A stretch of DNA of 54,718 nucleotides from Desulfarculus sp. (GTDB lineage: Bacteria > Desulfobacterota > Desulfarculia > Desulfarculales > Desulfarculaceae): assembly GCA_016218705.1 (NCBI GenBank), contig JACRDC010000024.1:1-54718 (forward strand), written 5' to 3'. A program made the translations under genes and the position numbers. Every line of letters starts with the position of its first letter. The first letter of the stretch is position 1. Shown here in pieces: positions 1 through 54,718 of the stretch. The notes under the pieces were generated by a model. The model searched no databases and was not told where the DNA came from. It saw only the letters and a list, made by a program, of their open reading frames with translations.

Positions 1-59
1 AAATGCGCCTCTAAAAACCGCATCTTCCGAACCTCCTGCAACAGCTCTGTCCGCCTCAT
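1..59 (-). CDS. Transposase, N-terminal fragment (ISNCY-like), truncated by window edge
   Basis: Nineteen codons are visible on the minus strand from ATG at base 59, reading MRRTELLQEVRKMRFLEAH. A GGAGG ribosome site sits 7 nt upstream of the start. The MRR-ELLQE-RKMRFxEA opening is like that of a helix-turn-helix transposase family usually filed as ISNCY or IS481-like integrases; I recognise this from memory of the family and it cannot be tested on 19 residues. The catalytic domain lies outside the window. Confidence 0.65.
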   Translation of the reverse strand, partial: MRRTELLQEVRKMRFLEAH

Positions 60-137
60 CGGGGCACCTCCATGGACCCCAACTCAAACCGGACAACTCA
101 TGTGCTACAAGTCCGGACAGTTTATGTGTCAGCTACA
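1..137 (-). mobile_element. Terminus of an insertion sequence (cut by window start)
   Basis: Read on the minus strand, the terminus begins with TGTAG at base 137 and carries two copies of a roughly 16-bp motif, CACATAAACTGTCCGG (near 112-128) and CACATGAGTTGTCCGG (near 89-104). Then come a ribosome site (GGAGG) and a transposase start at base 59. Repeated terminal motifs ahead of a transposase start fit an IS end. A matching outward-facing terminus is at 54606. The rest of the element lies outside the window. Confidence 0.75.
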
Positions 138-227
138 CCCGCGAGCAGCCCCGCTTGTCACAGGCTGGTATAATTGCTAAAATTTGATGATTGCCGGTGC
201 CGTTTCCCCACATGCGAGGAACCCAAC
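138..227 (+). promoter_or_regulatory. hflKC upstream region with candidate -10 box
   Basis: This 90-bp stretch separates the IS end from hflK. It contains a perfect TATAAT at 169-174 but no good -35 at normal spacing (TTGTCA at 155-160 is only 8 bp away). An AGGA-type ribosome site (GCGAGGA, 214-220) lies 7 nt before the hflK ATG at 228. The IS terminus sits about 30 bp upstream of the -10 box. Confidence 0.35.
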
Positions 228-1292
228 ATGCCCATGGACTGGACACCGCCCCCCAAGGGTGGCGGACGCGAGCCCGACCTAAACCAGGTCCTCAACGAGG
301 TTAAGCAGCGCCTGCCCAACTTCAAGCAGGTCAAGAGCCTGTGGCTGGTGGCGGTGGCGGTGCTCATCATTTTCGTCGGCTCCAGCGCCTACTACACCGT
401 GGGGCCCGAGGAGACCGGGGTGGTCATCCGCTTCGGCCGCTACGTGCGCGATAGCGGCCCCGGCCTGCACCTCAAGCTGCCCCTGGGCATTGAGGCCATG
501 GTGCCGGTCAAGACAGGCCGCGTGTTCAAGGAGGAGTTCGGCTTCCGGGGGGTGAGCCCGGGAGTGCGCAGCCGCTTCGCCGAAAAGGGCTTTGACGACG
601 AATCCCTGATGCTCACCGGCGACCTCAACGTCATAGACGTCAAGTGGATCGTGCAGTACCAGATACGCGACCCCAAGCTGTGGCTCTTTGCCGTGCGCGA
701 CGGCGTGGCCGCCATACGCGACCTGAGCGAGGCCACCATGCGCCAGATCGTGGGCAACCGCTACTCCGACGCGGTGCTGACCCTGCAACGCGTGGAGGTG
801 GCGGCCCTGGCCCAGAAGGAGCTGCAAAAGCTGCTGGACGAGTACAAGACCGGCGTGCGGGTGGTGACCGTGCAGTTGCAGGACGTCAACCCGCCGGTGC
901 CGGTGCAGCCGGCATTCAACGAGGTCAACGAGGCCAGCCAGCAGAAGGAGCGCATGATAAACGAGGCCCAGGAGGCCTACAACCGCGAGATTCCCAAGGC
1001 CCTGGGCGAGGCCAAGCGCATGGTCACCGAGGCCGAGGGCTACGCCACCGAGCAGGTCAACCGGGCCCAGGGCGAGGCCAAGCGCTTCACCGAGGTGCTG
1101 GCCTCCTACCGTCAGGCCAAGGACGTCACCCAGCGCCGTTTCTATCTGGACGCCATGCAAGGCATCTTGAGCAACGCCGCCAAGGTCTACGTGGTGGATG
1201 AAAACCTCAAGGGCGTGCTGCCGCTGTTGAACCTTGACCGGGCCGCCAGACCCCAAGGCCAACCCGCCGCACCCAAGGAGGTGAAGCAGTGA
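228..1292 (+). CDS. hflK: HflK, membrane SPFH protein, modulator of FtsH
   Basis: HflK partners HflC in a large membrane-anchored complex that surrounds and modulates the AAA protease FtsH. The 354-residue protein has a Gly/Pro-rich N-terminus, one transmembrane segment (about 37-56), then the SPFH/prohibitin domain opening with GPEETGVVIRFGRY. A long Ala/Glu-rich coiled coil (EAQEAYNREIPKALGEAKR...) precedes a short Pro-rich tail. The ATG at 228 is preferred over an in-frame TTG at 174 because of the ribosome site at 214-220 and because 174 overlaps the -10 box. It overlaps hflC by 4 nt, so the pair is translationally coupled. Its upstream flank is an IS end, so its native promoter context may have been altered. 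Confidence 0.93.
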   Translation: MPMDWTPPPKGGGREPDLNQVLNEVKQRLPNFKQVKSLWLVAVAVLIIFVGSSAYYTVGPEETGVVIRFGRYVRDSGPGLHLKLPLGIEAMVPVKTGRVFKEEFGFRGVSPGVRSRFAEKGFDDESLMLTGDLNVIDVKWIVQYQIRDPKLWLFAVRDGVAAIRDLSEATMRQIVGNRYSDAVLTLQRVEVAALAQKELQKLLDEYKTGVRVVTVQLQDVNPPVPVQPAFNEVNEASQQKERMINEAQEAYNREIPKALGEAKRMVTEAEGYATEQVNRAQGEAKRFTEVLASYRQAKDVTQRRFYLDAMQGILSNAAKVYVVDENLKGVLPLLNLDRAARPQGQPAAPKEVKQ

Positions 1293-2275
1293 AAAGCCTG
1301 CGCATGATATTGCCCCTGGCGGCCATCCTGCTGGTCTTGGCCTTCTCCTGCTTCTTCACGGTGCAGGAGGGGCACCAGGCCCTGGTGACCCAGTTCGGCA
1401 AACCCGTGGGCGGCCCCTACAGCCAGGCCGGCCTCTACTTCAAGATTCCCATGATCCAGGAGGTGCACTTGTTCGACAAGCGCCTCCTGAAGTGGGACGG
1501 CAAACCCAACGAGATACCCACCCGCGACAAGAAATACATCTGGGTGGACACCACCGCCCGCTGGCGCATCGTGGACCCCTTGCTGTACTTGCAGACCGTG
1601 GGCAACGAGACCGGGGCCAGCAGCCGCCTGGATGACATCATTGACTCGGTGGTGCGCGACATGGTCTCCAGCAACCTCTTGGTGGAGCTGGTGCGCTCGG
1701 CCGACTGGGACCCCACGCCCCCCAGCGACTCCCCCCTGGCCAAGGTTGTCACGCCGCTGCTGCCCCTGGACACCGCCGGCGGCCAGGCCGCGGGCGGAGT
1801 GGCCGCCGAGCCCTTGGAAGTCAAGGTGGGCCGGCAGCTCATCACCCGCTCCATGCTCTCCGAGGCCGCCAAGCTGACCAAGCAATACGGCATCGAGCTT
1901 TTGGACGTGGAGATCAAGCGCATCAACTATGTGGAAACCGTGCAGAAGCGGGTGTTCGAGCGCATGATTAGCGAGCGCAAGCGCATCGCCAGCCAGTACC
2001 GCTCCGAGGGCGAGGGCGAAAAAGCCCGCATCCTGGGCACCATGGAGAAGGAACTGGCCCGGGTGCGCTCAGAGGCCTACAGGACCGCCCAGGAGACCAG
2101 GGGCCAGGGCGATGCCAAGGCCACCACCATCTTTGGCCAGGCCTTTGGGCAAGACGCCCAGTTCTACACCCTGTTTAAAACCTTGGAGACCTACAAGGCC
2201 ATGTCGCCCGACAAGACCGAGCTGATACTGTCCACTGATGGCGACTACTTCAAGTTCCTGAAGAAGGTCCCCTAG
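1289..2275 (+). CDS. hflC: HflC, membrane SPFH protein, modulator of FtsH
   Basis: Partner of HflK in the FtsH-modulating complex. It starts with GTG at 1289 overlapping the hflK stop (GTGA), with a perfect AAGGAGG at 1275-1281. The 328 residues show an N-terminal hydrophobic anchor (about 5-25), the SPFH signature FTVQEGHQALVTQFGKPV, and a C-terminal helical region (ISERKRIASQYRSEGEGEK, then RGQGDAKATTIFGQAFGQ) typical of HflC. There is a Pro/Gly-containing insertion around 145-175 (DPTPPSDSPLAK and following). HflC proteins often carry a variable insert here; I see no separate domain in it. Confidence 0.93.
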   Translation: MKSLRMILPLAAILLVLAFSCFFTVQEGHQALVTQFGKPVGGPYSQAGLYFKIPMIQEVHLFDKRLLKWDGKPNEIPTRDKKYIWVDTTARWRIVDPLLYLQTVGNETGASSRLDDIIDSVVRDMVSSNLLVELVRSADWDPTPPSDSPLAKVVTPLLPLDTAGGQAAGGVAAEPLEVKVGRQLITRSMLSEAAKLTKQYGIELLDVEIKRINYVETVQKRVFERMISERKRIASQYRSEGEGEKARILGTMEKELARVRSEAYRTAQETRGQGDAKATTIFGQAFGQDAQFYTLFKTLETYKAMSPDKTELILSTDGDYFKFLKKVP

Positions 2276-2502
2276 CCGCGAGCCGCGGCTGGCATATACG
2301 GGTCGGTTGCGGCCACCGGTCTGGCCGCCCCTGGCGGCTCCCGCCGCAAGCTCGCGGAAAATATCGGCCGCCCTGGCCGCGAGCCACGGCGGGCGATGAT
2401 GGGTTTGTTGGTGGCGTGATCCACGCCAGCCCGGCTGGCTTCCGTTGCCAGGCCGGTCACCAAATTCGGCGGGCGGGGTTAACACCCCGCCCGGCCGTGT
2501 TA
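2276..2502. repeat. Intergenic repeats after hflC (one family B and one family A unit)
   Basis: No gene is supported here. Bases 2289-2386 match the unit of the 104-bp tandem array at 39497 (shared blocks GTCGGTTG, CCCTGGCGGCTCCCGCC, GGCCGCCCTGG); this is family B. Bases 2471-2492 form a 9-bp GC-rich hairpin, GGGCGGGGT with loop TAAC, of the family A type; it lies just past the stop of the minus-strand gene at 2503 and lacks a T-run. Confidence 0.7.
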
Positions 2503-2694
2503 TCAGACCACCTGGTCTAGGGTGCCGCCCCGGTCGGGGTCGGGCGGGGGCTGCTCCGGGGGCGGAGGCGGGGGCGGAGGTGGAGGCGGGGGCTGCTCCA
2601 CCTCTTGTTTGGCCGGGCCGGCGGGCACCGGGGGAGGCGGCGGGCTGATGTTCACGCCGCCCGCGGGCTGGCTGGGATCAATGGGTGTGGACAT
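2503..2694 (-). CDS. Small proline-rich protein, function unknown
   Basis: A 63-residue hydrophilic protein beginning MSTPIDPSQPAGGVNIS, with two proline runs (a run of five, then a run of twelve) and ending DPDRGGTLDQVV. It has no signal peptide, membrane segment or cysteine. Support for a real gene: AAGGAG ribosome site 6 nt before the ATG, and a candidate promoter on the minus strand (TTGACG at 2738-2743, 17 bp, TACCAT at 2715-2720). It is divergent from corC. Poly-proline tracts stall ribosomes without EF-P, so expression may depend on EF-P. I do not recognise a family. Confidence 0.55.
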   Translation of the reverse strand: MSTPIDPSQPAGGVNISPPPPPVPAGPAKQEVEQPPPPPPPPPPPPEQPPPDPDRGGTLDQVV

Positions 2695-2840
2695 GGTTGA
2701 CTCCTTGTATAAATATGGTAGTAGCCAGCAGGCCCTTCGTCAATGGGACTGCGGGGCCGAGGATATTTTCGCCCTGGGGGCCAGCGCCCCCGCCTCTGGC
2801 GCCGGTGGACACTGAAACCCTTGCCCATGGATTCCCAGCC

Positions 2841-3713
2841 TTGAACAACGAAGACCAACGGCCAGGCCTCATGCAGCGCCTGCGCGACCGCCTGGGCGGC
2901 GGCCGCGCCGCCACCAGCCAGGACCTTGAGAAAGAGATCCAGGAACTGGTGGACCAGGGCGAGGCCCAGGGACTTTTAAGCCCCGGCGAGGGCGAGATGA
3001 TAGACGCGGTGCTGGAGTTGGACGCCACCACCGCCGGCCAGATCATGGTGCCCCGCATCGAGATGGCCACGGTGCCGGCCACGGCGGGCATGCCCGACAT
3101 CATCCAGGTCATGGTGGAGACCGGGCACTCGCGCATCCCCGTGTACCAGGACCATCTGGACCACATCGTGGGTGTCGTCCACGCCAAGGACCTCCTGCCG
3201 CTGTGCGCCCAGGACGGGGCGGAGGTGGACCTGTCCAGCATCTGGCGGCGGCCCATGTTCGTGCCCCAGTCCATGCCCGTGGACCAACTGCTGGCCGCCT
3301 TCAAGCGCAGCCGTTCCCACCTGGCCATCGTGGTGGACGAGTACGGCGGCACCGCCGGCGTGGTGACCATGGAGAACGTGCTGGAGGAGATCGTGGGCGA
3401 CATCGCCGACGAGTACGACCAAGAGGAGGAGGAACTCATCAGCGAGCAGGCCGACGGCTCGCTGTTGGTCAGCGGGCGGCTGAGCGTGGAGGAGCTTTCC
3501 CAGCGCCTGGGGGTGGAGCTGCCCGAGGAGCTGCCCGAGGGGCGCTTCGAGACCGTGGCCGGCTTTGTCACCACCTTCCTGGGCCGGGTGCCCAAGCCCC
3601 AGGAGGAGGTGGCCTACGGGCCGGTGCTGCTCAAGGTCAAGGCCGCCGATGAGCGCCGGGTGATCCAGGTGCTGGTGTCGCTGCCCTCGGCCCAGTCTGG
3701 CGGGGCGGAGTAG
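2841..3713 (+). CDS. corC: CorC/HlyC-type CBS-pair protein
   Basis: A soluble CBS-pair protein of the CorC (YbeX) family, implicated in divalent-metal (Mg/Co) homeostasis and, in gamma-proteobacteria, in ribosome-related functions. The two CBS repeats span about residues 60-180 (MVPRIEMATVPATAGMPDII; GHSRIPVYQDHLDHIVGVVH; LAIVVDEYGGTAGVVTMEN) and are followed by the transporter-associated CorC_HlyC domain (about 200-285). It has no DUF21 membrane domain. The start is uncertain: TTG at 2841 (290 aa, opening LNNEDQRPGL) is chosen because relatives begin this way; GTG at 2805 and ATG at 2871 are alternatives, and none has a strong ribosome site. It stops 7 bp before lnt, the same corC-lnt order as in many proteobacteria. 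Confidence 0.88.
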   Translation: MNNEDQRPGLMQRLRDRLGGGRAATSQDLEKEIQELVDQGEAQGLLSPGEGEMIDAVLELDATTAGQIMVPRIEMATVPATAGMPDIIQVMVETGHSRIPVYQDHLDHIVGVVHAKDLLPLCAQDGAEVDLSSIWRRPMFVPQSMPVDQLLAAFKRSRSHLAIVVDEYGGTAGVVTMENVLEEIVGDIADEYDQEEEELISEQADGSLLVSGRLSVEELSQRLGVELPEELPEGRFETVAGFVTTFLGRVPKPQEEVAYGPVLLKVKAADERRVIQVLVSLPSAQSGGAE

Positions 3714-3720
3714 CCACCCC

Positions 3721-5391
3721 TTGCCCCCATCCCTCCCCGCCACCAGCGCCCGCCGGCTGCCCAGCCTCCGCCAGGCCCTCCTGGCCGTGGGCGGCGGGCT
3801 GGTCCTGGCGCTCGCCTTCCCCAACCTGGACCTGTGGCCCTTGGCCCTCTTGGGCCTGGTGCCCCTGTTCTGGCTGGCCCAGGGCCTGCGGCCCCTGCCG
3901 GCCCTGCTGGCCGGCTGGCTCTACGGCCTGACCCTGAACCTGTGCCTGCGCTACTGGCTCACCGTGGTCATGACCAGCTACGGCGGGCTTAATTGGCCGC
4001 TGTCCATCCTGGGCCTGGTGCTGCTGGAAATTTACCTGTCGTCCTATGTGGCCATCTTGGCCGCGCTGGTCTCCTTTCTTTACCGCCGGGGCCAAAGCCC
4101 CCTGTGGACCGCGCCCCTCATCTGGGCCGGGCTGGAGTGGGTGCGGGGCTGGTTCTTCACCGGCTTCCCCTGGCTGCCCCTCTCCGCTGGCCTGACCAGC
4201 TTCCCGCCCCTGGTGCAAAGCGCCGAGCTGTGGGGGGCCACGGGCCTGTCGGCCCTGGTGGTGATGATGAACGCCCTCTTGGCCCGGGCTTGGACACCGC
4301 CCGCCTGGCTGGGCCTGCCCACCGCCGGCCAGGGTCCGGGGACCGCCGCCGGGCCGGCCCCCTCCCAAGACCGGCGGCGCTTGGCGGCGGCCCTGGCCGC
4401 GGTTATACTTCTGGCCTCCGGCTGGCTGTGGGGCGCCTGGCGCATGGAGCGGGTGCAAGAGGCCGCCGCCCAGGCCCCGCAACTGACGGTGACGGTGGTG
4501 CAGGCCAACATCCCGCTCTTGGACCTGTGGCGGCCGGGCAACCGGACCTGGATCGTGCGGCGCCACCTGGAGCTGACCGCCCAGGCCGTGGCCCAGGCGG
4601 GCGAGCGGCCCTGGCTGGTGGTGTGGCCCGAGTCGGCGGCGCCCTTCTACTTCCTCACCGACGCCCGCGACAGCCTGCCGGTGCTAAGGGCCGCCCGCGA
4701 CCTGGGGGTCTTCATCACCTTGGGCTCCCAGGGGCTCATCAAGGCCGGCCCGCCGCTCACCGCCAGCAACCGCTCCTGGCTGGTCGGCCCCCAGGGCCAG
4801 GCCCAGGGGTATTACGACAAGGTGCACCTGGTGCCCTTTGGCGAGTACGTGCCGGCGCCGGAGGTCTTTTTCTTTGTCAAGGCCATCGCCGCTTTAGGCA
4901 TTGACTTCCAGCCCGGCTCGCGGGGCGGCACCCTGGAGGCCGGCGGCGCGGTGCTGGGGCCCCTGATCTGCTATGAGTCCATCTTCCCCGAGCTGGCCCG
5001 GGCCCAGCGCCAAAAGGGGGCCTTGCTGATGGTCAACCAGACCAACGACTCCTGGTACGGCCGCACCGGGGCGGCCCACCAGCACATGAGCCACCTGGTG
5101 CTCAGGGCCGTGGAGAACCGGGTGGCGGCGGCCCGGGCGGCCAACACCGGCGTGAGCTGCTTCGTGCTGCCCGACGGCCGGGTGACCCAGGCCACGGGCC
5201 TGTTCGTGCCGGCCGTGGAGACCCGCCGGCTGCCGCTGTTGGACCTGCCCACCCTCTTTACCCAGACCGGCGACGTGGCCGGTCCCTTAAGCCTGGGCCT
5301 GGGCGGCCTGGCCCTCTTATGGGCGCTGATTCGGCGGCGCGGCCCCCGATCCCCCGGCGGCAAGGGGGACGGCCAGGGGCCATCCGCCTAA
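3721..5391 (+). CDS. lnt: Apolipoprotein N-acyltransferase Lnt
   Basis: Transfers an acyl chain from phospholipid to the N-terminal cysteine of apolipoproteins in the inner membrane, the last step of lipoprotein maturation. The 556-residue protein has about six N-terminal membrane segments (to about residue 200), one further segment near 220-240, a nitrilase-type catalytic domain, and a C-terminal membrane helix. The catalytic triad is intact: E304 in WPESAAPF, K367 in YDKVHLVPFGEY and C417 in ICYESIFPE. It starts with TTG at 3721, GGAG about 9 nt upstream. It follows corC by 7 bp and precedes prfB by 17 bp, suggesting one transcript. Confidence 0.93.
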   Translation: MPPSLPATSARRLPSLRQALLAVGGGLVLALAFPNLDLWPLALLGLVPLFWLAQGLRPLPALLAGWLYGLTLNLCLRYWLTVVMTSYGGLNWPLSILGLVLLEIYLSSYVAILAALVSFLYRRGQSPLWTAPLIWAGLEWVRGWFFTGFPWLPLSAGLTSFPPLVQSAELWGATGLSALVVMMNALLARAWTPPAWLGLPTAGQGPGTAAGPAPSQDRRRLAAALAAVILLASGWLWGAWRMERVQEAAAQAPQLTVTVVQANIPLLDLWRPGNRTWIVRRHLELTAQAVAQAGERPWLVVWPESAAPFYFLTDARDSLPVLRAARDLGVFITLGSQGLIKAGPPLTASNRSWLVGPQGQAQGYYDKVHLVPFGEYVPAPEVFFFVKAIAALGIDFQPGSRGGTLEAGGAVLGPLICYESIFPELARAQRQKGALLMVNQTNDSWYGRTGAAHQHMSHLVLRAVENRVAAARAANTGVSCFVLPDGRVTQATGLFVPAVETRRLPLLDLPTLFTQTGDVAGPLSLGLGGLALLWALIRRRGPRSPGGKGDGQGPSA

Positions 5392-5408
5392 GTTTGGAGG
5401 CAATTGCC

Positions 5409-6528
5409 ATGTTTGAAGAACTGCGTGAGACATTGGATGCCTTGAGCCCCCGCCTGGACGTGCTTCGGGAGCATCTTTGACCTCCAGGCCAAACGGGAAC
5501 GCCTGGCGGTCCTGGACAAGACCATGGCCAAGGACGGCTTCTGGGACGATCCCCAGGCGGCCAAGGAGGTGATGCGCGAGCGCTCGGAACTGGAGCACGG
5601 CCTTAGCCTGCTGGACAAGCTCCTGGAGCGCTTCGAGGAGGCCCAGGTGCTCCTTGACCTGGCCCAGGAGGAGCAGGACAAGGCCACGGCCAAGGAGGCG
5701 GCCCTGGCCCTGGAGGAGCTGGAGCGGGGGGTGGCCAGGCTGGAGGCGGCCCGGCTGTTGGGCCAACCCGACGACGGCCGCTCGGCCATCCTGAACATCA
5801 ACGCCGGGGCCGGCGGCACCGACGCCCAGGACTGGGCCGAGATGCTCTTGCGCCTCTACTCACGCTTCGGCGAGCGCCAGGGCTTCGAGGTGCGCCTTCT
5901 GGACCTGCAAGAGGGCGAGGAGGCGGGCATCAAGAGCGCCACCATCGAGGTCAACGGCTTCCAGGCCTACGGCCAGCTCAAGGGGGAGACGGGCATCCAC
6001 CGCCTGGTGCGCATCAGCCCCTTCGACGCCAGCCACCGCCGCCACACCGCCTTTGCCTCGGTCTTCGTCTCCCCCCAGGTGGACGAGGATATCGAAATCG
6101 AGATCAAGGAGGCCGACCTGCGCGTGGATGTGTTCCGGGCCTCGGGCGCCGGCGGCCAGCACGTCAACAAGACCTCCTCGGCGGTGCGCCTGACCCATTT
6201 GCCCACCGGGGTTGTGGTGCAGTGCCAGAACGAAAAAAGCCAGCACCGCAACAAGGAGCTGGCCATGAAGGTGCTGCGCGCCCGGCTCTACGAGATGGAG
6301 TTGGCCAAGCGCGAGGCCGAAAAGAAGCAGATTCACGATAGCCACCAGGAGATCGGCTGGGGCAGCCAAATACGCTCCTACGTGCTGGCGCCCTACCGCC
6401 TGGCCAAGGACCACCGCACCGGCGTGGAGGTGGGCAACGTGGACGCGGTCTTGGACGGCGATCTGGACCAGTTCATCCAGGGCTTTCTGCTCTGGCGGGC
6501 CGGCCGCCGGCGCTCCGGCCAGGCTTGA
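5409..6528 (+). CDS. prfB: Peptide chain release factor 2, with programmed +1 frameshift
   Basis: RF2 reads UAA and UGA stops. The gene is in two frames: ATG 5409 (GGAGG 8 nt upstream) runs 23 codons to an in-frame TGA at 5478-5480, and the body resumes in the +1 frame at GAC 5479 and ends at 6528, giving 372 residues. The slip site CTT-TGA-C with an upstream Shine-Dalgarno-like CGGGAG (5467-5472) is the classic autoregulatory signal, in which low RF2 lets the ribosome pause and shift. The SPF stop-recognition tripeptide (in RISPFDASH) and the GGQ hydrolysis motif (GAGGQHVNKT) are present. An annotation starting at the internal ATG 5524 would lose about 38 residues. Confidence 0.97.
5465..5481 (+). 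promoter_or_regulatory. prfB programmed +1 frameshift site
   Basis: The sequence CGGGAGCATCTTTGAC holds an internal Shine-Dalgarno-like GGGAG, then CTT followed by the in-frame TGA stop at 5478. Peptidyl-tRNA slips from CUU to UUU, so the next codon read is GAC in the +1 frame. The spacing from GGGAG to CTT is short, as the mechanism requires. Confidence 0.95.
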
Positions 6529-6530
6529 CC

Positions 6531-6543
6531 AGGTAAAAACCTG
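6531..6543 (+). promoter_or_regulatory. 13-bp dyad AGGTAAAAACCTG, copy 1
   Basis: The sequence contains the inverted half-sites AGGT and ACCT around AAAA, directly after prfB and about 120 bp before the CBS gene. The identical 13-mer recurs at 7299-7311, just ahead of dsrC. It is followed by an A/T-rich stretch with an extended -10-like TGTGATAAT (6590-6598). It could be an operator for a shared regulator or a small repeat. Confidence 0.4.
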
Positions 6544-6663
6544 TAAATAATAGGATTTATAAACATCTACATTGCGTAGACCTTTAGCTTGTGATAATTT
6601 TACCCTTGCCCGGCCGGTCCCCACACGGGCGGCCCACCCGGGGAAAGCACAAGAGGTGGAGCG

Positions 6664-7125
6664 ATGCTCAGGGCCAAGGACATCATGACCCCCGACCCGC
6701 TGACCGTAACGCCCCAGACCGGGATCACGGCGGCGGCCCAGTTGCTACTGGACAGACGCATCAATGGCCTGCCGGTGGTGGACGGCTCTGGGCGGCTTTT
6801 GGGCATCCTCTGCCAGAGCGACCTCATCGCCGAGCAGAAAAAGCTGCCCATCCCCTCCTTTTTCACCCTGCTGGACGGATTGATCCCGCTCACCTCGCTC
6901 AAGCACATGGAGCGGGAGGTGGAGAAGATCGTGGCGGCCACCGTGGCCTCGGCCATGACCCCCGACCCGGTGACCATCGGCCCCGATACCACCATCGAGG
7001 AAGTGGCGGCCCTGATGGTGGACAAAAACTTCCACACCCTGCCGGTGGTGGAGGGCGGACGCCTGGTGGGGGTGGTGGGCAAGGAGGACGTGCTGCGCAC
7101 CCTCCTGGGGGGCGCCGCCTCCTGA
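6664..7125 (+). CDS. Stand-alone CBS-pair protein
   Basis: A 153-residue protein made almost wholly of two CBS repeats (MLRAKDIMTPDPLTVTPQTG ... GLPVVDGSGRLLGILCQSDL, and VASAMTPDPVTIGPDTTIEE ... TLPVVEGGRLVGVVGKEDVL). CBS pairs bind adenine nucleotides (AMP, ATP, SAM) and usually sense energy state; as a single-domain protein it probably regulates a partner. It starts at ATG 6664 with an AGGTGGAG ribosome site. It sits between prfB and dsrC and shares an upstream 13-bp dyad with dsrC, so a link to sulfur metabolism is possible but only inferred. Confidence 0.88.
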   Translation: MLRAKDIMTPDPLTVTPQTGITAAAQLLLDRRINGLPVVDGSGRLLGILCQSDLIAEQKKLPIPSFFTLLDGLIPLTSLKHMEREVEKIVAATVASAMTPDPVTIGPDTTIEEVAALMVDKNFHTLPVVEGGRLVGVVGKEDVLRTLLGGAAS

Positions 7126-7239
7126 CGGCCCGGGGGGGCGCCGGTGGCTAAAGAAAATGTACAAACAGCCCGGGGGGTTAAGTTGTGCATTTCCATGGAA
7201 AGATAGCCGAGCGGCCCCGTCCGGCCAACCGTTTTTGGC

Positions 7240-7268
7240 TTGACAGAGACAAGGCTACTTGATAGACA
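7240..7268 (+). promoter_or_regulatory. Candidate sigma-70 promoter of dsrC
   Basis: A perfect -35 TTGACA (7240-7245), a 17-bp spacer and -10-like TAGACA (7263-7268). It lies about 85 bp before the dsrC start and upstream of the second copy of the AGGTAAAAACCTG dyad, so the dyad would fall in the 5' leader. Confidence 0.5.
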
Positions 7269-7298
7269 GGGGAATGAATTTTTGCGTCAAGACCGGTT

Positions 7299-7311
7299 AG
7301 GTAAAAACCTG
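7299..7311 (+). promoter_or_regulatory. 13-bp dyad AGGTAAAAACCTG, copy 2 (dsrC leader)
   Basis: Identical to 6531-6543. It lies 39 bp before the dsrC ATG and downstream of the candidate promoter. An AAGGAGG ribosome site follows at about 7335. Position and identity suggest a binding site or a short leader hairpin. Confidence 0.4.
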
Positions 7312-7350
7312 ACGTTAAATAGAGTAAACCCGTAAGGAGGAAACTCAGAA

Positions 7351-7668
7351 ATGCCGACCATTACCTACAAAGGCAAAACCTACGACGCCGACGAGGACGG
7401 ATTCTTGATGGATCCCGAGAAGTGGGACCTGGACTGGGCCTACTACGTGAAGGATTCGGAGGGCATCAGCGAGTTGGGCGAGGAGCACTGGAAGGTCATC
7501 CATTACCTCCAGGACTACTACAAGAAGAACGGCATCGCCCCCATGGTGCGCATCATGACCAAGGTCACCGGCTACAAGCTGAAGCACATCTACGAGCTGT
7601 TCCCCAGCGGCCCCGGTAAGGGAGCCTGCAAGATGGCCGGCCTGGCCAAGCCCACGGGCTGCGTCTAG
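7351..7668 (+). CDS. dsrC: DsrC, sulfur-trafficking partner of dissimilatory sulfite reductase
   Basis: DsrC is the co-substrate of DsrAB. A trisulfide forms between its two C-terminal cysteines and is reduced through the DsrMKJOP membrane complex. The 105-residue protein has the family start (MPTITYKGKTYDADEDGFL), the helical core, and the flexible arm with C93 and C104. The ten-residue spacing and the penultimate position of C104 mark a true DsrC, unlike TusE, which has one cysteine. A strong AAGGAGG precedes the ATG, and the gene has its own promoter and a strong terminator, so it is monocistronic and probably highly expressed. dsrAB is not in this window. Confidence 0.96.
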   Translation: MPTITYKGKTYDADEDGFLMDPEKWDLDWAYYVKDSEGISELGEEHWKVIHYLQDYYKKNGIAPMVRIMTKVTGYKLKHIYELFPSGPGKGACKMAGLAKPTGCV

Positions 7669-7691
7669 CCCTCAAGGCCATTCGCGTTTTC

Positions 7692-7735
7692 AAGGACGGC
7701 GCCTGGCCTCGAGGGGACGGGCGCCGTCCTTTTAA
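7692..7735 (+). terminator. Intrinsic terminator after dsrC
   Basis: A perfect 12-bp stem, AAGGACGGCGCC (7692-7703) with GGCGCCGTCCTT (7720-7731), a 16-nt loop and a TTTT tract at the 3' side. It lies 24 bp after the dsrC stop. Confidence 0.9.
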
Positions 7736-7794
7736 TATCATTCTGTACAAAATTTTGGATAGAAGCTAACGCTTCCATAGCATCGGAGACCGCC

Positions 7795-9555
7795 GTGGCC
7801 GCCCCACCCCCCAGCTCAGGCATCAAGCTGCAACCCGCGCCCAAGCTTTATCACCACGAGCAGGACAAGGCCCGCCCGCCCCAGCAGACCGTGGACTGGG
7901 TGCGGGGCCGCTTCGCCGGCCTGGGGCGGGAGGTCTTGCAGAAGACCCTGCGCATTGACACCGGCCGCCTGGACATCCCAGTTTATTTAAGCCTCTGCGG
8001 CCAGGCCGCCACGGCCCTGACCAACACCAAGAAGCAGATGGGCAAGGGCGCCAGCCCGGTGCAGGCCGAGGCCAGCGCCCTGATGGAGCTGGCCGAGCGC
8101 TACAGCTTCTTCCACTTCATGCGCACCAGCGATTTCCCCTGGCTCACCCCGGACCAGGCCCGGGAGCCCCGCCTGGACTTCGGCCTGGTGGCCCAGTCGG
8201 TCTACCATCCGCCCAGCGACCTGGAGCGCGCCCGCCGGGTCTTTGACCTGCTGCCCCAGACGTGGACCTGGGCCAACAACCTCAGCGCCGGCCGCGACGA
8301 GATGGTTCCCCTGGGCTGGTTTTTCGCCATCAACGAGTACAACGGCCCGGCCGCCGGCAACTGCCAGGAGGAGGCGGTGCTGCAAAGCCTGTGCGAGGTG
8401 GTGGAGCGCCACGTCTCGGCGGTGGTCACCCTGGAGGAGCGCCCCACCCCGGCCATCGCCCGCCAGAGCATCGGCGACCCCGTCTGCCTGGAGCTGATCG
8501 AGAAATTCGAGCGCGCCGGCATAGAGGTCTATCTCAAGGACTTCACCTGCTCCATGGGCATCCCCTCGGTGGCGGCCCTGTGCTATGACCCCAGCACCTT
8601 CCCCGACAAAAGCGAGATCGTCTACGCCGCCGGCACCGCCACCACCCCCGAGAAGGCCCTGATTCGGGCGCTGACCGAGGTGGCCCAACTGGCCGGCGAC
8701 TTCCACACCGGCAGCAACTACAAGGTCAGCGCGCTACCCAAGTTCGCCAGCCTGGAGCAGGCGGCCTACGTCACCCGCGCCGCCGGCGAGGTGCCCCTGG
8801 ACTCCCTGCCCGACGTCTCGGCCCCGGACTTCCAGGTGGAGGTGGCCAACTGCGTGGCGGCGCTGAGGCAGCGCGGCTTTTCGGTGCTGACCATGGACGT
8901 CAGCCACCCCCAACTCCAGGTGCCGGCGGTGTACACCATCATCCCAGGCGCCCACTTCGCCTATCGCACCACCGGCACCGACGTGATCTTCCACGCCGCC
9001 AAGCTGGCCAGCCAACTGGCCGACCCCCAGGCCGCCCTGGACACGCTCTCGGCCATGACCCGCGCCGTGGGCGAGCAGGGGGCCTACTACCTGCACTTCT
9101 TCCGCGCCCTGGCGCTCATAAACCTGGAACGCAGCCAGGAGGCCCTGGCCGAGCTGGACCGCGCCCTGGTCCTCAAGCCGCCGGCCAAGGACGAGGCCAG
9201 CATACACACCCAACGGGGAGTGGCGCTCAAAGACCTGGGCCGCTTTGACGAGGCCAAGGCGGCCCTCTTGCGGGCGGCGGGCTTCAGCGAGCCCCACACC
9301 GAGGTCTACAACCTGCTGGGATTTTGCCACTACATGCTCAAGGAGCACGAGGACTCCATCCAGGCCTTCAGCCGGGCCATCGAGCTGGAGCCGGGGCTGG
9401 GCATCAACTACGCCAACATTGGCTCCAACCTGCGCGAGCTGGGCCGGGCCGAAGAGGCCTGCGCCATGTACCAGCACGCCCTGGAGTTGGACCCCAGCCT
9501 GGACTTTGCCCGCGAGAACCTGCGCAAGCTGAGCGGCCAGGGCAAGGGCGAATAG
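7795..9555 (+). CDS. YcaO-domain protein with C-terminal TPR repeats
   Basis: YcaO enzymes use ATP to activate peptide backbone amides (azoline or thioamide formation). Escherichia coli YcaO is instead linked to RimO-dependent methylthiolation of ribosomal protein S12. The 586-residue protein has a YcaO core (about 60-390) with the three ATP/Mg-binding helices: EASALMELAERYSF (92-105), QEEAVLQSLCEVVERH (191-206) and EKALIRALTEVAQ. Several TPR units follow (about 410-580; HTQRGVALKDLGRFDEAKA, YANIGSNLRELGRAEEACAM). It starts at GTG 7795 with a GGAG ribosome site. No precursor peptide, TfuA or dehydrogenase partner is nearby, which argues against a RiPP cluster. Its position after dsrC suggests a role in sulfur transfer, which is inference. 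Confidence 0.88.
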   Translation: MAAPPPSSGIKLQPAPKLYHHEQDKARPPQQTVDWVRGRFAGLGREVLQKTLRIDTGRLDIPVYLSLCGQAATALTNTKKQMGKGASPVQAEASALMELAERYSFFHFMRTSDFPWLTPDQAREPRLDFGLVAQSVYHPPSDLERARRVFDLLPQTWTWANNLSAGRDEMVPLGWFFAINEYNGPAAGNCQEEAVLQSLCEVVERHVSAVVTLEERPTPAIARQSIGDPVCLELIEKFERAGIEVYLKDFTCSMGIPSVAALCYDPSTFPDKSEIVYAAGTATTPEKALIRALTEVAQLAGDFHTGSNYKVSALPKFASLEQAAYVTRAAGEVPLDSLPDVSAPDFQVEVANCVAALRQRGFSVLTMDVSHPQLQVPAVYTIIPGAHFAYRTTGTDVIFHAAKLASQLADPQAALDTLSAMTRAVGEQGAYYLHFFRALALINLERSQEALAELDRALVLKPPAKDEASIHTQRGVALKDLGRFDEAKAALLRAAGFSEPHTEVYNLLGFCHYMLKEHEDSIQAFSRAIELEPGLGINYANIGSNLRELGRAEEACAMYQHALELDPSLDFARENLRKLSGQGKGE

Positions 9556-9742
9556 AGGGCCGGGCCATGGCCGGCAAGTCCGGGTGAGAGTGGCCGCGCC
9601 CCATGGGCCGGCCGGCCAGACACCGCCCCGGCCTGATAACTTCGGCCCGCCAAGGGGCCGTCCGCTGGTCTATAATTCAAGCATACGATCTTCCTGGTTG
9701 AGGCATCCGGGCACGCCCTGGCGCGTGGGCGCTGGATACCGC

Positions 9743-9773
9743 TTGACATCAATACTCATGTTTAGTATATAAT
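9743..9773 (+). promoter_or_regulatory. Strong sigma-70-like promoter with internal dyad, upstream of VOC gene
   Basis: A perfect TTGACA (9743-9748) and perfect TATAAT (9768-9773) stand 19 bp apart; an alternative -10 TATATA at 9766 gives 17 bp. The half-sites ACTCAT (9754-9759) and ATGAGT (9772-9777) form a dyad overlapping the spacer and -10, where a repressor could bind. The non-coding stretch 9556-9742 before it shows nothing else I can name. Confidence 0.6.
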
Positions 9774-9804
9774 GAGTCCAATCACTACCCCCAAGGAGGC
9801 GATC

Positions 9805-10164
9805 ATGGGCAATCCGTTCTGTCACGTTGAGCTGACCACCAGCGACCTGGGCGCGGCCAGGGAATTCTACAGCCAGATGTTCGACTGGCAGCTTCAGGAA
9901 TACGGTGGCGGCGGCATGCCGTACGTGCTGATAAACACTGGCCAGGAACCCGGCGGCGGCATGATGGGCCTGCCCATGCCGGGGGTGCCGGTGGCCTGGG
10001 GCATGTACATCGCGGTGGACGACCTGGACGCCGCCGCCGCCAAGCTGGTCAAGCTGGGCGGCAAGGTGCTGATGCCCCGCACCGAGGTGCCGGAGATGGG
10101 CTGGTTCGTCATCGCCAGCGACCCCCAAGGGGCGGTCTTCGGGATGTGGCAGGCTAAAATGTAA
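9805..10164 (+). CDS. VOC-family (glyoxalase/bleomycin-resistance fold) protein
   Basis: A 119-residue single-unit vicinal-oxygen-chelate protein: CHVELTTSDLGAAREFYSQM at the N-terminus, a MPYVLINTG...GGGMMGLP middle, and a WGMYIAVDDLDAAAAKLVKL second half ending in DPQGAVFGMWQ. This fits the 'predicted enzyme related to lactoylglutathione lyase' subgroup; the substrate is unknown. H5 and E7 are candidate metal ligands. The ATG at 9805 is chosen over 9772 because AAGGAGG precedes it at the right distance and 9772 lies within the -10 box. It is probably monocistronic behind the strong promoter. Confidence 0.85.
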   Translation: MGNPFCHVELTTSDLGAAREFYSQMFDWQLQEYGGGGMPYVLINTGQEPGGGMMGLPMPGVPVAWGMYIAVDDLDAAAAKLVKLGGKVLMPRTEVPEMGWFVIASDPQGAVFGMWQAKM

Positions 10165-10283
10165 CCGTCTGGCGCGGTTTATGACCTAGCCATGCCTGCC
10201 GCGTCTTGACCTGGCCCTCGGGCGGATATAAGTTGTGGCAACAGCCGGTCTCGGGCCGGCCAGCGCGGAGGCATGGTTAGGCA

Positions 10284-10934
10284 ATGTTCACCGGATTAGT
10301 CGAGGGCCTGGGCCGCATCGCCCGCATCACCCCCCAGGGGCCGGACGCCGTGCTGGTGGTCAGCCCGCCCTGGACGCTGGCCGAGGCCGTTCTGGGCGAG
10401 TCGGTGGCGGTCAACGGCGCCTGCCTCACGGTCACCAGCGCTAGCGGCCAGGGCTTCAGCCTGGACGTCAGCGCCGAGAGCCTATTGCGCACCACCCTGG
10501 GCCGGCTGCGCCCCGGCGATTCCGTCAACCTGGAGCGGGCACTGAAACTGGGCGAGCGCCTGGGCGGGCACCTGGTCACCGGCCACGTGGACTGCGTGGG
10601 CAGCGTGGCGCGCATCCAGCGGGTGGGCGGGTCCGTCCGTATAACCATCGCCATCCCCGCCGAGCACCTGCGCCACGTGGTGGAGAAGGGCTCGGTGGCC
10701 GTGGACGGCATCAGCCTGACCGTCAACCAGGTGAGCGCCACGGGCTTTGACCTCAACATCATCCCCCACACCCTGGCCGCCACCACCCTCCAGCTTGTCA
10801 AGGAGGGCGATTCTGTTAATATTGAGACCGATCTCATAGGCAAGTACGTGGCCCGGCTTTTGAATCGGGACGCGAACCCCGAGCCGGCCAAGGGGACCTT
10901 AAGCCGCGAGGACCTGGCCCGCATGGGCTTCTAA
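10284..10934 (+). CDS. ribE: Riboflavin synthase, alpha chain
   Basis: Converts two 6,7-dimethyl-8-ribityllumazines into riboflavin and a pyrimidine that is recycled. The 216 residues contain two lumazine-binding repeats: [10 protein letters not shown]...[11 protein letters not shown] and [11 protein letters not shown]...[11 protein letters not shown]. It heads the riboflavin cluster (ribE-ribBA-ribH) followed by nusB, a common arrangement. A possible weak promoter (TTGACC 10206, TATAAG 10227, only 15-bp spacing) lies upstream. I looked for the conserved blocks of an FMN riboswitch in 10165-10283 and did not see them. Confidence 0.95.
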
Positions 10935-10977
10935 AGCGCGCCGGCCACCCCCTGCCCGATCCCCCAAGGAGTCAGTC

Positions 10978-12183
10978 ATGCCCCTGGCCAGCATCGAAGA
11001 GGCCATAGAAGATATCAGGTCCGGCAAGATGGTCATCCTGGTGGATGACGAGGACCGCGAGAACGAGGGCGACCTGACCATGGCCGCCCAGATGGTCACG
11101 CCCGAGGCCATCAACTTCATGGCCACCCACGGCCGCGGGCTGATCTGCCTTAGCCTCACCCCCGACAAGATCGAGCAGCTCAAGCTGCCCATGATGGTGC
11201 GCGACAACGAGTCGCCCTTCAACACCGCCTTCACGGTCTCCATCGAGGCCCGCCAGGGCGTGACCACCGGCATCAGCGCCCACGACCGCGCCCATACCAT
11301 CCAGGTGGCCGCCTCCCCCCAGGCCAAGCCCGAGGACCTGGTCAGCCCGGGGCACGTCTTCCCCCTGCGCGCCCGGGGCGGCGGCGTATTGGTGCGCACC
11401 GGCCAGACCGAGGGCTCGGTGGACCTGGCGCGCATGGCCGGTCTGATCCCCGCCGGGGTCATCTGCGAGATCATGAAGGAAGACGGGTCCATGGCCCGCA
11501 TGCCCGACCTAGAGCTCTTCGCCGGGCGCTTCGGGCTCAAGATCGTCACCATCGCCGACCTTATCTCCTACCGCATGCGCAACGAGTCCTTTGTCAAGCG
11601 CGAGGCCGACGTGCGCCTGCCCACCGAGTTCGGCGAGTTCCGGGCCGTGGCCTACAGCAACAGCGTGGACAACCTGGAGCACGTGGCCCTGGTCAAGGGC
11701 GATATCACCGCCGAAGACAAGGTGCTGGTGCGAGTGCACTCCCAGTGCCTGACCGGCGACGTCTTCGGCTCGCGCCGCTGCGACTGTGGCGACCAGTTGG
11801 CCAGCGCGCTGCGGCGTATCGAGCGCGAGGGCCAGGGCGTCTTGTTGTACATGATGCAAGAGGGGCGCGGCATCGGGCTCATCAACAAGCTCAAGGCCTA
11901 CGAGCTGCAAGAGCAGGGTTGCGACACCGTGGAGGCCAACGAGGCCCTGGGCTTTGCCGCCGACCTGCGCGATTACGGCATCGGCGCCCAGATACTGGCC
12001 GACCTGGGGGTCAGGCAGATGCGGCTTCTTACCAACAACCCCAAGAAGATGGTGGGCCTGGAGGGCTACGGCCTGTCGGTGGTGGAGCGGGTGCCCCTGG
12101 AGATACCGCCCCAGCCCGATAACGAGCAATACCTGCGCACCAAGTGCATCAAGATGGGGCATCTGCTCAACCTGCGCGACTAG
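10978..12183 (+). CDS. ribBA: Bifunctional DHBP synthase / GTP cyclohydrolase II
   Basis: Supplies both precursors of riboflavin. The N-terminal half (about 1-200) makes 3,4-dihydroxy-2-butanone 4-phosphate from ribulose 5-phosphate, with the acidic metal-site loop [11 protein letters not shown]. The C-terminal half (about 205-401) opens the GTP ring, with the zinc cysteines in [18 protein letters not shown] and [14 protein letters not shown]. Both halves look complete at 401 residues. ATG 10978 has an AAGGAG ribosome site. It lies 43 bp after ribE; family A repeats separate it from ribH. Confidence 0.96.
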
Positions 12184-12205
12184 CGAGCCGCTTCGTACGT
12201 CTTAA

Positions 12206-12275
12206 TGTAGGGCGGGGTTTATCCCCACCCGCGCGCCGGGAGCCAGGACGGGCGGGGACAAACCCCGTCCCCACG
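12206..12275. repeat. Family A repeat, inverted pair (ribBA-ribH gap)
   Basis: A left arm TGTAGGGCGGGGTTTATCCC (12206-12225, continuing CACCCGC) and a right arm reading GGCGGGGACAAACCCCGTCC inward from CCACGAAAA form a head-to-head pair. Each arm is itself a GC-rich palindrome. Similar pairs occur at 14682, 34797, 41645 and 54358. Confidence 0.75.
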
Positions 12276-12341
12276 AAAACATTCTATATCAAGCGAATCA
12301 AATCCGTGGCGCGGTAAGCTGTGGTAGCCGGGAGGGGATAA

Positions 12342-12806
<465 letters not shown>

Positions 12807-12820
12807 GCGGGCGGCATCTC

Positions 12821-13255
<435 letters not shown>

Positions 13256-13274
13256 CCAGGGCACGGGGCAGGCC

Positions 13275-13931
13275 ATGACCACCTCGCCCACCTTTCGCAA
13301 CCTGCCTTCCCAAAAGCAGGAGCGCATCCTGGACGAGGCGCTCAGCGAGTTCGCCGACAAGGGCTACGCCCGGGCCTCGCTGAACGCCCTAGTGGGCCGG
13401 CTGGGCATCTCCAAGGGGTCCATCTTCCAGTATTTTCAGGACAAATCCGGCCTATTCAGCCAGGTCTTCGACTTCGCCGTGGGCCGGGTCAAGGGCCATT
13501 TGCGCCAGGTGCGCGAATCCACCAAGGGCCAGGACGTGTTCCTGCGCCTGGAACAGAGCCTCCTGGCCGGCCTGGAGCTGACGAGAGCCAACCCCCGCCT
13601 GTTCAAGCTCTACCTCAAAATCGTCTTCGAGGGCGACGTGCCCTTCCGGGGCCGGCTCTTGCAGTCCATTCGCCTGTTCTCGCGCGATTACATCCTGGAC
13701 CTGCTGGGCGAGGCGAGAGCGGCCGGCCAACTGCGCCCCTCCCTGGACCTGGACCTGGCGGCCTTCGTGGTGGACGCCGTGCTGGAGCGCTTCCTCATGG
13801 CCCGCAGCGTGGAGCACCTGGACCCCGACCTGGGGCTCTACGGCGCCGGCCCCGAGGAGATACGGCGCCGGGCATCCCAGTTGGTGGAGGTGCTCAGGCA
13901 GGGCCTGGGGGCCAGCGAGGGCGGCGCATGA
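13275..13931 (+). CDS. TetR/AcrR-family transcriptional regulator
   Basis: A 218-residue regulator. The N-terminal helix-turn-helix (about 10-60) reads RILDEALSEFADKGYARASL...GISKGSIFQYFQDKSGLF; the C-terminal ligand domain has no recognisable specificity. It follows nusB by 19 bp and overlaps mqnB by 4 nt, so it is co-transcribed with mqnB. It may control its own operon or an unlinked target; I see no clear operator. Confidence 0.88.
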   Translation: MTTSPTFRNLPSQKQERILDEALSEFADKGYARASLNALVGRLGISKGSIFQYFQDKSGLFSQVFDFAVGRVKGHLRQVRESTKGQDVFLRLEQSLLAGLELTRANPRLFKLYLKIVFEGDVPFRGRLLQSIRLFSRDYILDLLGEARAAGQLRPSLDLDLAAFVVDAVLERFLMARSVEHLDPDLGLYGAGPEEIRRRASQLVEVLRQGLGASEGGA

Positions 13932-14671
13932 GCTGTTGGCTTTTGGCCGTGGCCATGGAGCCCGAGGCGCGCCTGCTCATCCCGCTCCTGGAACCAGCCC
14001 CGGCACTGGGGCGCAAGCCCTGCTTTTCGGGCCGCCTGGCCGGGCGCCAGGTGCATCTGCTGCTCACCGGCCTGGGCCTGGTCAACGCCGCCCAGGCCGT
14101 GGCCGCCGCCTGCGAGCGCCTGGCCGGCCTCACAGCCATCATCAACCTGGGCTGCGCCGGGGCCTATGCCGGCTCCGGCCTCAAGGTGGGCGACGCCGCC
14201 CTGGCCAACGAGGCCGTGTTGGCCGACAGCGGCCTCTTGACCAGCCAGGCCTGGCACCCCCTGGAGCGGCTGGGCCTGCCCCTGCTGCGCGATAGCCAAG
14301 GCCGCGACCATTATCACCGCTGGCCCTGCGACCCGGCCCTGAACGATCTATTCGCCGGGGCCAGGCCGGGGATCAGGCGGGGCGTCTTCGCCACGGTGAG
14401 CCAGGTCAGCGGCGACCCGGCCACGGCGGCGGTCATGGAGCAGCGCTGGGGCGCCCTCTTGGAGGACATGGAGAGCGCCGCCGTGGCCCAGGTGGCGGCC
14501 CTGTACGGCCTGCCTTGCGCCTGCCTGCGCGGGGTGAGCAATATCGCCGGCCAGCGGGAGCTGGACGTGGCTGCCGGGGCCGGCGCGGCGCAGGAAGTGT
14601 TGCTGGCGTTGGATATTGAGGCGATTTATCTTTCAAGTGCGTGCCTAACGGGTGGGCATCGGGATAAATAA
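13928..14671 (+). CDS. mqnB: Futalosine hydrolase MqnB
   Basis: Releases hypoxanthine from futalosine in the alternative (futalosine) menaquinone pathway. The 247-residue protein belongs to the MTA/SAH nucleosidase fold (AVAMEPEARLLIP; TAIINLGCAGAYAGSGLKVGD; LLEDMESAAVAQVAALYGLP with the catalytic-site ME-S motif). MTA/SAH nucleosidase is the alternative by fold, but mqnD downstream supports futalosine hydrolase. It overlaps the TetR gene (ATGA). The last residues run into a repeat region, so the native C-terminus may be slightly extended. Confidence 0.85.
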   Translation: MSCWLLAVAMEPEARLLIPLLEPAPALGRKPCFSGRLAGRQVHLLLTGLGLVNAAQAVAAACERLAGLTAIINLGCAGAYAGSGLKVGDAALANEAVLADSGLLTSQAWHPLERLGLPLLRDSQGRDHYHRWPCDPALNDLFAGARPGIRRGVFATVSQVSGDPATAAVMEQRWGALLEDMESAAVAQVAALYGLPCACLRGVSNIAGQRELDVAAGAGAAQEVLLALDIEAIYLSSACLTGGHRDK

Positions 14672-14681
14672 AAGCGCTCTC

Positions 14682-14766
14682 TTCGTAGGGGAGGGGTTTA
14701 TCCCCTCCCGCTCTTCCAGCGCGCGAGACCAAGACGGGCGGGGGTAAACCCCGTCCCTACGAAAAC
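14682..14766. repeat. Family A repeat, inverted pair (mqnB-mqnD gap)
   Basis: A left arm TCGTAGGGGAGGGGTTTATC and a right arm ending CCCCGTCCCTACGAAAACC face each other, each a GC-rich palindrome. The pair separates mqnB from mqnD and would fold strongly in the shared mRNA. Confidence 0.75.
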
Positions 14767-14826
14767 CAAGCATGGCAACCGGTTGGCATGGGCAGCCCCG
14801 AAGCGCTCTGCCGGCCTGGAGCAAAC

Positions 14827-15666
14827 GTGCAAGACCCCCTGGACATCACCTTCGGCTATTCGCCCTGCCCCAACGACACCTTCGCCTTTCACGCCCTGAT
14901 GCACGGCCTGGTGCCCACGCCGGGGGTGCGGTTGTCGCCCTTCCTGGCCGACGTGGAGGAGCTGAACCGCCGGGCGCTCAAGGCCGAGCTGGGCCTGACC
15001 AAGCTCTCCTTCCACGCCCTGGCCCACGTGCTGGACGACTACGCCCTGCTGCGCAGCGGCGCGGCCCTGGGCCGGGGCTGCGGCCCCTTGGTGGTGGCCC
15101 GGGCCGGGGCGCCGGCGCCCGATCTCTCGCGGGTGACCGTGGCGGTGCCGGGCAGGCTCACCACCGCCCATCTGCTCTTAAGCCTGTACCTGGGCCAGCC
15201 GCCGGTGGTGGAGCCCCTGCTGTTCAGCGAGATCATGCCCGCCGTGGCCAGCGGGAAATTCGCGGCCGGGCTCATCATCCACGAGGGGCGCTTCACCTTC
15301 CAGCAATACGGCCTGACCTGCCTCCTGGATCTGGGGCGGTGGTGGGAGCGGGAGACCGGCTTGCCCATCCCCCTGGGCTGCATCGCCCTGCGCCGCGGCC
15401 TGGGCCGGGAGGTGGGGCTGATGCTGGAGGCCGCCCTGGCGGAGAGCATCCGCCGAGCCTGGCAGGAGCCCGCCGCCAGCCGGGACTACGTGCTGGCCCA
15501 CAGCCAGGAGATGGAGCCAGCGGTGGTGGAGCAACACATCGCCCTGTACGTCAACGATTTCAGCGCCGACCTGGGGCCGGAGGGCCTGGGGGCGGTGCAG
15601 GAGGCCCTGGCCCGGGGCAGGGCCGCCGGGCTTTTGCCCCCCAGCGGCCGGGAGCTAACCCTGTAG
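14827..15666 (+). CDS. mqnD: 1,4-dihydroxy-6-naphthoate synthase MqnD
   Basis: Converts cyclic dehypoxanthinylfutalosine to 1,4-dihydroxy-6-naphthoate in the futalosine menaquinone pathway. The protein opens DITFGYSPCPNDTFAFHAL, the family signature, and has the two-lobed periplasmic-binding fold; the catalytic-site motif is around IIHEGRFTFQQYGL. GTG 14827 (279 aa), with GGAG 5 nt upstream, is preferred over ATG 14788. The other mqn genes are not in the window. Menaquinone is the expected quinone for sulfate respiration. Confidence 0.92.
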   Translation: MQDPLDITFGYSPCPNDTFAFHALMHGLVPTPGVRLSPFLADVEELNRRALKAELGLTKLSFHALAHVLDDYALLRSGAALGRGCGPLVVARAGAPAPDLSRVTVAVPGRLTTAHLLLSLYLGQPPVVEPLLFSEIMPAVASGKFAAGLIIHEGRFTFQQYGLTCLLDLGRWWERETGLPIPLGCIALRRGLGREVGLMLEAALAESIRRAWQEPAASRDYVLAHSQEMEPAVVEQHIALYVNDFSADLGPEGLGAVQEALARGRAAGLLPPSGRELTL

Positions 15667-15764
15667 GCCAGCCCTATTCCGCCCTGGCGGCCCCCATAAC
15701 CCCTTGCGCGCAGCCGCGTTTCTGGTATTTTTAGCAGTCTTGCGGGGAGGGCCTGCGCGTGGCC

Positions 15765-15793
15765 TTGACAGTGCGGCCCCTGTCTCGTATATT
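15765..15793 (+). promoter_or_regulatory. Strong sigma-70 promoter of rplU-rpmA
   Basis: A perfect TTGACA (15765-15770), 17 bp, and TATATT (15788-15793). It lies about 30 bp before the rplU start, so the leader is very short. Confidence 0.85.
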
Positions 15794-15823
15794 CTCCTTT
15801 CATTTCTGGGAGGTCGGACAACC

Positions 15824-16132
15824 ATGTACGCCGTGATCGCCTCGGGCGGTAAGCAATATAAGGTGGAAGCGGGCCAGGTCTACCGCCTGGAGAAGATCGA
15901 GGGCCAGGTGGGCGATGCCGTGGGTCTGGCCCCGGTGCTCATGGTGGGCGGCGAGGGCGAGCCCAAGGTGGGGCGTCCCCACCTGGACGGCCAGGTTTCC
16001 GCGGTGATCGTGGAGCAAGGCCGCGCGCGCAAGGTCTTGGTCTTCAAGAAGAAGAAGCGCAAGGGCTACCGCGTGAAGCGCGGCCACCGCCAGCCCTTCA
16101 CCGCCGTGCGCGTGGAAGGCATCCAGGCCTAA
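15824..16132 (+). CDS. rplU: 50S ribosomal protein L21
   Basis: A 102-residue large-subunit protein with the family start [20 protein letters not shown] and the basic RNA-binding stretch [23 protein letters not shown] 15824 follows a GGGAGG site. An in-frame upstream extension to 15704 is rejected because it would contain the promoter. It forms the conserved rplU-rpmA-obgE cluster. Confidence 0.97.
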
Positions 16133-16187
16133 TCAGGCGGGCGCCGGCCACGGCGTCCAGCCCCAGCAAATAGCGAGGACCTTAGAG

Positions 16188-16445
16188 ATGGCACACAAAA
16201 AGGCAGGCGGCTCCTCCCGCAACGGGCGCGACTCCGGCGGCCAGCGCCTGGGCATCAAGCGGGGCGAGGGCTGCAACGTCCTGGCCGGCAACATCATCAT
16301 CCGCCAGTTGGGCACCAAGATTCATCCCGGCCTGAACGTGGGCATAGGGCGCGACTACACCATCTTCGCCACCATTGACGGCAAGGTGAAGTTCGAGCGC
16401 CTGGGCCGCGACAAGAAGCGGGTCAGCGTATACCCTCCCGCCTAA
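16188..16445 (+). CDS. rpmA: 50S ribosomal protein L27
   Basis: An 85-residue protein whose N-terminus lies near the peptidyl-transferase centre: [20 protein letters not shown]. It starts directly with MAHKK and has no cleavable N-terminal extension of the Firmicutes type. It lies 55 bp after rplU. Confidence 0.97.
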
Positions 16446-16468
16446 GCCCTCGGGCGGCGGCGCACCAG

Positions 16469-16515
16469 AGACGGCCTGCGGGCGCTCACGCCGCCGGGCC
16501 GTCTTCTATTTTTTT
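16469..16515 (+). terminator. Intrinsic terminator between rpmA and obgE
   Basis: The stem AGACGGCC (16469-16476) pairs with GGCCGTCT (16497-16504), and a T-rich tract (TCTATTTTTTTC) follows. It separates the ribosomal protein genes from obgE and would reduce readthrough. Confidence 0.8.
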
Positions 16516-16578
16516 CGCCGGCGCCCTTTCCTGGGTCTGCCGAGTTCTTAAACTTCGTGAGCAATAAGGCCATTCGCC

Positions 16579-17613
16579 ATGCGTTTTGTTGACGAAGCCA
16601 CCATAGAGGTGGCGGCCGGAGACGGCGGCCGGGGCTGCGTCAGCTTCCTGCGCATGCGCTTCCAGCCCAAGGGCGGCCCCGACGGCGGCGACGGCGGCCG
16701 GGGCGGGCATGTCATCCTGCGCGCCAGCACCCGGGTGGCCACCCTGGCCGACCACAGCTATCTGCGCCACTTCAAGGGCGGCCGCGGCGGCCACGGCCGG
16801 GGCGCGGGCAAGGACGGCGCCGCCGGCCAGGACAAGACCCTGGAGGTGCCGGTGGGCACCATGGTCCACGACCTGAATACCGGCCAAATCCTGGCCGACC
16901 TGACCCATGACGGCCAGGAGTTCATCGCCGCCCAGGGCGGCCGGGGCGGCAAGGGCAACCGCCACTTTGTCAGCAGCACCCACCGCGCCCCCCGCTTCGC
17001 CCAGCCCGGCGAGCCGGGCCAGGCGCGCACCCTACGCCTGGAGCTAAAGCTGTTGGCCGACGTGGGCCTGGTGGGCCTGCCCAATGCCGGCAAGTCCAGC
17101 CTCATCGCCGCCGCCACGGCGGCCAGGCCCAAGGTGGCCGACTACCCCTTCACCACCCTCACCCCCCACCTGGGAGTGGCCGACCTGGGCGACGAGCGCC
17201 CCTTCGTGCTGGCCGACATCCCCGGCCTGGTGGCCGGCGCCCACCAGGGGGCGGGGTTGGGCCTGCGCTTCCTCAAGCACATAGAGCGCACCCGGCTCTT
17301 CCTGCACGTGGTGGACCTTTCGGCGGCGGACCCGGTGGGTGACCTCATGACCGTGCGCGCCGAACTGACGGCATACGACCCGGCCCTGGCCGGCCACGCC
17401 GGCCTGGTGGCGGCCAACAAGCTGGACCTGCCGGCGGCCCAAGAACAGCTTGACGAATTCAAGCAAAAGGTTCAAGCAATGGGGATGGCGGTCTGGCCGG
17501 TGAGCGCCTTGAGCGGCCAGGGGGTGCGCCCCCTGCTGGAGGAGATCGCCCGGCGCCTCAAGTCAGCGGAGCAGGACCAAGGGACCGGCGAGGATGACCT
17601 TGGACAGGGCTGA
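16579..17613 (+). CDS. obgE: ObgE/CgtA GTPase
   Basis: An essential P-loop GTPase of late 50S assembly and stringent response. The Gly-rich Obg domain (about 1-158; EVAAGDGGRGCVSFLRMRF, GGDGGRGGHV) is followed by the G domain with G1 GLPNAGKSS, G3 DIPG and G4 NKLD. The 344-residue protein ends soon after the G domain and lacks the C-terminal extension of some homologues. It overlaps proB by 20 bp. The upstream terminator implies weaker or separate expression relative to rplU-rpmA. Confidence 0.96.
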   Translation: MRFVDEATIEVAAGDGGRGCVSFLRMRFQPKGGPDGGDGGRGGHVILRASTRVATLADHSYLRHFKGGRGGHGRGAGKDGAAGQDKTLEVPVGTMVHDLNTGQILADLTHDGQEFIAAQGGRGGKGNRHFVSSTHRAPRFAQPGEPGQARTLRLELKLLADVGLVGLPNAGKSSLIAAATAARPKVADYPFTTLTPHLGVADLGDERPFVLADIPGLVAGAHQGAGLGLRFLKHIERTRLFLHVVDLSAADPVGDLMTVRAELTAYDPALAGHAGLVAANKLDLPAAQEQLDEFKQKVQAMGMAVWPVSALSGQGVRPLLEEIARRLKSAEQDQGTGEDDLGQG

Positions 17614-18763
17614 GTTGATACGATCCTGCCGGCGTCTGGTGGTCAAGGTTGGCTCGGCGGTGCTGGCCGGTCCCGAGGGCCTGGACCGCCGCCGGGTGGG
17701 CCTCCTGGCCGCCCAGGTGGCGCGCCTTATGACCCCGGAGCGCCAGGTGCTGATGGTCTCCTCGGGGGCCGTGGCCACCGGCCGGGCCAAGCGGGGGCTC
17801 TTGGGCGTCAAGCTCACCACCCCCCAGAAGCAGGCCGTGGCCGCCCTGGGCCAGGCCGGGCTGATGCAGGCCTATGAGCAGGCCTTCGCGGCCCATGGCC
17901 GGCAGGTGGCCCAGGTGCTGGTCACGGCCAACGACCTGCGCGACCGCGGCCGCCACGAAAACGCCCGCAACACCCTCTTCACCCTGCTGGACTGGGGGGT
18001 GGTCCCGGTGGTCAACGAAAACGACACCGTGGCCGTGGAGGGCCTCAAGCTGGGCGACAACGACAACCTGGCGGCGCTGTTGACCAACCTGCTGGGCGCC
18101 GAGCTGTTGATCGTCCTGACCAACGTGGACGGGCTCATGGACTCCGACCCCCGGGTCAACCCAGCGGCCCGGCGCATCCCCCTGGTGGAACGCGTGGAGG
18201 CCGATCTGCTGAAAACCGCCTCCAGCCAGCCCGGCTCGGTGGGCCTGGGCGGGGTCTTGTCCAAGGTGCGCGCCGCCGACAAGGTGGCCCGCTGCGGGGC
18301 CCACACCATCGTGGCCAACGGTCTTGATGACGACGTGCTGGACGGCCTGGCCGCCGGCCGCGACCTGGGCACCCTCTTTCGGCCGCGCAGCGCCCGGCTC
18401 ACCAGCCGCAAGCACTGGATCGCCTTTGCCGCCGCCCAGGCCGGCGAGATCGTGGTGGACGAGGGCGCGGTGCGCCCCCTGGTGGAGCGGGGCAAAAGCC
18501 TTCTGGCCGCCGGGGTGCGCGAGCTGCGCGGCGACTTCAGCGCTGGCCAGGCCGTGCGGGTCATCGGCCCCGGCGGGGTGATCCTGGGCGTGGGGCTTAC
18601 GGCCTACTCCAGCGAGGACCTGGCCAAGATCAAGGGCATGCGCTCCGACCAGATCGAGGCCCGCCTGGGGCACAAGGACTCCGACGAGGTGATCCACCGC
18701 GACGACTTGGTGGTCTTTGATCTCGAGGAAGAGGAGGAGGTGGCATGTCTGCTGAACACCTAG
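17594..18763 (+). CDS. proB: Glutamate 5-kinase
   Basis: First step of proline synthesis: ATP phosphorylation of glutamate. The 389 residues contain the amino-acid kinase domain ([47 protein letters not shown]) and a C-terminal PUA domain (about 290-370; [20 protein letters not shown]). It starts at ATG 17594 inside the end of obgE and overlaps proA by 19 bp, so obgE-proB-proA are coupled. It is probably feedback-inhibited by proline, as in the family. Confidence 0.96.
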
Positions 18764-20013
18764 CCCAAGAGATGGTGCGCGAGCTGTGCCTGGCCGCCAA
18801 GGCCGCCTCCCGCCAGTTGGCCGTGGCCAGCAGCGCGCAAAAAAACCTGGCCCTCTTGAACCTGGCCCAGGCCCTCTTGGACCAGGCCCCGGCCTTGAAG
18901 GCCGCCAACCAGGCCGACCTCACCGCCGCCGCCGACTCGGGCATGAGCGCGGCCATGCTGGACCGGCTGACCCTCTCAGACGGCGTGATCGCCTCCATGG
19001 CCCAGGGCCTGCGCGAAGTGGCCGCCCTGCCCGACCCCGTGGGCGAGGTGACCGGCATGTGGCGCCGGCCCAACGGCCTGTTGGTGGGCCGCCAGCGCAT
19101 CCCCCTGGGGGTGATCGGCTTCATCTACGAATCAAGGCCCAACGTCACCGTGGACGCCGCCGGCCTGTGCCTGAAAAGCGGCAACGCCGTGGTGCTCAAG
19201 GGCGGCAAGGAGGCCCTCAACTCCAACCTGGCCCTGGCCGGGCTGGTGGCGAGCGCCCTGAAGGACGCCGGCCTGCCCACCGCGGCGGCCCAGGTCATAC
19301 CCACCGTGGACCGCGCCGCCAGCCTGGCCCTGTTGCAGGAAGAAGACCTGGTGGATGTCATCATCCCCCGGGGCGGCGAGGGCCTGATCCGCTTCGTCAC
19401 CGCCAACAGCCGCATACCGGTGCTCAAGCACTACAAGGGCGTGTGCCACGTCTACGTGGACCAGGGCGCGGACCTGGACATGGCCGTGGACATCTGCGTC
19501 AACGCCAAGTGCCAGCGCCCGGGTGTATGCAACGCCATGGAGACGCTCCTGGTGCACCAGGACGAGGCGGCGGCCTTTTTGCCCCTGGTGGCGGCGGCCC
19601 TGCTGGAGCGGGGCGTGGAGCTCAGGGGCTGCCCGGCCACCCGCGCCCTGGTGGCCCAAGCCGTGCCGGCGGTGGAGGAGGACTGGCCCGCCGAGTTCCT
19701 GGACCTGATCCTGGCGGTGAGGGTGGTGGCCGGCCTGGATGAGGCCATGGAGCACATCGCCCGCTACGGCTCGGCCCACAGCGAGGCCATCGTCACCCGC
19801 GACTACGCCCGCGCCCGCCGCTTCATAAACGGCGTGGACTCCTCGGTGGTCCTGGTCAACGCCTCCACGCGCTTCAACGACGGCGGGCAACTGGGCCTGG
19901 GCGCCGAGATCGGCATCAACACCAGTAAGCTGCACGCCTTCGGCCCCATGGGGCTCACCGAGCTGACCACCCAGAAGTTCATCGTCCACGGCGACGGCCA
20001 GGTCAGGCAGTAG
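18745..20013 (+). CDS. proA: Gamma-glutamyl phosphate reductase
   Basis: Second step of proline synthesis: NADPH-dependent reduction of glutamyl phosphate to the semialdehyde. The 422-residue aldehyde-dehydrogenase-fold protein has the N-terminal cofactor region ([33 protein letters not shown]) and the catalytic cysteine region [17 protein letters not shown]. It ends 20 bp before nadD. Confidence 0.97.
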
Positions 20014-20032
20014 CGGGGGGGGCGGGGGAATC

Positions 20033-20713
20033 ATGAGCGCCGACACGCCGGACCGGGGCAGCCTGGCCATCTTCGGCGGAACCTTCGACCCCATCCACCT
20101 GGGGCACCTGCGCGCCGCCCAGGAGGTGGCCGAGGAGCTGGAACTGGCCTCGGTGCTCTTCATGCCCTGCGCCGACCCGGTCTTCCCCAAGGACGTGCGC
20201 GCCAGCGCCCAGCACCGCCTGGAGATGGCGCGCCTGGCCGTGCAGGGCAATCCCCATTTCGCGGTCAGCGACCTGGAGGTCAGACGCGGCGGCAAGAGCT
20301 ACGCCGTGGACACTCTGGAGGAGATGGCCCGCCGCCACCCCGGCCGCCCCCTGTTCTGGCTCATCGGGGCCGACGCCTTCTTCAAGCTGCACTCCTGGTA
20401 TCAGCCCCGGCGGCTGTTTGAGCTGGCCGACTTCGTGGTCATGACCCGCCCCGGCGCGCCGGGCAGCGACCTGCTCTCCTATCTGACCTACTACCTGGAC
20501 CCGGCCTTTGCCCCGGCCGAGGGCGGCTGGGTGCGCTTGGCCAACGGCCACGGCGCCAAGCGGCTCACCACCACCCTTTTGGACATCAGCAGCACCGATA
20601 TCCGCCGGCGGGCGGCCCAGGGCCTCTCGCTCACCTACCTTGTGCCGGCGGCGGTGGAGGATTATATTTGTAGAATGAAACTTTACGGCGCACCCGGCGG
20701 GGAGGACTCATGA
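20033..20713 (+). CDS. nadD: Nicotinate-nucleotide adenylyltransferase
   Basis: Adenylates nicotinate mononucleotide in NAD synthesis. The 226-residue protein has the nucleotidyltransferase motif GGTFDPIHLGHL, the middle DAFFKLHSWYQPRRLFELAD and the C-terminal ISSTDIRRRAAQG. ATG 20033 follows a GGGGG-rich site. It overlaps rsfS (ATGA), the usual nadD-rsfS pairing next to obgE-proAB. Confidence 0.95.
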   Translation: MSADTPDRGSLAIFGGTFDPIHLGHLRAAQEVAEELELASVLFMPCADPVFPKDVRASAQHRLEMARLAVQGNPHFAVSDLEVRRGGKSYAVDTLEEMARRHPGRPLFWLIGADAFFKLHSWYQPRRLFELADFVVMTRPGAPGSDLLSYLTYYLDPAFAPAEGGWVRLANGHGAKRLTTTLLDISSTDIRRRAAQGLSLTYLVPAAVEDYICRMKLYGAPGGEDS

Positions 20714-21138
20714 CCACCCGCCCCCGCTCCCGGCCTACTCGGCCCCGGGACTCCAAGGATACCGCCCTGCTGTGCATGGCGGCCGCCAGCCGCAAGAAGG
20801 CCCAGGACCTGCTCCTTCTGGACGTGGGGGCCATCAGCGGCTATACCGACTACCTGCTCCTGGCCAGCGGACGCTCCACCCGCCAGGCCGGGGCCATCGC
20901 CGAGGGCATCGCGCGGGCGCTCAAGAAGGCCGGCGTCAAGCCCCTGGGACAGGACGGCCTCAAGGAGGGGCGCTGGGCGCTCCTGGATTTCGGCGACGTG
21001 GTGGTGCACGTCTTCCACCAGCCGGTGCGCGAGTTCTACGACCTGGAGTCCCTGTGGTCCGACGCCCCCCGGGTGGAGGTGGACGAGGCCGCCCTGGAGG
21101 GCCTGCTGCCCCCCGAGACCGCAACCGCCGGAGACTGA
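20710..21138 (+). CDS. rsfS: Ribosomal silencing factor RsfS
   Basis: Binds L14 on the 50S subunit and blocks subunit joining when nutrients are low. The 142-residue protein has a short basic N-terminal extension, then ISGYTDYLLLASGRSTRQAG and the C-terminal WALLDFGDVVVHVFHQPVRE typical of the family. It is coupled to nadD by a 4-nt overlap and precedes gpmI by 9 bp. Confidence 0.95.
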   Translation: MTTRPRSRPTRPRDSKDTALLCMAAASRKKAQDLLLLDVGAISGYTDYLLLASGRSTRQAGAIAEGIARALKKAGVKPLGQDGLKEGRWALLDFGDVVVHVFHQPVREFYDLESLWSDAPRVEVDEAALEGLLPPETATAGD

Positions 21139-21147
21139 CAACCAGCC

Positions 21148-22701
21148 ATGAGCAAGCAACCCCTGGTGGCGCTGATAATCCTGGATGGCTGGGGCATCGC
21201 CCCGGCCGGGCCGGGCAACGCCGTGAGCCTGGCCAAGACACCCTATCTGGACTCCCTCTTCGCCCAGTACCCCCACGGCCAACTGGCCTGCTTCGGCGAG
21301 GCCGTGGGCCTGCCCGAGGGGCAGATGGGCAACTCCGAGGTGGGGCACCTCAACCTGGGCGCCGGCCGGGTGATATACCAGGACATCACGCGCATCAACC
21401 GCGCCATCCGCCTGGGCGAGCTGGCCACGAACCCGGCCCTGTCCCGGGCCTTTGGCCGGGTCAAGGAGAACAACTCCACCCTGCACCTGTTGGGCCTGCT
21501 CAGCGACGGCGGGGTGCACTCCCTGCAGGAGCACCTCCACGCCCTCATCCGCCAGGCCGTGGCCGTTGGTGTCGGGCGCATCGCCATTCACGCCTTTTTG
21601 GATGGCCGCGACACCCCGCCCGACTCGGGGGCCGGGTATCTGCAACAACTTCAGGACTTTCTGAAGGACTATCCCCAGGCCCGCGTGGCCACGGTGACGG
21701 GACGCTTCTGGGCCATGGACCGCGACAAGCGCTGGGAACGCGTGCAGCGCGCCTGGGAGGCCCTGGTGCGCGGCCAGGGCGCAAAGGCCCTTGACCCCGT
21801 GGCGGCGGTGCTTGAGGCCTACGCCCGCCAGGAGTACGACGAGTTCGTGCAGCCGGTGGTCATCGCCGGGCCGGGCCAGGAGCCCACGACCATCAGTGAC
21901 GGCGACGCGGTGGTCTTTTTCAACTTTAGGGCCGACCGCGCCCGCGAGCTGACCTGGGCCTTCAACTCGCCGGACTTCAGCGGCTTTGACGTAAGCGACC
22001 GCCCCCACTTAAGCGACTACGTCTGCCTGACCCAGTACGACGAGCACCTTCAGGTGCCCGTGGCCTTCCCGCCCCAGGACATCTCGGCCACCCTGGCCGA
22101 GGTGGTGAGCCAGGCGGGCCTCAAGCAACTGCACATCGCCGAGACCGAAAAATACGCCCACGTGACGTTCTTCTTCAACGGCGGCCGCGAGGAGCCCTTC
22201 CCCGGCGAGGACCGGGTGCTCATCCCCTCGCCCAAGGAAGTAACCACCTACGACCAGAAGCCGGCCATGAGCGCCCCGGAGGTGACCGGGGAGGTGCTGG
22301 GGCGCATCGCCTCGGGCCAGTACGATCTATTGATAATGAACTACGCCAACGGCGACATGGTGGGGCACACCGGCATACTGCCGGCGGCCATCGCGGCCAT
22401 GGAGGCGGTGGACGCCTGCCTGGCCCAGGTCATCCCGGCCATCCTGCGGCAGGGCGGCAGCGTGCTACTCACCGCCGACCATGGCAACGCCGAGCAGATG
22501 ATGGACGAGCACGGCGGCCCCTACACGGCGCACACCGTGGCCAACCCGGTGCCGCTGCTCTTGATTACCCCCCAGGGCCGGGCCGGCCTGCGCCCGGAGG
22601 GCGCCCTGTGCGACGTGGCCCCCACCCTGCTGGGCCTGTTGGGCCTGGACCAGCCGGCGGCCATGACCGGCCAGGACCTGACCAAGCCAGGCGAGGGGTG
22701 A
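21148..22701 (+). CDS. gpmI: 2,3-bisphosphoglycerate-independent phosphoglycerate mutase
   Basis: Interconverts 3- and 2-phosphoglycerate using two Mn ions. The 517-residue alkaline-phosphatase-fold protein has the N-terminal metal motif ILDGWGIAP, the phospho-accepting serine S63 in GQMGNSEVGHLNLGAG, and the C-terminal metal site TADHGNAEQMMDEHGGPYTA. The length is normal. It lies 9 bp after rsfS and ends 1 bp before the M48 protease gene. Confidence 0.97.
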   Translation: MSKQPLVALIILDGWGIAPAGPGNAVSLAKTPYLDSLFAQYPHGQLACFGEAVGLPEGQMGNSEVGHLNLGAGRVIYQDITRINRAIRLGELATNPALSRAFGRVKENNSTLHLLGLLSDGGVHSLQEHLHALIRQAVAVGVGRIAIHAFLDGRDTPPDSGAGYLQQLQDFLKDYPQARVATVTGRFWAMDRDKRWERVQRAWEALVRGQGAKALDPVAAVLEAYARQEYDEFVQPVVIAGPGQEPTTISDGDAVVFFNFRADRARELTWAFNSPDFSGFDVSDRPHLSDYVCLTQYDEHLQVPVAFPPQDISATLAEVVSQAGLKQLHIAETEKYAHVTFFFNGGREEPFPGEDRVLIPSPKEVTTYDQKPAMSAPEVTGEVLGRIASGQYDLLIMNYANGDMVGHTGILPAAIAAMEAVDACLAQVIPAILRQGGSVLLTADHGNAEQMMDEHGGPYTAHTVANPVPLLLITPQGRAGLRPEGALCDVAPTLLGLLGLDQPAAMTGQDLTKPGEG

Positions 22702-22702
22702 C

Positions 22703-24244
22703 ATGCTAAGGCGCGGCCTGGCTTGGCTTCTGGTCTTCCTGACGGCCCTGGGGTGCTGGCCCGGCCAAGCCCAGGCGCTCATTACCCTGGAGGAGGAGCG
22801 CAAGATCGGCCGCGAGGCCTATGACGAGATCATGCGGGAGGTGCCGCTCATCACCGACCCCGACATCCTGGGCTACGTGCGCGGCCTGGGAAACCGCCTG
22901 GTGGCCGAGCTGAACGACAACCCCTTCACTTTCACCTTCAACGTGGCCGACAGCGGCGATCTCAACGCCTTCGCCCTGCCCGGCGGCTACATCTTCTTTT
23001 TCCGGGGCATGATAACCGCCCTGGATTCCGAGGCCGAGCTGGCCGGCATCCTGGCCCACGAGATATCCCACGTCTCCCACCGCCACCTGGCCCACCGCAT
23101 GGAGAACACCGCGCCCTTGAACGCGGCCATGCTGGCCGGCATGCTGGCCGGGGTGCTGTTGGGCGCCGTGGGCAACTCGCCCCAGATGGGCCAGGCGCTG
23201 ACCTTCGGCTCCCTGGCCGGCGGCATCCAGGCCCACCTGGCCTTCTCGCGCGAGGACGAGGAGCAGGCCGACTATGCGGGCTTTCGCCTGATGACCGGCC
23301 TGGGCTACCCCGGCCAGGAAATGGCCGTGAGCTTCAACCGCATCTGGCGGGTGGAGCGCATCATGGGCGCCGAGGTGCCCAACTACCTGCGCTCCCACCC
23401 CACCAGCCCCCAGCGCATGGAGCGCATGGACGACATGGCCCGCCGCGGCCCGGCCAAGCAGAGGCCCTACGACAACACCACCTTCCAGGTGGTCAAGACC
23501 CGGCTCATCGCCCTGTACGACAACGAGGACACCGCCCAGACCACCTTCCAGCGCCAGCGCCGCGAGAACCCCCAGGACCCCATGCCCATGTACGGCATGG
23601 CCCTGTTGGAGGGCCGGCGCAGCCGCTATGAGCAGGCCCTGGCCTATCTCAGGGCCGTGGAGGCCCAGTGGCCCGGCAAGCCCTACATCCTGCGCGCCCA
23701 GGCCACCGCCCACCTGCGCCTGGGCGAGCCGGCCCAGGCCCAGGCCCTCTTGCGCCAGGTGCTCCTGGCCCAGCCCGAGGACACCTCGGCGCTAAGCAGC
23801 CTTGGCCAGGCCTACCTGCAACAGGACCACCTGCCCGAGGCCCGGGGGGTCTATGAGCGCCTGGTCAAGTTGGACCCCAAGGACCACGAGGCCATTTACA
23901 ACCTGGGCCTGACCCTGGGCAAGATGGGGCGCACCAGCCAGGCCTCCCTGTACCTGGGCCTGGCCTTCCAGGCCCGGGGCAGCGAGCGCTCGGCCCGCTT
24001 CCACCTGACCAAGGCCGCCCAGGCCGCCGACCTCTCCCAGGAGGAGCACAAGCGGGCCGAGGAGGCCCTGGCCAAGCTGGACGACCGCGAGGCCAAGAAG
24101 CACAAGCAGCAGTTGGAACAGGAACGCCGACGCCGCGACGAGGAACGCCGCCGCGATGACGAGCGCCGCCGCGACGACGAGCGCCGCCGGCCAGACCCGC
24201 GCAACCCCGACAGCACCAGCCGCCCCTGGTTCATCGGACGCTGA
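22703..24244 (+). CDS. Periplasmic M48 metalloprotease with TPRs (BepA-like)
   Basis: Similar to BepA/YfgC, a periplasmic protease-chaperone that checks LptD and BAM assembly. The 513-residue protein has a signal peptide (about 1-26, LLVFLTALGCWPGQAQA), the zinc motif LAHEISHVSHRHLAHR with a third ligand in SREDEEQADYAG, and C-terminal TPRs (about 300-440). The tail, about 470-505, is extremely charged, with repeated RRRDDE blocks, unlike E. coli BepA; the DNA there is a short imperfect tandem repeat. It lies one base after gpmI. The gene name bepA is plausible but not proven. Confidence 0.88.
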   Translation: MLRRGLAWLLVFLTALGCWPGQAQALITLEEERKIGREAYDEIMREVPLITDPDILGYVRGLGNRLVAELNDNPFTFTFNVADSGDLNAFALPGGYIFFFRGMITALDSEAELAGILAHEISHVSHRHLAHRMENTAPLNAAMLAGMLAGVLLGAVGNSPQMGQALTFGSLAGGIQAHLAFSREDEEQADYAGFRLMTGLGYPGQEMAVSFNRIWRVERIMGAEVPNYLRSHPTSPQRMERMDDMARRGPAKQRPYDNTTFQVVKTRLIALYDNEDTAQTTFQRQRRENPQDPMPMYGMALLEGRRSRYEQALAYLRAVEAQWPGKPYILRAQATAHLRLGEPAQAQALLRQVLLAQPEDTSALSSLGQAYLQQDHLPEARGVYERLVKLDPKDHEAIYNLGLTLGKMGRTSQASLYLGLAFQARGSERSARFHLTKAAQAADLSQEEHKRAEEALAKLDDREAKKHKQQLEQERRRRDEERRRDDERRRDDERRRPDPRNPDSTSRPWFIGR

Positions 24245-24296
24245 AACAACCAAACGCCTGCCCCAGGGTGTGGAACCATGCTCGAAGAGCGGGGTC

Positions 24297-24857
24297 ATGT
24301 TCAAACAGCATGACCACGTAGGCTTTGTCTGCGGCCAGCTCTGGCAGTGGCGCAAGGTGGTGTTTCCCTATCTGGCCCAGGGCCTGGCCAGGGGCGAGCG
24401 CTGCGCGTACCTCACCACCCTGCACACCCCCTGGCTGCTCACCAACCTGCTGGCCTGGCAGGGCGTCAACCTACAGGCGGTCAAGGCCCGCGGCCAGCTT
24501 GTCATCGCCGACGCCGCCCGCCATTACCTGCACCGGGGCTGGTTCGACCCCGACCGGGCCATCGCCAAGAACATCGCCGCCACCCGGCGCGCCCTTGACC
24601 AAGGCTTCACCGGCCTGCGCTCGGTGGGCGACATGTCCTGGGCCGCCTATCATCCCCTGGAGTGGGAGCGCCTGGAGGAATACGAAACACGCCTTGACCG
24701 GGAACTCTTCGCCTGTCTGCCGGCAACGGCCATCTGCCTCTATGACCAGCAGCTCTTCTCGCCCGGCCTGCGCGAGATGGTGGAACGCACCCATCCCCTG
24801 ATGATTGACGCCCTGGGCCTGCCCCGGCCGGGGGGACGGGCAGCCGGACACTGCTAG
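24297..24857 (+). CDS. Stand-alone MEDS-domain protein
   Basis: A 186-residue protein matching the MEDS sensory domain (the DcmR-type domain of methanogens and methylotrophs): HDHVGFVCGQLWQWRKVVFP then YLAQGLARGERCAYLT near the N-terminus and FTGLRSVGDMSWAAYHPLEW in the middle. MEDS resembles a degraded RecA/KaiC-like fold and is usually fused to a DNA-binding or kinase domain; here it is alone. The start is uncertain: ATG 24297 is chosen, with GTG 24270 as an alternative; a frame extending to 24156 overlaps the protease gene. No partner kinase is adjacent. Confidence 0.75.
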   Translation: MFKQHDHVGFVCGQLWQWRKVVFPYLAQGLARGERCAYLTTLHTPWLLTNLLAWQGVNLQAVKARGQLVIADAARHYLHRGWFDPDRAIAKNIAATRRALDQGFTGLRSVGDMSWAAYHPLEWERLEEYETRLDRELFACLPATAICLYDQQLFSPGLREMVERTHPLMIDALGLPRPGGRAAGHC

Positions 24858-24882
24858 GGCCTGGCCCGCGCCGGCGCCAAAA

Positions 24883-24913
24883 ACCGCGAGCCTCCGGGGT
24901 ATCCCGGAGGCTC
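24883..24913 (-). terminator. Intrinsic terminator of the EF-G gene (minus)
   Basis: A perfect 11-bp stem, GAGCCTCCGGG (24888-24898) with CCCGGAGGCTC (24903-24913), and a 4-nt loop. Read on the minus strand it is followed by GCGGTTTTTGG, a T5 tract. It lies between convergent genes and may also stop plus-strand transcription from the MEDS gene. Confidence 0.8.
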
Positions 24914-24939
24914 GTCGTCTGGGCGGCCGGCGGGACGGC

Positions 24940-26988
<2,049 letters not shown>

Positions 26989-27122
26989 GGCTAGCCTTCT
27001 CTTTCCCAGGTGGTAGGCGGGCAGGCCTCCACGCCCCCGCCCGGCCAGGCGGCCGGCGGCTCAACGCAAGGGACCCGCGCATAAAACTGTAGCCGCCTCG
27101 CAAACTGGCGGCTGATATAGTA

Positions 27123-27150
27123 TTTATACGCGCAAGCGCGCCCCTGTCAA
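27123..27150 (-). promoter_or_regulatory. Strong sigma-70 promoter of the EF-G gene
   Basis: On the minus strand: TTGACA (27145-27150), 16 bp, TATAAA (27123-27128). It predicts a leader of about 125 nt. Within the leader, AGCCGCC and GGCGGCT (about 27092-27114) form a 7-bp hairpin near the 5' end. Confidence 0.8.
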
Positions 27151-27199
27151 CCCGGCCGGCCCCCCTGGCCGGCCCCTGGAGGGCCGCCACGGAGCGCTC

Positions 27200-27865
27200 A
27201 TGGCCCAACCCCAGTCTCCAGACACCCTGGCCCCGCGCCTCATGGACCTGTACCAGCGCCTGCTGGCCGCCTTCGGACCACAGCACTGGTGGCCGGGCGA
27301 GACGCCCTTCGAGGTCCTGGTGGGCGCGGTGCTGACCCAGAACACCAACTGGGGCAACGTGGAGCGGGCCATAAACAATCTCAAGGCCCGGGGCCTGCTC
27401 TCGCTGGAGGCCCTGCGCGCCCTGCCCTCGGGGGAGCTGGCGGAGCTGATCCGGCCGGCCGGCTACTACAACCTCAAGGCCGGGCGCCTGATGAACCTGC
27501 TGGACCTGCTGGCCCTGCGCTTCGGCGGCGACCTCGAGGCCCTGTGGCGCCTGCCCCTCACCCAGGCCCGGGCGGCGCTGTTGTCCAGCAAGGGCGTGGG
27601 GCCCGAGACCGCCGACTCCATCCTGCTCTACGCCGGCGGATTGCCCAGCTTCGTGGTGGACGCCTACACCTTCAGGGTGCTGGGGCGCCACGGCCTGGCC
27701 GAGCCCGGCCTGGACTACCACGGCCTGCGGACGCGCTTCATGCACAACCTGCCCGCCGAACCGGACCTTTACAACGAGTACCACGCGCTCCTGGTGCGCC
27801 TGGGCAAGCATCACTGCAAAAAGACCACCCCCCAGTGCGCGGGCTGCCCCCTGGAGGGCTGGTAG
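27200..27865 (+). CDS. HhH-GPD DNA glycosylase, MagIII/endonuclease III-like
   Basis: Base-excision repair glycosylase. The 221-residue protein has FEVLVGAVLTQNTNWGNVER, the HhH motif SSKGVGPETADSILLYA and the catalytic aspartate D154 in FVVDAYTFRV. The lysine that gives endonuclease III its lyase activity is replaced by E136 (GPETAD versus GRKTAN), so a monofunctional glycosylase like Helicobacter 3-methyladenine glycosylase MagIII is expected. The Fe-S cysteines C206, C213 and C216 match C-x6-C-x2-C, but the fourth, expected at position 222, is exactly the stop codon. ATG 27200 has a weak ribosome site. The next gene abuts the stop. Confidence 0.85.
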   Translation: MAQPQSPDTLAPRLMDLYQRLLAAFGPQHWWPGETPFEVLVGAVLTQNTNWGNVERAINNLKARGLLSLEALRALPSGELAELIRPAGYYNLKAGRLMNLLDLLALRFGGDLEALWRLPLTQARAALLSSKGVGPETADSILLYAGGLPSFVVDAYTFRVLGRHGLAEPGLDYHGLRTRFMHNLPAEPDLYNEYHALLVRLGKHHCKKTTPQCAGCPLEGW

Positions 27866-28297
27866 ATGAGCCTGTCGCCAAAGCAAATCACCTATCGCCT
27901 GATCGAGTTCAACGGATGTTGGCAATGCCCCCACCTGGTACCGCCCCAGTGGCCAGGCGATGAACACTATTGCAGAATGGTGTATCAGCATCTGGACCCT
28001 TCCGCCCCCCGGGACTGGGTTTTCGACTGCTGCCCTCTGCCCTCACCCGACGACTCCAGCCGCCGCTATCGTCACATAAGGGGCTGCATGGACGACTGCC
28101 CCCACTGCGAGGATCGTCCCCAGGAGCCCGAGTTGGATAACCATTGCGCGCTGACCGGCCAGGATTTCCCCAACCCTTGGTATTACGACGAAGACTACGA
28201 TACAGATATGTTGGATGATTTCTGGACCCTGCCGAATTGCCCCCTGCCAGCTACCACCGACCCGCCTTCATCCGGCATTGGCTGGGATTGCTTTTAA
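27866..28297 (+). CDS. Cysteine-rich small protein, unknown
   Basis: A 143-residue acidic, aromatic-rich soluble protein with 11 cysteines, including C18-x2-C21 (FNGCWQCPH), C36, adjacent C55-C56, and C74-x3-C78-x2-C81 (GCMDDCPHC). The pattern suggests one or two zinc or iron-sulfur sites. Its ATG abuts the stop of the glycosylase gene, with GGAGG inside the end of that gene, so the two are coupled. Its codon use is less GC-biased than that of its neighbours. I do not recognise a named family. Confidence 0.75.
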   Translation: MSLSPKQITYRLIEFNGCWQCPHLVPPQWPGDEHYCRMVYQHLDPSAPRDWVFDCCPLPSPDDSSRRYRHIRGCMDDCPHCEDRPQEPELDNHCALTGQDFPNPWYYDEDYDTDMLDDFWTLPNCPLPATTDPPSSGIGWDCF

Positions 28298-28429
28298 GGC
28301 CTGGCCAGCCAGTCCCTGGCAAAACCCCCACTGGCCATGCCTACCAAGAAACTGGGATTCCAGCTTGCCAAGCCGGGCATTTAAGGCATAATTGGCCAGG
28401 TTTGCAGGACTGCTTGCCCGAGGTGCCCG

Positions 28430-29350
28430 ATGGCCCCCGCCCTGGACATACGCACCCTATCCTTTGCCGCGGCGGTGATCGCGGCCATCCTCTTCGGCTA
28501 CATGAGCCATATGGAGCTCACCCGCAAGACCTACCCGGGTTTTCGGCACTGGACCCTGGCGGCCCTGGCCTCGGGGGTGGGCTCGGTACTGGTCACCCTG
28601 CGCGGCCTGGTGCCGGACCTGATCTCCATCGTCGGCGCCAATTTCCTGATAATCCTGGCCATAATGCTGGTGTTCCGGGGCATGGCCATCTTTGGCGGCC
28701 AGCGGCCCAAGACGTGGCCGGACGCCGGCCTGATGATCGCCTATATGGGGCTGGTCTGCTGGTTCACCTACGGCCCGGCCAGCGTCAACTGGCGCATCAT
28801 CGTCTTCTCGCTGTGCAACGGCTATTACGCCTTGCGCGCGGCCCGGCTGGCGGCGCGGGAGGTGGCGGGGCTGCTGCGGGCGCGCAACTGGCAGTTGATC
28901 GTCACCCTGGCCGGCATGGGGGTATTCTTTCTGCTCAGGGCCGTGCTGACCTTCCTCTGGGAGCGGCAAATTGCGGATTTGATGACCGCGGGCACCTTGC
29001 AGGCCATCACCTTCCTGGTTTCCTTCATGGCCCACATCCTCATCTTCACCGGCCTGATCTTCCTGAACATCCAACGGCTGGAGCTTGACCTGACCTCGGT
29101 TCAGGAGGAACTGAAGGTGCTGGGCGGGCTGTTGCCCATCTGCGCCCACTGCAAGCGCATCCGCGACGACAGCGGCTACTGGCACCAGGTGGAGCGCTAC
29201 ATCGCCGCCCACAGCCAGGCCGAGTTCACCCACGGCATCTGCCCGCAATGCCTGCAAGAACTCTATCCCGAGGTGGCCGGCAAGGTGCTGCCCCAGGCCG
29301 CCGATTCAGGACGCCAACCGGCCTCGGGCACATCCCCGGCTTCCGGCTGA
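28430..29350 (+). CDS. Membrane sensor-like protein with CxxC...HGICPxC tail, paralogue 1
   Basis: A 306-residue protein. About seven hydrophobic segments (to about residue 215) resemble the membrane sensor region seen in front of GGDEF domains (TRKTYPGFRHWTLAALASGV, ISIVGANFLIILAIMLVFRG), but no GGDEF, HAMP or kinase domain follows. Instead there is a short helix (QRLELDLTSVQEELKVLGG) and a compact tail with C238-x2-C241 (LPICAHCKRIRDD), then H268, C271-x2-C274 (THGICPQCLQELYPE). This tail is common at the C-terminus of kinases and response regulators in this phylum and looks like a zinc ribbon. It is a close paralogue of the next gene. ATG 28430 has a GAGGT site. Confidence 0.78.
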   Translation: MAPALDIRTLSFAAAVIAAILFGYMSHMELTRKTYPGFRHWTLAALASGVGSVLVTLRGLVPDLISIVGANFLIILAIMLVFRGMAIFGGQRPKTWPDAGLMIAYMGLVCWFTYGPASVNWRIIVFSLCNGYYALRAARLAAREVAGLLRARNWQLIVTLAGMGVFFLLRAVLTFLWERQIADLMTAGTLQAITFLVSFMAHILIFTGLIFLNIQRLELDLTSVQEELKVLGGLLPICAHCKRIRDDSGYWHQVERYIAAHSQAEFTHGICPQCLQELYPEVAGKVLPQAADSGRQPASGTSPASG

Positions 29351-29480
29351 GCACTCCGCAGCCGCCCTGGCGGCCAGCCCAGCCGCTGGCGGACGACCCA
29401 GGCCGCGCACCGCGACGATTGCCATTGACAGGGGCCGGTGGGGATTGGATGCTAGGGGCGTCAAGCCTGGGGGGACGCCC

Positions 29481-30377
29481 GTGAACGATACCGTTGACAT
29501 GCGCAGCCTGAACCTGGCCTGGTCGGCCATCGCGGTGACCTGGGTCATCCTCATGCTGTTCATGCAGCGCACCCGCAAGACCTATCCCGGCTTCGGCCAC
29601 TGGACCCTGGGCACCCTGGCCTCCTGCCTGGGCCTGTTCCTCATCGCCTCGCGGGGCCACCTGCCCTTGCTGCTGTCCTTGGTGGCCGGCAACCTGCTCC
29701 TGGTGGCGCAGGTGATGTTCTTTTACCGCGGCCTGGCCATCTTCGTGGGGCGCAGGCCCAGCCCCTGGACCGATGGGGGCCTGCTGGCCTTTTTTCTGGC
29801 CGCCTATCTGGTCCTGACCTATGCCCTTCCCAGCATCAAGTGGCGCATCATCCTTTTCTCATCGCTGTACATATACTACTTCCTGCGCTGCCTGTTGCTG
29901 GCCTGGCACCAGGTGCCCGCCCTGCTGGGCGCGCGCAACTGGCTGGTCCTCAGTGCCGTGGGCCTGATGGCCGCCTTTTACAGCCTGCGCACCCTTGGGG
30001 TCTTGCTGTGGGATTGGGGGGTGGTGGATATCCTGGCGCCCAGCCCCATGAACCTGACCGTCAACCTGGCCACCGCCTGCCTGGGCATCCTGACCCTGGC
30101 CGGCCTGATCTTCCTCAACGTGCAGCGGCTGGAGATGGACCTGCAATCAGCCCAGCGCGAGGTTGGCCTATTGGGGGGGCTCTTGCCCATCTGCGCCAAG
30201 TGCAAGCGCATCCGCGACGACGGCGGCTACTGGCACCAGGTGGAGCGGTACATAAGCGCCCACAGCGATGCCAACTTCACCCACGGCATCTGCCCGCAGT
30301 GCCTGCAAGATCTTTATCCCGAGGTGGCCGGCAAGGTGCTGCCCCAAGCCACCACCCCGGAGACCCGCCAGGACTAG
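29481..30377 (+). CDS. Membrane sensor-like protein with CxxC...HGICPxC tail, paralogue 2
   Basis: A 298-residue paralogue of the gene 130 bp upstream, with the same order: membrane region with TRKTYPGFGHWTLGTLAS, helix (QRLEMDLQSAQREVGLLGG), tail (LPICAKCKRIRDDGGYWHQV...THGICPQCLQDLYPE). The two genes are most alike at the DNA level in the tail (long identical stretches), less so in the membrane part, as expected for a tail under constraint or gene conversion. GTG 29481 is chosen (GGGGGGA upstream); ATG 29499 is possible. The stop overlaps the convergent stop of the MetE-like gene in a shared CTAG. Confidence 0.77.
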   Translation: MNDTVDMRSLNLAWSAIAVTWVILMLFMQRTRKTYPGFGHWTLGTLASCLGLFLIASRGHLPLLLSLVAGNLLLVAQVMFFYRGLAIFVGRRPSPWTDGGLLAFFLAAYLVLTYALPSIKWRIILFSSLYIYYFLRCLLLAWHQVPALLGARNWLVLSAVGLMAAFYSLRTLGVLLWDWGVVDILAPSPMNLTVNLATACLGILTLAGLIFLNVQRLEMDLQSAQREVGLLGGLLPICAKCKRIRDDGGYWHQVERYISAHSDANFTHGICPQCLQDLYPEVAGKVLPQATTPETRQD

Positions 30378-31399
30378 AGCCCCAAAAGCTCCGCCCGCAG
30401 GTCCCTGGACAGCCGGTTGACCGCCGCCAAGGCCGCCTCCACGGTGCGCTCGCCGTCGGGGTTAATGAGGCAGCAGGTGGCCGGCGACAGCAGCGAGCGC
30501 GACAGCAAAAAGCCGCGGTCAATGCCGGCCTTGTCCAGGGTGTTCCAAAGGTTTATAAGGCGGGCGCTCAGCTCGGGCAGGCCCTGCTTGGCGAAGTTCT
30601 CGGTCTGGGTGGGGATCATGCCCCAGATGATGACCCCGCCCCGGTCCAGAAAACGCCGGATGCTCTTTACGTAAGAGACGAAGCGCTCGCCGTTGGAGTA
30701 CATGTCCAGGCTCAAGACCTCCAGGTCCAGGCCCAGCAAAAAGTCCCAGTCCGGGTTGCCGCACAGGTGCACCCCCCGGGGCCGCTCGATGTAGGAAAAG
30801 AACGTCTCCAGGTCGCGCCGGGCCGCCGCCTCGCCATAGCCGCTCACCCCGCTGAACACGAACTGCAAGCCTGGCTCGTCCACGAACATGAAGGCATTTT
30901 CATTCATCTGCTTGAGCCTTCTGAGCTGGGTGTTGACCCGCTGGGCCATGAACTCCAGCATGAAGGGCCGCACGTTGTCGTCGAAGATGATGGGCCGGTC
31001 GTCCTGGTCCTTGACGTTGAAGCCGAAGCTGATGGGTCCCTCCAACTGCCCGCGTATGGCCGGGCGGTCCTTGAGGTCCAGCTTGAGGAACTGATGGTAC
31101 ACCGCCGAGTAGGTGGGGCTGATGTCGAAGTACTCGGGCTCGGCCATGTGGGCATAAGCCTCTTCCAACTCGGCCAGGAATTTGTCGTAGGAAAAGCTCA
31201 GGCGCTGGTTCTCCATGTCCAGCACCGCCCCGGGGAAGTGCTCCGAGGCCTGCACGTACATGTCCTCGTAGTAGTTGAGCCGCGGCAGTTGGGGCCAGAA
31301 GGGGATGTCCAGGCTCAGGGCGGCCTTGAGCGCCCGGTCCACGTCCTGGTGGGGCATGACCGCCATGGCGGTGGTGAGCAGGTTGCCGGGTAGGGGCAC
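30374..31399 (-). CDS. Short MetE-like (UROD/MetE superfamily) protein, candidate core methionine synthase
   Basis: A 341-residue single TIM-barrel protein resembling only the C-terminal catalytic half of cobalamin-independent methionine synthase. Candidate catalytic features: FVDEPGLQF (cf. the DEPALRE motif of MetE), the zinc-site motif H211-x-C213 (HLCGNPDW), and C309/C310 near the end (SPATCCLINPDG), matching the last MetE zinc cysteine. The N-terminal folate-binding half is absent. 'Core' MetE enzymes in anaerobes accept methyl from corrinoid proteins instead of folate, which would fit this lifestyle; another thiol methyltransferase is equally possible. GTG 31399 follows GAGGAG. The stop overlaps the convergent gene by 4 nt. 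Confidence 0.72.
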   Translation of the reverse strand: MPLPGNLLTTAMAVMPHQDVDRALKAALSLDIPFWPQLPRLNYYEDMYVQASEHFPGAVLDMENQRLSFSYDKFLAELEEAYAHMAEPEYFDISPTYSAVYHQFLKLDLKDRPAIRGQLEGPISFGFNVKDQDDRPIIFDDNVRPFMLEFMAQRVNTQLRRLKQMNENAFMFVDEPGLQFVFSGVSGYGEAAARRDLETFFSYIERPRGVHLCGNPDWDFLLGLDLEVLSLDMYSNGERFVSYVKSIRRFLDRGGVIIWGMIPTQTENFAKQGLPELSARLINLWNTLDKAGIDRGFLLSRSLLSPATCCLINPDGERTVEAALAAVNRLSRDLRAELLGL

Positions 31400-31433
31400 G
31401 GTGGTCTCCTCGTGTACGGTAGGGCTAGGTGGT

Positions 31434-32558
31434 TCAGGCCTGGGCGGCGGCCTTCTGGACCTCCTGGCGCTTTTGCTCGCTCCACTGGGAGCACAGGGCG
31501 GCCCGGCCCTTCATCACGCTCTTGGTGCACAGGGTGCAGGCCGGCAGGCAGGGGTTGATCTGCTCGGCACGCCCCTGTTGGGCCTTGATGGGCCACTGGG
31601 GGTCGGCCAGGAGCACCCGGGCCAGGCCGATGAGATCGGCCTGGCCCTGGGCGATGAGATCCTCGGCAAAGGCTGGCTCTTGTATGCGTCCGGCGGTGAT
31701 TACCGGGATGTCCACCACCTGCTTGATGGCCGCCGCCAGGCCGGTCATGTAGCCCTGGTGCTTTTCCTGTTCCTGGCGCTGGGGCAAAAAGAACGACTCA
31801 TAGGTGCCGCCCATGACCGACAGATAGGCCAGGCCGGCCCGGGCCAGGGCCGGCGCGGCCTGGCGGGCCTCGGCCAGGCTGAAGCCGTCGGGCAACCACT
31901 CGTCGGCCAGGTAGCGGTAGCCAATGGGGAAATCCGGCCCCACCGCCGCCCGTGCCGCCGCGATCACCTCCAGGGGAAAGCGCAGGCGTGCCTCCAGGCC
32001 GCCGCCATGGGTGTCATCGCGGCGGTTGCTGCGCGGTGAGAGGAACTGGGCCAACAGGTAGCCGGTGCCGCCGTGCAGCTCCACGGCATCGAAGCCGGCT
32101 TTCTTGACCCGCGCCGCCGCCTGGGCAAAGGCCTGCACGATCCGGGCGATATCCTGGACGCTCAGGGCGCGGGGGGTCTTGCCACCCACGGGCACCGCCG
32201 AGGGGGCCAGGGGCTCGTCGCGCCAGGCGAAGCGGCCGGCGTGGTTGAGTTGCAAGGAGGCCAGGGCGCCGCCGGCCTTGATGGCTAAAGCCAGTTGGCT
32301 AAGGCCCGGCAGGAAGCGGTCGTCGTCCACGCGCAGGGTAAAAGGCGAGCCCAGGCCCTCGGGTGCCACGGCGGCGTTCTCGGCCACCACCAGGCCGGCG
32401 CCCGAGGCGCCCATCTCGCGGTAGTGCTTGAGGATCAGGGGGCTGACCTCGCCGCTGGGCCGGGCGTAGCCCAAAAACAAAGGCGCCATGGTCACCCGGT
32501 TGGGCAGGCGCAAGCCGGCCAGGGTCAAGGGCGAAAATAGACGTGGGTAGGCGGTCAT
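31434..32558 (-). CDS. NADH:flavin oxidoreductase (old yellow enzyme family) with Fe-S motif
   Basis: A 374-residue FMN TIM-barrel enzyme. It opens RLFSPLTLAGLRLPNRVTMA and has the substrate-site pair in AVELHGGTGYLLAQFLSPRSN (quoted in part: ELHGGTGYLLAQFLSP) and ITAGRIQEPAFAEDL. At the C-terminus, NPCLPACTLCTKSVMKGRAALC holds C-x3-C-x2-C-x11-C, like the 4Fe-4S site of 2,4-dienoyl-CoA reductase and trimethylamine dehydrogenase (quoted in part: CLPACTLC). The FAD/NAD domain that normally follows is absent. It probably reduces enoates or similar; the substrate is unknown. It lies 34 bp upstream of the MetE-like gene on the same strand, so the two may be co-transcribed. Confidence 0.85.
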   Translation of the reverse strand: MTAYPRLFSPLTLAGLRLPNRVTMAPLFLGYARPSGEVSPLILKHYREMGASGAGLVVAENAAVAPEGLGSPFTLRVDDDRFLPGLSQLALAIKAGGALASLQLNHAGRFAWRDEPLAPSAVPVGGKTPRALSVQDIARIVQAFAQAAARVKKAGFDAVELHGGTGYLLAQFLSPRSNRRDDTHGGGLEARLRFPLEVIAAARAAVGPDFPIGYRYLADEWLPDGFSLAEARQAAPALARAGLAYLSVMGGTYESFFLPQRQEQEKHQGYMTGLAAAIKQVVDIPVITAGRIQEPAFAEDLIAQGQADLIGLARVLLADPQWPIKAQQGRAEQINPCLPACTLCTKSVMKGRAALCSQWSEQKRQEVQKAAAQA

Positions 32559-32741
32559 GGCGTCCTCCGCTGTTGGCGGTGTGGCGAGGCGGCGTCCGGG
32601 GGCATGTGTAATGATAGCAGCCCCGGGCCGGCCAGGGCCACGGCTTTGCCGGGCTTGCGCGCCAGCCCAAACCTGATAAATAAGGTGGGTGCGGCCCGGA
32701 ATCGCCCTCGCCGGCCATAAACCTTCGCAGGAAGCGGCCCC

Positions 32742-34691
32742 ATGCTTCGGTCAAATTCCCGTCTGTGCCTGTTCTGCCTCCTGGGCCTGCTCCTGGGCCT
32801 GGCCGGCGCGCCCGCCGCCAGGGCCGAGACGGTCAGCCTGCCCATCACCATTGATTATCCCCTGCTGCGCGACATGGTGGCCAGGCAGTCCTTCCCCGGC
32901 CCCGGCGAGACGGCCACGGTGGTCAACCAGATGGGCGGCTGCACCCTGATTGAGATGAGCCAGCCCCAGGTGGAGCCGGAGCGCGAATATTTGCGCCTGC
33001 GCTCGGCCATCACGGTGCGCTTGGGGGTCTCCGTGGCCGGCAAGTGCCTCAACCCCGTGGACTGGAAGGGCTTCATCGAGCTGGTGCAGCGGCCCCGCCT
33101 GACCGCCCCCCACTGGGACATGGCCTTCGACACCGTGCAGTCGCGCCTGTTCGACCAGGACGGCCAGCCGGCCAAACTGGCCCAGACCATGTGGGACCTC
33201 ATCAAGGAGCACGTGCACGCCTACCTGGACCGCCAGACCATCAGCCTGGCACCGCCCATGAAGGACCTGACCCAGTTCCTGCCCCTGTTGATGGACCAGG
33301 CCTCCCAGCCGCGCATGCAGGCCTGGATGAAGAGCCTGCGCCCCGGCCCGCTGACCGTCACGCCCTTGGCGCTCAAGGCCGACATCCTCATGGACGTGGC
33401 GCCGGCGGCCGCCCCGGACGCCGAGCGCCTGACCATCTCGGCCCCGGAGGTGGAGCGCTTCATCGATGCCTGGCAGGCCTGGGACGCCTTCCTGGTCTAC
33501 CAGATAAACTTTTTGGGGCGCCGGCCGCTCACCGCCCAGGAGCGGCGCACCCTCTTGGACACCCTGCTGGAGACCCGCCACCGCTTCGTGGCCGAACTGG
33601 CCCAGGACTCGCCCACCCGGCGAGACGTGGTGCGCGAGCAGTTCGTCATGGCCTGGCAACGCCTGGCCCCCCTGTTCCGCCGCCAGTTGGCCGAAGGAGG
33701 GACCGACCGCCGCCTGAGCTACCTGGGGTTCTTCACCGCCGCCGATGCCCTGGCCGCCCTGGACAGGCTGGGGCCCACCCTGGGGGTGGACGTCAGCAAG
33801 AACGGCCTGATACGCCTGATACGCCTGATGGAGGCCGACAGCGCCCGCCAGCCCGGCCTGGAATACTCACCAGCAGTGGATCCCGGCCTGCGCCGCATCC
33901 TGGGCCTGGGGCCGGCCCCGGAGATGGCCGGACCGGCCTACCCCGTGCAGGAGCTGCCCTGGTCGCCGCCCGAGCCCCAGCCCGGCGAAACCGCCCCGTC
34001 CCCCGGCCGGCCCGACGACGTCCCCAGCGACTCGCCGCCGGCCAGCAGCCGTTTCCTGCGCTGGCTGGTCGGCACGGCCTGGGCCGCCGAGGGCGGCCAG
34101 CCCGCCGACCTAAAGGAAATAAGGCCCTGGGTGCTCATGCCCGACAACCGCGAGGTCTACCTGGAGCGGCTCAAGGAGGCCATCCGGGTGGCCTCCCAGA
34201 AGACCGTGGCCAAGAACCGTTTGGACCCCAGGCACCAGGAGATGTTCTCCCTGTTGGCCACCAGCACCGCCTGGCAGGAGAGCTGCTGGCGCCAGTTCAT
34301 CACCGCCGGCGGCAAGATCACCTACCTGCGTTCCTACAACAACACCTCGGTGGGGGTGATGCAGATCAACGAGCGGGTGTGGCGGGGCATGTACGACCTG
34401 CCCAGTCTGCGCTGGAACGTGCTCTACAACATCCGCGCCGGCTGTGAAATTTTGGAGCTTTATCTGCGCGAGTACGCCCTGCAAGGCAATGGCAAGAGCC
34501 GCTCCCTGGACCCGCCCACCCTGGCCAAGGCGGTCTACGCCATGTACAACGGCGGCCCCGGCCAACTGGAGCGCTTCCTCAAGCGCCAGGCCAGCAACTC
34601 CTACGCCATGAGCGACAAGCTGTTCGCCGAAAAGCTGAACTGGGTGATGAGCGGCCAGTGGGACAAGCTGGAGCGCTGTTGGGGGCAGTAG
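32742..34691 (+). CDS. Periplasmic lytic transglycosylase (SLT domain) with large novel N-terminus
   Basis: Cleaves peptidoglycan glycan strands. The 649-residue protein has a signal peptide (about 1-28), then a 450-residue region without a recognised domain, a Pro-rich linker (about 400-435), and a C-terminal SLT-type domain. In the SLT domain the catalytic glutamate is at about residue 512 (STAWQESCWRQF), followed by NNTSVGVMQINERVWRGMYD and AVYAMYNGGPGQLERFLKRQ. It is transcribed divergently from the oxidoreductase gene, with an AGGA ribosome site before ATG 32742. The N-terminal region may anchor or direct the enzyme to a partner. Confidence 0.85.
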   Translation: MLRSNSRLCLFCLLGLLLGLAGAPAARAETVSLPITIDYPLLRDMVARQSFPGPGETATVVNQMGGCTLIEMSQPQVEPEREYLRLRSAITVRLGVSVAGKCLNPVDWKGFIELVQRPRLTAPHWDMAFDTVQSRLFDQDGQPAKLAQTMWDLIKEHVHAYLDRQTISLAPPMKDLTQFLPLLMDQASQPRMQAWMKSLRPGPLTVTPLALKADILMDVAPAAAPDAERLTISAPEVERFIDAWQAWDAFLVYQINFLGRRPLTAQERRTLLDTLLETRHRFVAELAQDSPTRRDVVREQFVMAWQRLAPLFRRQLAEGGTDRRLSYLGFFTAADALAALDRLGPTLGVDVSKNGLIRLIRLMEADSARQPGLEYSPAVDPGLRRILGLGPAPEMAGPAYPVQELPWSPPEPQPGETAPSPGRPDDVPSDSPPASSRFLRWLVGTAWAAEGGQPADLKEIRPWVLMPDNREVYLERLKEAIRVASQKTVAKNRLDPRHQEMFSLLATSTAWQESCWRQFITAGGKITYLRSYNNTSVGVMQINERVWRGMYDLPSLRWNVLYNIRAGCEILELYLREYALQGNGKSRSLDPPTLAKAVYAMYNGGPGQLERFLKRQASNSYAMSDKLFAEKLNWVMSGQWDKLERCWGQ

Positions 34692-35008
34692 GCCCCCGTG
34701 CCCGCCGGCCCGGTGCCCCGGGCTGGGCATAGACGGGTCGGGCGGCGCCGTGGCTCCAACCTATGCAGCCGGCTCCCGTGGTAAGGTAATTGCGTGGCCA
34801 TAAAACCGGGCGGGGGAAAACCCCGCCCCTTCATCAAGAAAAACCAACGAATCGCTGCCTTAATGTCGGGGCGGGGGTCGAGTGCCTCGACTCCCAATGC
34901 GTGCCGGGAGACGCTCTACCCTGACCAACCCCGTCGGCTCCCGTCCAGACCTTGTTGAACATACAAGGGGCGGGGTTTATCCGCGCCCGTCTTGTTCTTA
35001 TCAGCCCG
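34692..35008. repeat. Intergenic repeat cluster between SLT gene and purA
   Basis: No gene is supported here. Bases 34725-34790 resemble family B (GGGCATAGACGGGTCGGG, then CCGGCTCCCG). Family A arms occur at 34797-34848 (CGGGCGGGGGAAAACCCCGC, then TTCATCAAGAAAAA), 34860-34876 (TTAATGTCGGGGCGGGG) and 34964-34992 (AAGGGGCGGGGTTTATCCGC). The middle arm runs into a hairpin, GGGGTCGAG with CTCGACTCC (34876-34893). These genes are convergent, so the cluster could help separate transcripts. Confidence 0.7.
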
Positions 35009-36307
35009 CTACTGGGCGAAGACGTCCTTCATCATGATGGTGGCCTCGCGGTCGGCGCCCACGCTGACCATGGCCAGGGGCGCGCCCACCACCTGCACCA
35101 GGCGCTCCAGGTAGGTCCGGCAGGCGGCGGGCAGGTCCTGGTAGCGGCGCACGCTGGTGATGTCCTCCTGCCAGCCCTCCAGGTCCTCGTAGATGGGCTG
35201 GCACTGGGCCAGCTTGGCCAGCGAGGCCGGCACGGAGTGCATGGTGGAGCCGTCGGGCAGGCGATAGCCCACGCACAGGCGCAGCTTTTTCAGGCCGGTG
35301 AGCACGTCCAGCTTGGTCAGGCACAGGCCCTCGATGCCCGAAAGGCGCACCGAGTGCTTGACCACCACGGCGTCCAGCCAGCCGCAGCGCCGGGGCCGGC
35401 CGGTGGTGGAGCCGTACTCGGCGCCCTGGTCCCTGAGCCACTTGCCGTTTTCGTCCTCCAGCTCGGTGGGGAAAGGGCCGCCGCCCACGCGGGTGGTGTA
35501 GGCCTTGACCAGGCCCAGCACCGGTCCCAGCTTGGTGACGCCCACGCCGCTGCCGCAGCAAGCCGAGCCGGCCACCGGGTTGGAGGAGGTGACAAAGGGA
35601 TAGGTGCCGTGGTCTATGTCCAAATGGGTACCCTGGGCGCCCTCGAACAAGAGCGACTGGCCGGCCTCAAGCATCTCGTCCAGCTCCAGGGCCACGTCGG
35701 TTATATAGGGGGCCAGGCGCTGGCCAAAGGCCAGGTACTGCTGGTAGATGGCGCCCGCGTCCAGGGGCTCCTCCTTGTAGTACTGGGTCAGCCAGAAGTT
35801 CTTCTCGGCCACGTTGGCCTCGATCTTGGCCTGGAGTATCTCGGGCTCCAACAGGTCCACGGCGCGCACGCCCACCCGGGAGACCTTGTCCTCGTAGCAG
35901 GGGCCGATGCCCCGGCCGGTGGTGCCGATGGCCGCGCCGCCCTTGGCCTTTTCCCGCGCCAGGTCCAGGGCCTTGTGGTAGGGCATGATGAGGTGGGCCC
36001 GCTCGCTCAGGCGCAGCTTGCCCGGCCCGGCCTCCACCCCGCGGGCGGTCAGGCGGTCCATCTCGCCGAGGAACACCTCGGGGTCCACCACCACGCCGTT
36101 GCCCACGAAGCATTTCTTGCCCGGGTGCAGCACGCCCGAGGGAATCAGATGCAGTATGAACTTCTCGCCGCCCACCACCAGGGTGTGGCCGGCGTTGTTG
36201 CCGCCTTGGAAGCGCACGATGCCCTGCACCCGCTCGGTGAGCAGGTCCACCACCTTGCCCTTGCCCTCGTCGCCCCACTGGGAGCCCACCACGATGACGC
36301 ATGCCAT
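35009..36307 (-). CDS. purA: Adenylosuccinate synthetase
   Basis: GTP-dependent first committed step from IMP to AMP. The 432-residue protein starts ACVIVVGSQWGDEGKGKVVD with the P-loop and catalytic Asp, followed by GGNNAGHTLVVGGEKFILHL and GTTGRGIGPCYEDKVSRVGV, and ends normally. ATG 36307 is chosen because AGGAGG lies upstream (36317-36322, minus strand). An open frame continues to 36493 but runs through four hairpins and lacks PurA similarity. It is transcribed alone, behind a hairpin-rich leader. Confidence 0.96.
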   Translation of the reverse strand: MACVIVVGSQWGDEGKGKVVDLLTERVQGIVRFQGGNNAGHTLVVGGEKFILHLIPSGVLHPGKKCFVGNGVVVDPEVFLGEMDRLTARGVEAGPGKLRLSERAHLIMPYHKALDLAREKAKGGAAIGTTGRGIGPCYEDKVSRVGVRAVDLLEPEILQAKIEANVAEKNFWLTQYYKEEPLDAGAIYQQYLAFGQRLAPYITDVALELDEMLEAGQSLLFEGAQGTHLDIDHGTYPFVTSSNPVAGSACCGSGVGVTKLGPVLGLVKAYTTRVGGGPFPTELEDENGKWLRDQGAEYGSTTGRPRRCGWLDAVVVKHSVRLSGIEGLCLTKLDVLTGLKKLRLCVGYRLPDGSTMHSVPASLAKLAQCQPIYEDLEGWQEDITSVRRYQDLPAACRTYLERLVQVVGAPLAMVSVGADREATIMMKDVFAQ

Positions 36308-36512
36308 GGGCCTATAACCTCCTGAAGAAACTTTTCTCATGGCCATAAACAGGCTGTTGAAAAAAGCCTGTTGGCGGGCCAAGGAAGGCCCGCCAAAAAG
36401 CGCAGGCTCTTTAGGGCCAAGCTTTTTGGGAGAGTTAGCCGAATTGATTTCGGCTAACTCGATGTGAAAAAGTCCATGGATGGACTTTTTCACGTCCTGC
36501 TAATGCCCCGTG
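36308..36512 (-). promoter_or_regulatory. Hairpin-rich purA leader (four perfect inverted repeats)
   Basis: Four perfect inverted repeats lie within 150 bp. D: 14-bp arms, GTGAAAAAGTCCAT at 36464-36477 and its complement to 36493. C: 12-bp arms, GAGTTAGCCGAA at 36432-36443 and 36449-36460. B: 10-bp arms, TTGGCGGGCC at 36371-36380 and 36387-36396. A: 8-bp arms, AACAGGCT at 36348-36355 and 36365-36372. All lie downstream of the candidate purA promoter, so they would be transcribed as its leader. They could be an attenuator or RNA switch, or a MITE-like palindromic insertion. Confidence 0.6.
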
Positions 36513-36513
36513 T

Positions 36514-36542
36514 ACCCTACTGTAAGGCAGTTCCCCTGTCAA
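36514..36542 (-). promoter_or_regulatory. Candidate purA promoter
   Basis: On the minus strand: perfect TTGACA (36537-36542), 17 bp, TAGGGT (36514-36519, weak). It implies a 5' leader of about 200 nt that includes the four hairpins. Confidence 0.5.
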
Positions 36543-36568
36543 CTTGCGGCCACGGTTGCGGCCACGGT

Positions 36569-36597
36569 TTGAAGGCCCACAGGCCCCGTGATATACT
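36569..36597 (+). promoter_or_regulatory. Promoter of tRNA-Gly
   Basis: TTGAAG (36569-36574), 17 bp, TATACT (36592-36597), 10 bp before the mature 5' end. Just upstream, a 12-bp unit (TTGCGGCCACGG) is repeated twice in tandem (36544-36567). Confidence 0.75.
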
Positions 36598-36607
36598 GCA
36601 ACCCCGC

Positions 36608-36684
36608 GCGGGAGTAGCTCAGTTGGCCAGAGCGTCAGCCTTCCAAGCTGAGGGTCGCGGGTTCGATTCCCGTCTCCCGCTCCA
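36608..36684 (+). tRNA. tRNA-Gly (anticodon TCC)
   Basis: A full cloverleaf: acceptor GCGGGAG with CTCCCGC, D arm GCTC/GAGC, anticodon stem TCAGC/GCTGA around loop CTTCCAA (anticodon TCC), T arm GCGGG-TTCGATT-CCCGT, discriminator T and encoded CCA. It reads GGA/GGG codons. No integrase or attachment duplication lies next to it. Confidence 0.97.
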
Positions 36685-36734
36685 AAGAAAACAAACGGTT
36701 GGCCCGTGCCCTTCCCGCATGGGGTGACGTAGCC

Positions 36735-37382
36735 ATGAACAAACGTCTTGTCCTGCTGGCCCTGGCCGGCCTGTGCCTGGCCCTCTTGGCCCCGGCCCTG
36801 TCTCCCCGCCAGGTGACCATCCTGGCCTTTGGCGACAGCCTCACCGCCGGCTACGGCCTGGCCCAGGAGGAGGCCTTCCCGGCGGTGCTGGAAGGGATGC
36901 TGCTCCAGGAGGGGCTCAAGGTGCGGGTGATAAACGCCGGGCTCTCGGGCGAGACCACCGCCGGCGGGCGCGCCCGCCTGGCCAGCTACCTCAAGGACCC
37001 GCCCCAGGCGGCCATCCTGGAGCTGGGCGCCAACGACTGCCTGCGCGGCCTGGACCCCGCCGCCGCCGAGGAGAACCTCTCGGCCATGTTGCACGAGCTG
37101 ACCAGCCGGGGGGTCAAGGTGCTGCTGGCCGGCATGCTGGCCCCCTCCTACCGGGGCGAGGGTTACGTCAAAAGCTTCAACGCCATCTACCCACGCCTGG
37201 CCCAGCGCCATGGCGTGGACCTGTATCCCTTCTTCTTGGCCGGGGTGTGGGAAGACCAACGCCTGACCATGGACGGGCTGCACCCCACGGCCAAGGGGGT
37301 GCGCGTCATTGCCCAGGGCATCTACCCCCAGGCCAAGCGCCTGGCCCTCTCGGTGCTGGAAGGGCAACAGGCCGCCAAGTAG
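36735..37382 (+). CDS. TesA-like SGNH esterase/thioesterase
   Basis: A 215-residue secreted or membrane-tethered hydrolase of the acyl-CoA thioesterase I / arylesterase type. A hydrophobic N-terminal signal segment (about 5-25) precedes the nucleophile motif ILAFGDSLTAGYGL, the oxyanion residues in SGETTAGG and ELGANDCLRG, and the Asp-His pair MDGLHPTAKG. ATG 36735 is preferred over an in-frame GTG at 36699 near the tRNA. The substrate is probably acyl or lysophospholipid esters. It is convergent with ilvA, with 22 bp between. Confidence 0.88.
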   Translation: MNKRLVLLALAGLCLALLAPALSPRQVTILAFGDSLTAGYGLAQEEAFPAVLEGMLLQEGLKVRVINAGLSGETTAGGRARLASYLKDPPQAAILELGANDCLRGLDPAAAEENLSAMLHELTSRGVKVLLAGMLAPSYRGEGYVKSFNAIYPRLAQRHGVDLYPFFLAGVWEDQRLTMDGLHPTAKGVRVIAQGIYPQAKRLALSVLEGQQAAK

Positions 37383-37404
37383 GCCCTGCCCGCCCCCGCC
37401 GCCC

Positions 37405-38610
37405 TCAAGGCTCCACGAAGATTTGGTAGCCGGCCTGGCCCAGCACCTGGGCCATCTCCTGGGCATGCTCCGGGCCGGTGGTCTCCACCTCCAGATGCAC
37501 CCGGCTCTGGTCGGGGGGCAGGTCGCGGCCGTGGCGGTCGTGGGAGACCAGGAGCACGTTGGCCTCCTCCTTGGCCAAGAGGCCCAAGAGCCCGGCCAAG
37601 GCCCCGGGGCGGTCGGGCAGCACGGCGCTGAAGCGGAAGATGCGGCCGGCTTGCACCAGGCCCCGGTCTATGATGCGCCCCAGCAGGTTGGAATCCACGT
37701 TGCCGCCGGAGATGAGCAGCACCACCTTCTGGCCGGCCAGGCCGGGCACCACCCCGGCCATGAAGGCGGCCAGGCCCAGGGCGCCCGCCCCCTCGGCCAC
37801 GACGCGCCGGCCCTCGATGAGCATCACCATGGCCTGGGCGATGTGGTCCTCCTCCACGGCCACCATGTCGTCCACGTAGCGCTGGATAAGGGGCAGGGCC
37901 AGCTCGCCCGCCCGGGCCACCCGGGCGCCGTCGGCCAGGGTGGCGCGGGTGGCAAAGCGCACCGGCTCCCCTGCCTTTAGCGCCGCCGCCACCGAGGCTG
38001 CGGCAATAGGCTCCACGCCGATGACCCGCACCGAGGGCCGGCGCTCCTTGATGGCCATGGCCACCCCGGCGATGAGCCCGCCGCCGCCCACCGGCACCAG
38101 GACGGCCTGCGCGTCCGGCAGGTCCTCCAATATCTCCAGGCCCAGGCTGCCCTGTCCGGCGATGACCTGGAGGTCGTCGTAGGGATGGATAAAGGTGTAC
38201 CCGGGCTCAAGGGCGCGGGCGGCGGCCAGGCAGTCGGCCACGGACTCGCCCTCCAACCTGAGCTGGGCGCCGGCCCCCAGGGTGGCCTGACGCTTGCTGA
38301 GCGAGGCCCCCCGGGGCATGAAGATCAGGGCCTGTAGCCCCAGAAGCCCGGCCGAGACGGCCACGCCCTGGGCATGGTTGCCAGCCGAGGCCGCCACCAC
38401 CTTGGCCCCCGGCCTGTCCGATGCCAGCAGACTCAGGCGGTTGTAGGCCCCGCGCATCTTGAAGGAGCCGGTGCGTTGCAGGTTCTCCAGCTTGAGGTGC
38501 AGCTCGGCGCCCACCAACTGGCCCAGGTGGGGGGCTGGCGCCAGGGGGGTGTGGAAGGCCACCCCCGCTAGCCGCTGCCGGGCGGCCAGGATATCAGCCA
38601 TGGTCAACAC
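37405..38610 (-). CDS. ilvA: Threonine ammonia-lyase with one ACT domain
   Basis: PLP enzyme making 2-oxobutanoate from threonine for isoleucine synthesis. The 401-residue protein has the PLP-lysine motif RTGSFKMRGAYNRL, SAGNHAQGVA, the phosphate-binding glycine loop VPVGGGGLIAGVA and a single C-terminal ACT domain (about 325-400; FSAVLPDRPGALAGLLGLLA). This is the 400-residue form, as in Bacillus, not the 514-residue E. coli form. The start is uncertain: GTG 38610 (AAGGGGG about 8 nt upstream), ATG 38601 or GTG 38619. A catabolic TdcB-like role is possible. Confidence 0.9.
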   Translation of the reverse strand: MLTMADILAARQRLAGVAFHTPLAPAPHLGQLVGAELHLKLENLQRTGSFKMRGAYNRLSLLASDRPGAKVVAASAGNHAQGVAVSAGLLGLQALIFMPRGASLSKRQATLGAGAQLRLEGESVADCLAAARALEPGYTFIHPYDDLQVIAGQGSLGLEILEDLPDAQAVLVPVGGGGLIAGVAMAIKERRPSVRVIGVEPIAAASVAAALKAGEPVRFATRATLADGARVARAGELALPLIQRYVDDMVAVEEDHIAQAMVMLIEGRRVVAEGAGALGLAAFMAGVVPGLAGQKVVLLISGGNVDSNLLGRIIDRGLVQAGRIFRFSAVLPDRPGALAGLLGLLAKEEANVLLVSHDRHGRDLPPDQSRVHLEVETTGPEHAQEMAQVLGQAGYQIFVEP

Positions 38611-38845
38611 GCCGGGCACCCCCTTGCCAGGAATTGGTCAGCCTGCGGGCAGGGTAGCACAGGGGCCGCCGCCCTGGCCAGGGCAGGGGTTTGCCATGGG
38701 CCAGCCCTCAGCCTAGGCCGCCAGGGGCGGCTCGCGGCCCGAGTACGGCCCGGCCCCGCTGGTTTTAGCTGGCGAGCCCTTGAGGCTTAAGGTAAGTTAA
38801 CGCGGCAAACCGCCCAGCCGCCTAGAAGCCAGCCAGAGGATCGCC

Positions 38846-39487
38846 ATGGAGACCATCACCTTCTTGATTGACCTGGTCCTGCACCTGGACAAGCACCTGG
38901 GGCAACTCATCCAGACCTACGGCCTGTTCACCTATTTCATCCTCTTCATGATCATCTTCTGCGAGACCGGCCTGGTGGTGACGCCCTTCCTGCCCGGCGA
39001 TTCCCTGCTCTTCGCCGCCGGCTCCTTCGCCGCCCTGGGAGTGCTGGACCCCTGGATTTTGTTCCTGCTGCTCAGCCTGGCGGCCATCGTGGGCGACTCG
39101 CTCAACTACGCCATCGGCAACAAGCTGGGGGCGCGCATCCTAGACCGCGGGCTGATCAAGAAGGAGCACCTGGAGCGCACCCACCAGTTCTACGAGAAGT
39201 ATGGCGGCAAGACCATCGTCATCGCCCGCTTCGTGCCCATCGTGCGCACCCTGGCCCCCTTCGTGGCCGGCCTGGGCTCCATGACCTACAAGCGCTTCCT
39301 GTTCTTCAACGTCAGCGGCGGCCTCTTGTGGATCTCCTCCCTCACCGCGGCGGGCTACTTCTTCGGCCAGATGCCCCTGGTCAAAAATAACTTCAGCCTG
39401 GTGATCGTGGCCATCATCATCCTGTCCATCCTGCCCGGGGTGATCGAGGTCATCCGCCAGAGGGCCCAGGCCAAGCGCCAGGGCTAA
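38846..39487 (+). CDS. DedA-family membrane protein
   Basis: A 213-residue inner-membrane protein of the DedA/VTT family. Members act in undecaprenyl-phosphate or phospholipid flipping and in envelope charge homeostasis. The signature residues are FCETGLVVTPFLPGDSLLFA (re-entrant loop Glu), GDSLNYAIGNKLG (Asp), and RFVPIVRTLAPFVAGLGSM (two conserved arginines), followed by C-terminal helices. It starts at ATG 38846 with AGAGGA upstream. The 226-bp gap before it (38620-38845) shows no clear structure. Confidence 0.93.
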   Translation: METITFLIDLVLHLDKHLGQLIQTYGLFTYFILFMIIFCETGLVVTPFLPGDSLLFAAGSFAALGVLDPWILFLLLSLAAIVGDSLNYAIGNKLGARILDRGLIKKEHLERTHQFYEKYGGKTIVIARFVPIVRTLAPFVAGLGSMTYKRFLFFNVSGGLLWISSLTAAGYFFGQMPLVKNNFSLVIVAIIILSILPGVIEVIRQRAQAKRQG

Positions 39488-39496
39488 TCCGGCGGC

Positions 39497-39825
39497 GTGC
39501 CCGCCGCTGGGCGGCAACGTGTCGGTTGGGGCTCCCGTCTTGGCCAGCCCTGGCGGCTCCCGCCCAGGGCTCGTGGAGCAAAAAGGCCGCCCTGGACCGA
39601 GTGCCCGCCGCTGGGCGGCAACGTGTCGGTTGGGGCTCCCGTCTTGGCCAGCCCTGGCGGCTCTCGCCCAGGGCTCGTGGAGCAAAAAGGCCGCCCTGGA
39701 CCGAGTGCCCGCCGCTGGGCGGCAACGTGTCGGTTGGGGCTCCCGTCTTGGCCAGCCCTGGCGGCTCCCGCCCAGGGCTCGTGGAGCAAAAGGCCACCCT
39801 GGACCGGGTGCCCACCGCTGGGGAT
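39497..39825. repeat. 104-bp tandem repeat array (three copies plus partial)
   Basis: Near-identical units begin at 39497, 39601 and 39705 (period 104) with GTGCCCGCCGCTGGGCGGCA; a fourth, decaying copy starts at 39808. Differences between units are single bases. Each unit contains two inverted repeats, GCCGCTGGGCGGC and AGCCCTGG...CCCAGGGCT, and a short A-run. Since 104 is not a multiple of three, every frame changes from unit to unit, so it is non-coding. A diverged single copy lies at 2298-2386. There are no unique spacers, so it is not CRISPR. The rest of 39488-39929 shows only the ribosome site of the next gene. Confidence 0.9.
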
Positions 39826-39929
39826 TCCAGCTCTACCGCCAGAACGCCGCCTTCAGAAAGCTTGCCTGGCCGGGCGGGGCGGAGTTAAACTGACCCCGCC
39901 TGTTCCACCCAAGCCAGCAAGGAGCGCCC

Positions 39930-41270
39930 ATGGAGCACGCCCCAGCCGATCTGTCCCTGAGCGCGCCCCTGGACATGGCCTTTCTGCCGGTGGCCACAGG
40001 CTTCGCCGAGCAGGCCGCCCTGGGCCTGGGCCTGGGCCGGGCCGAGGCCATGAAGCTGACCCTGGCCAGCGAGGAGGTCTTCAGCTACCTGTGCCGGGTC
40101 TCCCCGCCCGGACAAGGCGTGCTGCTCAAGGCCCAGGGCCGGCTCTACTGCGTGCACCTGTCCTTTGTCTTCCAGACCCGCCACCTGGACCTGCGCCTGT
40201 TGAACCTGACGGCCAGCCCCTCCCTGGAGGACCAGGCCGACCTGGACGAACTGGGGCTCCTCTTGGCCTCGCGCAGCGTGGAGCGCTTCTCCGTGCAAGA
40301 CCAGGACGAGCAGGGCCTGCGCCTATTGCTCATCAAGGATAAGGCCTACCCCGCCGATGAGGAGCCCCCGCCGCCCCCGCCGCCGTTCGCGGGGCCCCTG
40401 GCGGTGGGTCCGGCCCAGGACGGGGATTTGCTGCTGCTGGCGCGGATGCTAAGGGGTCAGGCCGAGCCCTGCCCCCACGACTTCACCATCCCCGGCAAGC
40501 TGATGGACATGGGGGCCAGCGGCGAGTATGGGGTGCTGGTGGCCCGCGACCGCCAGGGCAACCTGGGAGGGGCCATGCTCTGGCGCTACCTGGCCGAAAC
40601 CAGCTTCTGGACCACCAGTGGCGGCTCCACGGTGACCTGCTTTGGCCCCTATCTGTTTGGGCAGCCGGCCGGCTCCACCCTGGCCGCCGATCTGGTGGAG
40701 GCCTGCCTGGGCCGCCTGGCCAAGAGCGACGCCCTGGGCCTCCTGTGCACCATGCCCACCTCCAGCCTGCCCCGGGAGTACTTCGAGAAGCTGGGCACCC
40801 TGAACTTCCGCGACGGCCAGGGCCAGGACCGTGAGCTGGCCATGTATTACCGCGAACTCAGGGAGGACCCCGGGGCCTCGCTCTGGGCCAGCCCCGAGGT
40901 GATCCCCTTCCTGGAGGAGCAATACCGGCGCCTGGCCTTTGCCCGCCGCCTGCGTCCGGCCAGCCACCAGGGCGAGCGGCGGCCCGAGCACTCGGTGCTG
41001 GCCAGCCGCTTCAACCGCTCCCAGGGCCAGGCCGTGATGCACCCGGTCTGGGACGGGCAGGACTTGGCGGCCAACCTGGAGCGCCACCTGCGCGCCTTTC
41101 TAGGCGAGGGCCTGGCCAACATCTTCTGCGAGATGGACTTGGCCCACGCCTGGCAGGCGGCCTGCGCCCCGTCCCTCTTGGACCTGGGCTTCACACCCCG
41201 CCTGGTGCTGCCCCACGCCGGCCAGGGCGACCTGCTCTTGTGGCAGTACGCCGGGGAGCCCGCCCTCTAG
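39930..41270 (+). CDS. RsbW-like ATPase-fold / GNAT-like fusion protein
   Basis: A 446-residue protein. The N-terminal 130 residues resemble an anti-sigma-type histidine-kinase-like ATPase (GFAEQAALGLGLGRAEAMKL, then LASEEVFSYLCR), but the catalytic Asn of the N box is missing. A linker with eight prolines (about 146-155) leads to a C-terminal acetyltransferase-like region (about 160-330; YGVLVARDRQGNLGGAMLW, CLGRLAKSDALGLLCTMPTS) and about 115 further residues. Its role is unknown; regulation by protein acetylation or partner binding is a guess. AAGGAG precedes ATG 39930. It ends in a CTAG shared with the convergent gene. Confidence 0.68.
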   Translation: MEHAPADLSLSAPLDMAFLPVATGFAEQAALGLGLGRAEAMKLTLASEEVFSYLCRVSPPGQGVLLKAQGRLYCVHLSFVFQTRHLDLRLLNLTASPSLEDQADLDELGLLLASRSVERFSVQDQDEQGLRLLLIKDKAYPADEEPPPPPPPFAGPLAVGPAQDGDLLLLARMLRGQAEPCPHDFTIPGKLMDMGASGEYGVLVARDRQGNLGGAMLWRYLAETSFWTTSGGSTVTCFGPYLFGQPAGSTLAADLVEACLGRLAKSDALGLLCTMPTSSLPREYFEKLGTLNFRDGQGQDRELAMYYRELREDPGASLWASPEVIPFLEEQYRRLAFARRLRPASHQGERRPEHSVLASRFNRSQGQAVMHPVWDGQDLAANLERHLRAFLGEGLANIFCEMDLAHAWQAACAPSLLDLGFTPRLVLPHAGQGDLLLWQYAGEPAL

Positions 41271-41614
41271 ACCGGGGGCAGGGCCTGCTCCAGGGCCGCG
41301 AAGGCGTCCTCCAGGTCGTTAAGTAGCTTCTCCGCCGCCGCCAGCCGCCAGCCGCTCAAGGCCTCCTCGGCCTTCAGGCGAATCTGCACGATGGGCTGGC
41401 CCAGGCGGTAGATGGCCTCGCCCAGCTTGCCGGGCAGGTCGCGCCGCTGGGACAGGGCCACCAGGGTGGGCACCAGGTCGTAAAGGGGCGGGCTTTCCTT
41501 GATTAGGCGGTTGTCCTCCTGGCTGAGCAGGGCCTGCAAGCGGGGAAAGGCCTTGGCCAGGCCGTCCTTGTACACCGGCTCCACGCGCACCCTGATCTGC
41601 ATATACTGGCTCAT
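41267..41614 (-). CDS. Conserved small helical protein, unknown
   Basis: A 115-residue, mostly helical soluble protein (YMQIRVRVEPVYKDGLAKAF; LYDLVPTLVALSQRRDLPGK; AAAEKLLNDLEDAFAALEQA). There are no cysteines or membrane segments. ATG 41614 has GGGGGAGAT upstream, so it is probably real. It shares four bases with the convergent stop of the RsbW/GNAT gene. I do not recognise a family. Confidence 0.6.
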   Translation of the reverse strand: MSQYMQIRVRVEPVYKDGLAKAFPRLQALLSQEDNRLIKESPPLYDLVPTLVALSQRRDLPGKLGEAIYRLGQPIVQIRLKAEEALSGWRLAAAEKLLNDLEDAFAALEQALPPV

Positions 41615-41644
41615 GGCTATCTCCCCCTGACCTGCGGCAAGTAA

Positions 41645-41731
41645 CGCGGGCGGGGATAACCCCCGCCCCTACATCAAGAAAATGCAATGGTTGCGCTGTA
41701 TTAATGTAGGGGCGGGGTTTATCCCCGCCCA
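41645..41731. repeat. Family A repeat, inverted pair
   Basis: GCGGGCGGGGATAACCCCCG followed by CCCTACATCAAGAAAA faces TTAATGTAGGGGCGGGGTTT followed by ATCCCCGCCC. This is the cleanest example of the family: two palindromic arms in inverted orientation, separated by about 20 bp. It lies between two minus-strand genes. Confidence 0.85.
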
Positions 41732-41778
41732 TGTTTTGTCATTTTGGTGACCACAACGCGGGTAACACGTAACGGCTG

Positions 41779-42564
41779 TCATAGCTCGCCGGCCAGGATT
41801 TTCTTGGCCACCAGCTCGGCCACGTCCAGGCCGGCCTGGCGCGGCCCCTCATGGCCGTACTTGACGTTGAACTCCAACAGATAGGGCCGGCCCTGGTGCA
41901 TGGCCACGTCCAGGCCCACCTCGTCCAGGTTGGCCAGGCGGGCCGCCTCCACGGCCAGTTCCACCGCCGCCCGGGGCACGCCGCCGAACTCCACCCGCGC
42001 CCCCCGGGCCACATTGCTGCGGAAGTCACCAGGCGGCGGCAGCCGCCAGTAGGCGCAGACCGGCTCAAAGCCGATAACCACCACGCGCACGTCGCCCTTT
42101 ATGGGCAGGTACTCCTGGATGTAGGCCGGCTGGTGGCGCTCCAGGTAGGCCGCCAGGTCCTCCGGCCCCTGGATGAGGTACACCCCCTGCCCCCGGGCCG
42201 AGCCCCGGGCCTTCTTGGCCACGAAGGGATAGCTGAAGTGCTCCAGGATCTCCAGGCGCTGGCGGCCGTAGAAGACCCGCGTGCGCGGGTGCGGCAAGCT
42301 CAAAAGCTTGAACAGGGTGGTCTGCTTGATCTTGTCGCCGTCGTAGAGGTGGGACTCCAGCGAGGGAAAGATGCGCTTGCCCTGTCCGTGGAACATCTCG
42401 GCAAAGGCGTTGGTGGGGTAGTAGATGGTCTGGGCGCGATGTATGAGCGCCAGGTGCTCGGGCGGGTAGTCGTCCAGGTTGGGGTGCAGGCCCAGGGTGG
42501 TGATCCAGGGAAAGCGGGCCAGGCGGCGGCCGATGGCGACAAGGGGTTGACGCACGGACGGCAT
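41779..42564 (-). CDS. RimK-like ATP-grasp protein
   Basis: A 261-residue ATP-grasp ligase. The motifs are FVAKKARGSARGQGVYLI (ATP-binding loop), PAYIQEYLPIKGDVRVVVIG, and the metal site GLDVAMHQGRPYLLEFNVKY. Such enzymes join amino acids to a protein or small molecule using ATP; the substrate is unknown. ATG 42564 is 3 nt upstream of the GNAT stop, with GTAGGG just before it. The open frame extends to 43044, but that part is antisense-like reading through the GNAT gene. Together with the GNAT gene it forms a coupled pair behind rnpB. Confidence 0.83.
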   Translation of the reverse strand: MPSVRQPLVAIGRRLARFPWITTLGLHPNLDDYPPEHLALIHRAQTIYYPTNAFAEMFHGQGKRIFPSLESHLYDGDKIKQTTLFKLLSLPHPRTRVFYGRQRLEILEHFSYPFVAKKARGSARGQGVYLIQGPEDLAAYLERHQPAYIQEYLPIKGDVRVVVIGFEPVCAYWRLPPPGDFRSNVARGARVEFGGVPRAAVELAVEAARLANLDEVGLDVAMHQGRPYLLEFNVKYGHEGPRQAGLDVAELVAKKILAGEL

Positions 42565-42566
42565 CC

Positions 42567-43040
42567 CTACAGGGGCCGGCAGAAGTTGGCCATGGCCCGC
42601 CGCTCCTGCCAGCCCTGCTTGGCATAGAAGGCGCGGCGGTAGGAGTCGCGCTCCTGGTTGTTGATGAGCATGAGCTGGCTGCACCCCCGCGCCCGGGCCT
42701 CGCCCTCCATGGCCGCCAGCAGGGCGCCGCCCACCCCCTGGCCCCGCCAGGCTTGGCGCACGAAAAGCTCGGAGACATAGCCCTCGGGGCCGGGCTTGAT
42801 GAGATAGGGCAGCCAATGAATGGCCCCGTAGGCCACCACCTGGCCGCCCGGTTCCTGGGCCACCAGCACCAGGTGGCTGGCGTCGGCCTGGCAAAGCCCC
42901 AGTTGGCGGGCCACGTGGTCCTGGGCCTGGGCCTCGTCCATGGCGTTCAGGTGCGCGAACCAGCCCAGGTCTTGCAGGATGGCGGCGATTTCGGCCGCGT
43001 CGGAGGCCTGGGCCGGGCGGATGCTGACTGGGGATGGCAT
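42567..43040 (-). CDS. GNAT-family N-acetyltransferase
   Basis: A 157-residue acetyltransferase: SIRPAQASDAAEIAAILQDL at the N-terminus, the acetyl-CoA motif VRQAWRGQGVGGALLAAMEG, and a final NNQERDSYRRAFYAKQGW. ATG 43040 has GGGAG about 9 nt upstream; the frame stays open into rnpB but cannot be coding there. It lies about 35 bp after rnpB and directly before the ATP-grasp gene, suggesting co-transcription and possibly a joint small-molecule or protein modification. Confidence 0.87.
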   Translation of the reverse strand: MPSPVSIRPAQASDAAEIAAILQDLGWFAHLNAMDEAQAQDHVARQLGLCQADASHLVLVAQEPGGQVVAYGAIHWLPYLIKPGPEGYVSELFVRQAWRGQGVGGALLAAMEGEARARGCSQLMLINNQERDSYRRAFYAKQGWQERRAMANFCRPL

Positions 43041-43072
43041 GCAAGCATCTCCCGAGGGCTTGGCAGGTGGAT

Positions 43073-43449
43073 GGAACAAAGCCGGCCTGTAAGCCGAGTT
43101 CTGTGCCCGCCCCGAGAGGCGGGCGATGGTCATTCCTCTAGGACGCCGGTTGCCCGGCGCCTCCAGCAACCTACCCGGGGGCCTCGGGCGGGCCGCCCTC
43201 GAACGCCCCCCTATTTGGTCTTGCACCGGGTGGGGTTTGCCTAGCCCCGGGCGTCGCCGCCCGGACTGGTGAGCTCTTACCTCGCCGTTTCACCCTTACC
43301 GCCGGACAACGCCGGCGGCGGTCTGCTTTCTGTGGCGCTTTCCATGGGGTCGCCCCCCCTGGCCGTTAGCCAGCACCCTGCCCTGCGGTGCTCGGACTTT
43401 CCTCCCGCTCCCCGTGGGGAGCCGGCGACCATCCGGCCGGCTTTGTTCC
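43073..43449 (-). ncRNA. rnpB: RNase P RNA, bacterial class A
   Basis: The catalytic RNA that matures tRNA 5' ends. On the minus strand, the 5' P1 arm GGAACAAAGCCGGCC pairs perfectly with the 3' GGCCGGCTTTGTTCC. Conserved segments are present: GAGGAAAGTCCGAGC (CR I), AGGGTGAAACGGCGAGGTAA and AGAGGAATGACCATC, and ACAGAACTCGGCTTA (CR V). The length of about 377 nt fits class A. A perfect -10 box lies 6 nt before the first base. Confidence 0.97.
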
Positions 43450-43455
43450 AAATCA

Positions 43456-43461
43456 ATTATA
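43456..43461 (-). promoter_or_regulatory. -10 box of rnpB
   Basis: A perfect TATAAT on the minus strand, with 6 nt between it and the predicted first base of rnpB at 43449. The -35 region is poor. Confidence 0.75.
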
Positions 43462-43558
43462 CATGAAGCAAGGAAGACATTCTGATGCGGTCACGAAAAG
43501 CAGCGCATTAGGCGGGGCGCGGGCCTCCAGGGCGGCCCCCGGGTCGTCCCTACTTTAC

Positions 43559-44176
43559 CTATCTCTGGTCCATGGCCAGGTTGGCCAGGCGGTCGGCGAT
43601 GGCGTTCTGCTCGCGGGGGATGTGCTGGAACTGGATGACAGCGAAACGGCCGGCCAGGGCGCGGGCCTGGGCGAAGAGGGGCCTGAGGTGGGGGCTCTTG
43701 ACCTGGTAAACGCCCTGGAGCTGGCGAACCAAAAGCTCGCTGTCCAGGCGCACCAGCAGCTCGGCCACCCCCAGGTCCAGGGCGCCCTCCAGACCCATGA
43801 TGAGCGCCTGGTACTCGGCCACGTTGTTGGTGGTTATGCCCAGGTAACGGTGCCAGGCGGCCACCTGCTGGCCGGCGGGGTCCATAAGGGCCGCGCCGGC
43901 CCCGGCCGGGCCGGGGTTGCCCCGGGAGCCGCCGTCGGCAAAGAGCACCAGGGGGCCGTGGGCGGGCCGCGTCTTGGGTGCGGGCGGCGGGGCGGGCTCC
44001 GCCGGCGCCGCCACCTGGGGGGCCAGGGCCTGGGCGGCCCTTTCCAGGCAGGCGGCCAGACGCTCCGCCTGGTCCTGCCCGGCTGGCTGGGGCCAGCGGC
44101 CCTGGTCCCGCAGGTGCCGGGCCAGGCCCCAGAGCTTCTCGGCGCAGTCCCGGGCGCCGGAGGGGTCGGTGGCCAC
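43559..44176 (-). CDS. rnhA: Ribonuclease H (type I fold) with N-terminal extension
   Basis: Cleaves RNA in RNA-DNA hybrids. The catalytic residues are D81 (LFADGGSRGNPG), E121 (TTNNVAEYQALI), D145 (RLDSELLV) and D195 (NAIADRLAN), the short type that lacks the basic protrusion. An extra N-terminal helical region (1-52) and a Pro/Ala linker (53-74) precede the domain; this extension has no recognised family. It starts with GTG at 44176, overlapping the stop of the zinc-ribbon gene by one base. Confidence 0.9.
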   Translation of the reverse strand: MATDPSGARDCAEKLWGLARHLRDQGRWPQPAGQDQAERLAACLERAAQALAPQVAAPAEPAPPPAPKTRPAHGPLVLFADGGSRGNPGPAGAGAALMDPAGQQVAAWHRYLGITTNNVAEYQALIMGLEGALDLGVAELLVRLDSELLVRQLQGVYQVKSPHLRPLFAQARALAGRFAVIQFQHIPREQNAIADRLANLAMDQR

Positions 44177-44901
44177 TACAGGTCCGCCAGGGCCTCGGCG
44201 TCGGCCCAGTAGATGAGCCGCTTGCAGGAGGGGCAGGACATGATCTTGTCCACGCGCTGCAATTCGTTGAACTGCTGGGGGGTGATGTCAATGTGGCAGA
44301 CGCCGCAGGTGCCGTTCTTGACCGGCGACAGGGCCACGCCCTGGCGGGCCTTGCGGATGAAGTCGTATTCGCTGATGAGCGACTGCTCCACCTGGCTGGC
44401 CAGGACGGTGCGGTCCTTGGTCATGCCCTGGATGAGGGTGCTAAGCTCCTGGGCGCGGCTGGTGAGCTCCTGGCGCTGGCCGGCCACCTGGGCGCTGGCC
44501 ACGGCCAGTTGCTCCGAGAGCCTCTTGACCTGGGACTCCAGGTTCTCCTGCCGCTCCATCAGCTCCAAGAGTACGTCGTCGTTGCCCTTGAGGGCGTCCT
44601 TGCCCTCCTCGATCTCGGCGGTGGCGGCGCGGTACTCGCGTTGGGTCTTGGTGGCCATCAGCCTGGTCTCGGCCTTGCGCACCCGTGCGCGGATGGTCTC
44701 CATGTCGGTTTCCAGGCCCTTGCGTTGGCCGCGCACGCTGTCCAGCTCGCCCTGGGCCACGGCGAGCGCCTGAGTCAGGCGGTCCTCCTCCAGGCTCAAG
44801 CCGGCCAGCTTGCCGGGCATCTCGTCCTGCTCCTGGATGAGTTGAAAAAGCACCTTGTCTATGACCTGAAGTTTGACCAAAAGCCGAATTTGCTCCAGCA
44901 C
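44176..44901 (-). CDS. Coiled-coil protein with C4 zinc ribbon
   Basis: A 241-residue protein with a long N-terminal antiparallel coiled coil (to about 185) and a C-terminal zinc ribbon (CGVCHIDITPQQ ... CPSCKRLIYW), the PF02591-type family. Proposed roles include a chaperone or scaffold; none is firmly established. GTG 44901 is chosen, with a perfect AAGGAGG 8 nt upstream; the open frame reaches 44952. It lies between the Nif3-like gene and rnhA, a common neighbourhood. Confidence 0.9.
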   Translation of the reverse strand: MLEQIRLLVKLQVIDKVLFQLIQEQDEMPGKLAGLSLEEDRLTQALAVAQGELDSVRGQRKGLETDMETIRARVRKAETRLMATKTQREYRAATAEIEEGKDALKGNDDVLLELMERQENLESQVKRLSEQLAVASAQVAGQRQELTSRAQELSTLIQGMTKDRTVLASQVEQSLISEYDFIRKARQGVALSPVKNGTCGVCHIDITPQQFNELQRVDKIMSCPSCKRLIYWADAEALADL

Positions 44902-44944
44902 GTCTGTTCCTCCTTGTAGGCGCGTTTGACCGGCGCCTGATGAA

Positions 44945-46105
44945 TCAAGCATGATGAATCAACATCCCCTGGACGGGGTCGCGCCAGGGATCGCCGCCGC
45001 CCGCGAAGGCCTCCACCCGGCAGTCCAGGCCCCCTTGGGCCAACTCCCGCGCCAGGCGCTGGGCCCAGGGTTGCACCACCACCGCCTCGGTCTGGAAATG
45101 TCCCAGGACAAGCAGCGCCATCCCCAGGTCGGCGGCCTCCTGGGCGGCGTGATAACGGGCCTCGCCGGTGATGAGCATCTGGGCGCCGGCCTTGGCCGCC
45201 GCCCCCAGGAACTCGCCGCCCGAGCCCCCCAGCACGGCCACCCGCTCCAGGCGCTGGGGCAGCGGCCCGGCCAGCAGGGGAGCGCGGGCGCCCAACTCCC
45301 GGGCGGCCCAGGCCGCGAACTCCTGGGCTGGCCGAGGCTCATTGAGGCCGCCCACGCGGCCCAGGCCACAGCCCGCCGGGGCCTGCCTGAGGGGGTAGAC
45401 GTCCACGGCCGGCTCCTCGTAGGGATGGGCGGCCTTGAGGGCCTTCAGCGCCTGGCCGGCCTGGTTAAGGGGGATGAGCGTCTCCAGGCGCAGCTCGCTG
45501 ACCCGCTCGCGCTGGCCGGCCCGGCCCAGGTAGGGGTTGGAGCCGGGCGGGGCCAGGAAGGTGCCGGTGCCGCTGGCCACGAAGGCGCAGTCGCGGTACC
45601 CACCGATGCGGCCGGCCCCGGCGGCGAACAGGGCCGTGGCCACCTCCTCGTAGTGGTCCGGGGGCACGAAGGTGACCAGCTTGGCCAGGCCGTCGCTGGC
45701 CAGGGGTATGAGCGGCGTGGTGGCGGTGAGGCCCAGGCGCGCCGCCAGGGCGTCGCTGACCCCCCCAGGGGCGGCGTCCAGATTGGTGTGGGCGGCGAAG
45801 ATGGCCAGGCCGGCGGCGGAGGCCTTCAATAGCCGGGCCGTGGCCGGGCGGTCGGAGCGCAGATCGGTCAGCGGCTTGAACAAGGGCGGGTGGTGCAACA
45901 GCAGCATGTCCACGCCGCCGGCCAGGGCCGCCTCCAGCAGGCCGTCGTCCAGTTCCAGGGCCACCCAGGCATTGGCCGCCGTGGCCCGGGGCTCGCCGGT
46001 GACCAGGCCCACCCGGTCCCATGACTCGGCGGTCCAGGCCGGGGCCCAGGCTTCCATCAGGGCCATCAGGTCGGCGACAGTGGGGTGGCGGCTGCTCATG
46101 GGCAT
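44945..46105 (-). CDS. Nif3-like dinuclear metal-binding protein
   Basis: The NIF3/YqfO family ('GTP cyclohydrolase I type 2'). The 386-residue protein has split metal-binding halves: MLLLHHPPLFKPL and FAAHTNLDAAPGGVSDALA at the N-terminus, TGEARYHAAQEAADLGMAL and LGHFQTEAVVV at the C-terminus, with the CutA-like insertion domain in the middle (about 130-235). The biochemical function is unsettled. It probably starts at ATG 46105 or 46099; neither has a clear ribosome site. It ends 44 bp before the zinc-ribbon start. Confidence 0.9.
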   Translation of the reverse strand: MPMSSRHPTVADLMALMEAWAPAWTAESWDRVGLVTGEPRATAANAWVALELDDGLLEAALAGGVDMLLLHHPPLFKPLTDLRSDRPATARLLKASAAGLAIFAAHTNLDAAPGGVSDALAARLGLTATTPLIPLASDGLAKLVTFVPPDHYEEVATALFAAGAGRIGGYRDCAFVASGTGTFLAPPGSNPYLGRAGQRERVSELRLETLIPLNQAGQALKALKAAHPYEEPAVDVYPLRQAPAGCGLGRVGGLNEPRPAQEFAAWAARELGARAPLLAGPLPQRLERVAVLGGSGGEFLGAAAKAGAQMLITGEARYHAAQEAADLGMALLVLGHFQTEAVVVQPWAQRLARELAQGGLDCRVEAFAGGGDPWRDPVQGMLIHHA

Positions 46106-46275
46106 TAACTAAGCAGGCGCCCCGGGTGGTGGGGCGCCCTCTTCCTGGCTGATTGGTCTGGTCGTTTGGCGGGCCGGCCCGCTTGGAGGCGCGCTGATCC
46201 CATGGGCTATTTCCTGCCTTGCCCGCCCGCCTGGCCGATGGCGCCAGGACCAGGCCTTGCCTTAGCGGATAACGA

Positions 46276-46351
46276 TGGTGGGCCCACCTGGTCTCGAACC
46301 AGGGACGATCCGGTTATGAGCCGGAGGCTCTACCAACTGAGCTATGGGCCC
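46276..46351 (-). tRNA. tRNA with CAT anticodon (elongator Met or Ile2)
   Basis: A full cloverleaf on the minus strand: acceptor GGGCCCA/TGGGCCC, D arm GCTC/GAGC, anticodon stem TCCGG/CCGGA with loop CTCATAA, T arm CCTGG-TTCGAGA-CCAGG, discriminator A and encoded CCA. The first acceptor pair G-C excludes the usual initiator tRNA. Elongator Met and lysidine-modified Ile2 cannot be separated by eye. Confidence 0.93.
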
Positions 46352-46368
46352 GCGAAAGCCAAAACTAA

Positions 46369-46397
46369 ATTATCATGGCCGTGGTGGTTTCTGTCAA
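46369..46397 (-). promoter_or_regulatory. Promoter of the CAT tRNA
   Basis: On the minus strand: perfect TTGACA (46392-46397), 17 bp, GATAAT (46369-46374). It lies between the rpoD stop and the tRNA, so the tRNA does not depend on rpoD transcription. Confidence 0.8.
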
Positions 46398-46412
46398 GCC
46401 GCGCGGACCAGC

Positions 46413-48212
<1,800 letters not shown>

Positions 48213-48215
48213 GGG

Positions 48216-50033
48216 CTAGTCCTTTCCCGTGGAGATAGGAGAAGGAGAGGTTGAACGGCGGTAGAGCTTGCGCCGGTTTTGCAGTTCCATCACCCGCTGC
48301 ATGTCGCCCGAGGCCTGGGCCGTGGCCAGTTCCCGGGTCAGCTCGGCCAGCACCTGCTCGTGGCGTGTCCTCTGCCAGCGGCCCAGGTGCAGGTTGGCCT
48401 CGCGCACCGGATCGGCGCAGGCCAGGCCGCACTGGGCCAGGCGGCTGACCACCTTGGCCAGGTCCTGGTCGCTCAAGGCCAGCATCACCGCCTCGGGGGT
48501 GGGCTCTTGGCCGGCGGCCAACACCGCCAGGATGGCCTGGGCCACGGCGGCCAAATCGGGGTTGGCCAAATCGCCCAGCGCCTCGCCCTGGGCCAGGACG
48601 CGGGCCGCCGCCGGCGAGCTGAGCGCCAACTCCAGCCGGGCGGCCTCGGGGTCGTGGACCCTGGCCTTGGGCCGGCCTTGGCCCCGGCTGGCGGCGGGGG
48701 TGGGCGGGATGGCCCGCTGGCCGCCGTACAGGGGCAGGCCCAGGCGGGCGGCCAGGGCGGCGGGCGGCAGGGCCAATTGTCCGGCCAGGCGCTCCAGATA
48801 GCCGGTGCGCGTGACCGGGTCGGCGATGGCCTTGATGACCTCGCCGGCGGCGGCCACGATGGCGCTCTTGCCCTCGGGGCTAGTGCGGTCGCCGTCCCGC
48901 ACGGTCTGGTCCAGCACCGCCTCGATCAGCGGGCGGGCCTGCTTGAGCGCCTTGTTGAGCCCCGCCGCGCCCTGGGAGCGCACGAAGCTGTCGGGGTCCT
49001 CGCCCTGGGGCAAGAGCAGCACCCGGGGGGTGAGCCCCTCGGCCAAAAAGATGGGCAAGGCCCGCAGGGCGGCCCGCTGGCCGGCGGCGTCGCCGTCGAA
49101 GATCAGCACGATGTCCTGGGCCTGGCTTTTGAGGATGCGCACCTGCTCGGCGGTGAGCGCCGTGCCCAGGGGCGCCACGGTCTCCATGAAGCCCTGGGCC
49201 GCCAGGGTGATGACATCGAAGTAGCCCTCCACCACCAGGGCGCGTCCGCCGCGGCGCATGGCCGGCCGGGCGTTGTGCAGGTTGTAGAGGGTGCGCGATT
49301 TGCTGAAGACCGGCGATTCGGGGCCGTTCAAGTATTTGGGCTCGCCCTGGCCCAGGATGCGGCCGCCGAAGCTGACCACCCGGCCGGCGGCGTCCTGGAT
49401 GGGAAACATCACCCGGCCCCGGAAGCGGTCGTAGGCGCCCGGCCCTTGCTCGCGGCGCACGATCAGCCCGGCGCTGACCGCCAGGTCCTCGGGCACCTTC
49501 TGGGCGGCCAGATAGCGGCGCAGGCCTTCCCACTGCTCGGGAGCGAAGCCCAGCCCGAAGGCCTCCACGGTTTTGGCATCCAAGGCGCGCGTAGTCAGGA
49601 GGTACTCCTTGGCCGCGGCGGCGGCGCTGGAACCCAGTTCCCGGCGAAAAAATGTACCCGCCAGGTCCAACACGCGCAATAGGCGATCTTTTTCCTCCTG
49701 GCGCCGGCGCTCCTCGGGGCTCTGCTCGGGCCGGGGCAGGTCCACGCCGTAGAGGGCGGCCAGCTCGCGCACCGCCTCGGGGAAGGACAGGTTCTGGTCG
49801 CGCATCACGAAATTGAAGACGTTGCCGCCCTCGCCGCAACCAAAGCAGTGCCAGGTGCCGCGCCCGGCGTCCACCTTGAGGCTGGGGGCGCTGTCGCCGT
49901 GGAAGGGGCACAGGCCCCACAGGTCCTTGCCCTTCTTGCCCAGGCGTATGCGCCGGCCCACCACGTCGGCGATGTCGGCGGCCAGGCGCACCCGGTCAAT
50001 GGCCTCGGTGGGGATGTGGCCGGTTTGGCTCAT
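48216..50033 (-). CDS. dnaG: DNA primase
   Basis: Makes RNA primers at the replication fork. The 605-residue protein has the CHC2 zinc finger (CPFHGDSAPSLKV ... WHCFGCGEGGNVFNFVM), the Toprim core (ALVVEGYFDVITLAAQGF, LIFDGDAAGQRAALRAL) and a C-terminal helicase-binding region. It overlaps mutS2 by 4 nt and sits directly upstream of rpoD, the classical macromolecular-synthesis order. Confidence 0.96.
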   Translation of the reverse strand: MSQTGHIPTEAIDRVRLAADIADVVGRRIRLGKKGKDLWGLCPFHGDSAPSLKVDAGRGTWHCFGCGEGGNVFNFVMRDQNLSFPEAVRELAALYGVDLPRPEQSPEERRRQEEKDRLLRVLDLAGTFFRRELGSSAAAAAKEYLLTTRALDAKTVEAFGLGFAPEQWEGLRRYLAAQKVPEDLAVSAGLIVRREQGPGAYDRFRGRVMFPIQDAAGRVVSFGGRILGQGEPKYLNGPESPVFSKSRTLYNLHNARPAMRRGGRALVVEGYFDVITLAAQGFMETVAPLGTALTAEQVRILKSQAQDIVLIFDGDAAGQRAALRALPIFLAEGLTPRVLLLPQGEDPDSFVRSQGAAGLNKALKQARPLIEAVLDQTVRDGDRTSPEGKSAIVAAAGEVIKAIADPVTRTGYLERLAGQLALPPAALAARLGLPLYGGQRAIPPTPAASRGQGRPKARVHDPEAARLELALSSPAAARVLAQGEALGDLANPDLAAVAQAILAVLAAGQEPTPEAVMLALSDQDLAKVVSRLAQCGLACADPVREANLHLGRWQRTRHEQVLAELTRELATAQASGDMQRVMELQNRRKLYRRSTSPSPISTGKD

Positions 50034-52525
50034 TCCCTAAGCTCCGCCACGGTGACACCGTTGCCCCCGCGCCGGCCCTCGGCCCGGCGGGTGGCCACCA
50101 CGTAGGGGTGGTGGTCCAGGTACTCGCGCACCGCCGCCTTGAGCCTGCCGGTGCCCACGCCGTGCACCACGGCCAGGCTGGGCTTGCCGGCCAGGATGGC
50201 CTGGTCCAGGGCCTTGTCCACCAGGGGTAAAGCGTCCTCCACGGTCAGTCCCACCACGTTAAGGTCCAGGCCGTCGCCGGCACTGGCCTGCACGAAGACC
50301 TCGCGCCGGGGAGGCTCGGGGCGCTGGCCGGCCGGCAGGGCGGCCATCTCGCGCAAGGGCACCAGCACCCGCACCCCGGCCACGCCCACCGAGACGGCCA
50401 CGCTCTCGGCCCCGGGCCTGGGGTCCTCCAGGAGCAGGCCACGCTGGCCCAGGCTGATGAGCTCCACCGCGTCGCCGGCCTTGAGGCGGCGGGGGTCGGC
50501 GGCGGGGGGCGGGGCTTGCTCCAGGGCCGGCGTGGAGGCGCCCACGGCCTGGTCCACCTGCGCAAAAGCCTCGCGCCGGGCCTGGTAAAGTTCCTGCTTG
50601 ACCTGTCCGGGCTTGGGCGGCTGGCCGGCGGCCTCGGCGGCCTGGGTGCGGTTGTACAGCTCCTCCAGGCGCTGCTCCAGGCGCTTGGCCACCTCGCGCA
50701 CCCGGCGCTTGCCCTCGCCCACGGCCCCGGAGCGCTCCTCGCGGGCCTGCCTCACGAGCCGCCGGGCCTCCTGGCGCTCCTGCGCGGCGGCCAGACGGTC
50801 GGCCTGGGCCTCGGCGCGCGCCGCCTCGGCCTCCTGGCGGGCCTGGTGCACCTGGCGCATCAGGGCCACGGCCTGGCCCTCGCTCTGGTCCAGGTGGGAC
50901 TCGGCGCTGGCTATAAGCTGAGGCGGGAAGCCCAGGCCCCGGCTGACGGTCAGCGCGTCCGAAAAGCCGGGCAGGCCGTAATGAAGTTGGTAGGTGGGCC
51001 GGCCGCTGGCGGCGTCAAAGGCCACCGAGACGTTCTGCACGCCCGGGGTGAGGGCGGCGTAGGCCTTGAGACGCTGGAAATGGGTGGTGCACAACACCGT
51101 GGCGCCACGCTGCTTAAGCCAGTCCAGCACCGCGATGCCCAGGGCCGCGCCCTCGCCGGGGTCGGTGCCACCGCCGATCTCGTCAATCAGCACCAGGGAG
51201 CCCCGGCCCGCCCGGGCCACCATCTGGGCCAGGCGGCCGGCGTGGGCCGTGAAGGTGCTCTTGTCCTGATCGAGGTCCTGCTCGTCACCCAGTTCGGCCA
51301 TGACCTGCTGGTAGGCCGCCAGGCGGCTGCCCTGGTTGGCGGGCACGTGCAGGCCGCACATGGCCATGAGGGTCAAAAGGCCCACGGTCTTCAGGGTGGC
51401 GGTCTTGCCGCCGGCGTTGGCCCCGCTGACCACCAGCACCCGGTCCTCGCCCCCCAGGCTGACGTTGATGGGCGCCACCTTGCCGCCGCGTCCCTCCAGG
51501 GCGCGCCAGGCCAGCAGGGGGTGGCGGGCCTTGATGAGCTCTACGCGGCCCTGGTTGTCCAGGGCCGGCTCGGCGCAGTCCAGGCGTTGGCAAAAGGAGG
51601 CCTGGGCCAGCAGACAATCGAGCTGGGCCAGGGCCAGGAGGTCCTCGCGCAAGGCTTGCAGGTTATGCCCCAGGTCGCGGGCCACTTCCTTCAGGATGCG
51701 CTCTTCCTCCTCGCGCTCCTGGCGGCGCAAGAGCGCCAACTGGTTGTTGCCCTCCACGGCCTCCAGGGGCTCCACGAAGGCCGTGGCCCCGGAGCCGGAG
51801 TAGTCGTGCACGATGCCGGCCAGGCGGCCCTTGGCGTCGGTCTTGACCGGCACCACGTAGCGCTCGGATCGCTGGGTGACGATCTGGTCGCTGAAGACCG
51901 GGGAGAGATCGTCGCGGCCCACCAGGGCCGAAAGCTGGGCGCGCAGGCGCTCGCGGGTGTGTTGCAGGTCGCGGCGTAGGCGGGCCAACTGGGGCGAGGC
52001 CCCGCTGGCCACCGAGTGCCCCGGCCCCACCACCTGGCGCACCCGCCGGGCCACCTCGGGCAGGGGCGTCAGGCGGTTGTATAGGCGGTAGAGTTCATCG
52101 AAGCGCCCCTCGCTGGGCTCCAGGAAGGAGGCGGCCCTGCCGGTTGCCCCTAGGAAGTCGCAGACCACCTCCAGCTCCTCGGGCAGCAGGAAGGCCCCGT
52201 CCACGGCCAGGCGCGACAGCAGGGGACCCACGTCCAGGAGGCCGTCCAGGCTGGGGGCGCCGGCCTCGGCGACCAGGGCGCGCAGTTGGCTAAGCCGCCC
52301 CAGGCGGCGCAGCACCGTGGGCACCTCGGGGCAGGGCTTAAGGCGTCTGACCAGGGCCGAGCCCAGGGGGCTCATGGCCCGGGAGGCCACGCGCTCCAGG
52401 AGCTGGGGCAGCTCCAACACCGCTAGCGTCTGGCCGTCGGCGCAGGGTGCCGGTTGCCCCGGGGCCATGGGACCGGGGCCGGCCGAGGGGGCCTGGCTGT
52501 CTAGCTCATGGAAATGTTGGGGCAT
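50030..52525 (-). CDS. mutS2: MutS2, ribosome-rescue / recombination ATPase with Smr nuclease domain
   Basis: An 831-residue protein. The N-terminal core helices are followed by the ATPase (Walker A VVSGANAGGKTATLKTVGLL; Walker B region LVLIDEIGGGTDPGEGAAL; LCTTHFQRLKAYA), a long coiled coil, and a C-terminal Smr domain (LDLNVVGLTVEDALPLVDKA; VHGVGTGRLK with the HGxG motif). MutS2 proteins suppress recombination in some bacteria and split collided ribosomes in Bacillus. It has about 30 extra Pro-rich N-terminal residues, so an internal start is possible. It is co-transcribed with yqeY, dnaG and rpoD. Confidence 0.95.
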   Translation of the reverse strand: MPQHFHELDSQAPSAGPGPMAPGQPAPCADGQTLAVLELPQLLERVASRAMSPLGSALVRRLKPCPEVPTVLRRLGRLSQLRALVAEAGAPSLDGLLDVGPLLSRLAVDGAFLLPEELEVVCDFLGATGRAASFLEPSEGRFDELYRLYNRLTPLPEVARRVRQVVGPGHSVASGASPQLARLRRDLQHTRERLRAQLSALVGRDDLSPVFSDQIVTQRSERYVVPVKTDAKGRLAGIVHDYSGSGATAFVEPLEAVEGNNQLALLRRQEREEEERILKEVARDLGHNLQALREDLLALAQLDCLLAQASFCQRLDCAEPALDNQGRVELIKARHPLLAWRALEGRGGKVAPINVSLGGEDRVLVVSGANAGGKTATLKTVGLLTLMAMCGLHVPANQGSRLAAYQQVMAELGDEQDLDQDKSTFTAHAGRLAQMVARAGRGSLVLIDEIGGGTDPGEGAALGIAVLDWLKQRGATVLCTTHFQRLKAYAALTPGVQNVSVAFDAASGRPTYQLHYGLPGFSDALTVSRGLGFPPQLIASAESHLDQSEGQAVALMRQVHQARQEAEAARAEAQADRLAAAQERQEARRLVRQAREERSGAVGEGKRRVREVAKRLEQRLEELYNRTQAAEAAGQPPKPGQVKQELYQARREAFAQVDQAVGASTPALEQAPPPAADPRRLKAGDAVELISLGQRGLLLEDPRPGAESVAVSVGVAGVRVLVPLREMAALPAGQRPEPPRREVFVQASAGDGLDLNVVGLTVEDALPLVDKALDQAILAGKPSLAVVHGVGTGRLKAAVREYLDHHPYVVATRRAEGRRGGNGVTVAELRE

Positions 52526-52558
52526 TTGGCCTGTAATCGTAAGCCCCCGCGAGAGTGG

Positions 52559-52999
52559 CTAAAGACGCCTGCGTACCAGCTCGCTCACCAGCTTGCCGTC
52601 GGCCTGGGCGCCCAGGCGGGCCATGGCCGCCTTCATAACCCGGCCGGTGTCCTTGGGTCCCTGGGGCTGCAGTTCGTTGAAAATTTGGTCAAGGATAGCA
52701 CCGATCGCGGCTTCATCAAGCTGGGAGGGCAGGTAGCGCTCGATGATGGCCAGTTCGGCGGCCTCTTTTTCAGCCAGGTCCTGGCGGTGGCCCTCGATGA
52801 ATTTCTCTATGCTCTCGCGGCGTTGCTTGGCCAGAGTTTTCAGGATGGCCAGTTCTTCCTGCTCGCTGAGCGCTCGCCGAAGGTCTTTTTCCTTGTTCTT
52901 GAGGGCGTTTTTGGTCAGGCGCAGGCAGGAGGTGGTCAACTCGTCGTGGGCTTTCAGGGCGGCTTTGAGGTCGGAGTCAATGGTCAAGCCGATACTCAT
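52559..52999 (-). CDS. yqeY: GatB/YqeY-domain protein
   Basis: A 146-residue helical protein of the YqeY family (LRLTKNALKNKEKDLRRALS; IIERYLPSQLDEAAIGAILD; KDTGRVMKAAMARLGAQADG), related to the tRNA-binding tail of GatB. A role in tRNA-dependent amidation is assumed from homology. ATG 52999 has GGGGGAGGG upstream. It heads the yqeY-mutS2-dnaG-rpoD operon, 33 bp before mutS2. Confidence 0.94.
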   Translation of the reverse strand: MSIGLTIDSDLKAALKAHDELTTSCLRLTKNALKNKEKDLRRALSEQEELAILKTLAKQRRESIEKFIEGHRQDLAEKEAAELAIIERYLPSQLDEAAIGAILDQIFNELQPQGPKDTGRVMKAAMARLGAQADGKLVSELVRRRL

Positions 53000-53051
53000 A
53001 TGGCCCTCCCCCGAAATTGAGCGACGATTCCAGGAGTTATCTTAACGAGGG

Positions 53052-53080
53052 AGCTTACCAGCCCCTGGCCGGGCTGTCAA
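53052..53080 (-). promoter_or_regulatory. Candidate promoter of yqeY-mutS2-dnaG-rpoD
   Basis: On the minus strand: perfect TTGACA (53075-53080), 17 bp, TAAGCT (53052-53057, weak). It predicts a 45-nt leader. Confidence 0.6.
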
Positions 53081-53123
53081 CGGCCCGCCCCCCGGCGGCC
53101 CTTGGGCACGGGGGGTGGTCCGC

Positions 53124-53152
53124 TTGCCACCCTGGGCCAATAATGCTATGGT
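53124..53152 (+). promoter_or_regulatory. Candidate promoter of the deacetylase gene
   Basis: TTGCCA (53124-53129), 17 bp, TATGGT (53147-53152). It lies divergently about 45 bp from the yqeY promoter. Confidence 0.45.
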
Positions 53153-53189
53153 GCTGGCCCAGGTAAAGCCCAAAATCAGCGGAGCTACC

Positions 53190-54338
53190 ATGGCCCAGCC
53201 CCTCCCCTCGCCGGCGCCGGCCTATGTCTATTCCGACGAGCTGTTGAAGTTCGACTACGGCCCCACCCACCCCTTGCGCATCTGGCGCCTGGGCCTGGTC
53301 AACCAACTTATCGAGCTGTGCGGGCTGACCCTGCCGGCGGTGCCGATCACACCGGCCACCCTGGACCAGATGTGCATCTTCCACGACCGCCGCTACCTGG
53401 AAACCCTGGCCGAGATGAGCAGGAGCGAGGGCGGCGACCACCAGTTGGCCTACGGCCTGGGCGCCGAGGACAACCCCGTCTTCCCCGGGCTCTACGACTG
53501 GTCGGCGCTGTTGACCGGCGGCACCCTGGGCGCCACCCGGTTGGTGGTGGAGGACGGGCACCCGGTGGCCTTCAACATCGCCGGCGGCATGCACCACGCC
53601 ATGGCCGGCCGGGCCTCGGGTTTCTGCTACGTCAACGACGCCGTGGTGGCCATCAAGGGCCTGCTGGCCAAGGGCCTTCGCGTGGCCTACATAGACGTGG
53701 ACGCCCATCACGGCGACGGCGTGCAGTGGGCCTTCTACGACTCCGACCAGGTGCTGACCATCAGCCTGCACCAGCACCCGGCCACCCTGTTCCCGGGCAC
53801 CGGCTCGGTGGAGGAGATGGGCCGGGGGGCGGGGCGGGGCTTCGCGGTCAACCTGCCCCTGTGGCCCGACACAGACGACGACATCTACACCCAGTGCTTC
53901 GAGGAAGTCGTGCCGCCGGTGATCGAGGCCTTTGAGCCCGATTACATCGTCAGCCAACTGGGCGTGGACACCTTCCTCTCCGACCCCTTGGCCAACCTCA
54001 ACCTCACCACCAAGGGCTTTGGCCGTTGCCTCAAGCTCATCAGCCAGATGGCCATGGGCCGCTGGATCGCCCTGGGCGGCGGCGGCTACCACGTGGTCAA
54101 CGTGGCCCGGGGCTGGACCCTGGCCTGGGCCGTCATGCGCGGCCTGGAGGATGATCTACCCCGGGAACTGCCCTGGGACTGGTGCGAGCACCTGAACCTG
54201 CCCCTGGACGAGCGCTGGCTCCTGGACCCCAAGGAGAAGATCCGCGGGCGCATGTGGAACCGCGCCCAGCGCGACGCCGAGGACATCGTTGCCTACCTCA
54301 AGAAGAACCTCTTCCCTCTCATCGGGGCGCGAGGGTGA
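53190..54338 (+). CDS. AcuC/histone-deacetylase-family protein
   Basis: A 382-residue zinc hydrolase of the class I deacetylase fold. The active site is intact: the His pair in GGMHHAMAGRASGFCYVNDA, the zinc residues in YIDVDAHHGDGVQWAFY, and SLHQHPATLFPGTGSVEE with the later GGGGYHVVNVARGW. AcuC-type members deacetylate acetyl-CoA synthetase and so control acetate activation; small acetyl-polyamines are another possible substrate. No acs or acuA gene is adjacent. ATG 53190 with GGAG upstream is preferred over an in-frame start at 53115 that overlaps the promoter. Confidence 0.88.
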   Translation: MAQPLPSPAPAYVYSDELLKFDYGPTHPLRIWRLGLVNQLIELCGLTLPAVPITPATLDQMCIFHDRRYLETLAEMSRSEGGDHQLAYGLGAEDNPVFPGLYDWSALLTGGTLGATRLVVEDGHPVAFNIAGGMHHAMAGRASGFCYVNDAVVAIKGLLAKGLRVAYIDVDAHHGDGVQWAFYDSDQVLTISLHQHPATLFPGTGSVEEMGRGAGRGFAVNLPLWPDTDDDIYTQCFEEVVPPVIEAFEPDYIVSQLGVDTFLSDPLANLNLTTKGFGRCLKLISQMAMGRWIALGGGGYHVVNVARGWTLAWAVMRGLEDDLPRELPWDWCEHLNLPLDERWLLDPKEKIRGRMWNRAQRDAEDIVAYLKKNLFPLIGARG

Positions 54339-54357
54339 GTTTTTACCCGTAAATACA

Positions 54358-54497
54358 CGGGCGGGGATAAGCCCCGCCAATACATCAAAAAATACGCCAT
54401 TACAATGTCTTAATGTAGGGGCGGTGGTTATCCCCGCCCGCGGTTTTTTGCGGCGAGATCAAGGCGGGAGGGGGTGAACCCCTCCCCTACGAAAACC
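54358..54497. repeat. Family A repeat cluster (three arms)
   Basis: The arms are CGGGCGGGGATAAGCCCCGC followed by CAATACATCAAAAAA (54358-54392), TTAATGTAGGGGCGGTGGTT followed by ATCCCCGCCC (54410-54440), and an inverted arm ending CCCCTCCCCTACGAAAACC (54461-54497). The first two form the usual inverted pair. Confidence 0.8.
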
Positions 54498-54504
54498 AAA
54501 AGGC

Positions 54505-54575
54505 CAAAACCCCTCGGCGGGAGCCGCCGGCGCCCGCCTGCGCTCCAACGCCACTCGACCCGTATACGCCCGCCG
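54505..54575 (-). repeat. Family B repeat unit (inverted)
   Basis: Read on the minus strand: GCGTATACGGGTCG, a variable 30 bp, then CCGGCGGCTCCCGCCG. The same order of blocks occurs after hflC (2289-2386). Confidence 0.6.
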
Positions 54576-54605
54576 GAACTGTTGTCAACAAATAGAACTG
54601 TCCGG

Positions 54606-54718
54606 TGTAGTAGCACATAAACTGTCCGGTTTTTTGCGCGAGGGGGAATCCCCGGAGGGCGTAGCCCGGAGGGGATTTCCCCTCGCGAGCCGCCGTGCGC
54701 CCCCCCTATGCGGCGGCC
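54606..54718 (+). mobile_element. IS terminus facing outward (cut by window end)
   Basis: It begins TGTAGTAGCACATAAACTGT (54606) followed by CCGGTTTTTT. The first 25 bp match the terminus at bases 113-137 in inverted orientation. A further partial motif, GAACTGTCCGG, lies just outside it at 54595-54605. Inside is a long hairpin with 16-bp arms and one mismatch (54638-54653 and 54671-54686; arms start GCGAGGGG and end CCCCTCGC). No transposase codons are recognisable before the window ends. Confidence 0.6.

Follow-up and report, generated by a model that had tools for sequence, protein, structure and literature searches.

The window, i.e. the whole stretch of 54,718 nucleotides of Desulfarculus sp. 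DNA analysed here, carries two tandem paralogous genes on the plus strand, gene a and gene b. Gene a (28430..29350; ATG at 28430, 306 aa) encodes a multi-TM sensor region with the motif RKTYPGF (28430..29062), a short coiled-coil-like linker, QRLELDLTSVQEELKVLGG (29066..29125), and a four-Cys tail (29120..29296; Cys codons at 29141, 29150, 29240 and 29249, invariant His at 29231). The linker corresponds to helix 2-19 of the tail model described below and to a consensus found before the tail in relatives, LxxxLxxALxxVKxLSG. The membrane region of gene a has about seven helices in a low-confidence model and five to six by a conservative hydropathy cut; the model, a single-sequence AlphaFold2 prediction of the whole protein, was poor (pLDDT 50) and served for the helix count only. 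Gene b (29481..30377, 298 aa from GTG 29481) has the same plan, with a membrane region that shares the RKTYPGF motif (29499..30116) and a tail at 30171..30347 (Cys codons at 30192, 30201, 30291 and 30300, His at 30282). Thus the first-pass annotation of the locus, which had described two tandem membrane paralogues with a CxxC...HGICPxC tail, placed both ORFs correctly.

A sigma-70-like element, TTGCCA-N16-CATAAT, lies upstream of gene a (28365..28392, plus strand; 10/12 matches, one found vs 0.3 expected). Upstream of gene b a promoter-like TTGACA-N17-GATGCT (29425..29453, plus strand) occurs with equal spacing in both congeners, a pattern read by eye in the three intergenic gaps and absent from the list of the promoter scan. 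GTG 29481 is most likely the start of gene b, because the orthologues begin close to this position and the alternative TTG 29445 overlaps this conserved promoter-like element; a further alternative is ATG 29499. Just upstream of gene a, at 27866-28297 (plus strand), lies a gene for a 143-aa Cys-rich protein which belongs to no Pfam family; homologues are absent from the syntenic loci of both congeners and from all other fetched loci. On the other side, a 341-aa protein without Pfam match (30374-31399, minus strand) overlaps the gene b stop tail-to-tail.

Proteins a and b are 51% identical overall. This identity is unevenly distributed: the membrane parts share 41% of their amino acids and 59% of their nucleotides, the tails 89% and 91%. 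Neither protein matches a Pfam or NCBIfam family above cut-off. By Pfam, both are without HisKA/HATPase and without a GGDEF domain after the membrane region, and the tail is the only module of the predicted cytoplasmic part. The initial claim that the pair contains no kinase, cyclase or DNA-binding domain therefore agrees with the negative Pfam and NCBIfam searches.

In the pair, the tail reads L-GGLLPICAxCKRIRDDxGYWHQVERYIxAHSxAxFTHGICPQCLQxLYPEVAGKVLP. It is about 55 residues long, and its spacing C-x2-C-x29-C-x2-C is almost invariant: both CxxC pairs are present in 184 of 185 distinct tail proteins, and the x29 spacing in 181. Around the cysteines, P, I, K, R, G, W, E, F, H and P reach 96-100% conservation, among them the His that precedes the third Cys by three residues (100%), W and R (98% each) and E (97%). 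These values come from an alignment of 177 sequences anchored on the Cys pattern, in which the Cys values are given by construction. Between 80%-clusters the tails average 60% identity, and their mean net charge is about -1.2. The strong conservation of R, W, E and H points to a binding interface formed by the non-Cys residues of the tail.

In the 185 proteins the tail stands at the C-terminus or close to it, followed by a median of 6 residues. The only exceptions are three REC(-GAF)-tail proteins from Anaerolineae (L061:4026-5351, L093:4545-5348 and L161:1015-1851), in which about 60 residues follow. In the two of them that were tested, L061 and L093, the extra residues are winged-helix-like, below the Pfam cut-offs.

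An AlphaFold2 model of the tail, based on 85 sequences, is compact with a mean pLDDT of 78.8. It consists of a coil helix, a strand leading to the first Cys, two short strands, a short helix, the strand with the His and a helix starting from the second CxxC; the first CxxC lies at a beta turn, the second at the helix start. In this model the tail may be read as a treble-clef-like zinc site. Thus of the zinc-ribbon-like tail proposed at first, the compact four-Cys module is upheld by the prediction, but the ribbon label fits less well than a treble-clef-like one. Foldseek and VIA-align with the tail model returned nothing significant from the PDB (weak top rows Nmd3, Z <=3.0), and the tail profile found no relative among PDB sequences (best E 0.089). 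Neither Pfam nor NCBIfam has a model for the tail. A literature search for the tail motif and for zinc-type regulator outputs yielded nothing relevant; the coverage of literature and family libraries was incomplete and the domain may be named elsewhere.

The tail is not a chance pattern, because the source genome holds 12 copies, 88 of 198 sampled genomes of the phylum contain it, and at least 581 matches were confirmed across GTDB species genomes. The best 80 of these come from Desulfobacterota/Deltaproteobacteria, Nitrospirae, Nitrospinae, Acidobacteria, Chloroflexi, Spirochaetes, Ignavibacteriae, Neomarinimicrobiota, Verrucomicrobia, KSB1, WOR-3, Riflebacteria, Calditrichaeota, Cloacimonadota, Bacteroidetes and others. 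A restriction of the tail to this phylum is not supported, since it is found in many phylum-level groups. A single genome contains up to 39 tails, and the complete chromosome of Desulfosarcina widdelii 22. The searched plasmid records gave one match and the phage records none. In a Desulfarculus MAG (L042), a related tail gene is located close to the same fusA gene, in line with a Desulfarculaceae-like source of the window, and other adjacent pairs or runs of tail genes occur beyond the window's genus (L107, L066, L227, L144). Two small proteins were also seen: one of 143 aa from a Candidatus Anammoxibacter MAG, in which the tail directly follows a FeoA domain (L223:4029-4457), and a 65-aa ORF with little beyond the tail (L079:3471-3665), possibly a stand-alone tail or a gene fragment.

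Which domains precede the tail was surveyed in the 185 distinct proteins, which stem from many phylum-level groups and are weighted towards window-like tails. PAS, REC, GAF, Cache, HAMP, MASE3/MASE6, Tll0287 or other sensor regions were found. In the source genome, the tails follow MASE3 with PAS, Tll0287, a phosphonate-binding-type periplasmic domain, PAS pairs and unnamed membrane regions. The first reading of the locus had the tail at the end of many kinases. This was not borne out: in a search with home-made profiles (18 kinase and 4 GGDEF seeds), none of the 185 proteins contained a histidine-kinase ATPase domain and none a GGDEF domain, though the locus edge truncates some long tail proteins, in which a kinase further upstream could have escaped notice. 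Likewise, no output family is among the 25 commonest families listed in the Pfam tallies of the tail proteins.

The RKTYPGF-type membrane sensor region, for which no Pfam model exists, is found with different C-terminal parts. It is followed by PAS and tail in a sister genus, by the tail alone in the window, and by a canonical GGDEF domain (E 2e-42) in a paralogous protein of the source genome (L125:1504-2682). Hence the tail takes the place of an output domain. The GGDEF domain behind the same membrane region also suggests that the tail lies on the cytoplasmic side.

Response regulators account for 48 of the 185 tail proteins. In these the phospho-accepting Asp is invariant, and the acidic Asp and the Lys are at least 90% conserved. 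Their complete Pfam list comprises REC, PAS, GAF and families that are input-type or overlapping, without any output domain. In these 48 relatives of the window proteins, which themselves have no REC, the tail is thus the only domain behind an intact REC that is not an input. A kinase gene was found within two ORFs of 12 of the 30 REC-tail genes with enough flank, compared to 9 of 82 REC-less tail genes (Fisher p 0.0017). Apart from two-component genes, no recurring neighbour family and no partner gene was found beside tail genes. The suggestion that the tail may itself be the output is thus strengthened from two sides, by the GGDEF domain of the membrane paralogue and by the tails that stand alone behind intact REC domains.

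The pair is present in two congeners (G206, G209) with near-equal lengths and close spacing. The flanks in G209 are as in the window, with a DNA glycosylase on one side and a minus-strand gene, the 341-aa protein mentioned above, and a flavin oxidoreductase on the other. These loci leave no room for a lost domain and contain neither a remnant of an output domain nor a frameshift. The loss of an adjacent output gene, which had been named as the observation that would speak against the output function, was therefore rejected. The dN/dS of the tail is low, and the pair is intact in three congeneric genomes.

As noted at the outset, the tails are nearly identical in DNA and the membrane parts are not. 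Between a and b, the dS of the tail is 0.15, compared to 0.16-0.26 for orthologous tails; for the membrane part it is 0.73 vs 0.20-0.33. The membrane parts strongly follow orthology, whereas the best of the compared tail trees clusters a and b by lineage and is 8.1 lnL ahead of the orthology tree. The tails comprise only 55 codons, however, and the AU test does not reject their orthology (p 0.124); the number of four-fold sites is small as well (19/22 vs 34/51, p 0.10). Gene conversion between a and b, limited to the tails, is thus suggested by the sequences.

A possible interpretation, and in our opinion a fairly probable one, is that the tail is a small autonomous zinc-binding module of treble-clef-like fold which forms the C-terminal output of one-component sensors and response regulators and docks on a conserved partner. 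The input would come from the membrane sensor in the window and from PAS, GAF, Cache or a phosphorylated REC in other proteins; it would alter the register or the dimer state of the short coiled coil directly preceding LSGLLPIC. This change would expose or reorient the zinc-stabilised tail, whose invariant non-Cys residues (K/R, W, E-x-Y, H, S/T-H) could then dock onto the partner. As no partner gene recurs beside the tails, the target would have to be encoded elsewhere. In the window, two paralogous membrane sensors would feed their tails at the cytoplasmic face of the membrane. That R, W, E-x-Y and H hardly vary across many phyla and among the many paralogues of a genome suggests a single shared and slowly evolving target in place of numerous private ones. 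A wider claim, which we regard as conceivable rather than probable, is that of a general undescribed output domain by which one zinc finger on many sensors per cell, in many phyla, addresses one conserved cellular target; these bacteria would then have a further common output route beside phosphotransfer and cyclic dinucleotides.

The four Cys and the invariant His would also suit a metal- or redox-sensing input switch, whose CxxC pairs release zinc or become disulfide-bonded while a separate kinase signals in trans. Many hosts of the tail are anaerobes, and the fusion with FeoA exists. Yet a pure Cys sensor needs no near-invariant R, W, E, Y and F, and the REC-less tail proteins show no marked association with kinase genes (the 9 of 82 given above). 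Moreover, the tail always stands behind other sensors with nothing after it and as a sensor would have no readout. We therefore consider this explanation unlikely.

Somewhat less likely still is a transcriptional output, with the tail as a nucleic-acid-binding zinc finger. DNA binding is the commonest output of response regulators; the tail weakly resembles zf-C4pol, and the REC-tail-winged-helix-like fusions of the Anaerolineae fit such a function. The negative mean charge of the tail speaks against it, however, as does the position of many tails, including the two in the window, near the membrane; and many paralogues per genome should diversify their recognition residues, whereas the tails average 60% identity. 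This same identity, held across many phyla, is hard to explain if the tail were a structural cap for dimerisation or stability without any signalling and the proteins inactive remnants that have lost their former output domain. The small size of the tail and its several copies per genome would allow for this. However, the pair is intact in three congeneric genomes with low tail dN/dS, and the syntenic loci show no trace of a former output domain, so that the cap is to be regarded as very improbable.

The tail is thus probably an undescribed output part of bacterial signaling. If it is a shared output, many proteins that are now named by their input domain alone, as a PAS or REC 'sensor' or a 'response regulator', would gain an identifiable common mechanism, and it would be accounted for why many sensors and regulators in these genomes seem to have no output domain. 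Sulfate reducers, Geothrix, relatives of anammox bacteria, Anaerolineae, Spirochaetes and others would be concerned.

The model of the tail resembles treble-clef zinc fingers in the order of its elements, i.e. a hairpin with CxxC, strands, and CxxC at a helix start; the relation is one of topology, drawn from secondary structure only and with no significant structural match. To zf-C4pol (PF14260), the C4 zinc finger of DNA polymerase delta, there is a weak sub-threshold likeness over the CxxC...CxxC span, which 43 of 85 tails show at a lax E-value limit of 5. Scores are 14.1-17.4 bits and do not reach the cut-off of 28.9 (the window's tail scores 17.4); no polymerase is involved, and the W/E-x-Y/H pattern of the tail is absent from zf-C4pol. 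With regulators and sensors of known output (REC-GGDEF, PAS-HK, MASE3/Tll0287/Cache-HK) the tail proteins have the input domains, the coil linker and the C-terminal position of the output in common. Where those proteins have a kinase, cyclase or HTH, however, the tail proteins have a four-Cys module of about 55 residues without known family. The CZB domain of DgcZ and of chemoreceptors (PMC8846402) provides a zinc site on a signaling protein, as is predicted for the tail. Yet CZB is a helical bundle with three His and one Cys and acts as an input domain (PMC8846402), whereas the tail carries the CxxC/CxxC arrangement and stands at the C-terminus.
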